From: Patescibacteria group bacterium
GTDB taxonomy: Bacteria > Patescibacteriota > WWE3 > 0-14-0-20-40-13
Length of the DNA: 49,283 bases
Direction: 5' to 3'
Assembly: GCA_018896215.1 (NCBI GenBank)
Contig: JAHINB010000016.1
Span: 1 to 49,283 of the forward strand
Each line of letters starts with the position of its first letter. Position 1 is the stretch's first letter. The notes beneath the pieces were generated by a model. The model saw nothing but the letters and a program-made list of their open reading frames with translations, did not search any database and was not told where the DNA came from. The position numbers and the translations under genes are program-made. Positions 1 through 49,283 of this stretch are shown here, piece by piece.

Positions 1-230
1 ATCGTGCCTTACTATTTCCTATTCTATCTCTTACCTATAATGAACATAGCCCCAGCGTTTCCCCGCCCGCATCGCCTAACGGCTCAGCTTTGGCGGGCAC
101 GGCACTTCGCCATCGTGCCTTACTATTTCCTATTCTATCTCTTACCTATAATGAACATAGCCCCAGCGTTTCCCCGCCCGCATCGCCTAACGGCTCAGCT
201 TTGGCGGGCACGGCACTTCGCCATCGTGCC
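1..230. repeat. Two-copy tandem repeat, 111-bp unit
   Basis: A 111-bp unit at 1-111 is repeated exactly at 112-222, and the first 8 bases of a third copy follow at 223-230. Each unit has an AT-rich half containing a TATAAT hexamer (36-41 and 147-152) and a GC-rich half with self-complementary GCCCGC/GCGGGC arms. Because 111 is divisible by three, the array keeps open frames with a repeated 37-residue block. That coding potential looks accidental. The array runs off the left edge, so its true copy number is unknown. Confidence 0.95.
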
Positions 231-288
231 AATAAACAAGTTTGTTTCTACGAAATAAATTGGGTTTTTGCCATTCTATCAAAAATTC

Positions 289-317
289 TTGGATTTAACG
301 AGACTATACAGTATAAT
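289..317 (+). promoter_or_regulatory. Promoter of the tRNA region
   Basis: TTGGAT at 289-294 and a perfect TATAAT at 312-317 are separated by 17 bp, a sigma70-type layout. Transcription would start near 324, about 20 nt before the tRNA-like sequence at 344. Confidence 0.7.
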
Positions 318-343
318 CCCCGCAGCGCCTTTCTAGTTTTTAT

Positions 344-387
344 GGGACATTAGCTCAGTTGGTTAGAGCGCTTATCTTGCATTTCAT
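344..387 (+). pseudogene. 5' half of a tRNA-Ala(TGC), truncated
   Basis: The sequence has an acceptor 5' strand (GGGACAT), a D-arm and an anticodon 5' stem with a CT-TGC-AT loop, which would read alanine codons. It stops being tRNA-like immediately after the loop: the next bases do not pair with the 5' stem, and there is no T-arm or acceptor 3' strand. It shares 27 identical bases (D-arm through start of anticodon loop) with the intact tRNA-Ile that begins 6 nt later. It is best read as a tRNA gene that lost its 3' half. A functional tRNA-Ala(TGC) must be elsewhere if this one is dead. Confidence 0.65.
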
Positions 388-392
388 TTTTT

Positions 393-469
393 GGGCTCGT
401 AGCTCAGTTGGTTAGAGCGCTTATCTGATAAGTAAGAGGCCGAAGGTCCGAGTCCTTCCGAGCCCACCA
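393..469 (+). tRNA. tRNA-Ile (GAT)
   Basis: This is a complete 77-nt cloverleaf. Acceptor arms GGGCTCG (393-399) and CGAGCCC (459-465) pair perfectly. The anticodon stem CTTAT/GTAAG closes loop CT-GAT-AA, giving anticodon GAT (isoleucine). A T-arm is present and CCA is encoded at 467-469. It follows the truncated tRNA-Ala by 6 nt and probably shares the promoter at 289-317. Confidence 0.95.
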
Positions 470-483
470 AAAAATTAAATGTA

Positions 484-507
484 GACTTGGGGGTGTAACC
501 CCAAGTC
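484..507 (+). other. Strong hairpin downstream of tRNA-Ile
   Basis: The arms gacttgggg (484-492) and ccccaagtc (499-507) form a perfect 9-bp stem with a 6-nt loop, 14 nt after the tRNA. No U-tract follows, so it is not a classic intrinsic terminator. It may protect or help process the tRNA 3' end. The rest of 508-571 shows nothing recognisable. Confidence 0.5.
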
Positions 508-571
508 ACTAAGGAAAATATTACATTTATGATCTTTACAAAGTAAACCCGAATGTTGTAGAGTGTTAGTA

Positions 572-718
572 GTGGAAAAATACAATCGTAAACCAAATTC
601 TAATTGTTTGATTTGTAATAAAGCTGTTTACAGAAGACCATTTGAGATAACATTAAACAAGGGACATATTTTCTTATGGCAGGTCGGGATTATTGGTGGG
701 GTAGCCAAGTGGCTGTAA
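572..718 (+). pseudogene. Remnant of a zinc-finger (HNH-type?) endonuclease N-terminus
   Basis: From a GTG at 572, a short frame reads KYNRKPNSNCLICNKAVYRR and continues with PFEI and GHIF. This resembles the Cys-x2-Cys zinc-finger start of HNH or homing-endonuclease-like proteins, which normally continues with a second Cys pair and a catalytic domain. Here the similarity ends after about 35 residues and the frame runs into tRNA-Ser before stopping at 716-718. The family assignment is from memory of the motif and is tentative; the truncation is clear if the assignment holds. It is one of several end-clipped genes in the window. Confidence 0.4.
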
Positions 719-783
719 GGCGTTGGTCTTGAAAACCAATTGGGAGCAATCTCACGTGGGTTCGAATCCCACCCCCACCGCCA
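695..783 (+). tRNA. tRNA-Ser (TGA)
   Basis: This is an 89-nt class II tRNA. Acceptor arms GGTGGGG (695-701) and CCCCACC (773-779) pair. The anticodon stem TTGGT/ACCAA closes loop CT-TGA-AA, giving anticodon TGA (serine). A long variable arm precedes the T-arm (GTGGG-TTCGAAT-CCCAC). CCA is encoded at 781-783. The long variable arm confirms the serine family. Confidence 0.95.
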
Positions 784-995
784 GTTGGTAAAAGAAGCGT
801 TTGGCTCGCCCTCTGCGAGGGCTCGCCAGCCGATTTTAAGCGCAAATTGGAATTTTTTATCTTTGCCCCGCTACTGCGGGTCTGGCAAAAGCGTGCTTCC
901 CTTATTTTTAATTTGATTGATTCCATTTTATTTGTTATCATATTTATGAAGGGTTAGATACGCACCCATACTAATACTATCATACTTAGGAAACT
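784..995. other. Intergenic region before the restriction-modification genes
   Basis: No gene is seen. The first 120 bp are GC-richer than the surroundings and hold two small hairpins: CCCTC-TGC-GAGGG near 805-820 and CCCGC-TACT-GCGGG near 868-882. The last 80 bp are AT-rich and lead into the controller gene, with an AGGA motif at 988-991 just before the ATG at 996. Confidence 0.4.
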
Positions 996-1211
996 ATGAA
1001 AAGTCAAAATAATAGCGAAACAATTGGGGATAAGATAAAACAGCTTAGGAATAAGCAAGGTTTAACGCAGGACGAATTGGCGAGAAAATCCGATCTTCCC
1101 TACACGACACTTACCAAAATTGAAACAAATGTCATCACCAAACCCTCTATTCAAACAGTTATGAAGATTGCTAGTGGCTTGGGAACAAGCATTGACGATT
1201 TAATGAAATAA
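996..1211 (+). CDS. XRE-family helix-turn-helix regulator (controller-like)
   Basis: This 71-residue protein is almost entirely one HTH_3/XRE domain (about residues 11-69): an IKQLRNKQGLTQDELA first helix pair, then PYTTLTKIE as the recognition helix and a C-terminal MKIASGLGTSIDDLMK helix. A small XRE protein directly upstream of restriction and modification genes is the usual arrangement of a C (controller) protein, which times expression of the endonuclease relative to the methyltransferase. Only 4 bp separate it from the endonuclease, so they are probably co-transcribed. No paired C-box operator was found with certainty upstream. Confidence 0.85.
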   Translation: MKSQNNSETIGDKIKQLRNKQGLTQDELARKSDLPYTTLTKIETNVITKPSIQTVMKIASGLGTSIDDLMK

Positions 1212-1215
1212 AATT

Positions 1216-1851
1216 ATGAAAACTATCCAAGAAAAAATATTATCACTCTCGGAAAAATACTCTAAAACTCTCCGTCTAAAAATGACCGGGAGAATTAAGG
1301 AGATGGAGGCAGATGATAATTCTCATTATTTGATATATAGAGTTTTAGGTATTGCAACAGAGGAAGGAAAATTGATTGATGAATATCAAAATATGGGTCG
1401 TTTTCTCTATAAATATGCAGGTTCATTTTTAGAAGAGGCCGCTATTTTATGTTTTGAAGAAAAATTTCCTAAGACACAAAGGAAACTCCGTATACCAAAT
1501 AAGCTGGGATCAAGACCTGCAACATTTGAGATTGATTGTCTCGTGGGGAAAGAGGCATACGAAATTAAATGGAGAGACGCGACAACTGACGGCGACCATA
1601 TCACAAAAGAACACACCAGAGTAAAAAACATTAAAAACGCGGGGTATAAACCTATTCGCATAATGTTTTATTACCCTAATCGTACCCAAGCTATTCGCAT
1701 ACAAGAGACATTAAAAACTATTTATGCCGGTGTTAGCGGTGAATACTATTTTGGCAAAGGGGTCTGGGAAGTTATCAAAAAGAAAACTGGGGTTGACTTG
1801 TTATCTATTTTAGAAAAAATTGCTGACCAAAAAACCAAACCCAAAAGTTAA
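1216..1851 (+). CDS. Type II restriction endonuclease, ApaLI-like
   Basis: The 211-residue protein carries a PD-(D/E)XK nuclease core: D107 in FEID, then E116-I-K118 in EAYEIKW, followed by a conserved-looking RDATTDGDHITKEH stretch. The region and overall length resemble the ApaLI family of restriction enzymes, but the recognition site cannot be read from the sequence. It would cleave unmodified incoming DNA. It sits between the XRE controller and a DNA methyltransferase with 4- and 11-bp gaps, the classic operon order of a type II restriction-modification system. The frame is intact and the catalytic residues are present. Confidence 0.75.
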   Translation: MKTIQEKILSLSEKYSKTLRLKMTGRIKEMEADDNSHYLIYRVLGIATEEGKLIDEYQNMGRFLYKYAGSFLEEAAILCFEEKFPKTQRKLRIPNKLGSRPATFEIDCLVGKEAYEIKWRDATTDGDHITKEHTRVKNIKNAGYKPIRIMFYYPNRTQAIRIQETLKTIYAGVSGEYYFGKGVWEVIKKKTGVDLLSILEKIADQKTKPKS

Positions 1852-1862
1852 TTTCAAAAGAT

Positions 1863-3065
1863 ATGATCAAACAAGGTGATTGCAAAACTGAACTAAAGAA
1901 AATTGAGTCTAACTCGATAGACTTAATTTATCTTGACCCTCCTTTTTTCACACAGAAAAAGCAATCACAAAAAACGAGAGACAATTCTAAAGAATACACT
2001 TTTGATGATAGTTGGGAAAGTATAGAATCTTACAAAACGTATATTGAAGAAAGATTGTTTGGATGTAAGCGTGTTTTAAAAAATACTGGGAGTATATTTT
2101 TACACTGCGACAGAAGTGCATCACATCATTTAAGAATTGTCTTAGATAATGTATTCGGAGCGAATAATTTCCAGAGTGAAATTGTTTGGATATATAAACG
2201 ATGGTCAAACGCTAAAAAGGGCTTGCTAAATGCTCATCAAGTTATTTACTTTTATAGCAAAACTGCTGATTTCAAGTTCAACCATATTTTTGAAGATTAT
2301 TCTCCGACAACGAACATTGACCAGATTTTTCAGAAAAGAACGAGAGATGCGAACGGAAAGACAAAATACAAAACAAATGCGGTTGGTGGCTATGAATTGA
2401 TTCAAGATAAAAAGGGAGTTCCGCTTTCCGATGTTTGGGATATTCCATACTTAAACCCCAAGGCAAACGAACGAGTAGGTTACCCTACGCAAAAACCAAT
2501 TGTGTTATTAGAAAAAGTAATTCAACTTGTAACGGACGAGGGCGATATGGTTTTAGACCCGTTCTGTGGTAGTGGTACTACGCTAGTGGCAGCAAAATTA
2601 CTTAATAGAAAATTCATAGGTATCGATATATCAGATGACGCTGTACAACTAGCACACAAAAGGGTAAATAATCCGATACGAACAGACTCATATTTATTAA
2701 AGAATGGGAAAAGTTCATATTTGAATCAGGATCCAGAGATTTTGCAAATTTTAAAAGTAATTGATGCTACCCCTGTGCAAAGGAATAAAGGTATTGACGG
2801 CTTTCTAAGGGTTGGTAATTCAGCAAAACCAATACCAGTAAAAATCCAGCGAGATGATGAAACAATAGAAAAAGCAAAACGATTGTTATTACAGGCGACA
2901 AGTAAAAACGGATTTAAACAAAAAGTTCTAATAAAAACAAACAACACATCTGAAAGCACCTTATTTAAGGTATCAGACGATAATTTGCAGACAAGTTTAT
3001 TGATTATAGACAACTTAAAGGAATTTATAAAAAATAAAAAATCAATAATTGCTTATGGACAATAA
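1863..3065 (+). CDS. Beta-class DNA methyltransferase (N6-adenine or N4-cytosine)
   Basis: The 400-residue protein has catalytic motif IV (DPPF, residues 25-28) near the N-terminus and the AdoMet-binding motif I (LDPFCGSGTT, 231-240) near residue 235. This permuted order defines beta-class amino-methyltransferases. A YPTQKP motif (207-212) lies just before motif I. It presumably methylates the site cut by the upstream endonuclease. Residues about 265-400 form an extra C-terminal region with a KGIDGFL then PVKIQ pattern, reminiscent of a degenerate nuclease-like fold; that reading is speculative. Its last 11 bases overlap the start of the next, broken, gene. Confidence 0.88.
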   Translation: MIKQGDCKTELKKIESNSIDLIYLDPPFFTQKKQSQKTRDNSKEYTFDDSWESIESYKTYIEERLFGCKRVLKNTGSIFLHCDRSASHHLRIVLDNVFGANNFQSEIVWIYKRWSNAKKGLLNAHQVIYFYSKTADFKFNHIFEDYSPTTNIDQIFQKRTRDANGKTKYKTNAVGGYELIQDKKGVPLSDVWDIPYLNPKANERVGYPTQKPIVLLEKVIQLVTDEGDMVLDPFCGSGTTLVAAKLLNRKFIGIDISDDAVQLAHKRVNNPIRTDSYLLKNGKSSYLNQDPEILQILKVIDATPVQRNKGIDGFLRVGNSAKPIPVKIQRDDETIEKAKRLLLQATSKNGFKQKVLIKTNNTSESTLFKVSDDNLQTSLLIIDNLKEFIKNKKSIIAYGQ

Positions 3066-3658
3066 ACCTATTTTATACTCATATTTTCTAAAAACGGCAG
3101 ATGTTCTTTTGGCAGAATACAATCGTTCAAAAGAACAAAACCGGACAGCTTGATATTATTGTTTTACGAGACGATGCTCCCTCTTTACATGTAGGTTCTG
3201 ACGATATTTATCTAGCCGAAGGTGTTTTTGGCGTTATTGAAGTTAAGTCTAATTTAACTAGAGAAAAATTTGTCGAAGCGGGAGAAACATTGACAAAAGT
3301 AGTAAATTTAAAAAATAATGTCGGAGCGACAATCAGTTCTGGACCAATGCTAGATAGACCACTCAGAGCAATTTTTGCTTATGATGGTGCTACTTGGGAA
3401 ACAATTATTGATGAGATAAATAAGAAAAATTGGAAAGAAACTTTTGACCTAATCTGTATTCTAAATCGCGGAGTGTTGTTGAAGAAAGGGCGTATTTTGA
3501 ACTGGTCGACAGATCAAGAATTTATGGTCGTGAATAGTAAATCTGCGAGTCTAGGATATTTATATCTTTATCTCGTATCTTATGGCGCAAGCTTTTTGGG
3601 TCGAGGAATGATATTGAATCCCTATTTCGAACCCTTTAATAACTGGGGTGATAATTAA
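3055..3658 (+). pseudogene. DUF6602-like nuclease-fold protein, internally deleted and frameshifted
   Basis: A frame from ATG 3055 encodes a plausible N-terminus (MDNKPILYSYFLK, then ADVLLAEYNRSKE) but stops at 3151-3153. A second frame, open from 3101 to 3658, encodes from about NKTGQLDIIVLRD onward. That includes QLDII and VIEVKS, a D...ExK-type nuclease-fold pattern typical of DUF6602 proteins, which are common in defence islands. Families of this type normally have about 50-60 residues between AEYNR and the QLDI segment. The gene therefore seems to have lost its middle with a frameshift near 3130-3145. If a protein is made from 3101 it would be 185 residues and lack the N-terminal helix. 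The family call is from motif memory. Confidence 0.6.
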
Positions 3659-3675
3659 TCGATTTTACAAAAATT

Positions 3676-4566
3676 ATGTCAAAGAAGAATAGAAAAAATA
3701 AAAAATATCAAGGACCAAAACCGCCCAAAAGACCTGAAAATTTTCATTCTTTCTCAGAGTGTATTAAATGGTTGAAAAAATCTGTTTATATCGTTGTCCG
3801 TGGGAGAAAGGTTATAGTTGATGAAAAAGAAGGAATAAATTGGATTACTTTAGGATCAGGATTCGTTGCTGCACCTAGTCGTTTTGTAACTGCCGCACAT
3901 GTCATTAATGACCCAGAAAAAGGCGAACTTGCTCAACATCAAGACGGTGATAAGTACTATCTTCTGAGACACGACGATGAAAACAACTGGCATTGTAGAA
4001 TATTTGAACCAAAACTAGACAGGGAAATATTTGTCTTTGCTGATATTGATCTTGCTCTAATTTACTTAGATAGCGAATTTTATCAAGTCGGCGACAAAAT
4101 TTTTGCCGATAGAAATGATTTTATTAGAATATCAAAAGAATTTTTACCAATTGGATCTGAAGTTGGTGTTTTGGGATATCCGCTTTGCAAATTGGAATTT
4201 CAAGAAAAAGATATAAATAAGCCATTGATAGGAAATGTTTTGCTTCGAGCTGATCAAGGGGTTGTTAATTGCCGATACCAAACATCTGAAAAAGATTTTC
4301 TATACGAATTTACTCTTGCTTTTAATCCCGGGAATAGCGGCGGTCCAATTTTTGATACAAAAACAGGAAAAGTTGTCTCTATTGTAAAGGGATATAAAGT
4401 TTTAAGAATTAATGAAAGAGAAAATGTAATTTCCGATGAAGGTGTAAAACAACTGAAAGTGTACAAAGAAAAAGCATTTATTGAGACGTTAAACGCAACC
4501 TATTCATTTGGATTTGCAACGCCAACATTTTTGGAAGTATTCAAAAAACATAATATAATTAGTTAA
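3676..4566 (+). CDS. Trypsin-like serine peptidase
   Basis: The 296-residue protein has a complete chymotrypsin-fold triad: His75 in VTAAHV, Asp in ADIDLAL (D125 is most likely) and Ser221 in NPGNSGGPIF. No signal peptide is seen. The N-terminus is instead very basic (SKKNRKNKK), so it probably acts inside the cell. No PDZ domain follows, unlike HtrA/DegP. Trypsin-like peptidases of this sort recur next to nuclease-fold genes in bacterial defence loci as proteolytically activated or activating partners. That role is inferred only from its position behind the restriction-modification genes and the DUF6602-like remnant. Confidence 0.85.
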   Translation: MSKKNRKNKKYQGPKPPKRPENFHSFSECIKWLKKSVYIVVRGRKVIVDEKEGINWITLGSGFVAAPSRFVTAAHVINDPEKGELAQHQDGDKYYLLRHDDENNWHCRIFEPKLDREIFVFADIDLALIYLDSEFYQVGDKIFADRNDFIRISKEFLPIGSEVGVLGYPLCKLEFQEKDINKPLIGNVLLRADQGVVNCRYQTSEKDFLYEFTLAFNPGNSGGPIFDTKTGKVVSIVKGYKVLRINERENVISDEGVKQLKVYKEKAFIETLNATYSFGFATPTFLEVFKKHNIIS

Positions 4567-4862
4567 GAATTTGCCGCCAAACTGGGCGAAGCCCAGAGTT
4601 CCGCTAATAGTGGAACGAAAAACTTGAAATCGTCCAATCCGAAAGGATCGCTTCTCCGCCAGAGGCGGACAGGTGCGGCGGGCGGAAGGGGGGTCTGGGG
4701 GGAATTCCGCCCGCCCTACAAATTTTGGGCGAAATCAGTTCGAATTTTTTCGAACGCACACCGCCACTAGAAAATGTTTCCCGACCTAAAGTCGGGATTA
4801 CATTTTCTTGTGCCCTGCGAAGCTTTGAGCCTGTTGAGAAGCGTAGAAGGGCAGGATCCTCC
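4567..4862. other. Non-coding island of consecutive hairpins
   Basis: About 300 bp without a credible gene hold a series of stem-loops: ctgggc/gcccag (4582-4596), gttcc/ggaac (4598-4616), tccgcc/ggcgga (4655-4669), a 10-bp stem ggcgggcgga/tccgcccgcc (4677-4715), gttcgaa/ttcgaac (4738-4755), a hairpin of about 15 bp around cccgac/gtcggg (4771-4806) and tgccct/agggca (4811-4853). Base composition is clearly GC-richer than the flanking genes. It may be a cluster of extragenic palindromes or a decayed structured RNA. The open frame across it on the minus strand has no family-like features. Confidence 0.6.
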
Positions 4863-5417
4863 CTACCCCACAAATGTTAATGAGTATAAAAAGACAACTA
4901 CAAGAGAAGCTAGATAGATTTTTATAAACCTTTTAGTTGGTTTCTCTTTTAAAATCCAAAACCAGCTGTCAACATTCTTTGTTTTAAAATGCTGGTCCAG
5001 CATCTTGTAAATACTCGACAAAAACCCCGAAAGCACAAAAGCCTGTCCAAACAAACTTGCCGAGGAGGTTAAAACATATAACACCACAACTGCCAAAATA
5101 ACTTGAAACAACGCGCTGTGTAGCGTTAATCGCGGTAGAGAGTCTGTGTGAGTTCCAACATACGCCACCATTCCCAAAAAATTCTTCTGATGAAAAAATT
5201 CTTTAACTCGAATACTAAAGTGGTGGGAAGGTTCCACCAAAAAAGCAAAAAGGTAATAATCTAAATCCAGCAGGAATGACCCCGAGATGCACCCGGCAAA
5301 TATCCAAATCATAGAAATTGGGTGAGCCTCCAAGCGCAACGCCAAAATTAAAATAAAAAGAACCAGCGCCAAAAGCAAGTTCAGAGAGTGTCTTTTAAAA
5401 AGTTGTTTCAGCAACAT
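4863..5417 (-). CDS. Multi-pass membrane protein, unknown function
   Basis: The protein has about 184 residues with several hydrophobic segments, including LLLALVLFILILALRL near the N-terminus and a C-terminal IYLASLVVVFLYSLTF. A LLDLDYY motif and a nearby SHHFS recall the Asp/His pattern of the YdjM/DUF457 membrane hydrolases, but the match is weak. I chose the ATG at 5417 rather than the upstream one at 5432 because a TATACA -10 element lies 6 nt before 5417 and would overlap the upstream start. It is transcribed toward the hairpin island. Confidence 0.6.
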   Translation of the reverse strand: MLLKQLFKRHSLNLLLALVLFILILALRLEAHPISMIWIFAGCISGSFLLDLDYYLFAFLVEPSHHFSIRVKEFFHQKNFLGMVAYVGTHTDSLPRLTLHSALFQVILAVVVLYVLTSSASLFGQAFVLSGFLSSIYKMLDQHFKTKNVDSWFWILKEKPTKRFIKIYLASLVVVFLYSLTFVG

Positions 5418-5423
5418 AACAAT

Positions 5424-5429
5424 TGTATA
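5424..5429 (-). promoter_or_regulatory. -10 element for the membrane protein at 5417
   Basis: On the minus strand TATACA (followed by AT) ends 6 nt before the ATG at 5417. This would start transcription at or next to the start codon and give a leaderless mRNA. Confidence 0.45.
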
Positions 5430-5494
5430 CATCTAAGCTACTTTGCTAACCCTACGGGTTGCAAACTAGCATAAGATAAATATATGATATATGA

Positions 5495-5746
5495 ATGGAC
5501 TCCCTTAAACAAATACTTTCTAACCGACCGGCAAACAAAATGTCCTACTCCAAGCACGAATTTCAGGATTTTGGCTATAGAATGGCGCAACAGCTAAACG
5601 ACTTTGCTCACAAGTCGCTTTACATTAAACTTGCCAAAACAGTTAATCGCAACAAATTGCTCGACGCTTTGGAATTTGTTAAAGCATCTCGCGCCAAAGT
5701 TCCCGCCCGTCTTTTTATGTGGAAGCTCAAAAGCCTCAAAGATTAA
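5495..5746 (+). CDS. Small conserved-looking protein, unknown function
   Basis: This 83-residue, soluble, basic protein ends KSLKD. It has amphipathic helices and no recognised domain. A -10-like TATGAT at 5483-5488 lies 6 nt before the ATG, matching the leaderless pattern seen across the window. It converges on, and overlaps by 11 bp, the DUF4870-like gene on the other strand. I cannot assign a function. Confidence 0.6.
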   Translation: MDSLKQILSNRPANKMSYSKHEFQDFGYRMAQQLNDFAHKSLYIKLAKTVNRNKLLDALEFVKASRAKVPARLFMWKLKSLKD

Positions 5747-6029
5747 GCTTTTCTGCCAAATCGGCAACTATCGGCAAGCGGTATTTCTCACCTTGCAAGG
5801 CTTTGATAAACCCAGCAACGGCTAATAAAAATACCCCAAAAGCTACCAACCACCCAATTAAAGGAACCCAGGTTAAAAAGCTGGCTACAAAAAGAACTAA
5901 CCCTTGTTTGGCGTGGAATTTTACAAATTCATCGTCTTTTTTAAGAATTAAAAAGACCAGCGACAAAACCCAAAAATAACATAACGCCCCGTAAAGATGG
6001 CTTTGATTTTTGTTCTTGGTTTTTTCCAT
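5736..6029 (-). CDS. Small DUF4870/Tic20-like membrane protein
   Basis: The 97-residue protein has three hydrophobic segments. The pattern LCYFWVLSLVFLILKKDDEF, then FVKFHAKQG and a WVPLIGW turn is typical of the DUF4870 family of small membrane proteins of unknown role. Unlike many neighbours, it has a strong Shine-Dalgarno sequence (GGAGGTGAT) shortly before its start, so it is translated from a leadered message. Its 3' end overlaps the convergent small gene by 11 bp. Confidence 0.75.
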   Translation of the reverse strand: MEKTKNKNQSHLYGALCYFWVLSLVFLILKKDDEFVKFHAKQGLVLFVASFLTWVPLIGWLVAFGVFLLAVAGFIKALQGEKYRLPIVADLAEKLNL

Positions 6030-6093
6030 TACTCATCACCTCCAGATAAATATCATTTTATCACAAAAAAACCCTTACAATGGGGTGGAGATT

Positions 6094-7896
6094 TTAGGTC
6101 TTTTTTTGTAATTTGTAGATATCTGCAAGCTCTTTTAAACTTGTGGCATCAAGCGGTGATTTATCTTCCCGATACTCTATAAGCCTTGGAAACCTCATAG
6201 CGTAACCTGCAGTGTGCAAGGGTGAAACGGTGATATTGTCCGCCCGCACCACTACTACCATTTTAGGCGCGACAAAGACATCGCAAAATAGCTCTTTGGG
6301 AATAGCCACATTTTTGGGAACCTCCGCCACTTTTATGGCATCGCATTTTTCCTTTAGTTCCACCCATTGCTCATCAGTTAAACCGGTTCCAATTTTAGAG
6401 ACTGTTTTAAAGCTGTCGGTACTACTATCATAAACCCCAATTAAAAACGCCCCAATGCCAAACACGGTTCTTTTGCCGGCGCCAAAATAGTACCCCAAAA
6501 CCACGGCGTCTATGGTATCTTCCAACCCCCCGGTTTCTTCTCTTTTAAATTTAATCCAAGCAAACCCCCTGTTCCCTACCGCATATTTAGCATTAGGGTT
6601 CTTTATTACGACCCCCTCTAGCCCACGAGACACAGCGTTTTCAAAAACTTTGAGCAACTGGTTGGAATTAGATATATTGGCTCGATTGGCTAGTTGAATT
6701 TTTTCCGTTGGGGAAAGAATGCTTCTTAAAATTTCCCATCTTTCATGTAGGGGTTTATCAATGAGGCTTTCGCCATTTAAATACAAAAGATCAAAAACCC
6801 GCAAAGTTAAAGGAATATCCAAGGCGTTTTGCGCCACCTGGTGCTTGCGCTTGCGTTTGATAGTTTGTTGAAAGGGAATAAAATCGCCAGTTTTGACATT
6901 GTACCCAATTGCCTCGGCATCCAAAATAGCATTTTCTGCTTTAACATTAGCTAAAACTGCCTCTACCAGATCGGGAAATTGGTAAGTTGACTCCTCCAAA
7001 TTACGAGTGAAAGTCCAGACTCTTCCGGAATTAAGGTGAATTTGCACCCTTGTTCCATCATATTTATCCTCCGCAACAGCCTGTTCTCCAATTTTATCCA
7101 TGGCTTCCTCGGCTGTGGCCACTCGGGCGCATTTTGCCACCAGAACTGGCACGCCAACTTCCAAATCCACTTTTTTAAGTCCTGCAATTCCATTTTCTTT
7201 AATAACTTTTGCCAAAAAACCAATATCCGGATGAATTCGGTAGCGAGATTCTATTTTTGCTTTAAGGCTTTTATCCCCTGCTAAATACCACGAAAGCGCC
7301 TCAATCACCGTAATATCCGAAAACCCCAAACGCATGGTTCCCAAAATTATCCGTACCACAAATTTGTTTGATATGGGGTCCAATTGATTTAAAAGACTGG
7401 CAATTTTGGTCAGCTTTCTTTCCTGTGATCCTTCCCCATTCTCAAGAGCTATTTCTTTTAACTTCTCGTAAACTGGAGATACTAAAAGTGAGGAGTCGTG
7501 CACTTTGGAAAGACTCTGTGCAACAATTCCTAAATCCCCAACCTTGTTGGCATAATCAACAACATCAACAAATGGTTTATAACAAGATTTAGAGGATACC
7601 TCTTCCGATAAATTTCCCCGACCGTGTGTCGGGGGCGTTTCATATTCCAACCGCGTTTTACGCGGGGGGAATATATTAAACGCTAACGAAATTGCCCGCA
7701 ACATTAATTTTTGTGCTACGCTAAATTGCGTGGATCTAAAGGGCGGGGTTAAGTAGCCTAAAGAGAGGTACATTGCAACATCTACCTCGTCGGGTGATAA
7801 GTCTTTGACGAGACTCGCCAGAATTGCAGTCATTTCCAAGCGTTTGGGCGTGGATTCAATTTGTTGAAAATATTTGGAGAGTTCGCTAAATGTCAT
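6094..7896 (-). CDS. lig: ATP-dependent DNA ligase (archaeal/eukaryal type)
   Basis: The 600-residue ligase has an N-terminal DNA-binding domain (about 1-240), an adenylation domain with motif I KYDGTR (adenylated Lys278) and later motifs including GVVIKNPNAKYAVG and AWIKFK, then an OB-fold domain containing a KTVSKIGTGLTDEQW stretch. It seals nicks in DNA with ATP. Most bacteria rely on the NAD-dependent LigA, so this family in a CPR genome suggests exchange with archaea or a repair role; LigA may be elsewhere. Residues about 75-107 look like an insertion in the DNA-binding domain and are encoded by palindromic DNA that recurs near 47.5 kb (see repeat). A TGATATAAT promoter ends 7 nt before the ATG. 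Confidence 0.93.
   Translation of the reverse strand: MTFSELSKYFQQIESTPKRLEMTAILASLVKDLSPDEVDVAMYLSLGYLTPPFRSTQFSVAQKLMLRAISLAFNIFPPRKTRLEYETPPTHGRGNLSEEVSSKSCYKPFVDVVDYANKVGDLGIVAQSLSKVHDSSLLVSPVYEKLKEIALENGEGSQERKLTKIASLLNQLDPISNKFVVRIILGTMRLGFSDITVIEALSWYLAGDKSLKAKIESRYRIHPDIGFLAKVIKENGIAGLKKVDLEVGVPVLVAKCARVATAEEAMDKIGEQAVAEDKYDGTRVQIHLNSGRVWTFTRNLEESTYQFPDLVEAVLANVKAENAILDAEAIGYNVKTGDFIPFQQTIKRKRKHQVAQNALDIPLTLRVFDLLYLNGESLIDKPLHERWEILRSILSPTEKIQLANRANISNSNQLLKVFENAVSRGLEGVVIKNPNAKYAVGNRGFAWIKFKREETGGLEDTIDAVVLGYYFGAGKRTVFGIGAFLIGVYDSSTDSFKTVSKIGTGLTDEQWVELKEKCDAIKVAEVPKNVAIPKELFCDVFVAPKMVVVVRADNITVSPLHTAGYAMRFPRLIEYREDKSPLDATSLKELADIYKLQKKT
7576..7641. repeat. Palindromic repeat element inside the ligase gene
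   Basis: Bases 7576-7641 align with 47482-47541: shared blocks are ttataacaagattta (15 of 15), aatttccccga (11 of 11) and tcgggggcgtt (11 of 11). A ccccga/tcgggg hairpin lies at the right end. In this copy the element is translated in frame, adding roughly SEEVSSKSCYK and upstream residues. A second hairpin (ccgcg/cgcgg within an aatat...atatt palindrome, about 7643-7676) adjoins it, so the whole insert of about 100 bp may be composite. Confidence 0.7.
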
Positions 7897-7903
7897 TTGA
7901 TAG

Positions 7904-7945
7904 ATTATATCACCCTTGACAATTCCCGCATTATTCCCGTAGAAT
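7904..7945. promoter_or_regulatory. Divergent promoters for ligase (-) and Fic (+)
   Basis: For Fic, TTGACA (7916-7921) and TAGAAT (7940-7945) are 18 bp apart and the -10 ends 6 nt before the ATG at 7952. For the ligase, an extended -10 TG-A-TATAAT reads on the minus strand (hexamer 7909-7904) and ends 7 nt before the ATG at 7896. Both transcripts should start at their start codons. The two promoters overlap, so the genes may compete for polymerase. Confidence 0.7.
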
Positions 7946-7951
7946 TAACGC

Positions 7952-8989
7952 ATGAGTTACCAACCCCAATTTACCATCACTTCAAGCATTTTAAAAAGCG
8001 TTTCTGCTGTGGAAAACGCCAAGGCGATTATTGAGACTTCTCCCCTACTCCCACTATACGAGCGCCAATTTAAAAATGACGCTTTTGTTCGTATGGCTCA
8101 CTTTGGAACCGCTGTAGAAGGCAACAAATTAAATTTGGGAAATGTCCGCAAGATTATTGACGGCAAAGGCGAAGAGGTCATAGGTCGCGAAAGAGACATT
8201 CAAGAAGTCATTAACTACCGCAAAGTGATTGCTTTTATTGACTCCTACAGAGATCAGAGCATCACCTCCAGGACGGTAAAACACATCAATCACATCTCAA
8301 CCGAAAAAGTAGTCGGGGATGTTTACCGCGGAAGTTACCGCCATAACCAAAACTACTTCATGAACCTTGTCACCCAAGAAACTATTTTTACCCCACCGCC
8401 AGCGGATGAGGTGGTTGCCCACATGGAACAATTTATTGAGTACATAAACGGGGATGAGGCAAAAACTCTGCATCCAGCAATTAAAGCCTCGATAGTCCAC
8501 GAGAGAATTGTTTCGATTCACCCCTTTGTTGACGGCAACGGCAGAACTGCTCGCGCTTGCGCCACTTTGAGCTTATACCTTGAGGGCTACGACATTAAAA
8601 AATTCTTTTCGCTGGAGGAATATTACGACCGAGATGTTTTAGCTTATTACAAAGCGATTAGTGATGGTCACACCAATTTAACAGTCTGGATTGAGTACTT
8701 CTGCGAGGGTCTTGCCATAGAATTAACACAGATTAAAGAGCGGGTTTTAAAAATGTCTCGCGATGCCAAACTTAAAAATACCGTTGGTCAAGTTTACCTA
8801 TCAGAGAGGGAAGAGAAAATCATTGATTGGTTAACTAATTACGGAAGACTTACAAATAAAGATTTTGAAAAACTGTTTCCCAATATTTCCGAAGATACAG
8901 TGTTACGGGATTTAAAGGACTTGATAAAACACAAAATAGTCGCCAAACGCGGTTCTACTAAGAGTTCGACTTATGAACTTAAGAGATAG
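7952..8989 (+). CDS. Fic-domain AMPylation-type protein with C-terminal winged helix
   Basis: The 345-residue protein has the canonical Fic motif HPFVDGNGRTAR starting at His190, the site that transfers AMP (or a related moiety) from a nucleotide to a target hydroxyl. A TAVEGN segment at residues 53-58 occupies the place of the N-terminal inhibitory helix motif ([S/T]xxxE[G/N]) of class II Fic proteins, though the residue four before Glu is Gly rather than Ser/Thr. Residues about 270-345 form a helix-turn-helix or winged-helix tail (LTNYGRLTNKDFEKLF), as in many Fic proteins of this size. The target is unknown. Promoter and start codon are almost superimposed. Confidence 0.92.
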   Translation: MSYQPQFTITSSILKSVSAVENAKAIIETSPLLPLYERQFKNDAFVRMAHFGTAVEGNKLNLGNVRKIIDGKGEEVIGRERDIQEVINYRKVIAFIDSYRDQSITSRTVKHINHISTEKVVGDVYRGSYRHNQNYFMNLVTQETIFTPPPADEVVAHMEQFIEYINGDEAKTLHPAIKASIVHERIVSIHPFVDGNGRTARACATLSLYLEGYDIKKFFSLEEYYDRDVLAYYKAISDGHTNLTVWIEYFCEGLAIELTQIKERVLKMSRDAKLKNTVGQVYLSEREEKIIDWLTNYGRLTNKDFEKLFPNISEDTVLRDLKDLIKHKIVAKRGSTKSSTYELKR

Positions 8990-8993
8990 TTTT

Positions 8994-9008
8994 ATCGGGT
9001 AGTACTCG
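8994..9008. repeat. Degenerate copy of the REP-like palindrome
   Basis: atcgggtagtactcg, 4 nt after the fic stop codon, matches the atcgggtagtacccg half of the palindromes at 36256-36293 and 44572-44609 with one mismatch. It is a single half-unit. Confidence 0.45.
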
Positions 9009-9055
9009 TTAAAACTTACGGTTTGAGAAATATCCAATAGGTGATATATTTTTAG

Positions 9056-9064
9056 TGGTATAAT
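9056..9064 (+). promoter_or_regulatory. Extended -10 promoter
   Basis: TG-G-TATAAT (hexamer 9059-9064) ends 7 nt before the ATG at 9072, so the mRNA should be leaderless. The same gtggtataatacaa block recurs at 10521-10534 before another gene. No good -35 element is visible, as expected for an extended -10. Confidence 0.65.
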
Positions 9065-9071
9065 ACAACCT

Positions 9072-9476
9072 ATGCAAATAACTAAAAACTTCGCACTTCT
9101 TTGCGAAAATACATCCCTTGACAAGGATAATAAGATTACACTTTTTAATGTGTTTGATGTCATCAAAGTTCGTTTCGCCCTACCAGGAGTGTATGCAAAA
9201 CTATACATTGTAGTAAATTTTGAATTAAAGGGGTTACAACCAGATAGAAAGGAGTTAGTAACTAAATTAAAAATTAAAAGACCTGATGGTAACTATTCCG
9301 ATGTAGGTTTGTCTATTAATGTTTCCGTAGATCCATCAAAAGAGGTGCAAACCGTTGGAGCTATATTTGGGGTACACAATCTACAATTATCAGAAGAAGG
9401 TGTTTACTGTGCAGAAATATTTGTGGAAGATAATGTAGAAGCAGAAGTAAAATTCGAAGTTACAGCTAACAGCTAA
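9072..9476 (+). CDS. DUF6941-like protein, unknown function
   Basis: The 134-residue beta-rich protein opens with MQITKNFALLCENTSLDKDN and contains LFNVFDVIKV, a pattern I associate with the DUF6941 family (small beta-sandwich proteins of unknown role). No catalytic residues or signal peptide are apparent. It is the first gene of a likely three-gene unit (9072-10207), with gaps of 3 and 2 bp to the next genes. The assignment is tentative. Confidence 0.6.
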   Translation: MQITKNFALLCENTSLDKDNKITLFNVFDVIKVRFALPGVYAKLYIVVNFELKGLQPDRKELVTKLKIKRPDGNYSDVGLSINVSVDPSKEVQTVGAIFGVHNLQLSEEGVYCAEIFVEDNVEAEVKFEVTANS

Positions 9477-9479
9477 ACC

Positions 9480-9917
9480 ATGGAGTACAACATTACATCA
9501 ACAAAATTAAAGGAAGAGGTGGTCAAGTATTTAGAGGCAGATACCCTATCAACAATAAACTTCGTGATTCCATTAAACACCCTCAACAATATTGATTTTA
9601 ATGTGGAAATTATAAAAAATGCTGTACTAAGTGCTAATTCCTTAGAGATTATACCTATTCATTCCTTAAACTCTAAAAAACATAAGTTGAAATGTCCTTT
9701 GATGTGTCAAGTTAGATTTACTGAAAATCTTTATGTAGCAGAACTAATTGAACTTAACTTGATCGCATCTGGCGTTGATAGAACAGATGCACTAGATGAA
9801 TTGAAAATAAATATCTTGGAGCTGTTTGAGGAAATGGAACAAATAGATGCAAAGAATCTTGGCAAAGAACCTAAAAAGTGGAAGGTTCTTTTAGAAGACC
9901 TAATTGAAAAGAGATAA
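9480..9917 (+). CDS. Hypothetical protein with HicB-like C-terminal half
   Basis: In this 145-residue protein, residues about 85-125 (VAELIELNLIASGVDRTDAL, then DELKINILELFEE) resemble the helix of HicB/UPF0150 antitoxins that follows the short substrate-like beta strands. The N-terminal 80 residues are not recognised. It lies 3 bp after the DUF6941-like gene and 2 bp before a HicA-like small protein, so a toxin-antitoxin-like pair in antitoxin-toxin order is possible. No DNA-binding domain is visible. Confidence 0.5.
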   Translation: MEYNITSTKLKEEVVKYLEADTLSTINFVIPLNTLNNIDFNVEIIKNAVLSANSLEIIPIHSLNSKKHKLKCPLMCQVRFTENLYVAELIELNLIASGVDRTDALDELKINILELFEEMEQIDAKNLGKEPKKWKVLLEDLIEKR

Positions 9918-9919
9918 AC

Positions 9920-10207
9920 ATGACTATAAGTGACTTTGAGAAAAAAGTAATCGGTAAAAAAGTCTCAAAGGTACTCGAAGTAAAAGTTAAACAATCCCAT
10001 CACACCATTTACAATTGTTATTACAACGGAAAATATATTCTTAGAACATACCACTCTCATAGAACAGGAGATTTAAGAGAATTTGAGATGCAATCTATAA
10101 AATCTCAGTTAAAACTAGATAACAAGCAACAACTTTACGATCTTAACAACTGTCCGCTGAGTGCAGAAGGTTACTTAGAAATTTTAACGAAAAAAAATTT
10201 ACTTTAA
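9920..10207 (+). CDS. Small basic protein, HicA-like
   Basis: The 95-residue basic protein has a SHHTIYNCYYNGKYILRT core followed by a YHSH and LREFEMQSIKSQLKL helix. It recalls the beta-beta-beta-alpha double-stranded-RNA-binding fold of HicA-type mRNA interferases, where a His in a GSHH-like motif is catalytic. The match is by pattern only. Its spacing of 2 bp from the HicB-like gene supports a functional pair, possibly a toxin-antitoxin or RNA-binding module together with the DUF6941-like gene. Confidence 0.45.
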   Translation: MTISDFEKKVIGKKVSKVLEVKVKQSHHTIYNCYYNGKYILRTYHSHRTGDLREFEMQSIKSQLKLDNKQQLYDLNNCPLSAEGYLEILTKKNLL

Positions 10208-10233
10208 ACACCTTGGTACATCAGTACCGTTGA

Positions 10234-10416
10234 CTAGACTACGGTACTAGGTATACTTTTAGTTGTGTTAACAGCAAAAACTGATTCTTCTAAAAGTTGA
10301 TCTAAAGTCCCGTCTTCTTTTGCTCCATCTACGGGATTATAGGCAACATAAGGACTTTCTTTAGAAGATCCTTCTTTAAAGACCTTAATGGTTAAAGGTA
10401 AGTTAAGAATTTCCAT
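10234..10416 (-). pseudogene. HicB-like antitoxin with internal deletion
   Basis: From the ATG at 10416 the frame reads MEILNLPLTIKVFKEG, then SPYVAYNP, the usual N-terminal strand pair of HicB/UPF0150 proteins. It then jumps directly to AKEDGTLDQLLEESVF, which looks like the family's C-terminal end. The middle (about 40-50 residues with the long helix) is missing without a frame change. A TAGAAT -10 (10429-10424, minus strand) ends 7 nt before this ATG and supports the start. The product would be about 60 residues and probably inactive. A small hairpin (agtaccg/cggtact, 10223-10248) overlaps the 3' end. Confidence 0.5.
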
Positions 10417-10462
10417 ATAGTTTATTCTACAAGCGAGAAGTGTTTTTGGCAAGGTCTCTTAC

Positions 10463-10490
10463 CCAATCTTAACCACTTTCCAAAACGCCT
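10463..10490. repeat. 28-bp copy of the lepA 3' end (left repeat)
   Basis: ccaatcttaaccactttcca plus aaacgcct here is identical to 11783-11810, which encodes the last residues of LepA. The direct repeats bracket 1,292 bp (10491-11782) holding a GC-rich small gene and a membrane-anchored protein. This resembles the footprint of an insertion that preserved the target gene's 3' end. Confidence 0.85.
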
Positions 10491-10524
10491 CACCAGCGCC
10501 TTTACTAACTATAGGGTTTTGTGG

Positions 10525-10557
10525 TATAATACAAGCACTTAGGCAGAAGATTTCTGC
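10525..10557 (+). promoter_or_regulatory. Promoter and leader hairpin of the small secreted protein
   Basis: An extended TG-G-TATAAT (hexamer 10525-10530) starts transcription near 10537. The leader begins with a hairpin gcagaa-GAT-ttctgc (10543-10557), about 50 nt before the start codon. The leader and the strong ribosome-binding site make this gene unlike its mostly leaderless neighbours. Confidence 0.55.
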
Positions 10558-10607
10558 TTATTTTACAACCATGCATGACGAAAGTCTGCAACCCACAAGG
10601 AGGTCGA

Positions 10608-10868
10608 ATGAGAACAAAACTGTTTGTCGGTTTGCTGGTTCTGGCACTGGTTGCGTCTTTTGTTTCGGGGTGGGCGTTGGCCACCTCAAAAAGCAACCAT
10701 GAATGCGTCACCCTCCGAGCGGGCGACGCAACCCGCTGTAACGCGCGGATCGCCACCGTCGCCGGAATGCCCGCGGAGGCCCTTCAGCAGTGCCTGCGAA
10801 TGCAGGGCGTACTGAAGGCAAATCCGATGGCGCAACAACTCCTCAACCAATATTTCCCTGGATGGTAG
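10608..10868 (+). CDS. Small secreted or anchored protein, unlike neighbours in composition
   Basis: From ATG 10608 the gene encodes 86 residues: a signal peptide (MRTKLFVGLLVLALVASFV), then a short mature part with Cys residues (HECVTL, ATRCNAR, QQCLRM). The start is set by a perfect AAGGAGG (10597-10603) 4 nt upstream; an upstream in-frame ATG at 10575 lacks this. The coding DNA is visibly GC-rich (for example gcgcggatcgccaccgtcgc), in contrast to the AT-rich surroundings. That and the flanking lepA-tail repeats suggest recent arrival. No homologous family is recognised. Confidence 0.65.
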   Translation: MRTKLFVGLLVLALVASFVSGWALATSKSNHECVTLRAGDATRCNARIATVAGMPAEALQQCLRMQGVLKANPMAQQLLNQYFPGW

Positions 10869-10890
10869 GTAATGGTTGAGAGGCTCACGA

Positions 10891-10965
10891 GATGCCAGTT
10901 AGTGTTTAAGTGTTAAAGGAGAAAAACCTTTGCATTTACTCATTAAACTGGCATCATTAGTTTTT
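10891..10965 (+). terminator. Possible terminator with long inverted repeat
   Basis: gatgccagtt (10891-10900) pairs with aactggcatc (10946-10955), and a short T-run (attagttttt) follows. The 45-nt loop contains a smaller aagg...cctt stem. It lies 22 nt after the small secreted protein and just past the 3' end of the convergent gene. Confidence 0.45.
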
Positions 10966-10969
10966 GGGT

Positions 10970-11746
10970 TTACTTAACAACCAAAGTTTGCAATAACGAA
11001 TACAGCTCGTCTTCTGATAACTTCCCCCAATCTTGCACAAAAATAGCCTTGCCCGAAAGAATGGCGCAGTAAATCCGTGGCAGAATTGTATAAGGTCCAA
11101 GAATTTGCGGATAAGATACCAAGTAAAAAACATTTCCATTGGCAAATTTTACCGGCGCTAAAGATATATCATTTAGATCTAAACCACTAGATTTTTCGTG
11201 TTCGTACCAACTATTAAGAAACCAATTCTCTTGTGGACTTCCATCATATTCTTTAAATCCCCAAACTGTCATTTTATTTACTGCCACCACATTATGCTGA
11301 GTTTCGGCATCTCTAACTTCTATGTCCCCACTTGCAGGATCTGTATCGTATATAATATGACCTGATGGGTAATAAAACTGGTACGAAATACCAATAAAGT
11401 CACTATTTGAATACCTTACCCAATTGTCTGGTACTTTATAAGTAGAAAGTGTTTTTGATGAGCCTTTTCCAATATCACACATATATCCAATGGCACAACC
11501 TGTTTTTGTGTTTGTGGAAAGTTTTGGCAATCCTCCACTTCTTCTACAGGTTTCTTTTAGAAAATCCGAAGGCGCTTCCAGCCGAATACAATCAGAAGTG
11601 GTTTTTTCGGTGGAGGTATTTACCCATGTTTTGTCATTACTTGGTTTAACTAAAACCGACCTTAAATAGAAAACTAAAACCAATACTCCAAATATAGAAA
11701 CTGCAATTGGGAAGAGTTGGATAAAAAGACTCCTGTGTTTTTCCAT
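10970..11746 (-). CDS. Membrane-anchored extracellular protein, unknown
   Basis: The 258-residue protein has a single N-terminal membrane segment (LFPIAVSIFGVLVLVFYL) and a large presumably external domain with a pair CAIGYMC, aromatic-rich stretches (ISYQFYYPSG) and a C-terminal LSEDELYSLLQTLVVK. The domain resembles the small PsbP/lipoprotein-like beta folds that CPR genomes encode in numbers, but I do not recognise a family. A weak TATCCT -10 lies 7 nt before the ATG. It occupies most of the segment between the two lepA-tail repeats. Confidence 0.6.
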   Translation of the reverse strand: MEKHRSLFIQLFPIAVSIFGVLVLVFYLRSVLVKPSNDKTWVNTSTEKTTSDCIRLEAPSDFLKETCRRSGGLPKLSTNTKTGCAIGYMCDIGKGSSKTLSTYKVPDNWVRYSNSDFIGISYQFYYPSGHIIYDTDPASGDIEVRDAETQHNVVAVNKMTVWGFKEYDGSPQENWFLNSWYEHEKSSGLDLNDISLAPVKFANGNVFYLVSYPQILGPYTILPRIYCAILSGKAIFVQDWGKLSEDELYSLLQTLVVK

Positions 11747-11778
11747 CTTAATTAGGATAACATAAATCTTAACCTGAA

Positions 11779-13608
11779 TTAACCAATCTTAACCACTTTC
11801 CAAAACGCCTTTTTGGTGATTTGGACCCGCCCGAGACCCATTTGTTTTAGTCTGGCTTTGCCTTCTTTTTGCCGATCCAACAACTTATTTTTTCGGGTAA
11901 CATCTCCACCATACAGTTTCTGGGTCACGGTCTTACGCATGGCAGGGATGGTTTCACGGGCAATAATTGCCCCCCCAATTGCAGCTTGCAAAGCCACAGG
12001 AAACTGCTCTTTTGGCAAAGTCTCTTTTAAAGCCGTAATTATCTGTCTTCCCAAATCTAAAGCTTTTCCCCGATAAGCTATTCGAGACAAGGCATCTACC
12101 GCTGTTTCGGCAACCAAAATAGAAAGTTTTACCGCATCAACTTTAGCGTATCCTACAATCTCATAATCTAACGAGGCATAACCCGATGAAATGGATTTAA
12201 GCCGATCATAAAAGTCGGTAATCATTTCGGCAAGAGGCATGATAAATTTTAGCTTTACTCTTTGCAATTCTACATTTCCCACAAAATTGTTTTCTAAAAT
12301 AGTTGCTCGCTTTTGCGAACAAAGATCTATGACCTTGCCCATATATTGGGATGGAACATAAATGGTAAGTTCACAAACCGGTTCTTCGATAAAGTCAATT
12401 TTAGAAGGGTCGGGGAAAAACGACGCTGAAGAGCAAAAAATCGCTACCCCATCGGTCAACGAAACTTTATAAGCCACCGTTGGGGTGGTAGAGACAACTT
12501 CTAAATTAAACTCCCGCTCAATTCTCTCTTGAATAATTTCTGCATGCAGTAGTCCCAAAAAGCCACACTTAAAACCGTGCCCCAAAGCTCCGCCCGACTC
12601 GGGTTCGTAAGACAAGGAAGCATCGTTTAAACTTAATCGTTCTAATGCTTTGCGCAAGTCCAAAAATCGCGAGGAATTTAAGGGATAAAGACCCAGAAAA
12701 ACCACTGGTTTTGGTTCGTTATACCCCAGCAATGGCTCTGTGCTTATACCTTGCTTAGAGACTGTATCTCCTACCCTGACTTGTTTAATATCTTTTAAAC
12801 CGGTCGCGAGGATCCCAACCTCTCCAGCAGAAAGTGGCGAATAATCACAAAAATTAGGAGCCATCACACCAACTTTTAGAGCGGAGGAGCTTTGATTAGT
12901 TTTAAAAAACTTTATTTTCTCGTTAACAGCAAGGCTTCCATCAACTACCCGCACACTCGCCAAAACTCCCAAATGCTCATCAAAAGAGGAATCAAAAATT
13001 AAAGCCCTAAAGGGTTTTTTTAGATCTCCCTGCGGTGGGGGGATTACTTCTACAATTTTTTGCAAAATTTTATCTATCCCCTCCCCCGACTTTCCTGACG
13101 AAAATAGAATTTCGTTTTGTTTAAACCCAAAAGTTTTTACAATATCCAAGGCAGTTTGTTCCACCATAGCATAGGGCAGATCAATTTTATTAACTACTGG
13201 AATTACTTTAAGACCATAAGAGAAGGCTTTATCTACCACTGCCACTGTTTGCGCTTGGACTCCTTGCGTTGCGTCCACCAACAAAATTGCCCCCTCGCAA
13301 GCTACAAGAGAGCGAGAAACTTCGTAGGAAAAATCCACATGGCCGGGGGTATCGATGAGATTTAAAATGTAAGAAATATCATTTGAGACATAAGTCATCT
13401 TGACGGCTTTGAGTTTTATCGTAATCCCCCGCTCACGCTCTAATTCCATAGAATCTAAAAATTGATTTACCATAAGACGCTTGGAGACTGTATGGGTACA
13501 TTCCAACATTCTATCGGCAAGGGTGGATTTACCGTGATCAATATGGGCAATAATAGAAAAATTTCTAATATTTAAAATATCTTGGGATGTCATTGATGTT
13601 GCTACCAT
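11779..13608 (-). CDS. lepA: Elongation factor 4 (LepA) back-translocating GTPase
   Basis: The 609-residue protein has the GTPase motifs AHIDHGKST (G1), RERGIT (G2 region), DTPGH (G3) and NKID (G4), then translation-factor domains and the LepA-specific C-terminal domain (YGGDVTRKNKLLDRQKEGK). EF4 binds the ribosome and remodels stalled elongation complexes. The length matches the family (about 600). The start at 13608 is favoured by a TATAGT -10 element ending 6 nt upstream; a second in-frame Met lies 5 codons later. Its last 28 coding bases are duplicated at 10463-10490. Confidence 0.97.
   Translation of the reverse strand: MVATSMTSQDILNIRNFSIIAHIDHGKSTLADRMLECTHTVSKRLMVNQFLDSMELERERGITIKLKAVKMTYVSNDISYILNLIDTPGHVDFSYEVSRSLVACEGAILLVDATQGVQAQTVAVVDKAFSYGLKVIPVVNKIDLPYAMVEQTALDIVKTFGFKQNEILFSSGKSGEGIDKILQKIVEVIPPPQGDLKKPFRALIFDSSFDEHLGVLASVRVVDGSLAVNEKIKFFKTNQSSSALKVGVMAPNFCDYSPLSAGEVGILATGLKDIKQVRVGDTVSKQGISTEPLLGYNEPKPVVFLGLYPLNSSRFLDLRKALERLSLNDASLSYEPESGGALGHGFKCGFLGLLHAEIIQERIEREFNLEVVSTTPTVAYKVSLTDGVAIFCSSASFFPDPSKIDFIEEPVCELTIYVPSQYMGKVIDLCSQKRATILENNFVGNVELQRVKLKFIMPLAEMITDFYDRLKSISSGYASLDYEIVGYAKVDAVKLSILVAETAVDALSRIAYRGKALDLGRQIITALKETLPKEQFPVALQAAIGGAIIARETIPAMRKTVTQKLYGGDVTRKNKLLDRQKEGKARLKQMGLGRVQITKKAFWKVVKIG
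11783..11810. repeat. Right copy of the 28-bp lepA-tail repeat
   Basis: This is the original copy inside lepA, encoding its C-terminal AFWKVVKIG. It is identical to 10463-10490 in the same orientation. Confidence 0.85.
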
Positions 13609-13614
13609 TTCTAA

Positions 13615-13620
13615 ACTATA
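13615..13620 (-). promoter_or_regulatory. -10 element of lepA
   Basis: TATAGT on the minus strand ends 6 nt before the lepA ATG at 13608, predicting a leaderless message. Confidence 0.55.
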
Positions 13621-13718
13621 CTAATATAGACCTCACATTTATAAATTGGATAAAGATGTTCGGTCTATGTAAATATCACCTTTCTTTTTATCCAATTTTG
13701 GAATGTGACATTTATAAC

Positions 13719-14252
13719 ATGGACTTAGGTATAAATCTTGTTCCCAAAAAAAGCTTTGAGGACGAGTCGTTTCGTAACAAGGCCTCTATCTGGATTACAA
13801 GCTTTGGCAGAATTGTTGTTATTTTAACAGAACTTACAGTAGTTTTGGTATTTGCCACAAGATTTGTTTTAGATTCCCGCCTTAAAGATCTAAAAGAAAC
13901 AGCAGAAATAAACAGAGCTATCGTGCAACAAGAAGAAAAGTTTATTACAGATTTTTCCAGTACTCAAAAACGACTTTTGTATATTCAACAAGCTAAAGCC
14001 CAAACTATTAAACCTTGGGAATTTATAGCAGAAATTACAAAAAATACACCTGCAGGGGTGTCGCTAGAAAAAATTGAGTATTTTGTAACCAAACCAATTA
14101 CTATTAGGGCATCGGCAACAAATATTGCCGACTTTAGTAAATTTATTGAAAATTTAGTGGCGGATAAATCAATTTTAGAAATCTCGCTTAAAGAGGCGTC
14201 GTTTTACAAAGAAAAAGAAAGTTACTTTTTTGTGCTTGAGGTGATGTTTTAA
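13719..14252 (+). CDS. pilN: PilN-like type IV pilus assembly protein
   Basis: The protein has 177 residues from ATG 13719: a short cytoplasmic N-terminus (MDLGINLVPKKSF, the INLLP-like motif that binds PilM), one membrane helix (ILTELTVVLVFATRF), a coiled coil, then a ferredoxin-like PilN domain (PAGVSLEKIEYF to the C-terminus). PilN and PilO bridge the cytoplasmic ATPase platform to the external pilus machinery. An in-frame ATG at 13587 exists, but it lies inside lepA on the other strand and would add a non-family N-terminus. The next gene, PilO-like, starts 3 bp later. Confidence 0.8.
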   Translation: MDLGINLVPKKSFEDESFRNKASIWITSFGRIVVILTELTVVLVFATRFVLDSRLKDLKETAEINRAIVQQEEKFITDFSSTQKRLLYIQQAKAQTIKPWEFIAEITKNTPAGVSLEKIEYFVTKPITIRASATNIADFSKFIENLVADKSILEISLKEASFYKEKESYFFVLEVMF

Positions 14253-14254
14253 TT

Positions 14255-14830
14255 ATGAATTTATTGCAGTATCAAAAAAGAGTTGGGATTCGTCACACCT
14301 TAGAAAAAAAGGCCTATTCGTTTGCCTTAGCCAGTGTTATCGCTCTAATTCTATTTGGGGGATTTGCCATAAGACCTTCTGTTCTTGAGCTAATAAAGCT
14401 TACGAACCAACTTGACAAGTATACCACCCTAAACAGTTTGCTTAGCGAAAAATTGACCAACATCACCACAGCTAAAGCAAATTATAGTAAAATAGAAACT
14501 TACTTAAACACAATAAATAGTACTGTTACCCGTGGTCGGGGCGACTCGGAGTTTGTAAGAGAAGTGTATACTCTTGCCACGGTAAACAAAGTTACCGTTA
14601 CCAAGATTAATTTTATCGCTTACAATGAAAACGCCAATGATACTGAACTTAAAACACTTACTGTAGAAATGGCGGTAAGCGGAGACTTTGATTCGGTTTT
14701 AAACTTTCTAAAAAGCCTTCAGGGGATCAAAAGAATTATCGAAATTGAATCGGCAACAGTTTCTAAACTGCGCCGAGAAAGCACAATTTCTGTAAGAGGC
14801 AAGGTGTTTTATTTTGAAGAAACTCTATGA
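14255..14830 (+). CDS. pilO: PilO-like type IV pilus assembly protein
   Basis: The 191-residue protein has one N-terminal membrane helix (FALASVIALILFGGFAI), a coiled coil (about 50-90) and a periplasmic-type domain rich in alternating strands (LKTLTVEMAVSGDFDSVLNF). The pattern YTLATVNKVTVTKINF followed by GDFDSVLNFLKSLQ is typical of PilO. It pairs with the preceding PilN-like protein. In a monoderm-like CPR cell the two would form the inner-membrane alignment complex of type IV pili, used for attachment or DNA uptake. Confidence 0.78.
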   Translation: MNLLQYQKRVGIRHTLEKKAYSFALASVIALILFGGFAIRPSVLELIKLTNQLDKYTTLNSLLSEKLTNITTAKANYSKIETYLNTINSTVTRGRGDSEFVREVYTLATVNKVTVTKINFIAYNENANDTELKTLTVEMAVSGDFDSVLNFLKSLQGIKRIIEIESATVSKLRRESTISVRGKVFYFEETL

Positions 14831-14994
14831 CTTTAGAAAAACGCGATCTGATAATTATTATCCTGACAATCATTTGCTTGGGGGTGTGGGTTCTCTATGA
14901 CGCTACAAAACCAGAAATTACAGCCACAGATGTCCTCCAGATTTATCAAGACGAAATAGCCCCTTTAGACCCAAAACTTGTCTATCCAAATTGA
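14827..14994 (+). CDS. Small single-pass membrane protein in the pil operon
   Basis: This 55-residue frame starts MTLEKRDLIIIILTIICLGV and has one membrane helix and an acidic C-terminal tail (IAPLDPKLVYPN). Its ATG overlaps the PilO-like stop (ATGA), showing translational coupling, so it is probably real despite its size. The position after PilN and PilO is where PilP is found in other bacteria, but the length and sequence do not allow that call. Confidence 0.65.
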   Translation: MTLEKRDLIIIILTIICLGVWVLYDATKPEITATDVLQIYQDEIAPLDPKLVYPN

Positions 14995-15000
14995 TAAATA

Positions 15001-16632
15001 CTAAACTCGAAATCCTATCGTTAACTTCTTTATCTTATAGATAACTATCGCAGATACTTCCCTCACCATCACCACCTCATGAACCTTAAATAACGAGCAG
15101 AGTTTAATATACGAGCCTACCCCGATAACACCAACTATCGCGGTTAATGCCAATAAGTATATCGTGCGGGAAGTATCAAATAAGTATTGATCAAAAAGCT
15201 TTAGAGGTATATATAGGCATACTCCTGTAAAAAAAGACGCCCAGAAAATTTTTGCCGCACGGTCGGCAAAGACGAGATCAACTTTATCTAGAATCTTCTT
15301 TTTAAGAAGAAAAAAGACCAGGAAGACTAAATTGACAATTACCGAAATAGAGTATGACAGCCCCAGCGACCAAACTCCAAATTTAAAACCAAAAACAAAG
15401 GTTAGACTTAAAATAATACCTGTTACAAGAGAGATAACACTTGCCTTCAAGGGAGTCTTTGTGTCCTCCAAGGCATAAAAGGCTCGAGCAAGAATAAAAA
15501 CTAAAGTTTGGGCAAAAATAGAGATGGAAAAAAAAGCCAGGGTGTATGATGTTGCAATAGTCGCATCCCAAGAAAATCTAGAAGCTCCGTAAACAATTCG
15601 AACCAAAGGAATTCTTAAAACCAAAATAACAACCGAAGAAGGCATGGAAAAAAACAGAGACTTGATTATCGCCTCTTTTATTTCATCCGAGAATTTATCC
15701 TTTTGCTGGCTTACCAAATGAGAAAATCGTGGCAGAAGCGCTTGAGCAAAGGAGGCACCAAAAACACTTACTGGCAGTCTCTGTAAAGATGCGGCAAGAG
15801 CGAGTATTGCCGTATAGGGCGGGGCGATAAAAAATGCTAGTGAGGTGTCAATTATCAAGGAGATTTGGTCGGCTATCATTCCAAAAGTACGGGGCATAGC
15901 AAGCAAAAATACCTCTTTGGCGCCTTGACTAAAGTTTTTTATCTTAGCAAAGTACCTAAAACCAACCGCCCTGCAAGCTGGAATTTGAATCCCCAGATGG
16001 AGAAAAGCGCCAAACACCATACCATATGCTGGAGCGTAAATTCCAATTCTGGGGCTTAAAACAATAGTTATTATAATAACCCCAAGGTTATAAAAAACTG
16101 GAGCAAGGGCTGGGATAATGAAGCGCTTTAAAGATTGCAAAGTGCTGGTTAAATAGCTACTTACAATTAAAACAAATTGCGAAAGCATCATAATTCTAAT
16201 TAGTGAAATTAAAAGCGGATAGTCGGCGTCGGGACTAAAAAGAGTCACAGTGCGAGACAGAGTTCCCGTAAAAATAAAAACCACAGCGGAAAGTATTGCA
16301 AAAGCTATCAGCGTGATGTTTAGGACTTCGCTTGCCATTTCGAAAGCCTTATCTTGATCTTTCGCATGGAGAATTCTTGTGAAAACTGGAATAAATGCCG
16401 AAGAAATTGACCCAACAACCAAGACATTAAAAACAAGCGAAGGGATTCTATCTGCCAAATAAAATGTTCCCAAAAGAGATGTGGGTAAATCCCCCTCAAG
16501 ACTTACTCCAAAAGTTGCAATTAATACCCTTTGTTTGATAAATCCCAAAAAATAAGCGACCAAATAAGTTACGGAGATAACAAAAGCTGCCGAAAGCACG
16601 CTTTCTTGTTTTTTAAAAAAAATTCCGGTCAT
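15001..16632 (-). CDS. murJ: Lipid II flippase MurJ
   Basis: The 543-residue protein consists of about 14 membrane segments. The N-terminus (SAAFVISVTYLVAYFLGFIK) and later DRIPSLVFNVLVVGSISSAF match the MviN/MurJ family of the MOP flippase superfamily. It moves the lipid-linked peptidoglycan precursor across the membrane. The gene converges on the pil operon with only 6 bp between stops. The start is followed by a lysine pair and a first helix, as expected. A divergent promoter for a candidate small RNA lies about 100 bp upstream. Confidence 0.93.
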   Translation of the reverse strand: MTGIFFKKQESVLSAAFVISVTYLVAYFLGFIKQRVLIATFGVSLEGDLPTSLLGTFYLADRIPSLVFNVLVVGSISSAFIPVFTRILHAKDQDKAFEMASEVLNITLIAFAILSAVVFIFTGTLSRTVTLFSPDADYPLLISLIRIMMLSQFVLIVSSYLTSTLQSLKRFIIPALAPVFYNLGVIIITIVLSPRIGIYAPAYGMVFGAFLHLGIQIPACRAVGFRYFAKIKNFSQGAKEVFLLAMPRTFGMIADQISLIIDTSLAFFIAPPYTAILALAASLQRLPVSVFGASFAQALLPRFSHLVSQQKDKFSDEIKEAIIKSLFFSMPSSVVILVLRIPLVRIVYGASRFSWDATIATSYTLAFFSISIFAQTLVFILARAFYALEDTKTPLKASVISLVTGIILSLTFVFGFKFGVWSLGLSYSISVIVNLVFLVFFLLKKKILDKVDLVFADRAAKIFWASFFTGVCLYIPLKLFDQYLFDTSRTIYLLALTAIVGVIGVGSYIKLCSLFKVHEVVMVREVSAIVIYKIKKLTIGFRV

Positions 16633-16731
16633 GGAGATGATGGTATCATGTCAACAGTGTTTGAGGTAATAAGAATCTCCAAAAATACTAAAATATTTGG
16701 GCGACAGGGTTTAGGTGGTGGGAAATTTTGT

Positions 16732-16761
16732 TTGACTTTTGCTTACTGTTTGGTTTATACT
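16732..16761 (+). promoter_or_regulatory. Promoter of the candidate small RNA
   Basis: TTGACT (16732-16737) and TATACT (16756-16761) are 18 bp apart. The predicted start, about 16768, falls at the first base of the large inverted repeat, not of an open frame. Confidence 0.65.
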
Positions 16762-16767
16762 AACTAC

Positions 16768-16866
16768 AGATACTTCATTTAAAGCAGTTCGCTTAATAAG
16801 ACGTGCAAGGTTTGCACTTCCCAAAAGGATAGTTACAGCGGATTGCTTTTAGTGAAGTATTTTTTG
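16768..16866 (+). ncRNA. Candidate structured small RNA
   Basis: The arms 16771-16792 and 16839-16860 pair over 22 positions with three G-U wobbles and one mismatch. An inner hairpin gtgcaa/ttgcac (16803-16817) lies in the loop, and a T-run (tatttttt, about 16859-16865) follows. Together with the promoter this makes a complete transcription unit of about 95 nt without coding potential. The wobbles favour RNA function over a DNA palindrome. It does not match SRP RNA, tmRNA, 6S or RNase P RNA as far as I can tell. It points toward the 3' end of the DUF3800 remnant. Confidence 0.55.
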
Positions 16867-16920
16867 TTGCAAATATCTTGTATTTTTCCGATTGCAGGTT
16901 TTACCATTTCGTACCAATTC

Positions 16921-17438
16921 CTAATTACCTCTCTCGTAGATTTGATAAATGGCAAATGCGATATAATCGGCAACTTGTAGCCCACCGTGGGTATAATGTG
17001 GATTGTGATAATAACTTAGCTTTAGATTAGCATTAAGTTTGGGGTGGTCTTTAAGATATCCTAACCTTACCCTTTCTACCTCTGCTTCTAACTCTTGTCG
17101 CAATTTTAACTTACTATCTTTGCGACTAAAGACAATCTCTGTATTTTTGGATTGGTGACACAGATTTTTGATTAATTCTCCCGCCATAATCCCATACATT
17201 TTCCCCGGATTTCGTTTTAACGGTTCGTAACAAAGCAATTTATCCACAACTAGAACATCTACTTTTATTGGTAGTGTTGTAATAAACGAATAAAACTTTT
17301 CTTTGACTTGGCTATAATCGGTTTGAGCATGAAACGCATCTAGGGTATAAGCCGAAGAAAATATATTGGTAAGACTCTTATCTTTTAACAGAGATAAGCG
17401 AAATTCCGTAATTACATGAGATTGATTTCTAAATAATT
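16921..17438 (-). pseudogene. DUF3800 protein, N-terminus missing
   Basis: The C-terminal part carries the DUF3800 signature: FSRKDSKLKLRQ and GGLQVADYIAFAIYQIYERG. The same frame stays open upstream beyond the GTG at 17247, reading ITEFRLSLLKD and FHAQTDYSQVKEKFYSFI, up to a TAA near 17438, but with no ATG, GTG or TTG start in the added part. The family's N-terminal strand with its Asp-rich motif (DESG-like) is absent. The gene therefore appears cut at its 5' end, right where the HD gene begins. A 108-residue product from 17247 is possible but would be a fragment. Confidence 0.65.
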
Positions 17439-17831
17439 ATGGTAATCAACAGCAACCAAGCAGAAAAAAGGTGGCAAACAATATTAATTAAAGAGCTTGA
17501 AAAAGAAATGAAAAAAGCCCCATCACATGATATTGGTCGCCACTATCCAGAGGGGGCTAGAGAACATGGACCAATTAGCGCTCCGTATGCAAGGCAAGTT
17601 TTAGAAAGAATTCAATTTCCGCAAGATAAAATTGAGCCTGCTATATTAGCCATTAAATATCATGATCCAACATTTCTATCGTCAAAAAGACCTCAGATTG
17701 AAGCGAAAATTCTTTTTGATGCTGACAAAATTGATGCTTTTGGGGCAATAGGTATATCAAGGTATCTGATTAAGTATGCTGTTGATTATTTTAAAAAGTT
17801 AAAAAAAGAATTAAAAATTAATGTCGCGTAA
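17439..17831 (+). pseudogene. HD-domain phosphohydrolase with internal deletion
   Basis: The frame encodes 130 residues. After an N-terminal helix the sequence reads KKAPSHDIGRHYPEG. In the family, a first motif SHDxxHxxRV and a second LHDIGR are about 40 residues apart; here the HD of the first is joined directly to the HDIGR of the second. Downstream residues (IKYHDPTF, AKILFDADKIDAFGAIGISR) fit the family well. The C-terminus (VDYFKKLKKELKINVA) also looks shortened. The first metal-binding His set is lost, so activity is unlikely. The repeated His-Asp codons suggest deletion by short homology. Confidence 0.65.
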
Positions 17832-17853
17832 CAGCATATGTCTGGCTATCCTC

Positions 17854-17882
17854 TTGTGTTCGTGGTAGATGGTTGATAGAAT
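17854..17882 (+). promoter_or_regulatory. Promoter of rpsT
   Basis: TTGTGT (17854-17859) and TAGAAT (17877-17882) are 17 bp apart. The -10 ends 7 nt before the rpsT ATG at 17890, so the message is leaderless. Confidence 0.7.
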
Positions 17883-17889
17883 TGCACCC

Positions 17890-18183
17890 ATGGCAAACAC
17901 AAAAAGCGCTAAAAAAGCAATTAGAGTTTCTCAAAGAAAAGCTATTACTAACAAGTATTGGAAAAATGGATTGCGTAAAACCAAAAAGGAACTTAAAGAT
18001 TTAATGCTACAAAATAAAGATCGTGATGCGGTTGCTGCCAAACTTGCCAAAGCCAAAAAAATCGCCGATAAAGCTGTATCTTGCGGATCCTTTCATAAAA
18101 ATAAATCGGCTCGAATAAAATCGGGACTTGACAAAAAGTTTAACAAATGGGCAAAATTAATTAATGATAAAAAACCTGCCTAA
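17890..18183 (+). CDS. rpsT: 30S ribosomal protein S20
   Basis: The protein has 97 residues, very basic, starting MANTKSAKKAIRVSQRKAIT, the standard S20 N-terminus, with the usual three-helix pattern through SFHKNKSARIKSGLDKKFNK. It binds 16S rRNA. The ATG at 17890 is preferred over one 7 codons upstream because it gives the family N-terminus and because the TAGAAT element overlaps the upstream codons. The next gene overlaps its 3' end by 20 bp. Confidence 0.95.
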   Translation: MANTKSAKKAIRVSQRKAITNKYWKNGLRKTKKELKDLMLQNKDRDAVAAKLAKAKKIADKAVSCGSFHKNKSARIKSGLDKKFNKWAKLINDKKPA

Positions 18184-18814
18184 ACGAATATTTTTAGCGC
18201 CGTTGTTCTTTTTTGCTTTTGCGACTAATATTTTTGCGGCGGAGCTTACCATAACCCCACAGACTCAAACAGTGGCAGACAGTTTTGATCTTACAATCAA
18301 TGTAGACCCCAAGGGTGCCAGTGTTTCGGGAGTGGATGCTATTGTTAAGTATGAACCGGATAAGCTCGAAGCCACTCTTATTCAAAACGGTGTTTTCGAG
18401 CAATATCTAAAAAAGAACATTAACAAAACTACTGGCGTTATCGAAATAAGCGCCTATAACACCACAACTTTAATTTCCGCCCCGACTGTTGTTGCCAAGA
18501 TTTCTTTTAAACCTCTAGTTACAACTGGAACAACTCCTGTGGATTTTGTTTTTACGCTAGGAGGTCAAACTGGTTCTCATGTGGCATCTAACGGTACGGA
18601 TATTTTAGAAACTGTGGTTGGCGGGGTTTACACAATATCCACAACAACAGAGGTTACTCCACCACCTGCTACCCCTCCTGCTACTTCTGTTCCTGTAACA
18701 CCAGTTACGGTTCCTGCAACTGGCAATACTGAAAATCTCTTTCTTTTTATGCTACTTTCTGGCGTACTTATAACTGTCGGCGGAGCTTTTGTTTACTCCG
18801 CTAGGCATCTCTAG
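18164..18814 (+). CDS. Cohesin-like surface protein with sortase-type anchor
   Basis: The 216-residue protein has a signal peptide (IFLAPLFFFAFATNIFAA), a cohesin-like beta sandwich (about 26-155: LTITPQTQTVADSFDLTINV, then VSGVDAIVKYEPDKLE and VVAKISFKP), a Pro/Thr-rich linker and a C-terminal VPATGNTE followed by a membrane helix and basic end (SARHL). VPATG resembles the LPxTG sortase signal, and a sortase is encoded 2 kb away. Cohesins bind dockerins, and the very next gene ends in a dockerin-like segment. The start overlaps rpsT by 20 bp. Confidence 0.78.
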   Translation: MIKNLPKRIFLAPLFFFAFATNIFAAELTITPQTQTVADSFDLTINVDPKGASVSGVDAIVKYEPDKLEATLIQNGVFEQYLKKNINKTTGVIEISAYNTTTLISAPTVVAKISFKPLVTTGTTPVDFVFTLGGQTGSHVASNGTDILETVVGGVYTISTTTEVTPPPATPPATSVPVTPVTVPATGNTENLFLFMLLSGVLITVGGAFVYSARHL

Positions 18815-18820
18815 AACCAC

Positions 18821-19312
18821 ATGAACAGTACCGAAGCCAAACGAGGATTTTTAACTTTCTCCTTTTTATGCCTAATATCTTTTTCTATTTACTTCTTTTC
18901 AAAGAAGATTGTGGAGCTGAAATTTGCCAAGTCTCCTCAAGAGGTTACCGTTAGCCTGATAGATGCAAATGCCTCAAATATTACTCAAACCGAAGCGGTG
19001 ATTTTGTGGAATACATCAAAAGAACTTGTAGGAAATATAGTTTATGGGACAGATTCGACGGTTTGCACGCAACAAGAAACTGGATCGTGCCTAACCGCTT
19101 CGGAAGATACCGCCTCAACCAGCCATGAAATCACGCTCACTAACCTAATACCTAACACCTCGTACTACTATTATCTGGATAATAATACTCGAGATACCAA
19201 AAATTTCACCACAAAATCTCAAGATTTGGTGATTCCACCAGCGGATAATAAAATAGAAGGTGATACCAACGGCGACGGCATTCTAAATTCCCTAGACTTT
19301 TCAGTTAACTGA
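18821..19312 (+). CDS. Secreted FN3-like protein ending in a half dockerin
   Basis: The 163-residue protein has an N-terminal membrane segment (FLCLISFSIYFFSK), a fibronectin/purple-phosphatase-like beta domain (about 45-130, with EAVILWNTSKELVGNIVYG and NLIPNTSYYYYL), then GDTNGDGILNSLDF, the Ca-binding loop and helix start of a type I dockerin repeat. Dockerins need two such repeats; this protein stops 3 residues later. It is 6 bp after the cohesin-like gene, so the pair may once have interacted, or may still do so through a single repeat. Either a truncation or a minimal dockerin is possible. Confidence 0.7.
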   Translation: MNSTEAKRGFLTFSFLCLISFSIYFFSKKIVELKFAKSPQEVTVSLIDANASNITQTEAVILWNTSKELVGNIVYGTDSTVCTQQETGSCLTASEDTASTSHEITLTNLIPNTSYYYYLDNNTRDTKNFTTKSQDLVIPPADNKIEGDTNGDGILNSLDFSVN

Positions 19313-19320
19313 TTTTAATT

Positions 19321-20055
19321 CTAGAATCCGTATTCCCTGAACTCATTTTCTAATGGGTTGCCTTGACAATAATAGGCTTTTATATTCTTGGTATCAAAAA
19401 TAAAAGCGGAATAAGTAAAGCACTTATCCTCTTCTTTTGTTGTACAGATAGCAGTTTTCTTTTCAGCATTTTTTCTATCTCGCAAGAGTTGCTTAAAATC
19501 GTCTAAACTTTTAGCAGTTGAGATTAACTCCTTGGCTCTATCGTAATGATCGTGCGACCATTGTTCAAAACCTTTTTCTGTATCAAAACTCAAATTGCGG
19601 TTTGGCAAATTAACAAAGTGGTTCGTTTTAACAACAGGGTCACTAACTTTTTCAATAAAATATTTTTCGGGGACTCCCTCAATTCCATAACACTCTTTAT
19701 CATCAGCTACAAACATATTGCCACCAATCCTAGGATTAAAGGCTTTGATGATTTCAACAGCCTCTTTGGCTGTTGACGCATCTAGTATTAGACGCACATA
19801 GGGTCGCCGAATGTAGGAAATTTGATTTTCGGCAACCGAAACAAAGGTTGCAACATAAGCAACGCCTTTTTCATTAATTCCTCCATAATAGCCATCCTCC
19901 CGCGAGTTGGGGTTTTGTATAATAAGCTTTTTTACTTGGTCAATCTTAGAATCGAAAGGTTTTATTTCATCATCCCATCTCATCCAAGGCACTGGATCCC
20001 TCGTTTTGAGGAGAAACCAACTATTATCTAATTTCTTAGCCACTGTTGTACACAT
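19321..20055 (-). CDS. Ntn-hydrolase family protein (C45/C59-like amidase)
   Basis: The 244-residue protein begins MCTTVAKK, exposing Cys2 as N-terminal nucleophile after Met removal, and continues with YGGINEKGVAYVATFVS and GIEGVPEKYFIEKV, a layout seen in linear-amide hydrolases such as acyl-coenzyme A:6-aminopenicillanate acyltransferases and choloylglycine hydrolases. Likely a small amidase; the substrate is unknown. No signal peptide. A TAAAAT -10-like element lies 6 nt before the start. NRDE/TANGO2 proteins also begin with MC and are the main alternative. Confidence 0.65.
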   Translation of the reverse strand: MCTTVAKKLDNSWFLLKTRDPVPWMRWDDEIKPFDSKIDQVKKLIIQNPNSREDGYYGGINEKGVAYVATFVSVAENQISYIRRPYVRLILDASTAKEAVEIIKAFNPRIGGNMFVADDKECYGIEGVPEKYFIEKVSDPVVKTNHFVNLPNRNLSFDTEKGFEQWSHDHYDRAKELISTAKSLDDFKQLLRDRKNAEKKTAICTTKEEDKCFTYSAFIFDTKNIKAYYCQGNPLENEFREYGF

Positions 20056-20123
20056 AATGGTATTTTACTCTAAATTGAAAATAAATGGAATAGTATGTGT
20101 TAGACACCGTACAACTCAAGATT

Positions 20124-20232
20124 GACGAAATTACTTTCGTCTGATAAGATGCCCTTGCTGGTTAACCGTAAGGTTTATTCGGCCAATCTAAAGCCGACGG
20201 CCAGCACATTCGACAAGCTCAGTGCAGGCACT
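20124..20232. other. Structured intergenic sequence
   Basis: A 7-bp hairpin gacgaaa/tttcgtc (20124-20141) is followed by a possible three-way junction: outer tgctgg/ccagca (20156-20161/20201-20206) with inner aacc/ggtt and cggc/gccg hairpins. The following cattcgacaagctcag resembles extragenic palindromic motifs found in many bacteria. It may be a REP-type element or a small RNA; no clear promoter was found. Confidence 0.35.
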
Positions 20233-20233
20233 T

Positions 20234-20647
20234 TTACTCCTCCAGGTTTCTCTTTTTAGCATTTAAAATCCCAAATCTATCTTTTCTCCAGGCAGGAATA
20301 ACACTCCAAAAATGCTTTTGTCCTTTTCCCACCTGACGAATAACAACCTTTATTCTTCTATCATCGACTACTGCTTCAAAAGCCCAAAATTTGTGAATTA
20401 CACTTTCCTTTGTATAGTAACTTTCTTCTTGAAAATACGGCATTACTCGTAAAACTTTGATTGCTCCTGGAAGTAAACGAGTGTTAGTTTCTATTCTTTT
20501 AGAATCTCTTTTGCTTCTGCTGTTTTTGTATAGAAGGTGATTTATTCCCTTAGCAGTAAAGTAAACCTTTTCTTTGTCAAAAGCGGGACAAGCTATTTGC
20601 TTGACTTCAGAAAAAATCGTTTGGATTTGTTTTTTATGTAAATTCAT
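20234..20647 (-). CDS. Hypothetical protein, possible BECR-fold nuclease
   Basis: This 137-residue basic protein contains VYFTAKGINHLLYKNSRSKR, then LPGAIKVLRVMPY, FWAFEAVVDDRRIKVVIRQ and a C-terminal KHFWSVIPAWRK. The order (a helix ending in an Arg-rich turn, then strands and a final FWSV strand) recalls phage-type barnase/EndoU/colicin/RelE-like nucleases. This is a pattern impression, not a firm family call. It stands alone between the Ntn hydrolase and the sortase, with short gaps on both sides. No antitoxin partner is evident. Confidence 0.5.
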   Translation of the reverse strand: MNLHKKQIQTIFSEVKQIACPAFDKEKVYFTAKGINHLLYKNSRSKRDSKRIETNTRLLPGAIKVLRVMPYFQEESYYTKESVIHKFWAFEAVVDDRRIKVVIRQVGKGQKHFWSVIPAWRKDRFGILNAKKRNLEE

Positions 20648-20662
20648 AAAGTTTTATACCGT

Positions 20663-21391
20663 CTAATTGGCTAATTGCGCGGTGACAAGGAGTCGATATG
20701 AGGTAGTCCCTCCGGGCCAGCAGGTCATTAAAGTTACAGTTTGGCGATTAAGAAATTTAGGAAAAAGCTCTTTGTAAAGAGATACATCTTGCGGTTTAAT
20801 TTTTTCCTTTTGCATTACTTCGTATCTGTAGGTTGTGTTATCAACATTAATTATTATCTCATCACCAATGGATAAGTCCTCCAAAGTAGAAAATACCTGT
20901 TTATAATCTGTGGGATCAAAGAGATACTTAAAAGATGAGTGTCCTGTAATAAAAGTATTACCAGATGATCCAGGTTCAGCAGTCCCTAAAATATGCACCA
21001 GGATTTCGGAAGGATTGGTATTGGTAGAATTTGCCTCAACTTGAGCATTTTTAATCCCCAAAACAGGGATGGATAGGGTAAAAAAGTATTTCTCTTTTTG
21101 TGTACCTTTGTAAGGAAAAAAATTAGAATTTCCATTAAAAGAGGATTGAATTAAAGACAAAGCGGTCATTTCTCCGGCATCACTCATAAACTCCTCCCCC
21201 ACTGCGCTTACTATCTCATAAGATCTTTTTCCCATAACCTGATTAAACATAGGAAATCCAACAAAAAATATAAAAACAGAAACGCCAGAGAGAATTAACG
21301 CTACACCAAGATAATGTTTAAGTTTAATCGTTGATTTTTTTACCGGCTGCGGTTCGCTTTTTAAGTAGATGTAGGGGTATTTTTTTTGCAT
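20663..21391 (-). CDS. Sortase
   Basis: From ATG 21391 the gene encodes 242 residues: a cytoplasmic N-terminus (MQKKYPYIYLKSEP), one membrane helix (YLGVALILSGVSVFIFFVGF), then a sortase barrel with catalytic His in TGHSSF, Cys in LMTCWPGG and Arg in SYRLLV. It links proteins with an LPxTG-like signal to the cell surface; the cohesin-like protein at 18164 with VPATG is a candidate substrate. The start is fixed by GGAGG 4 nt upstream, although a longer frame exists. Its 5' end overlaps holA by 31 bp. Confidence 0.88.
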   Translation of the reverse strand: MQKKYPYIYLKSEPQPVKKSTIKLKHYLGVALILSGVSVFIFFVGFPMFNQVMGKRSYEIVSAVGEEFMSDAGEMTALSLIQSSFNGNSNFFPYKGTQKEKYFFTLSIPVLGIKNAQVEANSTNTNPSEILVHILGTAEPGSSGNTFITGHSSFKYLFDPTDYKQVFSTLEDLSIGDEIIINVDNTTYRYEVMQKEKIKPQDVSLYKELFPKFLNRQTVTLMTCWPGGTTSYRLLVTAQLAN

Positions 21392-22062
21392 ATTTCCTCC
21401 ACTAAATTTAGTATAGCAAGTTCCGCATCCATTGTCCCTGTTTTTATTGCCACTTCGCATTCTAGTATCTTACAATAAATTAAAATTAATTCTTCTTGCG
21501 TATATCTTTTTACCGCAGTCTGAGATTTTTTTTGGACATAAGGATGCAGTTTTAACACTAAGGCGCTTTTGGTCTTGTACCCTAGAAGATTACGAAATTG
21601 AAAAACCACACTAGGTAAAATCTCCAAAGGATCGCTCTTTCTAAGACATAAAAATAGTTCGCGGAGGGCTAGATCGTAGTTTTTTGCAACTAGCGCATCT
21701 ACAAATTTAAAGGAATTAGTTGCCATTTTCTGGAATAGTAACATGCTAGCTTTGACATCACGACATTGCACCAGAAGGTCATTTTTGGCGGGCAAATTAC
21801 CCCCCACCCAAAAAATAATCTCGCAATCATTTGAAATATCTTGAATAAATGAAAAATCCGCTTCGGAATTAGGGCTTTTGGAAAATTCGGCAACTACAAA
21901 AGTTTTATCTCCAAATAATGATTGAGAGGAACATGCCATAATAACAGCATTAAGGTTATCCTCGGCGTTAAGGATTGTTACAGCCTTTCCACCACCAGGC
22001 TTTAAGTCAATTAATTTTCTTCGGGATGTTTCTAAATCATCACCATAGATTAGAGTAATCAT
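21361..22062 (-). CDS. holA: DNA polymerase III delta subunit-like clamp-loader protein
   Basis: The 233-residue protein begins MITLIYGDDLETSRRKL, the usual opening of the delta subunit, followed by a truncated Walker-like region and strands (KTFVVAEFSK, CEIIFWVGG). A helical collar domain occupies the C-terminal half (LPSVVFQFRNLLGYKT, then AELAILNLVEEIC). Delta opens the beta clamp (dnaN is at 33980). At 233 residues it is short compared with about 330 in most bacteria, a compact form common in CPR. It is coupled to the sortase (31-bp overlap) and to the membrane hydrolase (4-bp overlap). Confidence 0.75.
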   Translation of the reverse strand: MITLIYGDDLETSRRKLIDLKPGGGKAVTILNAEDNLNAVIMACSSQSLFGDKTFVVAEFSKSPNSEADFSFIQDISNDCEIIFWVGGNLPAKNDLLVQCRDVKASMLLFQKMATNSFKFVDALVAKNYDLALRELFLCLRKSDPLEILPSVVFQFRNLLGYKTKSALVLKLHPYVQKKSQTAVKRYTQEELILIYCKILECEVAIKTGTMDAELAILNLVEEICKKNTPTST

Positions 22063-22631
22063 TCTTTTATCTTACTCTTGAGAGTGGTCTGAAAAAACAA
22101 TTTCTTGACTAAAAATCCATACTTTTTTAGAAAGACAACCCCACCCCAAATTAAAAACACCCCTTCAAAAATAAATACTGTGTGTTTGATGTAACTTGCA
22201 AAAAACCCGCCCACTGTTGGCCGCAGACTGCTATATAAACGCAGAGCCTCGCCTCGCCTAGCATCAAAGGGGAAAAGCCAAAAGATTTCGGGTTTACCCT
22301 CGTGAGCAATACCCACAAAATACAACCAATAAGATAAATCATCCAGTACAAAATGGGAAAGCATGGCCACAAAACTCAATAAGGCAACTCGCCAATTTAA
22401 GCGCAAGACAAGGGTAAACAAGATAATGAGAAAAACTGCAAATAGAGGTGTGTGAGTAACTAAAAGGTGGTGGTAAATTTTTTGCCCGCCTAAATAAACA
22501 TAAAAAAGGTCTAAATCAAAAACATTAGCACAAAAAATCACAAACAAAACCTCTTTAATTGAGAGAGATTTGCCTTTGATCTTAATTTGTGAAATTAGAA
22601 AACCAACCGATGTATGAGCTGTAGGTAGCAT
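22059..22631 (-). CDS. Predicted membrane-bound metal-dependent hydrolase (YdjM/DUF457-like)
   Basis: The 190-residue protein has about four membrane segments. Conserved-looking polar motifs are HTSVGFLIS at the N-terminus, ANVFDLDLFYV, YHHLLVTHTPLF and HFVLDDLSYWLYF, matching the His/Asp pattern of the YdjM-type family of membrane hydrolases. The substrate is unknown; lipids have been suggested for relatives. A TG-G-TAGAAT promoter (hexamer 22644-22639) ends 7 nt before the start, so this gene leads a leaderless operon with holA and the sortase. Confidence 0.68.
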   Translation of the reverse strand: MLPTAHTSVGFLISQIKIKGKSLSIKEVLFVIFCANVFDLDLFYVYLGGQKIYHHLLVTHTPLFAVFLIILFTLVLRLNWRVALLSFVAMLSHFVLDDLSYWLYFVGIAHEGKPEIFWLFPFDARRGEALRLYSSLRPTVGGFFASYIKHTVFIFEGVFLIWGGVVFLKKYGFLVKKLFFQTTLKSKIKE

Positions 22632-22638
22632 GTGTCCA

Positions 22639-22644
22639 ATTCTA
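22639..22644 (-). promoter_or_regulatory. -10 element of the hydrolase-holA-sortase operon
   Basis: An extended -10, TG-G-TAGAAT, on the minus strand lies 7 nt before the ATG at 22631. Confidence 0.6.
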
Positions 22645-22683
22645 CCACACGGGACATGAGATTAGAGCCATTGAGACAGGCTG

Positions 22684-23493
22684 TTACTTCTTTTGCTTGA
22701 GGGGCAATACTGTGGTTTTTTCCCCATCTAAATTTAACAGATTTATTAATTCGCTACTTGATGGAATAACAAACTTGGTATTAGAAGCCAAGACATTTTC
22801 TAAAACCTCCAACCTTCTTAAAGCCTCGGGACGGGTCTTAAAGTATTTTTCGGCGGCTTCGGAAACATTTTTTAAGGCTTGGGCTTCGCCTTCGGCTTTT
22901 AGTATTTGTGATTGCTTAATTCCTTCGGCCTCTAAAATTATGGCTCTACGCTCTCGTTCTGCCTTCATTTGCTTGCTCATAGCAAGAGTGATATCTTCTG
23001 GGGGATCAATTCTTTGCAACTCCACACGGGTAACTTTTACTCCCCAACTTTGAGTGGCCTCATCTAAAGTTTCGCGCAAGGAGGCGTTGAGGGTATCTCG
23101 AGCAACCAGTGTTTCATCAAGAGATTTGTCTCCAATTAAATTTCGCAAAGTGGTTTGAGCTAAAGTCGTTGCGGCTAATCCAAAATTTCGCACTTCAAAT
23201 TCCGCCTTTACTGGATCAACAACTTTGGTATAAATAACAGCATCCACTATCACGACCACATTATCTTTGGTAATAACCTGTTGCGGTTCCACGCTTATGA
23301 CTTGTTCTCTGGTATCCACTTTTATCACCTCATCAATATAAGGAGCTACAAAGTTAATCCCACTTTCCAAAGTTGTATGGTATCTTCCAAGTCTAACCAC
23401 AATCCCCTTTTCCCAAGGGGAGACAATTCGTAAACCCTTAAACAGGGTTACAATTGCCAAGACTACTAAAATGATCAAAAATGTAGGTTCCAT
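22684..23493 (-). CDS. SPFH/band-7 (stomatin-like) membrane protein
   Basis: About 269 residues from ATG 23493: an N-terminal membrane helix (TFLIILVVLAIVTLFKGL), an SPFH domain (IVSPWEKGIVVRLGRYHTTL to about residue 180, including TLRNLIGDKSLDETL), then a coiled coil (MKAERERRAIILEAEG) and a C-terminal VLPLKQ tail. Such proteins form large membrane rings that organise membranes and regulate FtsH-type proteases. A longer frame starting at 23529 would add residues before the helix; the shorter start gives the family layout. No NfeD partner is next to it. Confidence 0.88.
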   Translation of the reverse strand: MEPTFLIILVVLAIVTLFKGLRIVSPWEKGIVVRLGRYHTTLESGINFVAPYIDEVIKVDTREQVISVEPQQVITKDNVVVIVDAVIYTKVVDPVKAEFEVRNFGLAATTLAQTTLRNLIGDKSLDETLVARDTLNASLRETLDEATQSWGVKVTRVELQRIDPPEDITLAMSKQMKAERERRAIILEAEGIKQSQILKAEGEAQALKNVSEAAEKYFKTRPEALRRLEVLENVLASNTKFVIPSSSELINLLNLDGEKTTVLPLKQKK

Positions 23494-23555
23494 AACAATT
23501 TGATTGTATATCCAAAACCACCTTATCACAATAGTCGAAACACAAAAGGCACAAG

Positions 23556-23587
23556 TAGGGATTATCCCAAATTTGGGATAATCCCTA
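23556..23587. repeat. Perfect 32-bp palindrome, left of the RAYT gene
   Basis: tagggattatcccaaa is followed directly by its exact reverse complement. It touches the 3' end of the RAYT gene and is identical to 24262-24293 on its other side. Confidence 0.92.
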
Positions 23588-23589
23588 AT

Positions 23590-24243
23590 TTATGTCTCCA
23601 GTAAAACACTCGTTCCTAAATACTCCAAGCTTTCCTTTGGAGATTTAAGATAATCCAATACAAAACTTTTATAATCGGAGGTGTTCGATAATACAACTGA
23701 TGGATATAACCAGCTTCTTTTGGTTTCTCCAAGATAATCCGATATGCTCGAATAAGCATATTTAAGAACATCCGTTTCTGCTCCTAGCTTTAAAGGATTT
23801 ATGTGAATATATCTGGACAAGTGTTTTAATTGATCTTCGTTACGCACTAGAACCGCCTTGTATGTACTCTCAAAAACATGTCCATCTTTACCCCTAGTTG
23901 TATTAAAGTAAGTAGAATAGTTGGATAAAATCCTTCGCGTGAGATGCGATATTCCCATAATCTCTTTATTGTGCAAAAGCAGGTGGAAGTGATTTGGCAT
24001 GAGGCAATATGCAACGAGTCCAACCTCGTCAGCAACAGAGTTAGGAGAAAAATAATCCATCAACTTAGTTACTTTATTAAATCGAGGTTCTTTAAAGTCT
24101 TTCTGCAAATATTTCTTAAGATTGTAGAGAAAAATCGCGTAATCATCCGAAGTTTCAAAAATATCTTGGTGGAAAATTCCTCTACTATAAATATGGTAGT
24201 AACTACCCTCTTGATACTTTTTTAGAATATTCTTTCTGGGCAT
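23590..24243 (-). CDS. REP-associated tyrosine transposase (RAYT, IS200-like Y1 family)
   Basis: The 217-residue protein has the Y1 transposase/HUH pattern: YYHIYSRGIFHQDIF near the N-terminus, VAYCLMPNHFHLLLH (HUH motif HFH), a GHVFESTYKAVLV segment and the helix RYIHINPLKLG. The catalytic Tyr is probably in this last region or in YSSISDYLG. RAYTs mobilise or maintain short palindromic repeats. Two identical perfect palindromes flank the gene within 3 and 19 bp, an arrangement typical of a RAYT with its REP sites. The frame is intact. Confidence 0.92.
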   Translation of the reverse strand: MPRKNILKKYQEGSYYHIYSRGIFHQDIFETSDDYAIFLYNLKKYLQKDFKEPRFNKVTKLMDYFSPNSVADEVGLVAYCLMPNHFHLLLHNKEIMGISHLTRRILSNYSTYFNTTRGKDGHVFESTYKAVLVRNEDQLKHLSRYIHINPLKLGAETDVLKYAYSSISDYLGETKRSWLYPSVVLSNTSDYKSFVLDYLKSPKESLEYLGTSVLLET

Positions 24244-24261
24244 ATTCGACTAGGACTCGAT

Positions 24262-24293
24262 TAGGGATTATCCCAAATTTGGGATAATCCCTA
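24262..24293. repeat. Perfect 32-bp palindrome, right of the RAYT gene
   Basis: This is an exact copy of 23556-23587, lying 19 bp upstream of the RAYT start codon. Being a palindrome it has no orientation; it could be a substrate site or an operator. Confidence 0.92.
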
Positions 24294-24305
24294 TTCTATT
24301 CCAAT

Positions 24306-25499
24306 CTATTCTAACCCTAAATAATACTTTTTGTCTTTTAGTTTTTCGGGAAGGAGGGAGCCAGTAGAATACGGTTTGTAATTTGCCCCATAGCCTAAAT
24401 TTTTCATCAGAGCAGTTGGGGCGTTAAGAATTTCCAAAGGAATGGGCAAGTTACCATATTTTTTAACATCGTCCAACGCCTTAAAGTAAGCATTATAGGC
24501 CGAACGATCTTTTTTGCATTTGCATAAATAGACAACCCCATGAGCTAAGTTTTCTTGACATTCGGGATAGCCAATGGTTTCGCAAGCTCTAAAAACAGCG
24601 TTAGCCACAACCAAGGCTGTGGGTTGCGCCGCCCCAATATCTTCACTGGCAAAAACCACCATGCGCCGAGCGATAAACAGCGGGTCTTCTCCAGCTACCA
24701 CCATTCTTGCCAAATAATACAAAGCGCTATCAGTATTGCTGGCGCGCATTGATTTAATAAAAGCCGAAATTGTGTTGTAATGCTCATCCCCTGCCCGATC
24801 GTACAGTAAAGCTCTTTTTTGCAAAGCGTCTTGCAAAGTTGCGACATCCAAGGTGATATTTTTTGCACCCTTTGAGTTGGCCGCAATTTCTAAAGCATTC
24901 AAGGCAATTCTGGAGTCGCCATTTGCCCCCTCAATAAGATAATCTAAGGCTCCTTCATCAAAGTTGATTTTGTACTCACCAAGACCAACTGCTTTATCTT
25001 TGATAGCGCGATTGATAATCTCTTTTAAGTCATTGTTGGATAATCGTTCCAAGACAAAAACCCGAGTACGAGAAAGCAAAGCTCCGATAACCTCAAAACT
25101 AGGATTTTCGGTTGTAGCGCCAATTAAAATAATATCGCCCCTTTCTACATAGGGTAAAAAGGCATCTTGCTGGGCTTTGCTAAACCGATGAATCTCGTCA
25201 ATAAAAACGATTACTCTCTCTGTAGCTTTTTTGGTCTTTCTAATATCTTCAAAGATGGGTTTAAGTTCCGAGGTTTTGGCATTAACCGCTGAAAATTCCA
25301 AAAATCTTGCCTTGGTCTCATTAGCAATCACCCGAGCTAGAGTAGTTTTACCGCTTCCTGGAGGTCCCCAAAAGATCATCGAAAAAACCTGACCAGATCT
25401 GATGGACTTGAATAGGATCTTTTCGAGGGCAAGGATTTGTTTTTGACCAACAAACTCGTCTAAGGTTTTTGGTCTCACCCTGTCAGCCAATGGTTGCAT
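24306..25499 (-). CDS. rarA: Replication-associated recombination protein RarA (MgsA)
   Basis: The 397-residue AAA+ ATPase starts MQPLADRVRPKTLDEFVGQ, with Walker A WGPPGSGKTT, Walker B VIFIDEIHRF-type VIVFIDEIHR, sensor GATTENPSFEV, and the RarA/WRNIP1 C-terminal tetramerisation region (SALYYLARMVVAGEDPLFIA and GYPECQENLAHGVVYL). It acts at stalled replication forks. Its start overlaps the end of trxB by 17 bp, so the two are probably co-transcribed from the trxB promoter. Confidence 0.95.
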   Translation of the reverse strand: MQPLADRVRPKTLDEFVGQKQILALEKILFKSIRSGQVFSMIFWGPPGSGKTTLARVIANETKARFLEFSAVNAKTSELKPIFEDIRKTKKATERVIVFIDEIHRFSKAQQDAFLPYVERGDIILIGATTENPSFEVIGALLSRTRVFVLERLSNNDLKEIINRAIKDKAVGLGEYKINFDEGALDYLIEGANGDSRIALNALEIAANSKGAKNITLDVATLQDALQKRALLYDRAGDEHYNTISAFIKSMRASNTDSALYYLARMVVAGEDPLFIARRMVVFASEDIGAAQPTALVVANAVFRACETIGYPECQENLAHGVVYLCKCKKDRSAYNAYFKALDDVKKYGNLPIPLEILNAPTALMKNLGYGANYKPYSTGSLLPEKLKDKKYYLGLE

Positions 25500-26421
25500 G
25501 AGAAGATTCTATCATCTTCTGCGCGTCAAGGGCAGACATGGCTCCAAACCCCGCCGCAACTACTGCCTGCCAATATTTATTATCGGCAACATCTCCTGCC
25601 ACAAAAACTCCAGCAACCGAAGTCCTGGTGTTATCAATAACTTTGATTCTGCCATCGCGTTCTAATTCCAGTTGCCCTTTAAAGATCTCGGATGCCGGAC
25701 TATGTCCAATTGCAATAAAAACTCCAGTGGCATTTAGAACCTTTTCTTCTTGGGTTTTATTGTTCTTTACCTTCACTCCAATAACCTTACCCCCTCCTAA
25801 TATTTCTATAACACTGGAGTCTAGGATAATCTCAAATTGAGGTTTGCCAAGAATTCTCTCTTGCATAGCTTTGCTTGCCTGCAAGCTATCCAAAATATTT
25901 ACCAGGTAAATTTTATTGCAAAATTTAGCCAAGTACGAAGCTTCCTCCACTGCTGTATCTCCCCCACCAACCACCAGCACATCCTGCCCTTTAAAAAACG
26001 GGGCGTCACAGGTAGCGCAGGCGGTTACTCCTCTACCTCGCAATCTTTCGGCTGATTCCAAAGGCAACCATTTTGCGCGGGCTCCAGTTGCAATAATTAC
26101 AGCTTGAGCTTTAAATTCCTGCTCCCCTACCCAAACAGTAAAAGGTCTTTTGGAAAAATCTACTTTCGTGGCATCGCCCGCAACAAAGCGGGTCCCAAAA
26201 TCTTCCGCCTGTTTTCGCATTGCCAACATTAAATCTGGTCCTTGCACCCCTTTGGAAAATCCAGGAAAGTTCTCCACAAGAGTTGTCTGCATTAACTGCC
26301 CGCCAAATTGCGCCCCTTCTATAACAAGCGGTTGCAACGAGGCTCGGGACGCATAAATTGCAGCGGTGAGACCTGCCGGACCAGAGCCTATGATAATTAT
26401 TTGGTGAATAGAATTTTCCAT
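25483..26421 (-). CDS. trxB: Thioredoxin reductase
   Basis: The 312-residue flavoprotein has an FAD-binding GSGPAGLTAA at the N-terminus, the redox pair Cys135/Cys138 (CATCD), an NADPH-binding GGGDTAVEEASYL and the C-terminal FAD motif VFVAGDVAD. It transfers electrons from NADPH to thioredoxin, here possibly the TrxA at 30361. A TTGATG-16-TAGAAT promoter ends 7 nt before its ATG. Confidence 0.96.
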   Translation of the reverse strand: MENSIHQIIIIGSGPAGLTAAIYASRASLQPLVIEGAQFGGQLMQTTLVENFPGFSKGVQGPDLMLAMRKQAEDFGTRFVAGDATKVDFSKRPFTVWVGEQEFKAQAVIIATGARAKWLPLESAERLRGRGVTACATCDAPFFKGQDVLVVGGGDTAVEEASYLAKFCNKIYLVNILDSLQASKAMQERILGKPQFEIILDSSVIEILGGGKVIGVKVKNNKTQEEKVLNATGVFIAIGHSPASEIFKGQLELERDGRIKVIDNTRTSVAGVFVAGDVADNKYWQAVVAAGFGAMSALDAQKMIESSHATIG

Positions 26422-26428
26422 TAGATAT

Positions 26429-26456
26429 ATTCTAACAGACGCTTGTCACTCATCAA
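26429..26456 (-). promoter_or_regulatory. Promoter of trxB-rarA
   Basis: On the minus strand TTGATG lies 16 bp upstream of TAGAAT (hexamer 26434-26429), which ends 7 nt before the trxB start: a leaderless layout. Confidence 0.6.
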
Positions 26457-27546
26457 AAAGCAGTTTTTGGATAAAGGCGTGAACCGTAGAATAGGAACCA
26501 CCTTTGGGCAAAAGCACCCATTTCCCCGCGTAAGATGCGATATCAGTCGGTGTGTATAAAAGCCCTGAACCTGTGCCGTCAGTTACATTACTGTTGTTCA
26601 ATACAGAGGTTTTAATGTTTGTAGTATCGCTTTTCATCCCCACTTCAAAAAGAGCTTCGGCGTCGGTAAGGGTGATATCGGTTTCGACAAACTTATTATA
26701 AATCGCAAACAGCTCGCTTATTTTTTTAGCGTTAAACAGAGTATCTAGTGACATTATTTTCTCCTTTATGGCCAAAATTACCTGCTGTTGCCTTTCTGCT
26801 CTCGCAAAATCGGATCCTTCTGCTGGATTTACTGAATGCCGAGACCTGGCATACTTTAGGGCACTCTCACCATTCATTTGCACCATCCCCTTATCAAAAT
26901 GGAGACGCTCAAAACGGCAAGGGTAATCCGCTTCGGAAATTACATAATCTTCATCTTTTCCTTCCAATATTTCATCTTCGGTCAATCCACAAGTATTGGC
27001 TTCCTTGCCAGCCACAGGGTACTTATAATCGTCAAAGGTATTTTGCACCGTGATTCTAATACCACCTAAGGCATCTACGGCTTCTTTAAAGCCATTAAAA
27101 TCCACTTTGGCAAAATAGTGAACTGGCATTCCAGTAGCTTGAGTCACTGAATTTTTTAGGGCTGTGAGTCCTTTCTCGGAATTGAATCCTGTTGTTTCGA
27201 GTCCTGCGTAAGCATAAACCTCATTGATCTTGGCAGAAGCTCCAGTTCTGTATTCCACCCACAAATCCCGAGGCAATGAAACCATGACGATTTTTCCAGG
27301 ACTTTGAGGAATAGAAACAACCATTAACGAATCTGTTAACCTCTCGTTTTTGTCCACTCCAGTAAGTAAGATGTTTGTCCTCCCATCGCTTTGTGGAAGA
27401 TTTTTAGAGGGGATAATTTTAGAAATTACCGAAGCGGAAAAAAGCCAATTTCCCCTAAAGACAAAAAAAAGACCAATGAGACATACTGGTATTAGGGGCA
27501 ATAAAAACATCCTATTCTTTTGTTTTTTTAAGCTTTCTGCGCCCAT
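26446..27546 (-). CDS. LytR-CpsA-Psr (LCP) family wall-polymer transferase
   Basis: The 366-residue protein has one N-terminal membrane helix (FLLPLIPVCLIGLFFVF) and the external LCP domain: GRTNILLTGVDKNERLTDSL (phosphate-binding Arg and Asp residues), VSLPRDLWVEY, INEVYAYAG and ALKYARSRHS. LCP enzymes attach polyprenyl-linked glycopolymers to peptidoglycan or proteins. It is the last gene of the trxA-gap operon, overlapping tpiA by 19 bp; the functional link to glycolysis is not obvious. Confidence 0.9.
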   Translation of the reverse strand: MGAESLKKQKNRMFLLPLIPVCLIGLFFVFRGNWLFSASVISKIIPSKNLPQSDGRTNILLTGVDKNERLTDSLMVVSIPQSPGKIVMVSLPRDLWVEYRTGASAKINEVYAYAGLETTGFNSEKGLTALKNSVTQATGMPVHYFAKVDFNGFKEAVDALGGIRITVQNTFDDYKYPVAGKEANTCGLTEDEILEGKDEDYVISEADYPCRFERLHFDKGMVQMNGESALKYARSRHSVNPAEGSDFARAERQQQVILAIKEKIMSLDTLFNAKKISELFAIYNKFVETDITLTDAEALFEVGMKSDTTNIKTSVLNNSNVTDGTGSGLLYTPTDIASYAGKWVLLPKGGSYSTVHAFIQKLLFDE

Positions 27547-28199
27547 ATTTTTCCAATTTGATAAAACTCCAAAGGCTCCAAACTTGCTTTACCTACAAGT
27601 ACACCATTGAAAACATTTAAGTTGGCTACTTGCAAAACATTCTTTATGTTAACACTTCCACCATAAAGAAGGGAAATATTACTGCCGTACCTGCTTTTAA
27701 TGTCAGATACTGTTTCATAAAGCGCGTTAAAATCCACTTCTTTAAATTGCCCTCCGCTGCTGATATTTTCTGATGGCTCATACACCAAGATACTTTTTGA
27801 GATAAGACCTTTTACTACTTTTAAATCTTCTACCTCTTCAAAACACAATATTGGGATTATAGCAACCTGAATTAAATTTTCCATCTTAGATCTTACATCT
27901 TCTATTGTCTCTCTCATTTCTTTTCTCCTCTCGCTGTGCCCTACAAGACAATATTTAGCAAACAAAGCCAAATCGGAGGCGGTTACTTCTCCCGTGTGAG
28001 ATCCACCAGAGAAAAGAGAAACATCTTGCGCTCCGCAGATAACCGAGCGTTGACTTGCCACAAAACTTAAAACAGGAAACGAGGAACAAACAATTGCGGC
28101 TAAATTGTTAAAGGCGGGATTTTTATTCCAAAGAGTAAACCAGTTCTTGGCAAACTCTAAATTGTCATTGGCTTTCCAATTGGCGATTAAGTAGTTCAT
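27528..28199 (-). CDS. tpiA: Triosephosphate isomerase (short form)
   Basis: The 223-residue enzyme has the catalytic residues in place: Asn7/Lys9 (ANWKAN), His88 (VGHSERR) and Glu141 (LVYEP), plus LLYGGSVN phosphate loop. It interconverts dihydroxyacetone phosphate and glyceraldehyde 3-phosphate. It is shorter than the usual 250 residues, and the flexible loop 6 after Glu reads SENISSG instead of the common VWAIGTG, so loop closure may differ. It overlaps the AOR-like gene upstream by 35 bp and the LCP gene downstream by 19 bp, inside the gap operon. Confidence 0.9.
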   Translation of the reverse strand: MNYLIANWKANDNLEFAKNWFTLWNKNPAFNNLAAIVCSSFPVLSFVASQRSVICGAQDVSLFSGGSHTGEVTASDLALFAKYCLVGHSERRKEMRETIEDVRSKMENLIQVAIIPILCFEEVEDLKVVKGLISKSILVYEPSENISSGGQFKEVDFNALYETVSDIKSRYGSNISLLYGGSVNIKNVLQVANLNVFNGVLVGKASLEPLEFYQIGKIWAQKA

Positions 28200-29043
28200 G
28201 CAGTTTTCCTACCCTTTCGGAAATTCCTTCTAAGTCTTCGTGGTTATAATGATAGCCGATACTCGCAAGGCACGAGAATACTCTTGGAATGTCATTATAA
28301 ATATTTTGAGCAAATTGGCAAGCAACCAAACATCTAGGTAATACCGCAATATTAACATCCCCTTCACCGTTCTTTGAATATTTACAACCTGCGGGACATC
28401 CCGCGCAGGATCTGTACCCCATAAAAGGCACCGCAAGATCTGAAGGACGGGACAAAATATCAAAATAGATTCTTCGGTAGTAGTCTAAACTTGCAACGGC
28501 AAAAGACTGGGTACCCGTGACCAAAAGAGCTTTTAAATTTTTTAAAGCGCCAGCTGTCGCAAGTTCGTTACTGCCAAAACTAAAATGGGAATCAACTAAA
28601 CAATTTTTGGTAAATTCAATTAGACTTCGCTTGCTAGGTAGCCCTTCGTTTTTAAAAGCGTCTCTCTGAGATATTTTTGAAGCTTCAAAAAAATTCGCCT
28701 GCTGATCTTTTATTGAAATTGCCACCTTGCTTTGACTCTGGCCTGTTATAACAATAGCGTCTAACCCCGCGAGATTCATCATCAAAGACATTCTTCCACC
28801 ACCAACTGCCTCACAAAGAGTATTGTTATAAATGCACATCCCGATAATCTTGGAGGCATAAGGAAAGAACCCGCCCAAAGGTCCAGTACAAAAAACTAAC
28901 GGGTTAGAATCTTTTATCTCCGCGATGATCGCCAAAGCAAGACCCACGCCACCAATATAACAATTTAAATCTTTATAAATTTTTACTTGGGAGGTTCTAT
29001 TAGTTAGATTTATTTGCAACACCGTTTTACAATCGTAATTCAT
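28165..29043 (-). CDS. Short aldehyde:ferredoxin oxidoreductase-like protein
   Basis: At 292 residues it is about half the length of true AOR-family tungsten enzymes. The N-terminal half matches AOR domain 1: YIGGVGLALAIIAE, CTGPLGGFFPYASK, GGGRMSLMMNLAGLDAIVIT and LATAGALKNLKALLVTGT. Then comes a Cys-x2-Cys-x3-Cys motif (C213, C216, C220), as in the AOR 4Fe-4S site. Most of domains 2 and 3, with the fourth cluster Cys and pterin contacts, are absent. It is fused by overlap (4 bp) to a ferredoxin and sits between gap and tpiA. A role in glyceraldehyde-3-phosphate oxidation or as an electron-transfer scaffold is a guess; a decayed gene is also possible. Confidence 0.7.
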   Translation of the reverse strand: MNYDCKTVLQINLTNRTSQVKIYKDLNCYIGGVGLALAIIAEIKDSNPLVFCTGPLGGFFPYASKIIGMCIYNNTLCEAVGGGRMSLMMNLAGLDAIVITGQSQSKVAISIKDQQANFFEASKISQRDAFKNEGLPSKRSLIEFTKNCLVDSHFSFGSNELATAGALKNLKALLVTGTQSFAVASLDYYRRIYFDILSRPSDLAVPFMGYRSCAGCPAGCKYSKNGEGDVNIAVLPRCLVACQFAQNIYNDIPRVFSCLASIGYHYNHEDLEGISERVGKLHELLNRQLESQ

Positions 29044-29288
29044 TTTTTTATGGTTACGGCGTCTATCTTAAAACAATTTCTGGGGCAGATTGTGACAATT
29101 TCTTCAAAATCGTTCTTGGATGCGTAGTCTACTGAAATATCAAAGCCCTCTTTGCCTTTGGGATAAACGGTAATAAAACCATCGGAGAGACCAATTTTGG
29201 ATTTAGAAATTCTTACAGACGCCAAAACGCAAAGCAGGCAACCAATACAATTTTTAGGGTGGGAAATTACGAGCTGATGTGTTGGCAT
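29040..29288 (-). CDS. Ferredoxin-like 4Fe-4S protein
   Basis: The 82-residue protein has NCIGCLLC near the N-terminus and ICPRNC near the C-terminus, separated by about 45 residues. That gives five Cys, enough for one 4Fe-4S cluster (CxxCxxC plus CP). It resembles ferredoxin-type subunits that feed AOR enzymes. Its ATG overlaps the end of gap by 22 bp, and its stop overlaps the start of the AOR-like gene (ATGA), so the two are translationally coupled and probably interact. Confidence 0.82.
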   Translation of the reverse strand: MPTHQLVISHPKNCIGCLLCVLASVRISKSKIGLSDGFITVYPKGKEGFDISVDYASKNDFEEIVTICPRNCFKIDAVTIKK

Positions 29289-30358
29289 AGGTCTATAAGT
29301 CTATTACTGTATCCCCATTCATTGTCATACCAAGAAAATATCTTAACAAGGTTTTTAGATATCACTTTGGTTAACGAAAGATCCACAAGGCTAGAAGCCG
29401 GGTTTCCAATAATATCCGAAGAAACAATTGGATCCGATGTTGTTGCCAAAACATTCTTATACTCTCCAGAAAGAGAAGCGGAAGTCAAAATTTTGTTGAC
29501 TTCTTCTACTGTAGTTTCTTTTTTTGTGACAAAGGTAAAATCGGTAATAGATCCGCAAATTATCGGAACTCGCAGAGATACTACTTCTACCTTTCCAACC
29601 AGATTTGGAAACGCCTCAACAAGAGCGGTAGCTGCTCCAGATGTTGTGGGGATAATATTACTTCCTGCAGCCCTAGCGCGTCTTAAATCTTTGTGCAAGG
29701 CAGGTGGGGCGCTATCAACAATGTTTTGCTCCGAGGTCATGGCATGAACAGTAGTACAACTAACCTGCTCTACCCCAAAAGAATTTTCTACGACTTTAAC
29801 AACAGGGGCTATGCAATTTGTGGTGCAAGAACCGTTAGATACCAAAGGTTCACCTTTGTATTCCCCATCATTTACCCCCAAAATAATCGTTTTAACATTA
29901 CCACCTTTGGCAGGGGCAGAAATAATAACTTTCTTGGCTCCAGCTGTTACATGAGCACTCGAAGCGCCATCCTTGGTCAATCTTCCGGTACATTCAACCA
30001 CTACATCAATCTCCAAAGACTTCCAGGGAAGATTTGCTGGGTCCGGAATTGACAAAACCTGAATCTTTTTTCCATCGACAAAAAGCAAATTGTCTTGGAT
30101 ATTGATAGTTTTGGAATAAATTCCATAAACCGAATCGTACTTTAACAAGTGCGCCAAAGTTGCAATGTCCGAAAGATCGTTTATAGCAACAACCTCTACA
30201 TCTTCCCTTTCTTGAGCAATTTTAAGTACGGCGCGACCGATTCTGCCAAATCCATTTATGGCGATTCTTACTCTTTTAGAATCTGTCACTAATTTTTTTG
30301 GTTCCAACTGCACAGCTGTTTCCAAAAGTGTTGTGGTTTGATGATTGCTTTTTTCCAT
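29267..30358 (-). CDS. gap: Glyceraldehyde-3-phosphate dehydrogenase
   Basis: The 363-residue protein has NAD-binding AINGFGRIGR, catalytic Cys178 in SNGSCTTNC (the second Gly replaces the usual Ala), TVHAMTSEQN and SWYDNEWGYSNR. It oxidises glyceraldehyde 3-phosphate to 1,3-bisphosphoglycerate. An N-terminal extension of about 28 residues precedes the usual start. It may be real or may reflect a later start, but no internal Met fits. It lies 2 bp after trxA and overlaps the ferredoxin gene. Confidence 0.96.
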   Translation of the reverse strand: MEKSNHQTTTLLETAVQLEPKKLVTDSKRVRIAINGFGRIGRAVLKIAQEREDVEVVAINDLSDIATLAHLLKYDSVYGIYSKTINIQDNLLFVDGKKIQVLSIPDPANLPWKSLEIDVVVECTGRLTKDGASSAHVTAGAKKVIISAPAKGGNVKTIILGVNDGEYKGEPLVSNGSCTTNCIAPVVKVVENSFGVEQVSCTTVHAMTSEQNIVDSAPPALHKDLRRARAAGSNIIPTTSGAATALVEAFPNLVGKVEVVSLRVPIICGSITDFTFVTKKETTVEEVNKILTSASLSGEYKNVLATTSDPIVSSDIIGNPASSLVDLSLTKVISKNLVKIFSWYDNEWGYSNRLIDLCQHISS

Positions 30359-30360
30359 AC

Positions 30361-30624
30361 TTAAATGTGCAACTTAATCCAACCGGCAAACTGCTCTTTT
30401 GATATCATCCCCATTTTTCTATCCACTTCTTTTCCATCCTTTAGCAAAACAAAGGTGGGAATACTCATAACGCCAAATTCTTGGGCGCGAGGCGAATTGC
30501 TATCTACATCAACTTTCTCGAATTCAATTTTCCCTTGTAATTCCGATACTGTTTCTTCTACAATAGGTAACATTGCGCGACAAGGACCACACCATGTGGC
30601 AAAAAAATCAATTAGTTTAACCAT
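30361..30624 (-). CDS. trxA: Thioredoxin
   Basis: The 87-residue thioredoxin has the WCGPC active site (FFATWCGPCRAML) and the cis-Pro loop SIPTFVLL. It lacks the first strand and helix of standard thioredoxins. Starts at 30624 or 30633 (adding MFS) are both possible. The ATG at 30624 sits in a CCATGG shared with the divergent carboxypeptidase start at 30623, so each gene's promoter must lie inside the other gene. It is the first gene of the trxA-gap-fd-AOR-tpiA-LCP operon. Confidence 0.92.
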   Translation of the reverse strand: MVKLIDFFATWCGPCRAMLPIVEETVSELQGKIEFEKVDVDSNSPRAQEFGVMSIPTFVLLKDGKEVDRKMGMISKEQFAGWIKLHI

Positions 30625-31612
30625 GGAAAACATCTTACCAAAAAAAACTCCAATTAAAAAGTATTTTGCCCCATTTTTACTCGTGCTTATTTTAATTATT
30701 GCTCTAACAACCTGGACAAAGCCCCAAAAATTCTCCAAAACGCTAGAAAACGGCAATAAAGAGATCCTCTACGAAGCAACTTTTAGAAACGAGGGGGATA
30801 AAAATCCCCAAAGGCTATCTTTTGATCTTAGAAACTCCCCAGAAACCGCGACTCCAGAGGTCTCGGCGCAAGAGGTTTTATTTGTCGATTTGGCAACCAA
30901 CACCATAATCTACAATAAAAATGCCCAAAAGCAAGTCCCTGTTGCCAGCCTTGTCAAAATTGCCACAGCAGTTGTCGCGGTGGAGCACCTAAAGTTGGAT
31001 GAAAAAATAGTTGTTTCGCAAAAAGCTGGTACTATCGGCGAAAATGTCATGGGTATTTCGCCAGGCGAAGAATATACCTTAGAAGAATTGCTCTATGGGC
31101 TGGTTCTTGCCTCAGGAAATGACACTGCCTATGCCATAGCTGAAGGAGTTGCTGGAGACGCCAAAACATTTACCGACTGGATGAATCGCAAGGCAAGTGA
31201 TTTAGGTTTAGAAAATACTAAATTTTCGGAACCCAGTGGTCTTAATCCCAAAAACAAAGAGTATTATTCCACAGCTTATGACTTAGCGATTTTGACAGAA
31301 TACGCCTTGAGAAAACCGGAGCTTGCCGAGATATTTGCCACATTTGAATATGAGATTTTTGCAACCGAAAGACACAAATATATTTACCTACAAAACCAAA
31401 CCAATTTGCTCTCTACCTACCCTGGAGCTAAAGGAGTAAAAACCGGTTATACCGAGGATTCGGGATTGTGTTTAATAACTTATGTAGAAAATTCGGGACA
31501 CAAAATTCTAGGTGTCATTCTTGGAAGTTTAAACAGAAGAACAGAAGGTATAATACTTTTGGATAACGCCTTCTCTAAATTTGGCATTACCATCCCCCAC
31601 AACTTGCTTTAG
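30623..31612 (+). CDS. D-alanyl-D-alanine carboxypeptidase (penicillin-binding protein)
   Basis: The 329-residue protein has an N-terminal membrane anchor (FAPFLLVLILIIALTTW) and the serine-peptidase motifs SLVK (S-x-x-K), SGN and KTG (GVKTGYTEDSG). It trims peptidoglycan stem peptides outside the membrane. The start at 30623 gives a short basic N-terminus before the anchor; a longer frame from 30365 would run antisense through trxA. Its stop overlaps the end of the convergent nucleotidyltransferase gene by 4 bp. Confidence 0.92.
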   Translation: MENILPKKTPIKKYFAPFLLVLILIIALTTWTKPQKFSKTLENGNKEILYEATFRNEGDKNPQRLSFDLRNSPETATPEVSAQEVLFVDLATNTIIYNKNAQKQVPVASLVKIATAVVAVEHLKLDEKIVVSQKAGTIGENVMGISPGEEYTLEELLYGLVLASGNDTAYAIAEGVAGDAKTFTDWMNRKASDLGLENTKFSEPSGLNPKNKEYYSTAYDLAILTEYALRKPELAEIFATFEYEIFATERHKYIYLQNQTNLLSTYPGAKGVKTGYTEDSGLCLITYVENSGHKILGVILGSLNRRTEGIILLDNAFSKFGITIPHNLL

Positions 31613-32043
31613 GAGTTTGCCATAACACGACTTTTTACTCTCTCCATTATAATCTTATGACGCATGTCGTAAAGCTCTTTTAATTCTTCGTAATCTATCT
31701 CTAACTTTTTTTCTTCTCTTAGCCTTTTAGCTTGGTCTTTACAATAAATTACTTTCCCCAGAAGTGGGGCGGTAAATCGCAGTGGATAAGACATATAAGT
31801 TGTTGGGATAATCTCTGTCTTAAAATCAACGATGTTTTTAGATACTTCATTTTGCAATTCAAGCATATACTGATAGCTTTTTGGATTAAAAACATCCTTA
31901 TCAAGTAAAACAGCAATGTCTATGTCACTAGTTGATACAGCAGTTCCTTTTAAATAAGAACCAAAAAGATACCCCGCAAGTATTTCGGGTCTTTTAGAAA
32001 AGGCGTTTGATAATTTTTCCAAGGCGTTTGTAATATCTTTCAT
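31609..32043 (-). CDS. MNT-type nucleotidyltransferase
   Basis: The 144-residue protein has the minimal nucleotidyltransferase motif GSYLKGTAVSTSDIDIAV (G-S-x10-D-x-D) and a C-terminal helix (YDMRHKIIMERVKSR). Such proteins are usually antitoxins paired with HEPN toxins (MntA/HepT), adding AMP to the toxin. No HEPN gene is adjacent, but the C-terminal YDMRHKII region faintly resembles the start of a HEPN domain. A TAGAAT element ends 6 nt before its ATG, back-to-back with the rpmH promoter. Confidence 0.8.
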   Translation of the reverse strand: MKDITNALEKLSNAFSKRPEILAGYLFGSYLKGTAVSTSDIDIAVLLDKDVFNPKSYQYMLELQNEVSKNIVDFKTEIIPTTYMSYPLRFTAPLLGKVIYCKDQAKRLREEKKLEIDYEELKELYDMRHKIIMERVKSRVMANS

Positions 32044-32049
32044 GCTTAC

Positions 32050-32100
32050 ATTCTAACATTTTGGAAAAACATTTGATAATAGCAACATATGTGATATATT
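32050..32100. promoter_or_regulatory. Divergent promoters for nucleotidyltransferase (-) and rpmH (+)
   Basis: For rpmH, TTGATA (32073-32078) and TG-A-TATATT (hexamer 32095-32100) are 16 bp apart, and the -10 ends 6 nt before the ATG. For the minus-strand gene, TAGAAT (32055-32050) ends 6 nt before its ATG. Both predict leaderless messages. Confidence 0.65.
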
Positions 32101-32106
32101 TCCCTC

Positions 32107-32265
32107 ATGCCTAAAAGAACTTGGCAACCAAAAAAGAAAAAACGCGCCCGTAAGCATGGGTTTTTAAAACGCTCCCAAACCGCGGGTGGTAGAAATGTGC
32201 TCAAAAGAAGAAGGGCTAAAAAAAGAGCTTCTCTTACGGTAAAAGTACGCAAGGTGTCCTCTTAA
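32107..32265 (+). CDS. rpmH: 50S ribosomal protein L34
   Basis: The protein has 52 residues, starting [20 protein letters not shown], with the L34 core [20 protein letters not shown]. It is slightly longer than the usual 44-46 residues at the C-terminus. It begins the rpmH-rnpA-yidD-yidC-jag-dnaN run that lies near the replication origin in many bacteria. The next gene, rnpA, starts 6 bp after its stop. Confidence 0.97.
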
Positions 32266-32271
32266 AGTATT

Positions 32272-32613
32272 ATGCTTCCTGCTGAATATCGTCTTTTAGA
32301 CGACTATGATTTTAGAAGAGTCAAGAGACTTGGTAGAAGTTATAATTTTCCTTTCTTTATTATTGCCTGCGCCCACGCCAAAAATCCAAAAGGTTTGCGG
32401 TTTGGCTTTATCTTTTCGACCAACTTCAACAAAAGGGCAACCGTGCGCAATCGCTATAAAAGGCTCTTGCGTCAAGGTGTCCAAAAAAGACTAAATGAGT
32501 TTAAACTGGGATTTGACATTGTGTTTATTCCTAAAAAGAGTATTTTAGGTAGATCTTATGAAGAAATTAGTCATTCTTTTGATACGGCTCTACCAAAAAC
32601 TCCTCTCGTTTGA
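32272..32613 (+). CDS. rnpA: Ribonuclease P protein component
   Basis: The 113-residue basic protein reads [17 protein letters not shown] at the N-terminus and carries the RNR signature as [15 protein letters not shown]. It binds the RNase P RNA and aids tRNA 5' processing. The reading frame runs 56 bp into yidD, an overlap common in compact genomes; the C-terminal TALPKTPLV is therefore dictated partly by yidD. Confidence 0.95.
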
Positions 32614-32788
32614 AACAGGAGTTCTGTCAATTATCTTTCCCCAAAAAATTTGCCGATTTACTCCCAGCTGTTCTCAATATACAATTGACGCCATTACGAA
32701 GTACGGAATTTTACATGGGGGCATAAAAGGTGTGAGGAGAATCCTGCGCTGTAATCCACATAATGTTGGAGGAAGTGACCCAGCTTAA
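32558..32788 (+). CDS. yidD: Membrane protein insertion efficiency factor YidD
   Basis: The 76-residue protein has the family core [19 protein letters not shown] and [15 protein letters not shown]. It is a small amphipathic peripheral membrane protein assisting YidC-dependent insertion. It overlaps rnpA by 56 bp and is followed by yidC after 2 bp. Confidence 0.95.
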
Positions 32789-32790
32789 TT

Positions 32791-33546
32791 ATGACAAATA
32801 TTATTCAATTACTTCTGACTGATCCTATACTAAACCTCTTAATATTTTTTTATAAGGTTGGATTTAATAATTTTGGTTTAGCAATTTTATTCCTCACTCT
32901 TTTTCTTAAACTCATTCTCTACCCCCTCTCTCTCCCCTCCCTAAAAATGCTGAAAAAGCAAAAAGAGGTGGCGGGTGAGCTTGAGGAGCTAAAAAAAATC
33001 TATGGTAAAGACAAAAAACTTATGGCGCAAAAGCAAATGGAGCTTTACAAAAAACATGGTATTAACCCCGCGTCTGGGTGTCTGCCTCAAATTCTCCAGA
33101 TTATTATCCTGTTTGCCTTATATAATGTCTTTCTAAGGGTTCTTAAAGCGGTTGATGATGTTTCTATCCTTAATCCCAATTTATACTTTGAGTTTTTAAG
33201 ATCAGAAGCAGGTCATAAGCTAAATACCTCATTTTTATATTTAAATCTTGCCAAACCTGATCCTTACTATATTATGCCAATACTTGCGGGTCTATCGCAG
33301 TTTGTAATGACTAAAATGATGACCCCCATGGGAGCTCTTGCCAAGGTGCAAAAGGAAGTCGCCGAAAAAACCGAAGAAAAATCGGACGATGTCATGTATA
33401 ATATGCAAAAGCAAATGATGTATTTAGGACCCGTTATGACCGTTTTTATTGGTTATAAGTTTCCATCGGGTTTGGTTTTTTATTGGTTTTTACAAACAGT
33501 TTTGGGAATTTTACAACAATGGATAGTCCAAAAGAGCAAATCTTAG
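32791..33546 (+). CDS. yidC: Membrane protein insertase YidC
   Basis: The 251-residue protein is of the short Gram-positive/CPR form without the large periplasmic domain. An N-terminal helix is followed by the conserved coiled hairpin (MLKKQKEVAGELEELKKIYG), then GINPASGCLPQILQI, and helices ending in LVFYWFLQTVLGILQQW. It inserts and folds membrane proteins with or without SecYEG. The jag gene starts inside its last codons (28-bp overlap). Confidence 0.94.
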   Translation: MTNIIQLLLTDPILNLLIFFYKVGFNNFGLAILFLTLFLKLILYPLSLPSLKMLKKQKEVAGELEELKKIYGKDKKLMAQKQMELYKKHGINPASGCLPQILQIIILFALYNVFLRVLKAVDDVSILNPNLYFEFLRSEAGHKLNTSFLYLNLAKPDPYYIMPILAGLSQFVMTKMMTPMGALAKVQKEVAEKTEEKSDDVMYNMQKQMMYLGPVMTVFIGYKFPSGLVFYWFLQTVLGILQQWIVQKSKS

Positions 33547-33983
33547 CAACAACATTGGAATTACTTAAACTTATTGAGGTAACAGCCGAAGTCTCTATTG
33601 AGGAAAAAGAGGGGCGCTTTTATGTTTCTCTGGAAGGTGAGCACCTTGGCAACATTATTGGCTTTCACGGAGAGACCCTAAACGCCATGCAACTTTTTTT
33701 AGAGCTTGCCCTGTACCGAAAGACCGAAAAATGGACCCCTATTTCGTTGGATGTTGGCAATTATAGAAAAGAGCGGGAAGATTGGATAAAAAAGATTGCC
33801 CAAGCCGGTTGCGACAAAGTCATCTTTTTTAACAAAGAGGTGGGGCTTTCTCCCATGCCAGCGTATGATAGATTAATCGTGCATACATTTGTATCCGAAA
33901 ACCCAAACTTAACAACAGAAAGTACCGGCGAGGGTCGCGAAAGAAGAGTAGTTATTAAACCAGTCAAAAAAGACCAGGCATGA
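33519..33983 (+). CDS. jag: Jag/KhpB RNA-binding protein (KH and R3H domains)
   Basis: The protein has 154 residues from ATG 33519. A KH domain with IIGFHGETLNAMQLFLELAL (GxxG-like loop) is followed by an R3H-like end (LSPMPAYDRLIVHTFVSEN and TTESTGEGRERRVVIKP). Relatives regulate cell division and wall synthesis through RNA binding. A longer frame starting at 33483 lies fully inside yidC and adds non-family residues. It lacks the N-terminal Jag domain found in larger homologues. It is coupled to dnaN by an ATGA overlap. Confidence 0.9.
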   Translation: MDSPKEQILATTLELLKLIEVTAEVSIEEKEGRFYVSLEGEHLGNIIGFHGETLNAMQLFLELALYRKTEKWTPISLDVGNYRKEREDWIKKIAQAGCDKVIFFNKEVGLSPMPAYDRLIVHTFVSENPNLTTESTGEGRERRVVIKPVKKDQA

Positions 33984-35098
33984 AATTTTCTATTATCACA
34001 AAAAACCTATTTAACGCTTTTACCAATGCTAATAAAGCCGTATCCCAAAAAGCTACTTTACCAATTTTATCTAATGTCCTCATAGAGACTGATAGAGGTC
34101 GCCTTAAAATTTCGGCAACTGATCTAGAAAAATCCGTTACTACTTGGGTTGGGGCAAAAATAGAGGAGGAGGGGGCAATAACGGTTCCCGCAAGGGTTTT
34201 GCACGAATATTTGGGGACCGTTAAAGGTGAAAGACTGTTGGTTCACACCGAGGGATCGATGCTTATTGTAGAGTCAGAAAACTCCCTCTCCAAATTTTCC
34301 TGCGTCGAGGCTTTGGAATTTCCCAAAATTGCCGCCAACACGGATGTTACAAACTCCTTTAGTATTAATGCCAAGGATCTTTTTGAAAATCTCTCTGTGG
34401 TTTGTTTTGCCTCGGCAACTGATGATACCAGACCAATTCTTACCGGAACACAGATAAGTCTTGATAAGGACCGCATTTCTTTTGCTTGTGTAGACGGATT
34501 TAGACTAGCCGAAAAACTGCTGGCGCAAAAACAGGCTCAAGAAAAAGCTCTCTCTTTTGTTTTGCCATCAAAACATTTGCTCGAGACCTCCCGCATCTTG
34601 TCAGGAAGCCAAAAGCCGGTTACGATTGGATTTTTAGAAAAAGAGAACTCTCTTTCGTTTGAGGGCGAAGATATTTTTATTAGCATTAGGCAATTAGATG
34701 GCGATTTTCCCGACTACAAGAAGATAGTTCCCCAAGAGCACACGGTTAAAGCCGAAATTGATTTTGCCGACCTTGTTTCGGCTATAAAACTTGCCGGTGT
34801 TTTCGCTAAAGACGAATCCAAGATTGTCAAATTTGAACTAAACCAGGCTGATGGAGTATTAACGGTTTCTTCCGAAACACCCGAAATTGGCGAAAGCAAA
34901 GCAACAGTAAAATGCAAAATTACAGGTGATGATATGACGATTGCCTTTAATGGAAAATTTTTGCTGGATTTTTTAAACGCGGTATCTGGAAAAACTGCTA
35001 CTCTTGAATCTATGGGTCCAGTTGCCCCAGCCAAGTTTTCGGTTGATGAAATCCCCGACTACTACTATGTCGTCATGCCCGTAAGAGTCCAATCCTAA
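33980..35098 (+). CDS. dnaN: DNA polymerase III beta subunit (sliding clamp)
   Basis: The 372-residue protein has the three repeated clamp domains, starting MKFSIITKNLFNAFTNANKA, with FVLPSKHLLETSRIL near domain 2/3 and the conserved C-terminal YYYVVMPVR. It tethers the replicative polymerase to DNA. It closes the rpmH run. No dnaA is adjacent; gene remnants follow instead. Confidence 0.97.
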   Translation: MKFSIITKNLFNAFTNANKAVSQKATLPILSNVLIETDRGRLKISATDLEKSVTTWVGAKIEEEGAITVPARVLHEYLGTVKGERLLVHTEGSMLIVESENSLSKFSCVEALEFPKIAANTDVTNSFSINAKDLFENLSVVCFASATDDTRPILTGTQISLDKDRISFACVDGFRLAEKLLAQKQAQEKALSFVLPSKHLLETSRILSGSQKPVTIGFLEKENSLSFEGEDIFISIRQLDGDFPDYKKIVPQEHTVKAEIDFADLVSAIKLAGVFAKDESKIVKFELNQADGVLTVSSETPEIGESKATVKCKITGDDMTIAFNGKFLLDFLNAVSGKTATLESMGPVAPAKFSVDEIPDYYYVVMPVRVQS

Positions 35099-35219
35099 TT
35101 CCACATTGCTCCATAGACTTTCCATGGCAAACCTTGATCTAGCAACCCCAAACTCTTCCACCTCCTAAGTGAAAGTAATTTATTAGTTTCATTTCTCTCT
35201 CTAATTAAAAATTTCCCGC

Positions 35220-35247
35220 TTGCTGTTAAACTTATTTTTGTTATAAT
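35220..35247 (+). promoter_or_regulatory. Orphan promoter followed by a terminator-like hairpin
   Basis: TTGCTG (35220-35225) and a perfect TATAAT (35242-35247) are 16 bp apart. Transcription toward the right would start near 35254, but no plus-strand gene follows before the hairpin at 35262-35316. The rest of 35099-35219 shows nothing recognisable. Confidence 0.5.
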
Positions 35248-35253
35248 TACTAC

Positions 35254-35316
35254 GATCACTACGAAAAAGACCCTTTTAAGATTTTGTCCTTAACGGGGGC
35301 TTTTTCTTTTTTGACA
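35254..35316 (+). ncRNA. Possible short RNA or abortive leader ending in a terminator
   Basis: gaaaaag-a-ccc pairs with ggg-gg-ctttttc, followed by T-rich ctttttt. The unit of about 60 nt behind the promoter at 35220-35247 may be a tiny RNA or the remains of a leader whose gene was lost. It also overlaps the 3' end of the NYN remnant, and may serve as a bidirectional terminator. Confidence 0.35.
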
Positions 35317-35660
35317 AATATAATATTGATCGTTGATCGTTTATATACGATATCGTAGCCCCAGTCCTTTTTAATAGTATTGAACATTTCTCTTTTCTTG
35401 CGGGAGATAACACGACCAACAACCTTTTATTATCAATAAGAAATTTTACTAAACTTGCATAATCCCCATCACTTGAGACGATTACAGCCCTCTCGCAATT
35501 ATTTTCGTAGTAATCCTTAGTGGTTTGTAAGACAAAATCTGCATCACAATTTCCTTTAGGTCTCCCATCTTCACCATAAACCACTTCCTTAAAAATAAGC
35601 GTAAAGCCACATTCTTGTAAGTATGTATAGAGATTTTTGTATTTCTGTAAGCCAAACTCT
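35276..35660 (-). pseudogene. NYN/LabA-like PIN-fold nuclease, 5' part missing
   Basis: The frame from about 35660 reads GLQKYKNLYTYLQECGFTLI, then GRPKGNCDADFVLQTTKDYY, RAVIVSSDGDYASLVKFLID and a C-terminal ISYINDQRSI. GNCDADF and SSDGDYA are the acidic motifs of NYN-domain RNases. The N-terminal strand with the first catalytic Asp is absent: going upstream the DNA switches to glycoside-hydrolase sequence. A GTG at 35584 could start a 102-residue fragment. A low-complexity KKKKPP tail overlaps the hairpin at 35262-35316. Confidence 0.65.
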
Positions 35661-36160
35661 AAACCTTTTGTAGTCTAAAGCCCACCGCTTTGCATCCGCA
35701 AAGTCCGCCAATCCATTTTCTGTAATGTAGATAGGGAAATGGAATTTTTTCCCAAGTGCCGTTAATACATCGAACAGCCCCTCGGGGTAAACCCCCCATC
35801 CCATATCTGTAAATCCAAGTTCCGACGCTCTGTCTACCGCTCCCTTAGCTCCTACTTGATAAGAGCGGTAGTAATTCACTCCCAACCAGTCTCCCCCGTG
35901 AAATCCCACGAGGGAAAACAAGTTGCACAGGTACGCAGGAATCGCAAACCCCCTAGAAACTGGGTAGAAACGACCGTAGTTCTCTACTACCCCGACTTGA
36001 AAATCTTGCGATATCGCCTGTGATCGCAGGCGATACCCACAGCTGGCACACGACCTGATGCTTCAGCGTAGTGCCAGTCGGAACCCCACTCCCCCTCGAT
36101 TTGGTGCGCGCTCGTCGCGGCACCAAACAAAAAAGAGGACGGAAAATCGTTGCGTTTCAT
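35640..36160 (-). pseudogene. Glycoside hydrolase family 1 (beta-glucosidase-like) remnant
   Basis: The ATG at 36160 opens a GH1 N-terminus, MKRNDFPSSFLFGAATSAHQ then IEGEWGSDW and VGIACDH, but a stop occurs at 35987-35989. In another frame from about 35990 the DNA encodes later GH1 parts: ENYGRFYPVSRG, GGDWLGVNYYRSYQ, MGWGVYPEGLFDVL and PIYITENGLAD, including the nucleophile Glu of TENG. About 200 residues between the two parts, with the acid/base Glu (NEP-like motif), are missing, as is the C-terminal end, which runs into the NYN remnant. The gene is dead by at least two deletions. Confidence 0.75.
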
Positions 36161-36255
36161 GATACCCCCCTTAGGTTAGATCTATTCGCGTGAAATGTAG
36201 AGGAATTATAACACAAAAACCTATAGTTTATAAAGTGCGGATTCGTTGTCGGAAT

Positions 36256-36293
36256 GCGGGTACTACCCGATTCGGGTACTACCCGATAATTTG
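36256..36293. repeat. REP-like double palindrome, copy A
   Basis: Two consecutive 13-bp palindromes, cgggtactacccg, 16 bp apart, lie within a 38-bp block. Its reverse complement matches 44572-44609 at 37 of 38 positions. It lies between the GH1 remnant and the end of virB4. The rest of 36161-36363 is AT-rich without recognisable features. Confidence 0.88.
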
Positions 36294-36363
36294 TTGTTAA
36301 ACCAGGATATTTACGATACCAATTTAAAGATTGTCATAGTAGGAAAAATAAGTGGAGTTAATG

Positions 36364-38286
36364 CTAACTTGCAGGAGTTGTGGGGGTGGGTTCGGATTTA
36401 GCTTCGGAGAATTTCTTTTTAAGTTTTTCTACTTTTGTTTCCCCCTCCTCTTCTTTCATTTTGATCAGTTCTGCAGGGTTTGTGGTAATTAATTTATGTT
36501 CCTCTTCGGACGCTACAACTTGCATCGCAACATGATTAGATCCGGCAAAAAATAGTCCTTCTCCCACCCCCGCAGATAAGAGTAGCCTCTTTTCTCCTTC
36601 GGATAAATAAAATACTTCGGCAACCTGGTCAATAGAAGCCGGATGCTGTTTTAAAAGAATTTGCAAAGATGAGTTGGTAATAATGGTTTTTCCATACTCC
36701 GAAGATAAAAAGTCCGAAACATCTTGAGTAATAGTAGAAAGCCCCAAATAATACTTTCGTGCCCTTTTAGCAATAGAAAATAAAAATTCTGCCGAGTCGG
36801 CGTTTTGCATTAAATACCAAGCCTCATCCACAACTAAAATGCGCTTTTTAAGGTCGCCTTTTATTTTTGTCCAGACAAAATCCAAAATTATATAAATAGC
36901 AATAGGTCGTAGAATATCTTCTAAATTTTGCACCGAAAACACCGTGAGCCTATTTTTAATGTCCACATTAGATCGCTGATCAAAAATTCCCGCCAGCGAC
37001 CCTCTAATATACCTTTCTAATCTTTCGGAAAGAGTCTTTGCTTCTGGCTCCTCCAAAGATAGCAATACTTTATATAAATCTTGCATTACAGGGGGCTCTT
37101 TTCTTTGGGTTGACGGATCTTGAGTAATTCCTTTAAGTTTATAGCTGACCATTAAAGCGTTGTCCAAAACCGCTTCTTCGGTAGAAGTCAAACTTCCCAA
37201 CATGATTTTAAATAAGGTATGCAAAGTTAAAATTTTTAACCCCAGTTGATCTCGTTCTTCGCCAAGAATTGGTTCTGGAAGGTCAAAGGGGTTTATTCGC
37301 ACGGTGCTGTCTATAGAAAAATTTAGATAATCCCCGCCCATGGCCTCACACATTTTTTTATACTCGCTTTCGGGATCAATGATCATAACCTCGGTACCAA
37401 AAAGCAAAGAACGGATAATTTCTATTTTTACGAAATAGCTTTTTCCAGCACCCGACTTGGCAAAAATAACCGAGTTGGCGTTTTCCAAGGTAAATCGGTC
37501 AAAAATGATCAGCGATCCGTTGTGTTTATTAACGCCATATAAAATGCCTTCGTTTGCCGACAGTTCACTAGAAGTAAACGGAAAGGTGGTGGCAACGCTT
37601 GTGGTATCCATGTTTCTTGTAATATAAAGCTTGTCTTGGCAGGTGGGTAAAGTGCTTTGGAAGGCATCCTCCATTTGGAGAGTAGCGTGTTTAGAAATAA
37701 GCATTAAAGAACCCAGCGCCGATTCCACTCTATTGGAAATGCGATCCAACTCCTCTAGAGAGTCGGCTGGAATTGTGATGTAAAAAGAAAATTGGAAGAA
37801 CCTTTCCATTCCTTTAACCAACTGTTCCTGTAAAGATCCTGCGTCGTCAAGTGCCGCTTGAACCGCGGGGTCGACAACTCTGCCTCGCTCTCTATCGGTT
37901 GATAAAGTTGCTTCCATTTCGGCAATTTTGCGCCTAAGGTCATCTAAAACTCCCCGCGCCTCCACGGGATAATAAAACATTGAGATAAGCAAAGAATGGT
38001 CAAAATTGATGATTGGTTCCAACCAGTTGGCTCCAACAAAGCGGGGGTAACCCGAAACAAAGAGAGTGCGATAGAATTTATTGGCAATTTTTATGTGATC
38101 AAAATCTACCTCTATAGCAGACGGAGCGATGATATCACGAACCTCTAAAGATCCCTCGGAAATTAAACTTACCGTTTTGCCTTTTTTTCGTTCATCGGGA
38201 ACAGGAGCGATTGAGGCAACAACGGAGTTTTCACCTTTTGCTTTTTCCTCAACTTTTTTAGTTTTTGGTTTAAATAATCCAAGCAT
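36364..38286 (-). CDS. virB4: VirB4-family type IV secretion ATPase
   Basis: The 640-residue protein has Walker A AKSGAGKS (about 280-287) preceded by GSLIIFDRF, a DPESEYKKM segment, Walker B RILVVDEAWYLM and a C-terminal sensor region (SLQILLKQHPASIDQV). It is the ATPase that powers type IV secretion or related pilus systems. The N-terminal 250 residues contain the usual VirB4 middle region (FFQFSFYITIPADSLEEL). A separate VirB4 N-terminal-like protein and a PrgI protein precede it in the same operon, as in many CPR and Gram-positive T4SS-like loci. No VirD4 or relaxase is present here. Confidence 0.88.
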   Translation of the reverse strand: MLGLFKPKTKKVEEKAKGENSVVASIAPVPDERKKGKTVSLISEGSLEVRDIIAPSAIEVDFDHIKIANKFYRTLFVSGYPRFVGANWLEPIINFDHSLLISMFYYPVEARGVLDDLRRKIAEMEATLSTDRERGRVVDPAVQAALDDAGSLQEQLVKGMERFFQFSFYITIPADSLEELDRISNRVESALGSLMLISKHATLQMEDAFQSTLPTCQDKLYITRNMDTTSVATTFPFTSSELSANEGILYGVNKHNGSLIIFDRFTLENANSVIFAKSGAGKSYFVKIEIIRSLLFGTEVMIIDPESEYKKMCEAMGGDYLNFSIDSTVRINPFDLPEPILGEERDQLGLKILTLHTLFKIMLGSLTSTEEAVLDNALMVSYKLKGITQDPSTQRKEPPVMQDLYKVLLSLEEPEAKTLSERLERYIRGSLAGIFDQRSNVDIKNRLTVFSVQNLEDILRPIAIYIILDFVWTKIKGDLKKRILVVDEAWYLMQNADSAEFLFSIAKRARKYYLGLSTITQDVSDFLSSEYGKTIITNSSLQILLKQHPASIDQVAEVFYLSEGEKRLLLSAGVGEGLFFAGSNHVAMQVVASEEEHKLITTNPAELIKMKEEEGETKVEKLKKKFSEAKSEPTPTTPAS

Positions 38287-38313
38287 ATCTCACAAATTTC
38301 TAATTCTTAATTT

Positions 38314-39012
38314 CTAAATCGCGACTTTTGGTTCAACTAATGGAACTGTGTACTCCAACACCGATCCTTTAACCTTTTGCATTCGGGCGCTTTCTGGGTT
38401 GTAGAGATCGTAAAATAGCTCAATTAATTCATCGGTCTTAAGTTGTCGCGCGCGAATATTTAACCTTGTAAACTCCTTTATCAAATGGTCTCTCTTAGGC
38501 TCTAACATTGTGCGGGCGCGCTTTTCCACATAACCTACATCTACTCTTTCTCGGCGTTTTGTTGGCAGACCCAAAAGGGATTTGAACCAAAAAAATGGAT
38601 CCGATGAGGGTCTTAGGCTAATCGAAGTATAGGGAAGCACGACATAAAATTTTTTATCCAAAATTTCGTTTTTTGTAACCAGCTCCTCAACAAACTTACG
38701 GTATCTTAAAATCTCCTGCTTTTGTTTAGGATCGGTTTTTTCGTCTTCGCTACGCTTTACATTCTCTACATATGAGGTAATGTCCATCTTTTTGCTTCTA
38801 ATTACTATCTGAACAAAAAAAGATAGCGAGTTTAAAAGGGCGCTATAAGCTGCGATTGCGGCATCTTGTTCTCGTTCCGACAGCAAATCAAAATTAACCG
38901 ACGAGGTTTCTAAAACGCAAACCGCTCCCCCGTTTTTTAAGATTACAAGATCATTCACAATCGTCTCTATATCTAAATGCTCTTGGGTAGAAGCCGTGTA
39001 TTTTTTAGCCAT
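38314..39012 (-). CDS. TraC/VirB4 N-terminal-like protein
   Basis: In this 232-residue protein the start (DIETIVNDLVILKNGGAVCV then LETSSVNFDLLSE and SLSFFVQIVIRSK) resembles the N-terminal domain of TraC/VirB4 ATPases, encoded here as a separate gene. It ends with helical regions and no ATPase motifs. It lies 27 bp before virB4 and overlaps the PrgI gene by 8 bp. It probably forms part of the cytoplasmic T4SS complex. Confidence 0.75.
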   Translation of the reverse strand: MAKKYTASTQEHLDIETIVNDLVILKNGGAVCVLETSSVNFDLLSEREQDAAIAAYSALLNSLSFFVQIVIRSKKMDITSYVENVKRSEDEKTDPKQKQEILRYRKFVEELVTKNEILDKKFYVVLPYTSISLRPSSDPFFWFKSLLGLPTKRRERVDVGYVEKRARTMLEPKRDHLIKEFTRLNIRARQLKTDELIELFYDLYNPESARMQKVKGSVLEYTVPLVEPKVAI

Positions 39013-40456
39013 GGGTAGCTTTAGCTTTAATTGTTAAATAATCAAGTTTTGCTCCAGTTGCTATAAAGTTTACCACATTGAAAACCATCCCCTCATACCT
39101 AGTTTCTATCGAATATTTGCCATTGTTTAGCGGAGTAACAGTAATAAACTCTCCTAAAGCGTTGGTTTTTGTGGCTCTTTCGGGATCGCCTTGAGAATCT
39201 TTTACTAGAAGCAAGGCGCCTTCCACAATACGGTCGTTGCTGTCCAAGACATGACCTTTTAGTATATTAACATCTGCCATTGCTGTTTTTTTGATCTTGT
39301 CTTCTACTTGAGATTTTGCAACCCCAGCATCTACTATTTCTATTTTACTAATCTGGGGTTCTGGTTTTGGATTTGTAACTTCAGATTCGCGAACAATTGT
39401 CGCTGTTTCTTCTCCTTTTTCTTCCTTCTGTTCCCTCTTTTCCCCCTCATCCCCCTTAGGAATTTTTGCGAACAAAGAATTGTCGCTTTCTTGGGGACTA
39501 GGGGAAACATTGGCAAAATCTGTTTTAGGTAATTTTTTTGGTCTTAAAAAGATGGTTGTGAGCCTCACTAAAGGACTTGGACCTTCTTTCTTTTCCTTGG
39601 GAATATCTTGGAGAATTTTTTTAGATTCTTTTTTCTCTTTGTCTTTTCTAATTCTCCCCATGGTTTTTTTTAATTCTTCAGTTTTCTTTTGTAGTGCGTT
39701 TTCTTCGTCCTTTGCGTTCCCTACCCCATCTTTTTTAACCCCAACAACCTCAACCTTAACAGGAATATCTTTATAATCTTTAGGGAGGATGATTTCTTTT
39801 TCTAATGCAATGTTTCGCAGGGGTCGGTCTTTTTTAACATTTTTAATAAATGGAGATGTTTGACCTGTAAAGGTGTTATCGCTAAAAAAAGCTTCTTTGG
39901 CAGGAAGTAAAAGACGGGGACTTTGTTCCTCAAACAAACCCGCAAGCTGTGGGGGAATTGCCAAATCAAAATTTAATTTAGCCAATAACTCTCTTTCTTT
40001 TCGGTCGTGGGGATCAAGACTAGCGCTATTTCTTATAGCCTCCAGATAAGAATGTAGTCGGTGACGACTCTTAGTTGGAGTCATAGCAATTAAATCTGCG
40101 TTTACTGCTTTAGCATAATCCGACAAGAAAAAGGCGGGAGGGGTAGGATCTTTTTTCCAGACCATTTGGGTTGGAACTCCAAAGACCCGAATAAAGCTTT
40201 TAAACCAAACATCTAACCCCCGCTCTTGCAGGGGGACAAAGGCAAGAGCCGCTCCGCCCAAACTAAATAAAAGAGTAAAGGGCCACTTTATAAGAAAGGG
40301 AAGCCCCGACTTAAAAAACAGAATTCCCAGAATAGCACCAGCTGCCACATAAAAAAACTGCCTGACTGTCATGTCGCCGATGAGCTTGAATTCCACGCTC
40401 ATGATATTTTGCGGAACCGGGTGTTGTTTTTTTACTTGCTGAACTTCGCGGGACAT
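39005..40456 (-). CDS. PrgI-family (VirB3-like) membrane protein with long C-terminal extension
   Basis: In this 483-residue protein, residues about 1-110 are PrgI-like: PVPQNIMSVEFKLIGDMTVR, two membrane helices (FFYVAAGAILGILFF and PFTLLFSLGGAALAF) and ERGLDVWFKSFIRVF. The middle (about 190-400) is charged, Lys/Glu-rich and probably disordered. The end (about 395-483: NILKGHVLDSNDRIVEGALL, then LNNGKYSIETRYEG) is a carboxypeptidase-regulatory-like beta domain. Such a fusion is unusual in length. It leads the VirB4 operon; a TACAAT -10 ends 6 nt before its start. Confidence 0.8.
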   Translation of the reverse strand: MSREVQQVKKQHPVPQNIMSVEFKLIGDMTVRQFFYVAAGAILGILFFKSGLPFLIKWPFTLLFSLGGAALAFVPLQERGLDVWFKSFIRVFGVPTQMVWKKDPTPPAFFLSDYAKAVNADLIAMTPTKSRHRLHSYLEAIRNSASLDPHDRKERELLAKLNFDLAIPPQLAGLFEEQSPRLLLPAKEAFFSDNTFTGQTSPFIKNVKKDRPLRNIALEKEIILPKDYKDIPVKVEVVGVKKDGVGNAKDEENALQKKTEELKKTMGRIRKDKEKKESKKILQDIPKEKKEGPSPLVRLTTIFLRPKKLPKTDFANVSPSPQESDNSLFAKIPKGDEGEKREQKEEKGEETATIVRESEVTNPKPEPQISKIEIVDAGVAKSQVEDKIKKTAMADVNILKGHVLDSNDRIVEGALLLVKDSQGDPERATKTNALGEFITVTPLNNGKYSIETRYEGMVFNVVNFIATGAKLDYLTIKAKATHG

Positions 40457-40462
40457 CCTTTT

Positions 40463-40487
40463 ATTGTATCTTAATTTAATCTATACT
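40463..40487. promoter_or_regulatory. Divergent -10 elements for prgI (-) and the 40499 gene (+)
   Basis: On the minus strand TACAAT (40468-40463) ends 6 nt before the prgI ATG. On the plus strand TATACT (40482-40487) ends 11 nt before the ATG at 40499, leaving at most a few leader bases. Confidence 0.55.
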
Positions 40488-40498
40488 TAAAGACGAAT

Positions 40499-41545
40499 AT
40501 GATTATAAAAAAGCTTCCTATAACTCTAATTGTTCTAGCCCTTGCCCTCATCCTTGGCGGTTACTCGGCCTATAAAGAGTATCAAAAATCCCAAATTGCA
40601 ACCAAAAAACAAGAGGAAATCAAGCAAGCGGTAAATCCAATCTTTGGGAGTATTTCGGCGCCTAAAATTTCGTTTGTTTATCAGTCAGAGCAAAACGCTA
40701 CGATTGGGGTCGATGTGCCCACTGAACAGGCGCCAGCCTACACCGCTCCAGTTTATCAGTATCTTAAAGATACTAAAGTTGACGAAAAAACGGCAAGGCA
40801 AATTGCTCAAAGTCTAAAACTAGAAACGACAGCATTTCCTCAAGAGGATGGATCTTCAATCTTTTACAACAGAGACAAGTCTGCCTCGTTGACTTTTTGG
40901 AACGAATTCCAACAGTTTTCTTTTTATGATCAAGGTCTAAATTATAATTTAACCAGACCAACCAGAGAAGGAGCTGTCTTAACCGCTAAAAATTATCTTA
41001 ACGAATTCAAACTGGACAGCTTTAATTTAATCCCAGACGAAACTGGGGTTGCCTATAAAATTTCTAAAGGTAATCAGTATCCAACTGATGGGACAGCTGA
41101 TACTTACGATACGGTTTTCGTACCCTTCGTGAGAAACCTTGGTTCGCCAGCTGGCGAATTCAAGACAACAAGCCTCCCCTATCAAAGCTATCTTTTGACA
41201 ATGATGATTGGACCAGAAAATAAAATTAAAAACCTCTCGCTTTATTACACCGCGCTGGATACTTCGCGCTTTGGGACATATCCCCTAAAGGATATTAAAG
41301 GAGCGATAGAGGAAGTTAAAGAAAATAAAGGAATACTGGTAAATCTTAAAATGCCCGAGAGTTTTTACTTTGATGTGGATGCCCCAAAGCCAAAGGTGGT
41401 CTCGGTAAGCGTACAACAATACGAAATAAAAATTCTTGATAGACAAAATATTGACTATGCCCAACCGGTGTATGTTTTTGAGGGAATGGCATCGTTGGAA
41501 GATGGACAAGTGGTTCCCGCGACTTATTTTGTTCCTGCAATTTAA
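40499..41545 (+). CDS. Membrane-anchored protein of unknown function
   Basis: The 348-residue protein has one N-terminal membrane helix (ITLIVLALALILGGYSAY) and a large external region with a coiled segment, several YxxPV/YQY motifs and beta-rich parts (TFWNEFQQFSFYDQGLNYNL, then PVYVFEGMASLEDGQVV). The end resembles the conserved C-terminal part of CPR surface proteins of unknown role. It is divergent from prgI. No catalytic motif is seen. Confidence 0.65.
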   Translation: MIIKKLPITLIVLALALILGGYSAYKEYQKSQIATKKQEEIKQAVNPIFGSISAPKISFVYQSEQNATIGVDVPTEQAPAYTAPVYQYLKDTKVDEKTARQIAQSLKLETTAFPQEDGSSIFYNRDKSASLTFWNEFQQFSFYDQGLNYNLTRPTREGAVLTAKNYLNEFKLDSFNLIPDETGVAYKISKGNQYPTDGTADTYDTVFVPFVRNLGSPAGEFKTTSLPYQSYLLTMMIGPENKIKNLSLYYTALDTSRFGTYPLKDIKGAIEEVKENKGILVNLKMPESFYFDVDAPKPKVVSVSVQQYEIKILDRQNIDYAQPVYVFEGMASLEDGQVVPATYFVPAI

Positions 41546-41568
41546 TCCTAATTAAGGGTAAATTAGGA
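41546..41568. other. Hairpin between convergent genes
   Basis: tcctaatt (41546-41553) and aattagga (41561-41568) form a perfect 8-bp stem with a 7-nt loop in the 32-bp gap between two convergent genes. Without a T-run it is a weak terminator candidate for both strands. Confidence 0.45.
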
Positions 41569-41577
41569 CTACCAGAT

Positions 41578-41895
41578 CTACTGTTTCGAAAGTTTGCGAA
41601 TTAATAAATCGAGTTTTCTTGAGAGACCTGCGAGCTTGACATAAATGCGGTAAATTAGGTAAAACAACAGAATTACTGACAAGTACAAAATTAAATCCGA
41701 CCCACGCCCTATTCCAAACAAATTTGCTAGAGTTGAGGAAAGTCCGGGGTAAAAAACCACTACTGACCCTACCCCCCAAACCAAAACCCAAAATATTACC
41801 CCGCCTAAATTTAAGGCTTTTTCCCTAAACCGCAACAGAGCTCGACTTGTTGAAAAGGCAACGATGACAAGAAAAAGAATTTGAAATAGCATCAT
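41578..41895 (-). CDS. DUF2304-family membrane protein
   Basis: The 105-residue protein has three hydrophobic segments (FQILFLVIVAFSTSRALLRF, VIFWVLVWGVGSVVVFYPG, LILYLSVILLFYLIYRIYV) and a basic C-terminal helix (LSRKLDLLIRKLSKQ). This is the layout of DUF2304 proteins, which usually sit beside GT2 glycosyltransferases and may recruit them to lipid carriers. It lies 4 bp after such a glycosyltransferase gene. Confidence 0.8.
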   Translation of the reverse strand: MMLFQILFLVIVAFSTSRALLRFREKALNLGGVIFWVLVWGVGSVVVFYPGLSSTLANLFGIGRGSDLILYLSVILLFYLIYRIYVKLAGLSRKLDLLIRKLSKQ

Positions 41896-41899
41896 AATA

Positions 41900-42565
41900 T
41901 TAGCTAACTAAAAGTCTGCGTAATACCTTAAAAGCATTAGTAACTTTTTGACCTTTCTTTAAACTGTAACTGGTATAAATTCCCTTAATGGGAATCTCCC
42001 CAATCTTGAGATTACTCTTTTTAGCAAGACCAATCAGTTCCGTTGAGACCTCGTAACCCGATGTCACCGGTTGCAATAATTCTAACGCTTTCCGATTAAA
42101 TCCCCGCATTCCCGACTGCGAGTCTGATACGTAAACACCATAGAGAGCGTAGGTGATGAGATTTGAGAGAATGTTGACAAGATAGCGTAATTTGTAGCCT
42201 TTAGCCAAATCTTTAATTCTTGTTCCGATGACAAAATCAAACTTTTGCAAGAAGAGGGCTTCTTTGATTTTTAAAGCATCTTCCGTTTTGTGCTGTCCGT
42301 CGGCATCAAATGTTATGGCAAAATTATAATTCTGATATCTGGCGTACTCTAAACCCGTGGCAATTGCTCCCCCCAAACCAACATTTAAAATGTGACTGAT
42401 AACGGTAGCTCCAAACTTTTGGGCAACAGTTACAGTAGTATCCCAACTTCCATCATTGACAACTAGAATATCCTCAAAACCCACAGTTCTTAAATCGCCA
42501 ACAACTTTTCCTATTGATGCATCTTCATTGTAAGCTGGGATGATGACGAGTAATTTTTGTATCAC
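41900..42565 (-). CDS. GT2-family glycosyltransferase (polyprenyl-phosphate type)
   Basis: The 221-residue GT-A enzyme starts KLLVIIPAYNEDASIGKVV, with the nucleotide-binding ILVVNDGSWD and the metal-binding ITFDADGQH (DxD-like D-A-D), and later RDSQSGMRGF-type SDSQSGMRGFNRKALEL. It resembles dolichol-phosphate mannosyl/glucosyl transferases that load sugars on polyprenyl phosphate. It overlaps the SpoIID-like gene upstream by 4 bp and precedes the DUF2304 gene. The operon likely supplies surface glycans. Confidence 0.92.
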   Translation of the reverse strand: MIQKLLVIIPAYNEDASIGKVVGDLRTVGFEDILVVNDGSWDTTVTVAQKFGATVISHILNVGLGGAIATGLEYARYQNYNFAITFDADGQHKTEDALKIKEALFLQKFDFVIGTRIKDLAKGYKLRYLVNILSNLITYALYGVYVSDSQSGMRGFNRKALELLQPVTSGYEVSTELIGLAKKSNLKIGEIPIKGIYTSYSLKKGQKVTNAFKVLRRLLVS

Positions 42566-44334
42566 TGCCTTAAAATATCATAAAAACTTGTCCAAATAAC
42601 AATTGTTCCCGGGGCGCGGAGATTAAAAATAGATTTAAATTTGTAGCCGTCAAATGTTATCCCACCCGAGTAGTTGGCACTATAAAGCTTTATTGATGAT
42701 GTATATCCTTCGCCATCATCGTAAACTTCAATCTTGCTAATTTCTCCAACGGGATCAACATCTTCATCTTTTAGCTTCTCAATGACTTCGTCCTCGCTGA
42801 TTCCACCCTGATCCGCCGGAGAAAGATCGCTATTGTACGAGGAGGATTCTTTGGAAAGCAAATAAGCGTTAAAAACATCTTGGGCCTGCTCTTCTGTCAT
42901 CCAAGGACCATTTTCGGTACCTTTGCCCCAAGCTTTATGAAACCATGGAGAATCGCCATATTCTGGTCCATCGTAAGAGCAGTTTTCCCAATCACCACAA
43001 TCTCCATCTCGCAACCTTTGAGAATACGGACGAGAACTTCCCCAAACATCGGCGCTGGAACGAACGAAACCCCCAGCGGTAGAGGCATACCACGCGGGAA
43101 TAGGAGAACCATTGTAAGACAAATACTGACCACAAGTTGCATCCACTGCTTGATTCCATCTACCACCTTTTTCATGTCCTAAATAAACTTGGCACCTTTG
43201 ATCGGTACAAATTGCCCTGCCACCTTGGGTGTAATTTAGAGCATAGCTTCGAGCTGCTACGGCTTGGGCTTTTAAGGCTTCCATGTTCCAACTAGAGGGC
43301 ATCTCACCTAAGCCATAAAGGTATTCTTCTAAAGAAATATCCCCATACCCCGCAACCGGAATTTCTAGATCTTTATCACATTTCCCCTCCAAAGAAGTGT
43401 TTGGATAGTAAGCATCTAAAATTTCTTCGTAATCTTGACCATCATCTGCCCTACCTTTGGCACCATACTGGTTCATTCCTACCCGATGGGGATAGCCCCG
43501 AGTAAAAAACGCATAGGCGGTTCCCGAAAAACCTGGGTCGGGCAAGCTTTGCCTGCCAGATTCGCTGTCACCTACAGTTAGCCTTTCTGATGATGCCCCA
43601 AACTTTTCGCGCAGTAAGGCATTTTGTTTTTCGGACAACTCCTCCAAAGAATCCGACAAATCGCTTAGCTGATCTTCTAGGGCACTAGCCTGCGACTGCA
43701 AACCCGCAACCTCCCCTTGAGCCGATTGTACTTGGGTGGCAAGAGTGGCTTTAATTTGTTCCAAACGAGCTTTCTGCGTCTCCAAACCTGTTTTAGCTTT
43801 TTCGGTTTCTGCTTTTTTGTTGGAATAATCCTCTATTTCGCTATTGACTCTCTTAATAGTGTCAATTGATTGACCCAGATAACTTTTGTAGTACATAGAA
43901 TTTTTGGCTAAATCCAAAAAACCGATGGAGGATAAGACCATTTGGAGCGTGGATTGTCGCGAGGCTTTATAAAGACCGCGAATAGTACCATCGCGCTCGG
44001 CGCTTTTTTGTAACAAAACCGTATTGAATCTATTTAAGAGGTCTTCCAACTCCACAATTTTTGCCGAGAGATTATTAATTGATGCTAGAACTCCATTGAT
44101 TTCGCCTTGGGTGACATTAACTTGGGATGAGAGATTGTTGATTTTACTGGTAATTTGGGAAATTTCGGAGTTGATGTCGGACAAATCCCCCTTAACATCG
44201 TTGTATTCATCTTGAGTTTTTGTCAGATCTTCTTGCACCTCGGCAATTTCCTCGTCACTAACAACAGAAAAAGCTAGCGTTGGAAGAGCCAGCAAAGCAA
44301 AAATTGTAATAAAAATCATTAACCCTTTTGGCAT
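42562..44334 (-). CDS. SpoIID/LytB-domain protein with N-terminal coiled coil
   Basis: The 590-residue protein has a signal peptide (MIFITIFALLALPTLAFS), a long coiled coil (about 25-245, similar to PcsB/CwlO amidase regulators), then a SpoIID domain: GYPHRVGMNQYGAKGRADDG, YLYGLGEMPSSWNMEALKAQ, AVAARSYAL and STAGGFVRSSADVW. SpoIID proteins are lytic transglycosylases acting on denuded glycan strands. The combination suggests cell-wall remodelling at division. A TATACT -10 element ends 6 nt before its start. It heads the operon with the glycosyltransferase and DUF2304 genes. Confidence 0.88.
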   Translation of the reverse strand: MPKGLMIFITIFALLALPTLAFSVVSDEEIAEVQEDLTKTQDEYNDVKGDLSDINSEISQITSKINNLSSQVNVTQGEINGVLASINNLSAKIVELEDLLNRFNTVLLQKSAERDGTIRGLYKASRQSTLQMVLSSIGFLDLAKNSMYYKSYLGQSIDTIKRVNSEIEDYSNKKAETEKAKTGLETQKARLEQIKATLATQVQSAQGEVAGLQSQASALEDQLSDLSDSLEELSEKQNALLREKFGASSERLTVGDSESGRQSLPDPGFSGTAYAFFTRGYPHRVGMNQYGAKGRADDGQDYEEILDAYYPNTSLEGKCDKDLEIPVAGYGDISLEEYLYGLGEMPSSWNMEALKAQAVAARSYALNYTQGGRAICTDQRCQVYLGHEKGGRWNQAVDATCGQYLSYNGSPIPAWYASTAGGFVRSSADVWGSSRPYSQRLRDGDCGDWENCSYDGPEYGDSPWFHKAWGKGTENGPWMTEEQAQDVFNAYLLSKESSSYNSDLSPADQGGISEDEVIEKLKDEDVDPVGEISKIEVYDDGEGYTSSIKLYSANYSGGITFDGYKFKSIFNLRAPGTIVIWTSFYDILRQ

Positions 44335-44628
44335 GGGTTAAGTATAACAAATTTAAAATCTTCACGGTTTTGGGGTCATAACCATAAAAAACTGGTAAAA
44401 ATTAGCGATTTTTCACGATTACATAAGTTCTTCCACCTCCGTCGCATAAAACGCGATTCGAAAAAAGTGGAAGAATTCTGGGTTGATAAACCAATATTTT
44501 TGGGTCTCACCACATTTTTTTCCTGTTGTAACAACATTTAAGACAGTAATGAGAATACCTTGACCTAACAGCAAATTATCGGGTACTACCCGAATCGGGT
44601 AGTACCCGCTTTTACCGATTTTAACGAA
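44335..44628. other. Intergenic region with promoter and REP-like palindrome
   Basis: It holds the minus-strand TATACT at 44346-44341, 6 nt before the SpoIID-like start, and the REP-like palindrome at 44572-44609. The AT-rich remainder (44350-44570) shows no gene or RNA that I recognise. Confidence 0.5.
44572..44609. repeat. REP-like double palindrome, copy B (inverted)
   Basis: This is the inverted copy of 36256-36293. Here the two units form one larger perfect hairpin, cgggtactacccga/tcgggtagtacccg around a single A. It lies 20 bp from the end of the UvrD-like gene. Confidence 0.88.
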
Positions 44629-47466
44629 TTAGATATTCAAGTAATTTTTGTAGGCGGGGCAGATGTGGCGGTAGTCGCAATATTTGCATAAAGGGCTAGT
44701 TTTGGCTTCAAAATTTCCCACCTTTATCTCCTTAACCGTCTTAACAATATCTTCTTTGACACTTTCCAGATCTGCATCTGTTCTGGTGGTGGATATTTTT
44801 TGGGCATCCTCAAAAAAGTAAAGCGATAGGCTCTTTAAAGGTAATTTAAAAAAGTCGCGACAGGCTAAAGCATAATATGTAAGTTGCATATCACGATCGA
44901 CTTCTTTTTGCTCCTTTAACCCCCCTGTTTTATAATCTACAATTTCAACCCCACCAACCCTCTCATCAATTCGGTCAATAACACCAATTAATGGAACCCC
45001 ACCTACTAAAAGTCTAAACTTTTCCTCAAGCATTTTTGGTTTGCCAAAAAGCTGTCTTCCCCTTTCAAAGTAGATTTTTAGGTATTTCTTTCCTTCTAAA
45101 AATCGCTTTTCTTTATGCTCTTTTGTTTCGTACCCCGAGGGGTCAAAATTCTTCTCATAAATGCGTAACAACTCGTCAATTGTAGCCAATTTTGGATTTA
45201 TAACTGCCTGCTTTTCAAAATCTCTTAAGGTTATATGAATACTTTGCCCAAAGGTAAAAGCGTGGTTTGGCGGGGTTTGAATACTTAAAATATAGCGGTA
45301 CTTATACTGCAACGGGCATTTTTTAAACATATCAATTTGGCTGTAGCTCACATAAGACACCGCTACTTCCCCATCAGCAATTTTATGGGGCTTAATGGGA
45401 ATTTTTTCCGACAGAGCAAAAAGAAGATTGAGCTGTTTTGTAGGAATTAAACTGCTATCTTTAACTGTGTCTTTGGTTAAACCAAGTTCCGCAATAAATC
45501 CTGAAGGCTTTTTTTCTTTTACACCACCATAATTTTTGGCATAGGATAAATAGACCTGATCTTGCGCTCTTGTTACCCCCACATAAAAGAGCCTGCGCTC
45601 CTCCTCCAAATGATAATCGCCTGTGGGCAATGTTTCTTTGATTAATTCCTCGGGAATTTCTATTAAATCTCCCCGCGAACGAGATGGAAATCTATCTGAG
45701 GTCAGACTAATCAAAAACACCACCGGAAACTCCAGACCCTTAGATCCGTGAACAGTAATGAGATTTATCGTATCAATGTCTTCTATTTGCGCTTGGGCGG
45801 GGTTTTCTCCAGCTTCTAAAATTAAATCCAGATACTCTACAAAAGCTAAAACCGAATTTTGATTATTTTGAGATTCAAAAGTTTTAATAGCTTTAAAAAA
45901 AAGATTTAGATTATCAACAACCAATTTATTCTCCAAGCTTTCGGTGTTAATAATGTTCTTGGCATACCCAACTTCTACCAAAAAGTTATACAAAACCCGA
46001 CTGGTGTTTTCCTTGGCAACCATTTCTCTGGCGCGGTTGATAAGAATTGCCTGATCCTTAAACGACGCATCGCCTAAAAATACTTCCCACAAGGGGCATC
46101 TTAAAGTTTTAGCTTTTTTAAGAAGTTGCAGGATGTAAGTTCCCGGAAGGTTAAAAAAATCACTAACCAGAAATTGATATAAAGAAACATTATCGGACTC
46201 ATCAATTAAAAAGCGTAAAAAGCAGATGAGCGATTTAATTTGTGGCACATCAAACAGCCCTCGATTCCCAACAATTTGATAAGGCAACCCGTATCTACGA
46301 AGTGTTGCCACAATACCTTCTAAGTGAGTATTGGCCCTTGCTAATACCGCAAAATCTTTATATGTATATTTGGGGTTTTCTCCCATTAATTCCAATATTT
46401 TTTTAACAATAAACTCTGCCTCGTCTTCTTCCGTTGCCAAAATATTATATTGCAAGTTGCCTTGGCTACTTTTTTCTTTTTGGGATTCGAGATTTTTTAC
46501 AATCCCAAGTTTTGCTTCCAAAGTATCGGGATCGTTGTTTTTAATCAGCCGATACGAGGCATCCAGAATATCTTGAAAGCTCCTGTAATTCTTGTTTAAG
46601 ACAATGCTTTTGGTTTGGGGGTAATCTTTTTTAAAATTTATAATATTAGAAATTGCCGCCCCTCTAAATTTGTAAATACTTTGATTATCATCTCCTACCA
46701 CAACTAAATGCGGATTAGCTGACGCGGGGCATAAAAGCTTAATTAGTTCGTATTGCGCCCAATTGGTATCCTGAAATTCGTCAACAAAAACATGTTTTAG
46801 AGTATTTTGATACTCCTCTAATATTTTTGGTCGCTCTTTAAATAGCCTTAAAGCATAATTGATTAAATCTCCAAAATCCAAAAAGGAATTATCTAATTTT
46901 AATTCAGTATATAAAGAATAAGCCTTTGAGAGTTCTTGCCACTTGATATCGGGGGGATCGAGGTTTTTAACATAGTCAGAAAAATCTAAAGGACTAACCA
47001 CCTCGTCTTGCAGTCGAGAAAAAAACTTTAAAATCGCCCCGATAAATTTGTTGGGATTCCCCAAGGGTCTAAAGTAACTAAGGTCAAATTTAAAAAGATT
47101 TTTCTTAAAAAGAATATAGGCGTTGCTGGTTGTTAAAATTTTAAATGTGGGATCAAGTCCAATTTCAAGTCCCTTATCTCTTAAAATTCTTTCGGCGAAC
47201 GAGTGAAAGGTGGCAATATTGGGTTCTTCGTACCCTAGAGGCATTAAATCTCCCACGCGATCTAGCATTTCCCCCGAAGCTTTCTCGGTAAAGGTCAAAG
47301 CTAGAATATTTTTTGGAGAAACCCCATCTTGTGAAATTAGTTTTCTGATAGTTTCACAAATTACTCTAGTTTTTCCGGTTCCCGCCCCAGCAATAATCAA
47401 CAGAGGTCCTATCTGGTGGTTAACTGCGTCTTGTTGTTCCTTGTTGAGATCAAATTCTGATAACAT
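44629..47466 (-). CDS. UvrD/PcrA-type helicase fused to a RecB-like nuclease
   Basis: The 945-residue protein has superfamily 1 helicase motifs IIAGAGTGKTRVI (motif I), FVDEFQDTNWAQYELI (II), VGDDNQSIYKFRGA (III), LNKNYRS (IV), VHGSKGLEFPVVF (V) and FYVGVTRAQDQVYLS (VI). A C-terminal PD-(D/E)XK nuclease follows: FGQSIHITLRDF, GVIDRIDER, EIVDYKTGG. Cys of KKCPLQYKY and the terminal CKYCDYRHIC form a likely 4Fe-4S clamp, as in AddB and Cas4. It is an AddA/RecB-like enzyme for double-strand break processing; no separate AddB/RecC is in view. Confidence 0.92.
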   Translation of the reverse strand: MLSEFDLNKEQQDAVNHQIGPLLIIAGAGTGKTRVICETIRKLISQDGVSPKNILALTFTEKASGEMLDRVGDLMPLGYEEPNIATFHSFAERILRDKGLEIGLDPTFKILTTSNAYILFKKNLFKFDLSYFRPLGNPNKFIGAILKFFSRLQDEVVSPLDFSDYVKNLDPPDIKWQELSKAYSLYTELKLDNSFLDFGDLINYALRLFKERPKILEEYQNTLKHVFVDEFQDTNWAQYELIKLLCPASANPHLVVVGDDNQSIYKFRGAAISNIINFKKDYPQTKSIVLNKNYRSFQDILDASYRLIKNNDPDTLEAKLGIVKNLESQKEKSSQGNLQYNILATEEDEAEFIVKKILELMGENPKYTYKDFAVLARANTHLEGIVATLRRYGLPYQIVGNRGLFDVPQIKSLICFLRFLIDESDNVSLYQFLVSDFFNLPGTYILQLLKKAKTLRCPLWEVFLGDASFKDQAILINRAREMVAKENTSRVLYNFLVEVGYAKNIINTESLENKLVVDNLNLFFKAIKTFESQNNQNSVLAFVEYLDLILEAGENPAQAQIEDIDTINLITVHGSKGLEFPVVFLISLTSDRFPSRSRGDLIEIPEELIKETLPTGDYHLEEERRLFYVGVTRAQDQVYLSYAKNYGGVKEKKPSGFIAELGLTKDTVKDSSLIPTKQLNLLFALSEKIPIKPHKIADGEVAVSYVSYSQIDMFKKCPLQYKYRYILSIQTPPNHAFTFGQSIHITLRDFEKQAVINPKLATIDELLRIYEKNFDPSGYETKEHKEKRFLEGKKYLKIYFERGRQLFGKPKMLEEKFRLLVGGVPLIGVIDRIDERVGGVEIVDYKTGGLKEQKEVDRDMQLTYYALACRDFFKLPLKSLSLYFFEDAQKISTTRTDADLESVKEDIVKTVKEIKVGNFEAKTSPLCKYCDYRHICPAYKNYLNI

Positions 47467-47472
47467 ACCTAT

Positions 47473-47562
47473 ATGCCTAAATTTATAACAAGATTTAAGA
47501 AGACTTCCTATTAATTTCCCCGATGAATATCGGGGGCGTTACACATTTATGCCTAAATTTAT
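47473..47562. repeat. Palindromic repeat element with 14-bp direct flanks
   Basis: atgcctaaatttat occurs at 47473-47486 and again at 47549-47562, bracketing a sequence of about 62 bp that matches the element inside the ligase gene (7576-7641). The hairpin ccccga/tcgggg is at 47518-47536. The flanks look like a target-site duplication, and the right copy now holds the start codon of the following gene. Confidence 0.75.
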
Positions 47563-47917
47563 TCTGACAGTAATTTTTATTCTTTTAGCTCTTTGCGCAA
47601 GTTTAGCATACATATTTTTAAAAATCCCCCCCGCAAACACCTTTATTATCCTAGGAGTTTTTGCTCTTTTGTGGATTATCTTGGGTTTAATTTTGTCTTT
47701 GCCAATGTCTTACCTGTTAGGACACCACAAAGAGCATCTTAAAGATAAAAGGATTTTAAAATGTCTCTGGCGCAGTTGCTTAAGAAGAAGTTTACTTCTC
47801 TCATTTTTGTTATTTTCTTATCTTTTGCTTGGGTACTTAAACGCCTTTAACCCTCAAAGATATTTTATAATCTTTATTGCCTGCCTTATTTTTGAAATAT
47901 GGAGAAGTCTAAGATAG
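47549..47917 (+). CDS. Small multi-pass membrane protein, unknown
   Basis: The 122-residue protein has three or four hydrophobic segments (ILTVIFILLALCASLAYIFL, TFIILGVFALLWIILGLIL, LLLSFLLFSYLLLGYL, YFIIFIACLIFEIW) joined by basic loops. No family is recognised. Its ATG lies in the right flank of the palindromic element, so the element sits directly at its 5' end and may have altered its expression. Its 3' end overlaps tatD by 19 bp. Confidence 0.6.
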   Translation: MPKFILTVIFILLALCASLAYIFLKIPPANTFIILGVFALLWIILGLILSLPMSYLLGHHKEHLKDKRILKCLWRSCLRRSLLLSFLLFSYLLLGYLNAFNPQRYFIIFIACLIFEIWRSLR

Positions 47918-48723
47918 CAAATTTAATTGACACCCACGCCCACTTGGCAAGTAAGGATTATCCAGATGTCAATAATGTCATAACGAGAGCGCGTGAGGCG
48001 GGTGTTGCCAAAATTATTTGCGTAGCTTCTGCCACAGAAGAAATCCCCAAAGCAATTGCTCTTGCCGAAAAATTTAGCGGGGTGTATTTATCGCTGGGAA
48101 TCCACCCCCAAGATACCAAAAACACCAGTCCCTTCCAACTTGACCTGAAACTTAAAAAACTAGAGGTTGCATCCTTACATCCCAAAGTTGTTGCCATTGG
48201 TGAGTGCGGTTTTGATAACTCTGTGCCACCAGCAGGAGAAAGAAAACGGGATGTTGAAGAGCAAGAGTATATTTTTGAATTCCAAACGCATCTTGCTCAA
48301 AAACTTAACAAACCGCAAGTATTGCATTGCAGGCAGGCTAAAGACAAAATGGTAGAAGCGCTCAAAGAGTATTCCGTGACTAACGGGGTCTGGCACTGCT
48401 TTGTCGAGGATGCTTTAACCGCAAAATTGGCTCTAAAGTTAGGGTTGTTACTCTCATTTAATGGCATTGTTACTTACAAAAGCGGGGGGGAAATCCTCAA
48501 AATTGCCCGAACCATCTCACTTGACAAAATCCTCCTCGAAACCGACTCGCCTCTTTTAATTCCAGAACCAGCAAGATCTGATCCGAAGATTAAACTAAAC
48601 GAACCTTCTTATGTTAAAATAGTCGCACAAAAAATTGCCGGGGCTAGAAACATATCAGAAAAAGATCTGGCAACCGCGACCTCCCAAAATGCCCAACTGC
48701 TTTTTGGCTTAAACTATGATTAA
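47899..48723 (+). CDS. tatD: TatD-family metal-dependent DNase
   Basis: The 274-residue TIM-barrel hydrolase has LIDTHAHLAS (HxH metal ligands), VYLSLGIHPQDT, VAIGECGFD (Glu ligand), PQVLHCRQAKDKM, GVWHCFVED and LLETDSPLL (Asp ligand). Relatives act as 3'-5' exonucleases on DNA or RNA, or as D-aminoacyl hydrolases. The start at 47899 overlaps the membrane protein. The following glycosyltransferase begins 8 bp before its end. Confidence 0.94.
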   Translation: MEKSKIANLIDTHAHLASKDYPDVNNVITRAREAGVAKIICVASATEEIPKAIALAEKFSGVYLSLGIHPQDTKNTSPFQLDLKLKKLEVASLHPKVVAIGECGFDNSVPPAGERKRDVEEQEYIFEFQTHLAQKLNKPQVLHCRQAKDKMVEALKEYSVTNGVWHCFVEDALTAKLALKLGLLLSFNGIVTYKSGGEILKIARTISLDKILLETDSPLLIPEPARSDPKIKLNEPSYVKIVAQKIAGARNISEKDLATATSQNAQLLFGLNYD

Positions 48724-49283
48724 AAAAGAAGCTGTTCTTCAAAGAGTGCTCCAAACTGTTCCTGGAATTTTAACTTGGGCAGTTTTAACTTCCCCTCTAT
48801 GGTTAGGATATAAATTTCCTCTAGCCGTAATTTTTTTGGTCACTTTTTTGTGCTTCTTTTGGGTCTACCGAGCCTTTGTCCATACTATTGGCTCATATAT
48901 TGGGTATAAAAGATACAAAAAAGAAGTGGCGACCGATTGGTCGTCCCTCTGCCGTAAGTTGCCATCCGTTGAGAAGATGAGACATTTAATCCTCATTCCC
49001 GCCGTCAATGAATCCTACGAAGTTTTAAAAAATACTTTGGGGGGAATTGTTAAGAGCGATTTTCCAAAATCCCAAATTATCATTGCTCTAACCTGCGAAG
49101 AACGCGGAGCAAAAGAGGTAAAACAACGAATCGAGACTCTTAAAAAAGAATTTAATACCAAACTTCCAGAGATACTATTTTATACCCATCCCGCGGGAAT
49201 TGCAGGAGAAGCAATTGGCGCCGCAGCCGCAAATAGAACTTGGGGAGGGCGTCACGCTGTAGCCGAACTTAAAAAAAGAGGAG
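48716..49283 (+). CDS. Membrane glycosyltransferase (GT2-like), 3' end outside the window
   Basis: 189 codons are present before the window ends. Two N-terminal membrane helices (VPGILTWAVLTSPLWLGYKF and FPLAVIFLVTFLCFFWVYRA) are followed by a cytoplasmic GT2 start: HLILIPAVNESYEVLKNTLG, QIIIALTCEERGA and GIAGEAIGAAAANRTW. This resembles membrane-bound glycosyltransferases that make surface polysaccharides. The start is inferred from the overlap with tatD; the DxD and QxxRW motifs must lie beyond the edge. Confidence 0.75.
   Translation, partial: MIKKEAVLQRVLQTVPGILTWAVLTSPLWLGYKFPLAVIFLVTFLCFFWVYRAFVHTIGSYIGYKRYKKEVATDWSSLCRKLPSVEKMRHLILIPAVNESYEVLKNTLGGIVKSDFPKSQIIIALTCEERGAKEVKQRIETLKKEFNTKLPEILFYTHPAGIAGEAIGAAAANRTWGGRHAVAELKKRG

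What the first reader, a model, noticed from the sequence alone, without database searches (positions are those of the whole stretch)
7576..7680. Palindromic mobile element translated in frame inside DNA ligase
About 33 extra residues in the ligase DNA-binding domain are encoded by DNA that matches an intergenic repeat at 47482-47541 in three blocks (15, 11 and 11 identical bases). This is analogous to Rickettsia palindromic elements that insert in coding genes without breaking the frame. I know of no such element described for CPR bacteria.
Basis: partly seen in the sequence, partly recalled or inferred. Interest (0 to 1): 0.75.

Follow-up and report, generated by a model that had tools for sequence, protein, structure and literature searches.

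The report
Mobile hairpin DNA translated inside proteins
A roughly 65-130 base mobile hairpin element, scattered through two related genomes of ultra-small candidate-phylum bacteria, has inserted into protein genes including a DNA ligase without breaking the reading frame, much like the Rickettsia palindromic elements but unrelated to them by sequence.

Summary
The 96-base ligase insert (window 7576-7671, residues 76-107) is one copy of an interspersed element: 20 good copies in this 772-kb genome, 10 in the only other genome held of its family, none credible in 43 other genomes of the class. Two further genes here carry the element in the same reading frame: a tRNA-dihydrouridine synthase and a membrane glycosyltransferase. 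A fourth ORF, in the sister genome, carries it too. Homologues of the three host proteins lack the insert. The element is more than a palindrome: outer helix P1 and hairpin P3 are kept by covariation, with 33 G.U against 1 A.C cells in P1, so the coding-sense strand is the one that folds. Intergenic copies mostly face a downstream gene, several ending on its start codon. RPE1 sequence membership was tested and not met. The mobilising enzyme is unknown; the genome has four REP-type Y1 transposases, each flanked by its own different palindrome. Best filing: a new, lineage-restricted, RPE-like structured miniature element.

The parts
6094..7896 (-). ATP-dependent DNA ligase gene, 600 aa, that hosts the element
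   Evidence: Pfam DNA_ligase_A_N/M/C over cut-off; best PDB relative 2hiv
7576..7671 (-). in-frame insert, residues 76-107 (FPPRKTRLEYETPPTHGRGNLSEEVSSKSCYK)
   Evidence: gap in all readable homologues; AlphaFold2 gives pLDDT below 50 for most of residues 78-104 inside a protein of mean pLDDT 86
7577..7647 (-). element core, covariance-model match, 76.0 bits, E=3.7e-12
   Evidence: this copy was in the training set of the model
7642..7674 (-). 5' hairpin hpA, ATATTCC(CC)CCGCG..CGCGG(TT)GGAATAT, variable in sequence and present in only part of the copies
   Evidence: fold of the coding strand
7616..7634 (-). hairpin P3, CCCCGAC-ACACG-GTCGGGG
7578..7583 (-). 3' strand of closing helix P1 (GTTATA), pairs with 7637-7642
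   Evidence: covariation over 28 copies; this copy has one A.A mismatch in P1
7637..7642 (-). 5' strand of helix P1 (TGAAAC in this copy)
47483..47548 (-). second copy in the window, intergenic, between divergent genes, 78.6 bits, E=1.1e-12
   Evidence: flanking ORFs
47518..47535 (-). hairpin P3 of the second copy, CCCCGAT-ATTC-ATCGGGG
47472..47486 (+). left 15-base direct repeat TATGCCTAAATTTAT flanking the second copy
   Evidence: longest chance repeat 10 bases in 812 mismatched flank pairs
47548..47562 (+). right 15-base direct repeat TATGCCTAAATTTAT; holds the start codon (47549) of the ORF to its right

Best explanation
The ligase insert is a copy of a non-autonomous, interspersed miniature element restricted, among the genomes searched, to one family of WWE3/Katanobacteria-like bacteria. 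Core anatomy, coding sense: [optional variable hairpin hpA] - 5' strand of P1 (consensus TATAAC) - GC - hairpin P3 (very variable but always paired) - linker with an optional further hairpin hp1 - TAAATCTT - 3' strand of P1 (GTTATA). Shown: interspersed copies, recent gain (empty sites), in-frame placement in three genes here and one ORF in the sister genome, pairing kept by covariation, strand-specific wobble pairs, orientation towards gene starts. Inferred: it was copied into the ligase gene as a mobile unit, is translated as a flexible surface loop, and survives because this copy has an open frame, a length divisible by three, and landed in a loop of the DNA-binding domain. Least certain: how it moves. 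I think most likely a host enzyme acting in trans recognises the folded coding-sense strand (single-stranded DNA for a Y1/HUH-type enzyme, or RNA); no partner enzyme was identified.
For: Repeat family: 20 copies at 44-80 bits in G000 and 10 at E<=0.01 in G001. Different sites in the two genomes: no shared flanking gene was seen. In-frame: the 26-aa element peptide is found in exactly three long ORFs, 616, 466 and 353 aa stop to stop, all read in the same frame; a fourth, diverged, in a 195-aa ORF of G001 starts in the same frame. Empty sites: 29 ligase, 16 Dus and 24 glycosyltransferase homologues lack the insert; the G001 glycosyltransferase (61% identical on both sides) is nearly continuous across the site. 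Structure: P1 paired in 163 of 168 cells, against a shuffle mean of 152.7 and maximum 161 in 5000, and 108 for the best slid register; compensatory types TAAC/GTTA, TTAC/GTAA, CTAC/GTAG. P3: 207 Watson-Crick, 6 G.U, 0 A.C, 1 other. Loop: low-confidence segments 78-104 in ligase and 274-297 in Dus inside well-predicted proteins. A 15-base flanking repeat at the intergenic window copy suggests an insertion footprint.
Against: No mobile partner, no terminal inverted repeat longer than the 6-bp P1, and no target duplication in the other 28 copies analysed. No closely related genome with an empty site at DNA level is held, so exact ends are not fixed. P1 is broken by one mismatch in the ligase and Dus copies. 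Translation of the insert is inferred from the open frame only. Low model confidence over the insert is partly expected because no homologue covers it.
Confidence: 0.88

Rival explanations
1. The element is primarily a cis-acting RNA: a 5'-leader or intercistronic structure with the start codon in or beside helix P1, spread because it is useful at gene starts; coding copies are by-products.
For: 22 of 25 intergenic copies have the downstream gene in the element's sense (one-sided binomial P=8e-5; my count from mechanical ORF calls; 15 of 17 if the start lies within about 200 bases). Start codon exactly at the 3' strand of P1 (CTTGTTATGA) in enolase, topoisomerase I, ribosomal protein L24 (G001) and another G001 gene, and within a few bases in L27. 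Helices covary and wobble pairs favour the transcript sense.
Against: Host genes share no theme; no Rfam family matches; closely related bacteria of the class manage without it. Orientation bias could also come from the insertion mechanism or from purging. G.T wobbles also fit a folded single DNA strand.
Confidence: 0.35
2. It is a REP/BIME-type element moved by one of the genome's REP-associated Y1 tyrosine transposases.
For: Four Y1_Tnp genes in G000, one in the window (REP_Tyr_transpos profile, E=2.7e-15, below its cut-off); strand-specific hairpin recognition is how such enzymes work (established knowledge); one weak G001 copy lies about 290 bases from a RAYT gene.
Against: Each of the four genes is flanked by its own, different palindrome, never by this element. 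The element is longer and the conserved bases before P3 are AACGC, not the GTAG or CGTC tags of the described REP super-families.
Confidence: 0.2
3. The insert is an ordinary lineage-specific loop of this ligase, unrelated to mobile DNA.
For: A few homologues have 3-10 extra residues at the same place.
Against: DNA-level identity of 86-88% to copies inside two unrelated genes and 79% to an intergenic copy.
Confidence: 0.02
4. The insert is removed from the mRNA or skipped by the ribosome (as an intron or bypass element) rather than translated.
For: It is a structured element in a conserved enzyme.
Against: Excision or bypass would not require length divisible by three and an open frame, yet all four coding copies are in frame, and the frame they use is open in only 9 of 29 copies. 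No intron family matched.
Confidence: 0.04

Closest known systems
Rickettsia palindromic elements (RPE; Ogata 2000, 2002; reviewed in PMC10969869, PMC2229807) and Wolbachia palindromic elements
   Same: Small interspersed hairpin elements, intergenic and inside conserved protein genes, inserted in frame, same frame in different genes.
   Different: No sequence match to RPE1. No 12-bp terminal inverted repeat. Outer helix of 6 bp closing further hairpins, with covariation. Phylum Patescibacteria instead of Alphaproteobacteria; only 3 of 20 copies in genes (RPE: nearly half, PMC10969869).
ERIC / IRU elements of enterobacteria
   Same: About 127-bp structured elements between genes, co-transcribed, orientation-dependent effects reported (PMC2229807); some intragenic, in-frame copies.
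   Different: Different sequence and fold; a terminal inverted repeat and TA duplication are reported for ERIC, not seen here except one 15-base flank repeat.
REP/BIME elements with REP-associated tyrosine transposases
   Same: Hairpin, strand asymmetry, Y1 transposase genes present in the genome.
   Different: No adjacent RAYT in G000, no GTAG/CGTC tag, longer and multi-helical.
MITEs in general
   Same: Non-autonomous, dispersed, short.
   Different: No parent IS, no long terminal inverted repeats found.

Membership tests
Rickettsia palindromic elements | interspersed copies, both intergenic and inside protein genes | tested here: met
   20 copies in G000, 3 in genes
Rickettsia palindromic elements | in-frame insertion into conserved genes, absent from orthologues | tested here: met
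Rickettsia palindromic elements | sequence homology to an RPE family | tested here: not met
   TIGR01045 (RPE1): no match in own genome at E<=1; insert peptides match no NCBIfam model. Other RPE families not tested one by one.
Rickettsia palindromic elements | terminal inverted repeat of about 12 bp, 105-146 bp long | tested here: not met
   terminal pairing is the 6-bp P1; full-length copies are about 130 bases, core 61-96
Rickettsia palindromic elements | host protein made and active | not testable with these tools
   needs proteomics or enzyme assay
MITE | target-site duplication | tested here: inconclusive
   one 15-base flank repeat (window 47472/47548); none in 28 other copies above chance
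MITE | terminal inverted repeats shared with an autonomous IS | tested here: inconclusive
   no IS ends like the element were seen in the stretches read, but not all transposase families were searched
REP / RAYT | palindrome linked to its Y1 transposase gene | tested here: not met
   four RAYT-like genes, four other palindromes
REP / RAYT | GTAG or CGTC tag at the foot of the hairpin | tested here: not met
   AACGC before P3 in nearly all copies; tags as described in PMC3733652
Known structured RNA (Rfam) | match to a curated family | tested here: not met
   only two tRNAs in the window; a full-length copy scores far below every gathering cut-off

The most novel reading that the evidence does not exclude
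A mobile, covarying multi-helix RNA-forming element that preferentially settles at gene starts, where its closing helix overlaps the start codon and tunes expression, and that also donates in-frame peptide loops to proteins: one element acting at both the RNA and the protein level in Patescibacteria.
Probability: 0.25. Interest if true: 0.8.

Novelty: new variant of a known kind. Interest (0 to 1): 0.6.

Why it matters
In-frame protein-coding palindromes have been known mainly from Rickettsiales, where they are debated as selfish DNA and as a source of new protein segments. A second, unrelated case in a reduced-genome, deeply separate phylum suggests that this is a recurrent outcome rather than a Rickettsia peculiarity. 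The covarying helices and the strand asymmetry give a testable handle on what is recognised during movement, a point that is open for RPEs.

Tried and rejected
Integron attC site: the AAC/GTT cores required by attC are not conserved (GTAAC/GTTAC variants). Intrinsic terminator or sigma-70 promoter at the window copy: scans no better than shuffles. An extended -10 reading of CTTGTTATAAT does not suit copies whose ATG lies inside that motif. Retro-mobility by the genome's own reverse transcriptase: G000 has one RT, next to a 131-base repeat pair as in a diversity-generating retroelement, but G001 has the element and no RT. Spread by known phages or viral contigs: no match to the peptide in phages or to a 22-base exact motif in IMG/VR. 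Coding copies as a separate subfamily: no, they are as close to some intergenic copies as to each other. TA/TATA target duplication: flanking TATA is common but pairs within hpA and P1, so it may be part of the element. Literature: no paper found combining such elements with CPR/Patescibacteria/Katanobacteria; the library is open-access only.

Full report
What was claimed and whether it is there. The window is contig 16 of a 772-kb, 97%-complete genome. The ligase relatives with named records are a WWE3 (Katanobacteria) genome at 50% and a TM6 genome at 40% identity, so the host is probably WWE3-like; the placement is inferred from that hit alone. The three shared blocks between 7576-7680 and 47482-47541 are exact and not chance. 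The ligase insert spans residues 76-107, 96 bases, 7576-7671.

It is an interspersed family. A covariance model built from 13 copies finds 20 copies at 44-80 bits in this genome and 10 at E<=0.01 in G001, the only other genome of the same family held. None of 43 further genomes of the class reaches E<=0.001; the single weak match in G026 (E=0.05) is not credible. The copies in the two genomes lie next to different genes, which indicates movement since the two genera parted.

In-frame insertion recurs. A search with the ligase protein itself hit two unrelated ORFs over the insert only: a tRNA-dihydrouridine synthase (Pfam Dus) and a membrane protein resembling an LA_3751-type glycosyltransferase (score below the family cut-off). 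The peptides are YETPPTHGRGNLSEEVSSKSCYK, YETPPTLGRGNLSEDFSKSCYK and YVTPPTQGRGNLSEEISHKSCYK, read in the same frame. A fourth, diverged copy lies in a 195-aa zinc-ribbon-like ORF of G001, which matches no Pfam family, so that host gene is less certain. Of the six frames, the one used is open in 9 of 29 copies; the next frame in the same sense is open in none. Alignments show the insert missing from 29 distinct ligases, 16 Dus and 24 glycosyltransferases (one of which has a long unrelated loop); the G001 glycosyltransferase is 61% identical on both sides of the site. Predicted structures place the inserts in low-confidence loops of otherwise confident models: ligase 78-104 between two helices of the DNA-binding domain, Dus 274-297.

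Anatomy. In coding sense the core is P1 5' strand, GC, hairpin P3, a linker with an optional hairpin, TAAATCTT, P1 3' strand. About two thirds of the copies also have a 5' hairpin, hpA, whose sequence is nearly free (my reading of the folds). P1 pairs in 163 of 168 cells, more than any of 5000 reshufflings of partners (maximum 161) and far more than slid registers (at most 108), with types TAAC/GTTA, TTAC/GTAA and CTAC/GTAG. Shuffling does not correct for relatedness among copies. P3 has 207 Watson-Crick pairs, 6 wobbles, no A.C (the hairpin there was chosen by a best-stem search, so its pairing rate is optimistic). In P1 there are 33 G.U against 1 A.C cells, so the coding-sense strand is the one that folds, whether as RNA or as single-stranded DNA.

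Position. In 22 of 25 intergenic copies the gene downstream of the 3' end is co-directional (P=8e-5 by a sign test; gene calls are mechanical ORFs). At enolase, topoisomerase I, ribosomal protein L24 and one more gene the start codon is formed by the last bases of P1 (CTTGTTATGA); at L27 it is a few bases on. Gene names here are my reading of the ORF sequences. The window's intergenic copy is flanked by the 15-base repeat TATGCCTAAATTTAT, which holds the start codon of the neighbouring ORF; 28 other copies show nothing above chance.

How it works. Shown: dispersal, recent gain, frame-keeping, conserved folding, orientation bias. Inferred: mobility in trans, translation, tolerance as a loop. 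Unknown: the enzyme. Four Y1 transposases of REP type are present, each between copies of its own palindrome, so the obvious candidates have other partners. One reverse transcriptase is present here but none was found in G001.

Comparison with the known. It works like Rickettsia palindromic elements (PMC10969869, PMC2229807) but is not a member by sequence: the RPE1 profile finds nothing. Other bacterial miniature elements also make in-frame fusions (PMC2229807), so the kind is known. New are the phylum, the sequence family, the covarying multi-helix form and the placement on start codons.

Noticed in passing
window 23558-24291: REP-type tyrosine transposase gene (217 aa, 23590-24243, minus) framed by two copies of the perfect palindrome GGGATTATCCCAAATTTGGGATAATCCC. 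Three more Y1 genes in the genome each have a different palindrome: four transposase-palindrome pairs in one 772-kb genome.
   Followed up: partly
window 36258-36284 and 44581-44607: Short palindromes GGGTAGTACCC occur in the window and beside two copies of the element on contig 8, without a transposase seen next to them.
   Followed up: no
L188 1291-3310 (G000 contig 10, about 20 kb): Reverse transcriptase with a 131-base repeat pair at 90% identity, as in a diversity-generating retroelement.
   Followed up: partly
L182, enolase gene, contig 4 about 23,762: Enolase contains a hairpin-forming stretch (IPPAQNASRIEAGK) that matches hpA of the ligase copy over 22 bases at 91%; possibly a remnant in-frame insertion of the 5' hairpin alone.
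   Followed up: partly
L098, G000 contig 8 21562-21688: Two copies of the element in exact tandem (65-base unit) between an S1-like gene and a 687-aa ORF.
   Followed up: no
L176, G000 contig 20 20.8-27.6 kb: Two paralogous F420-ligase-like genes lie among three copies of the element, an rve-type integrase fragment and a possible transposase.
   Followed up: no
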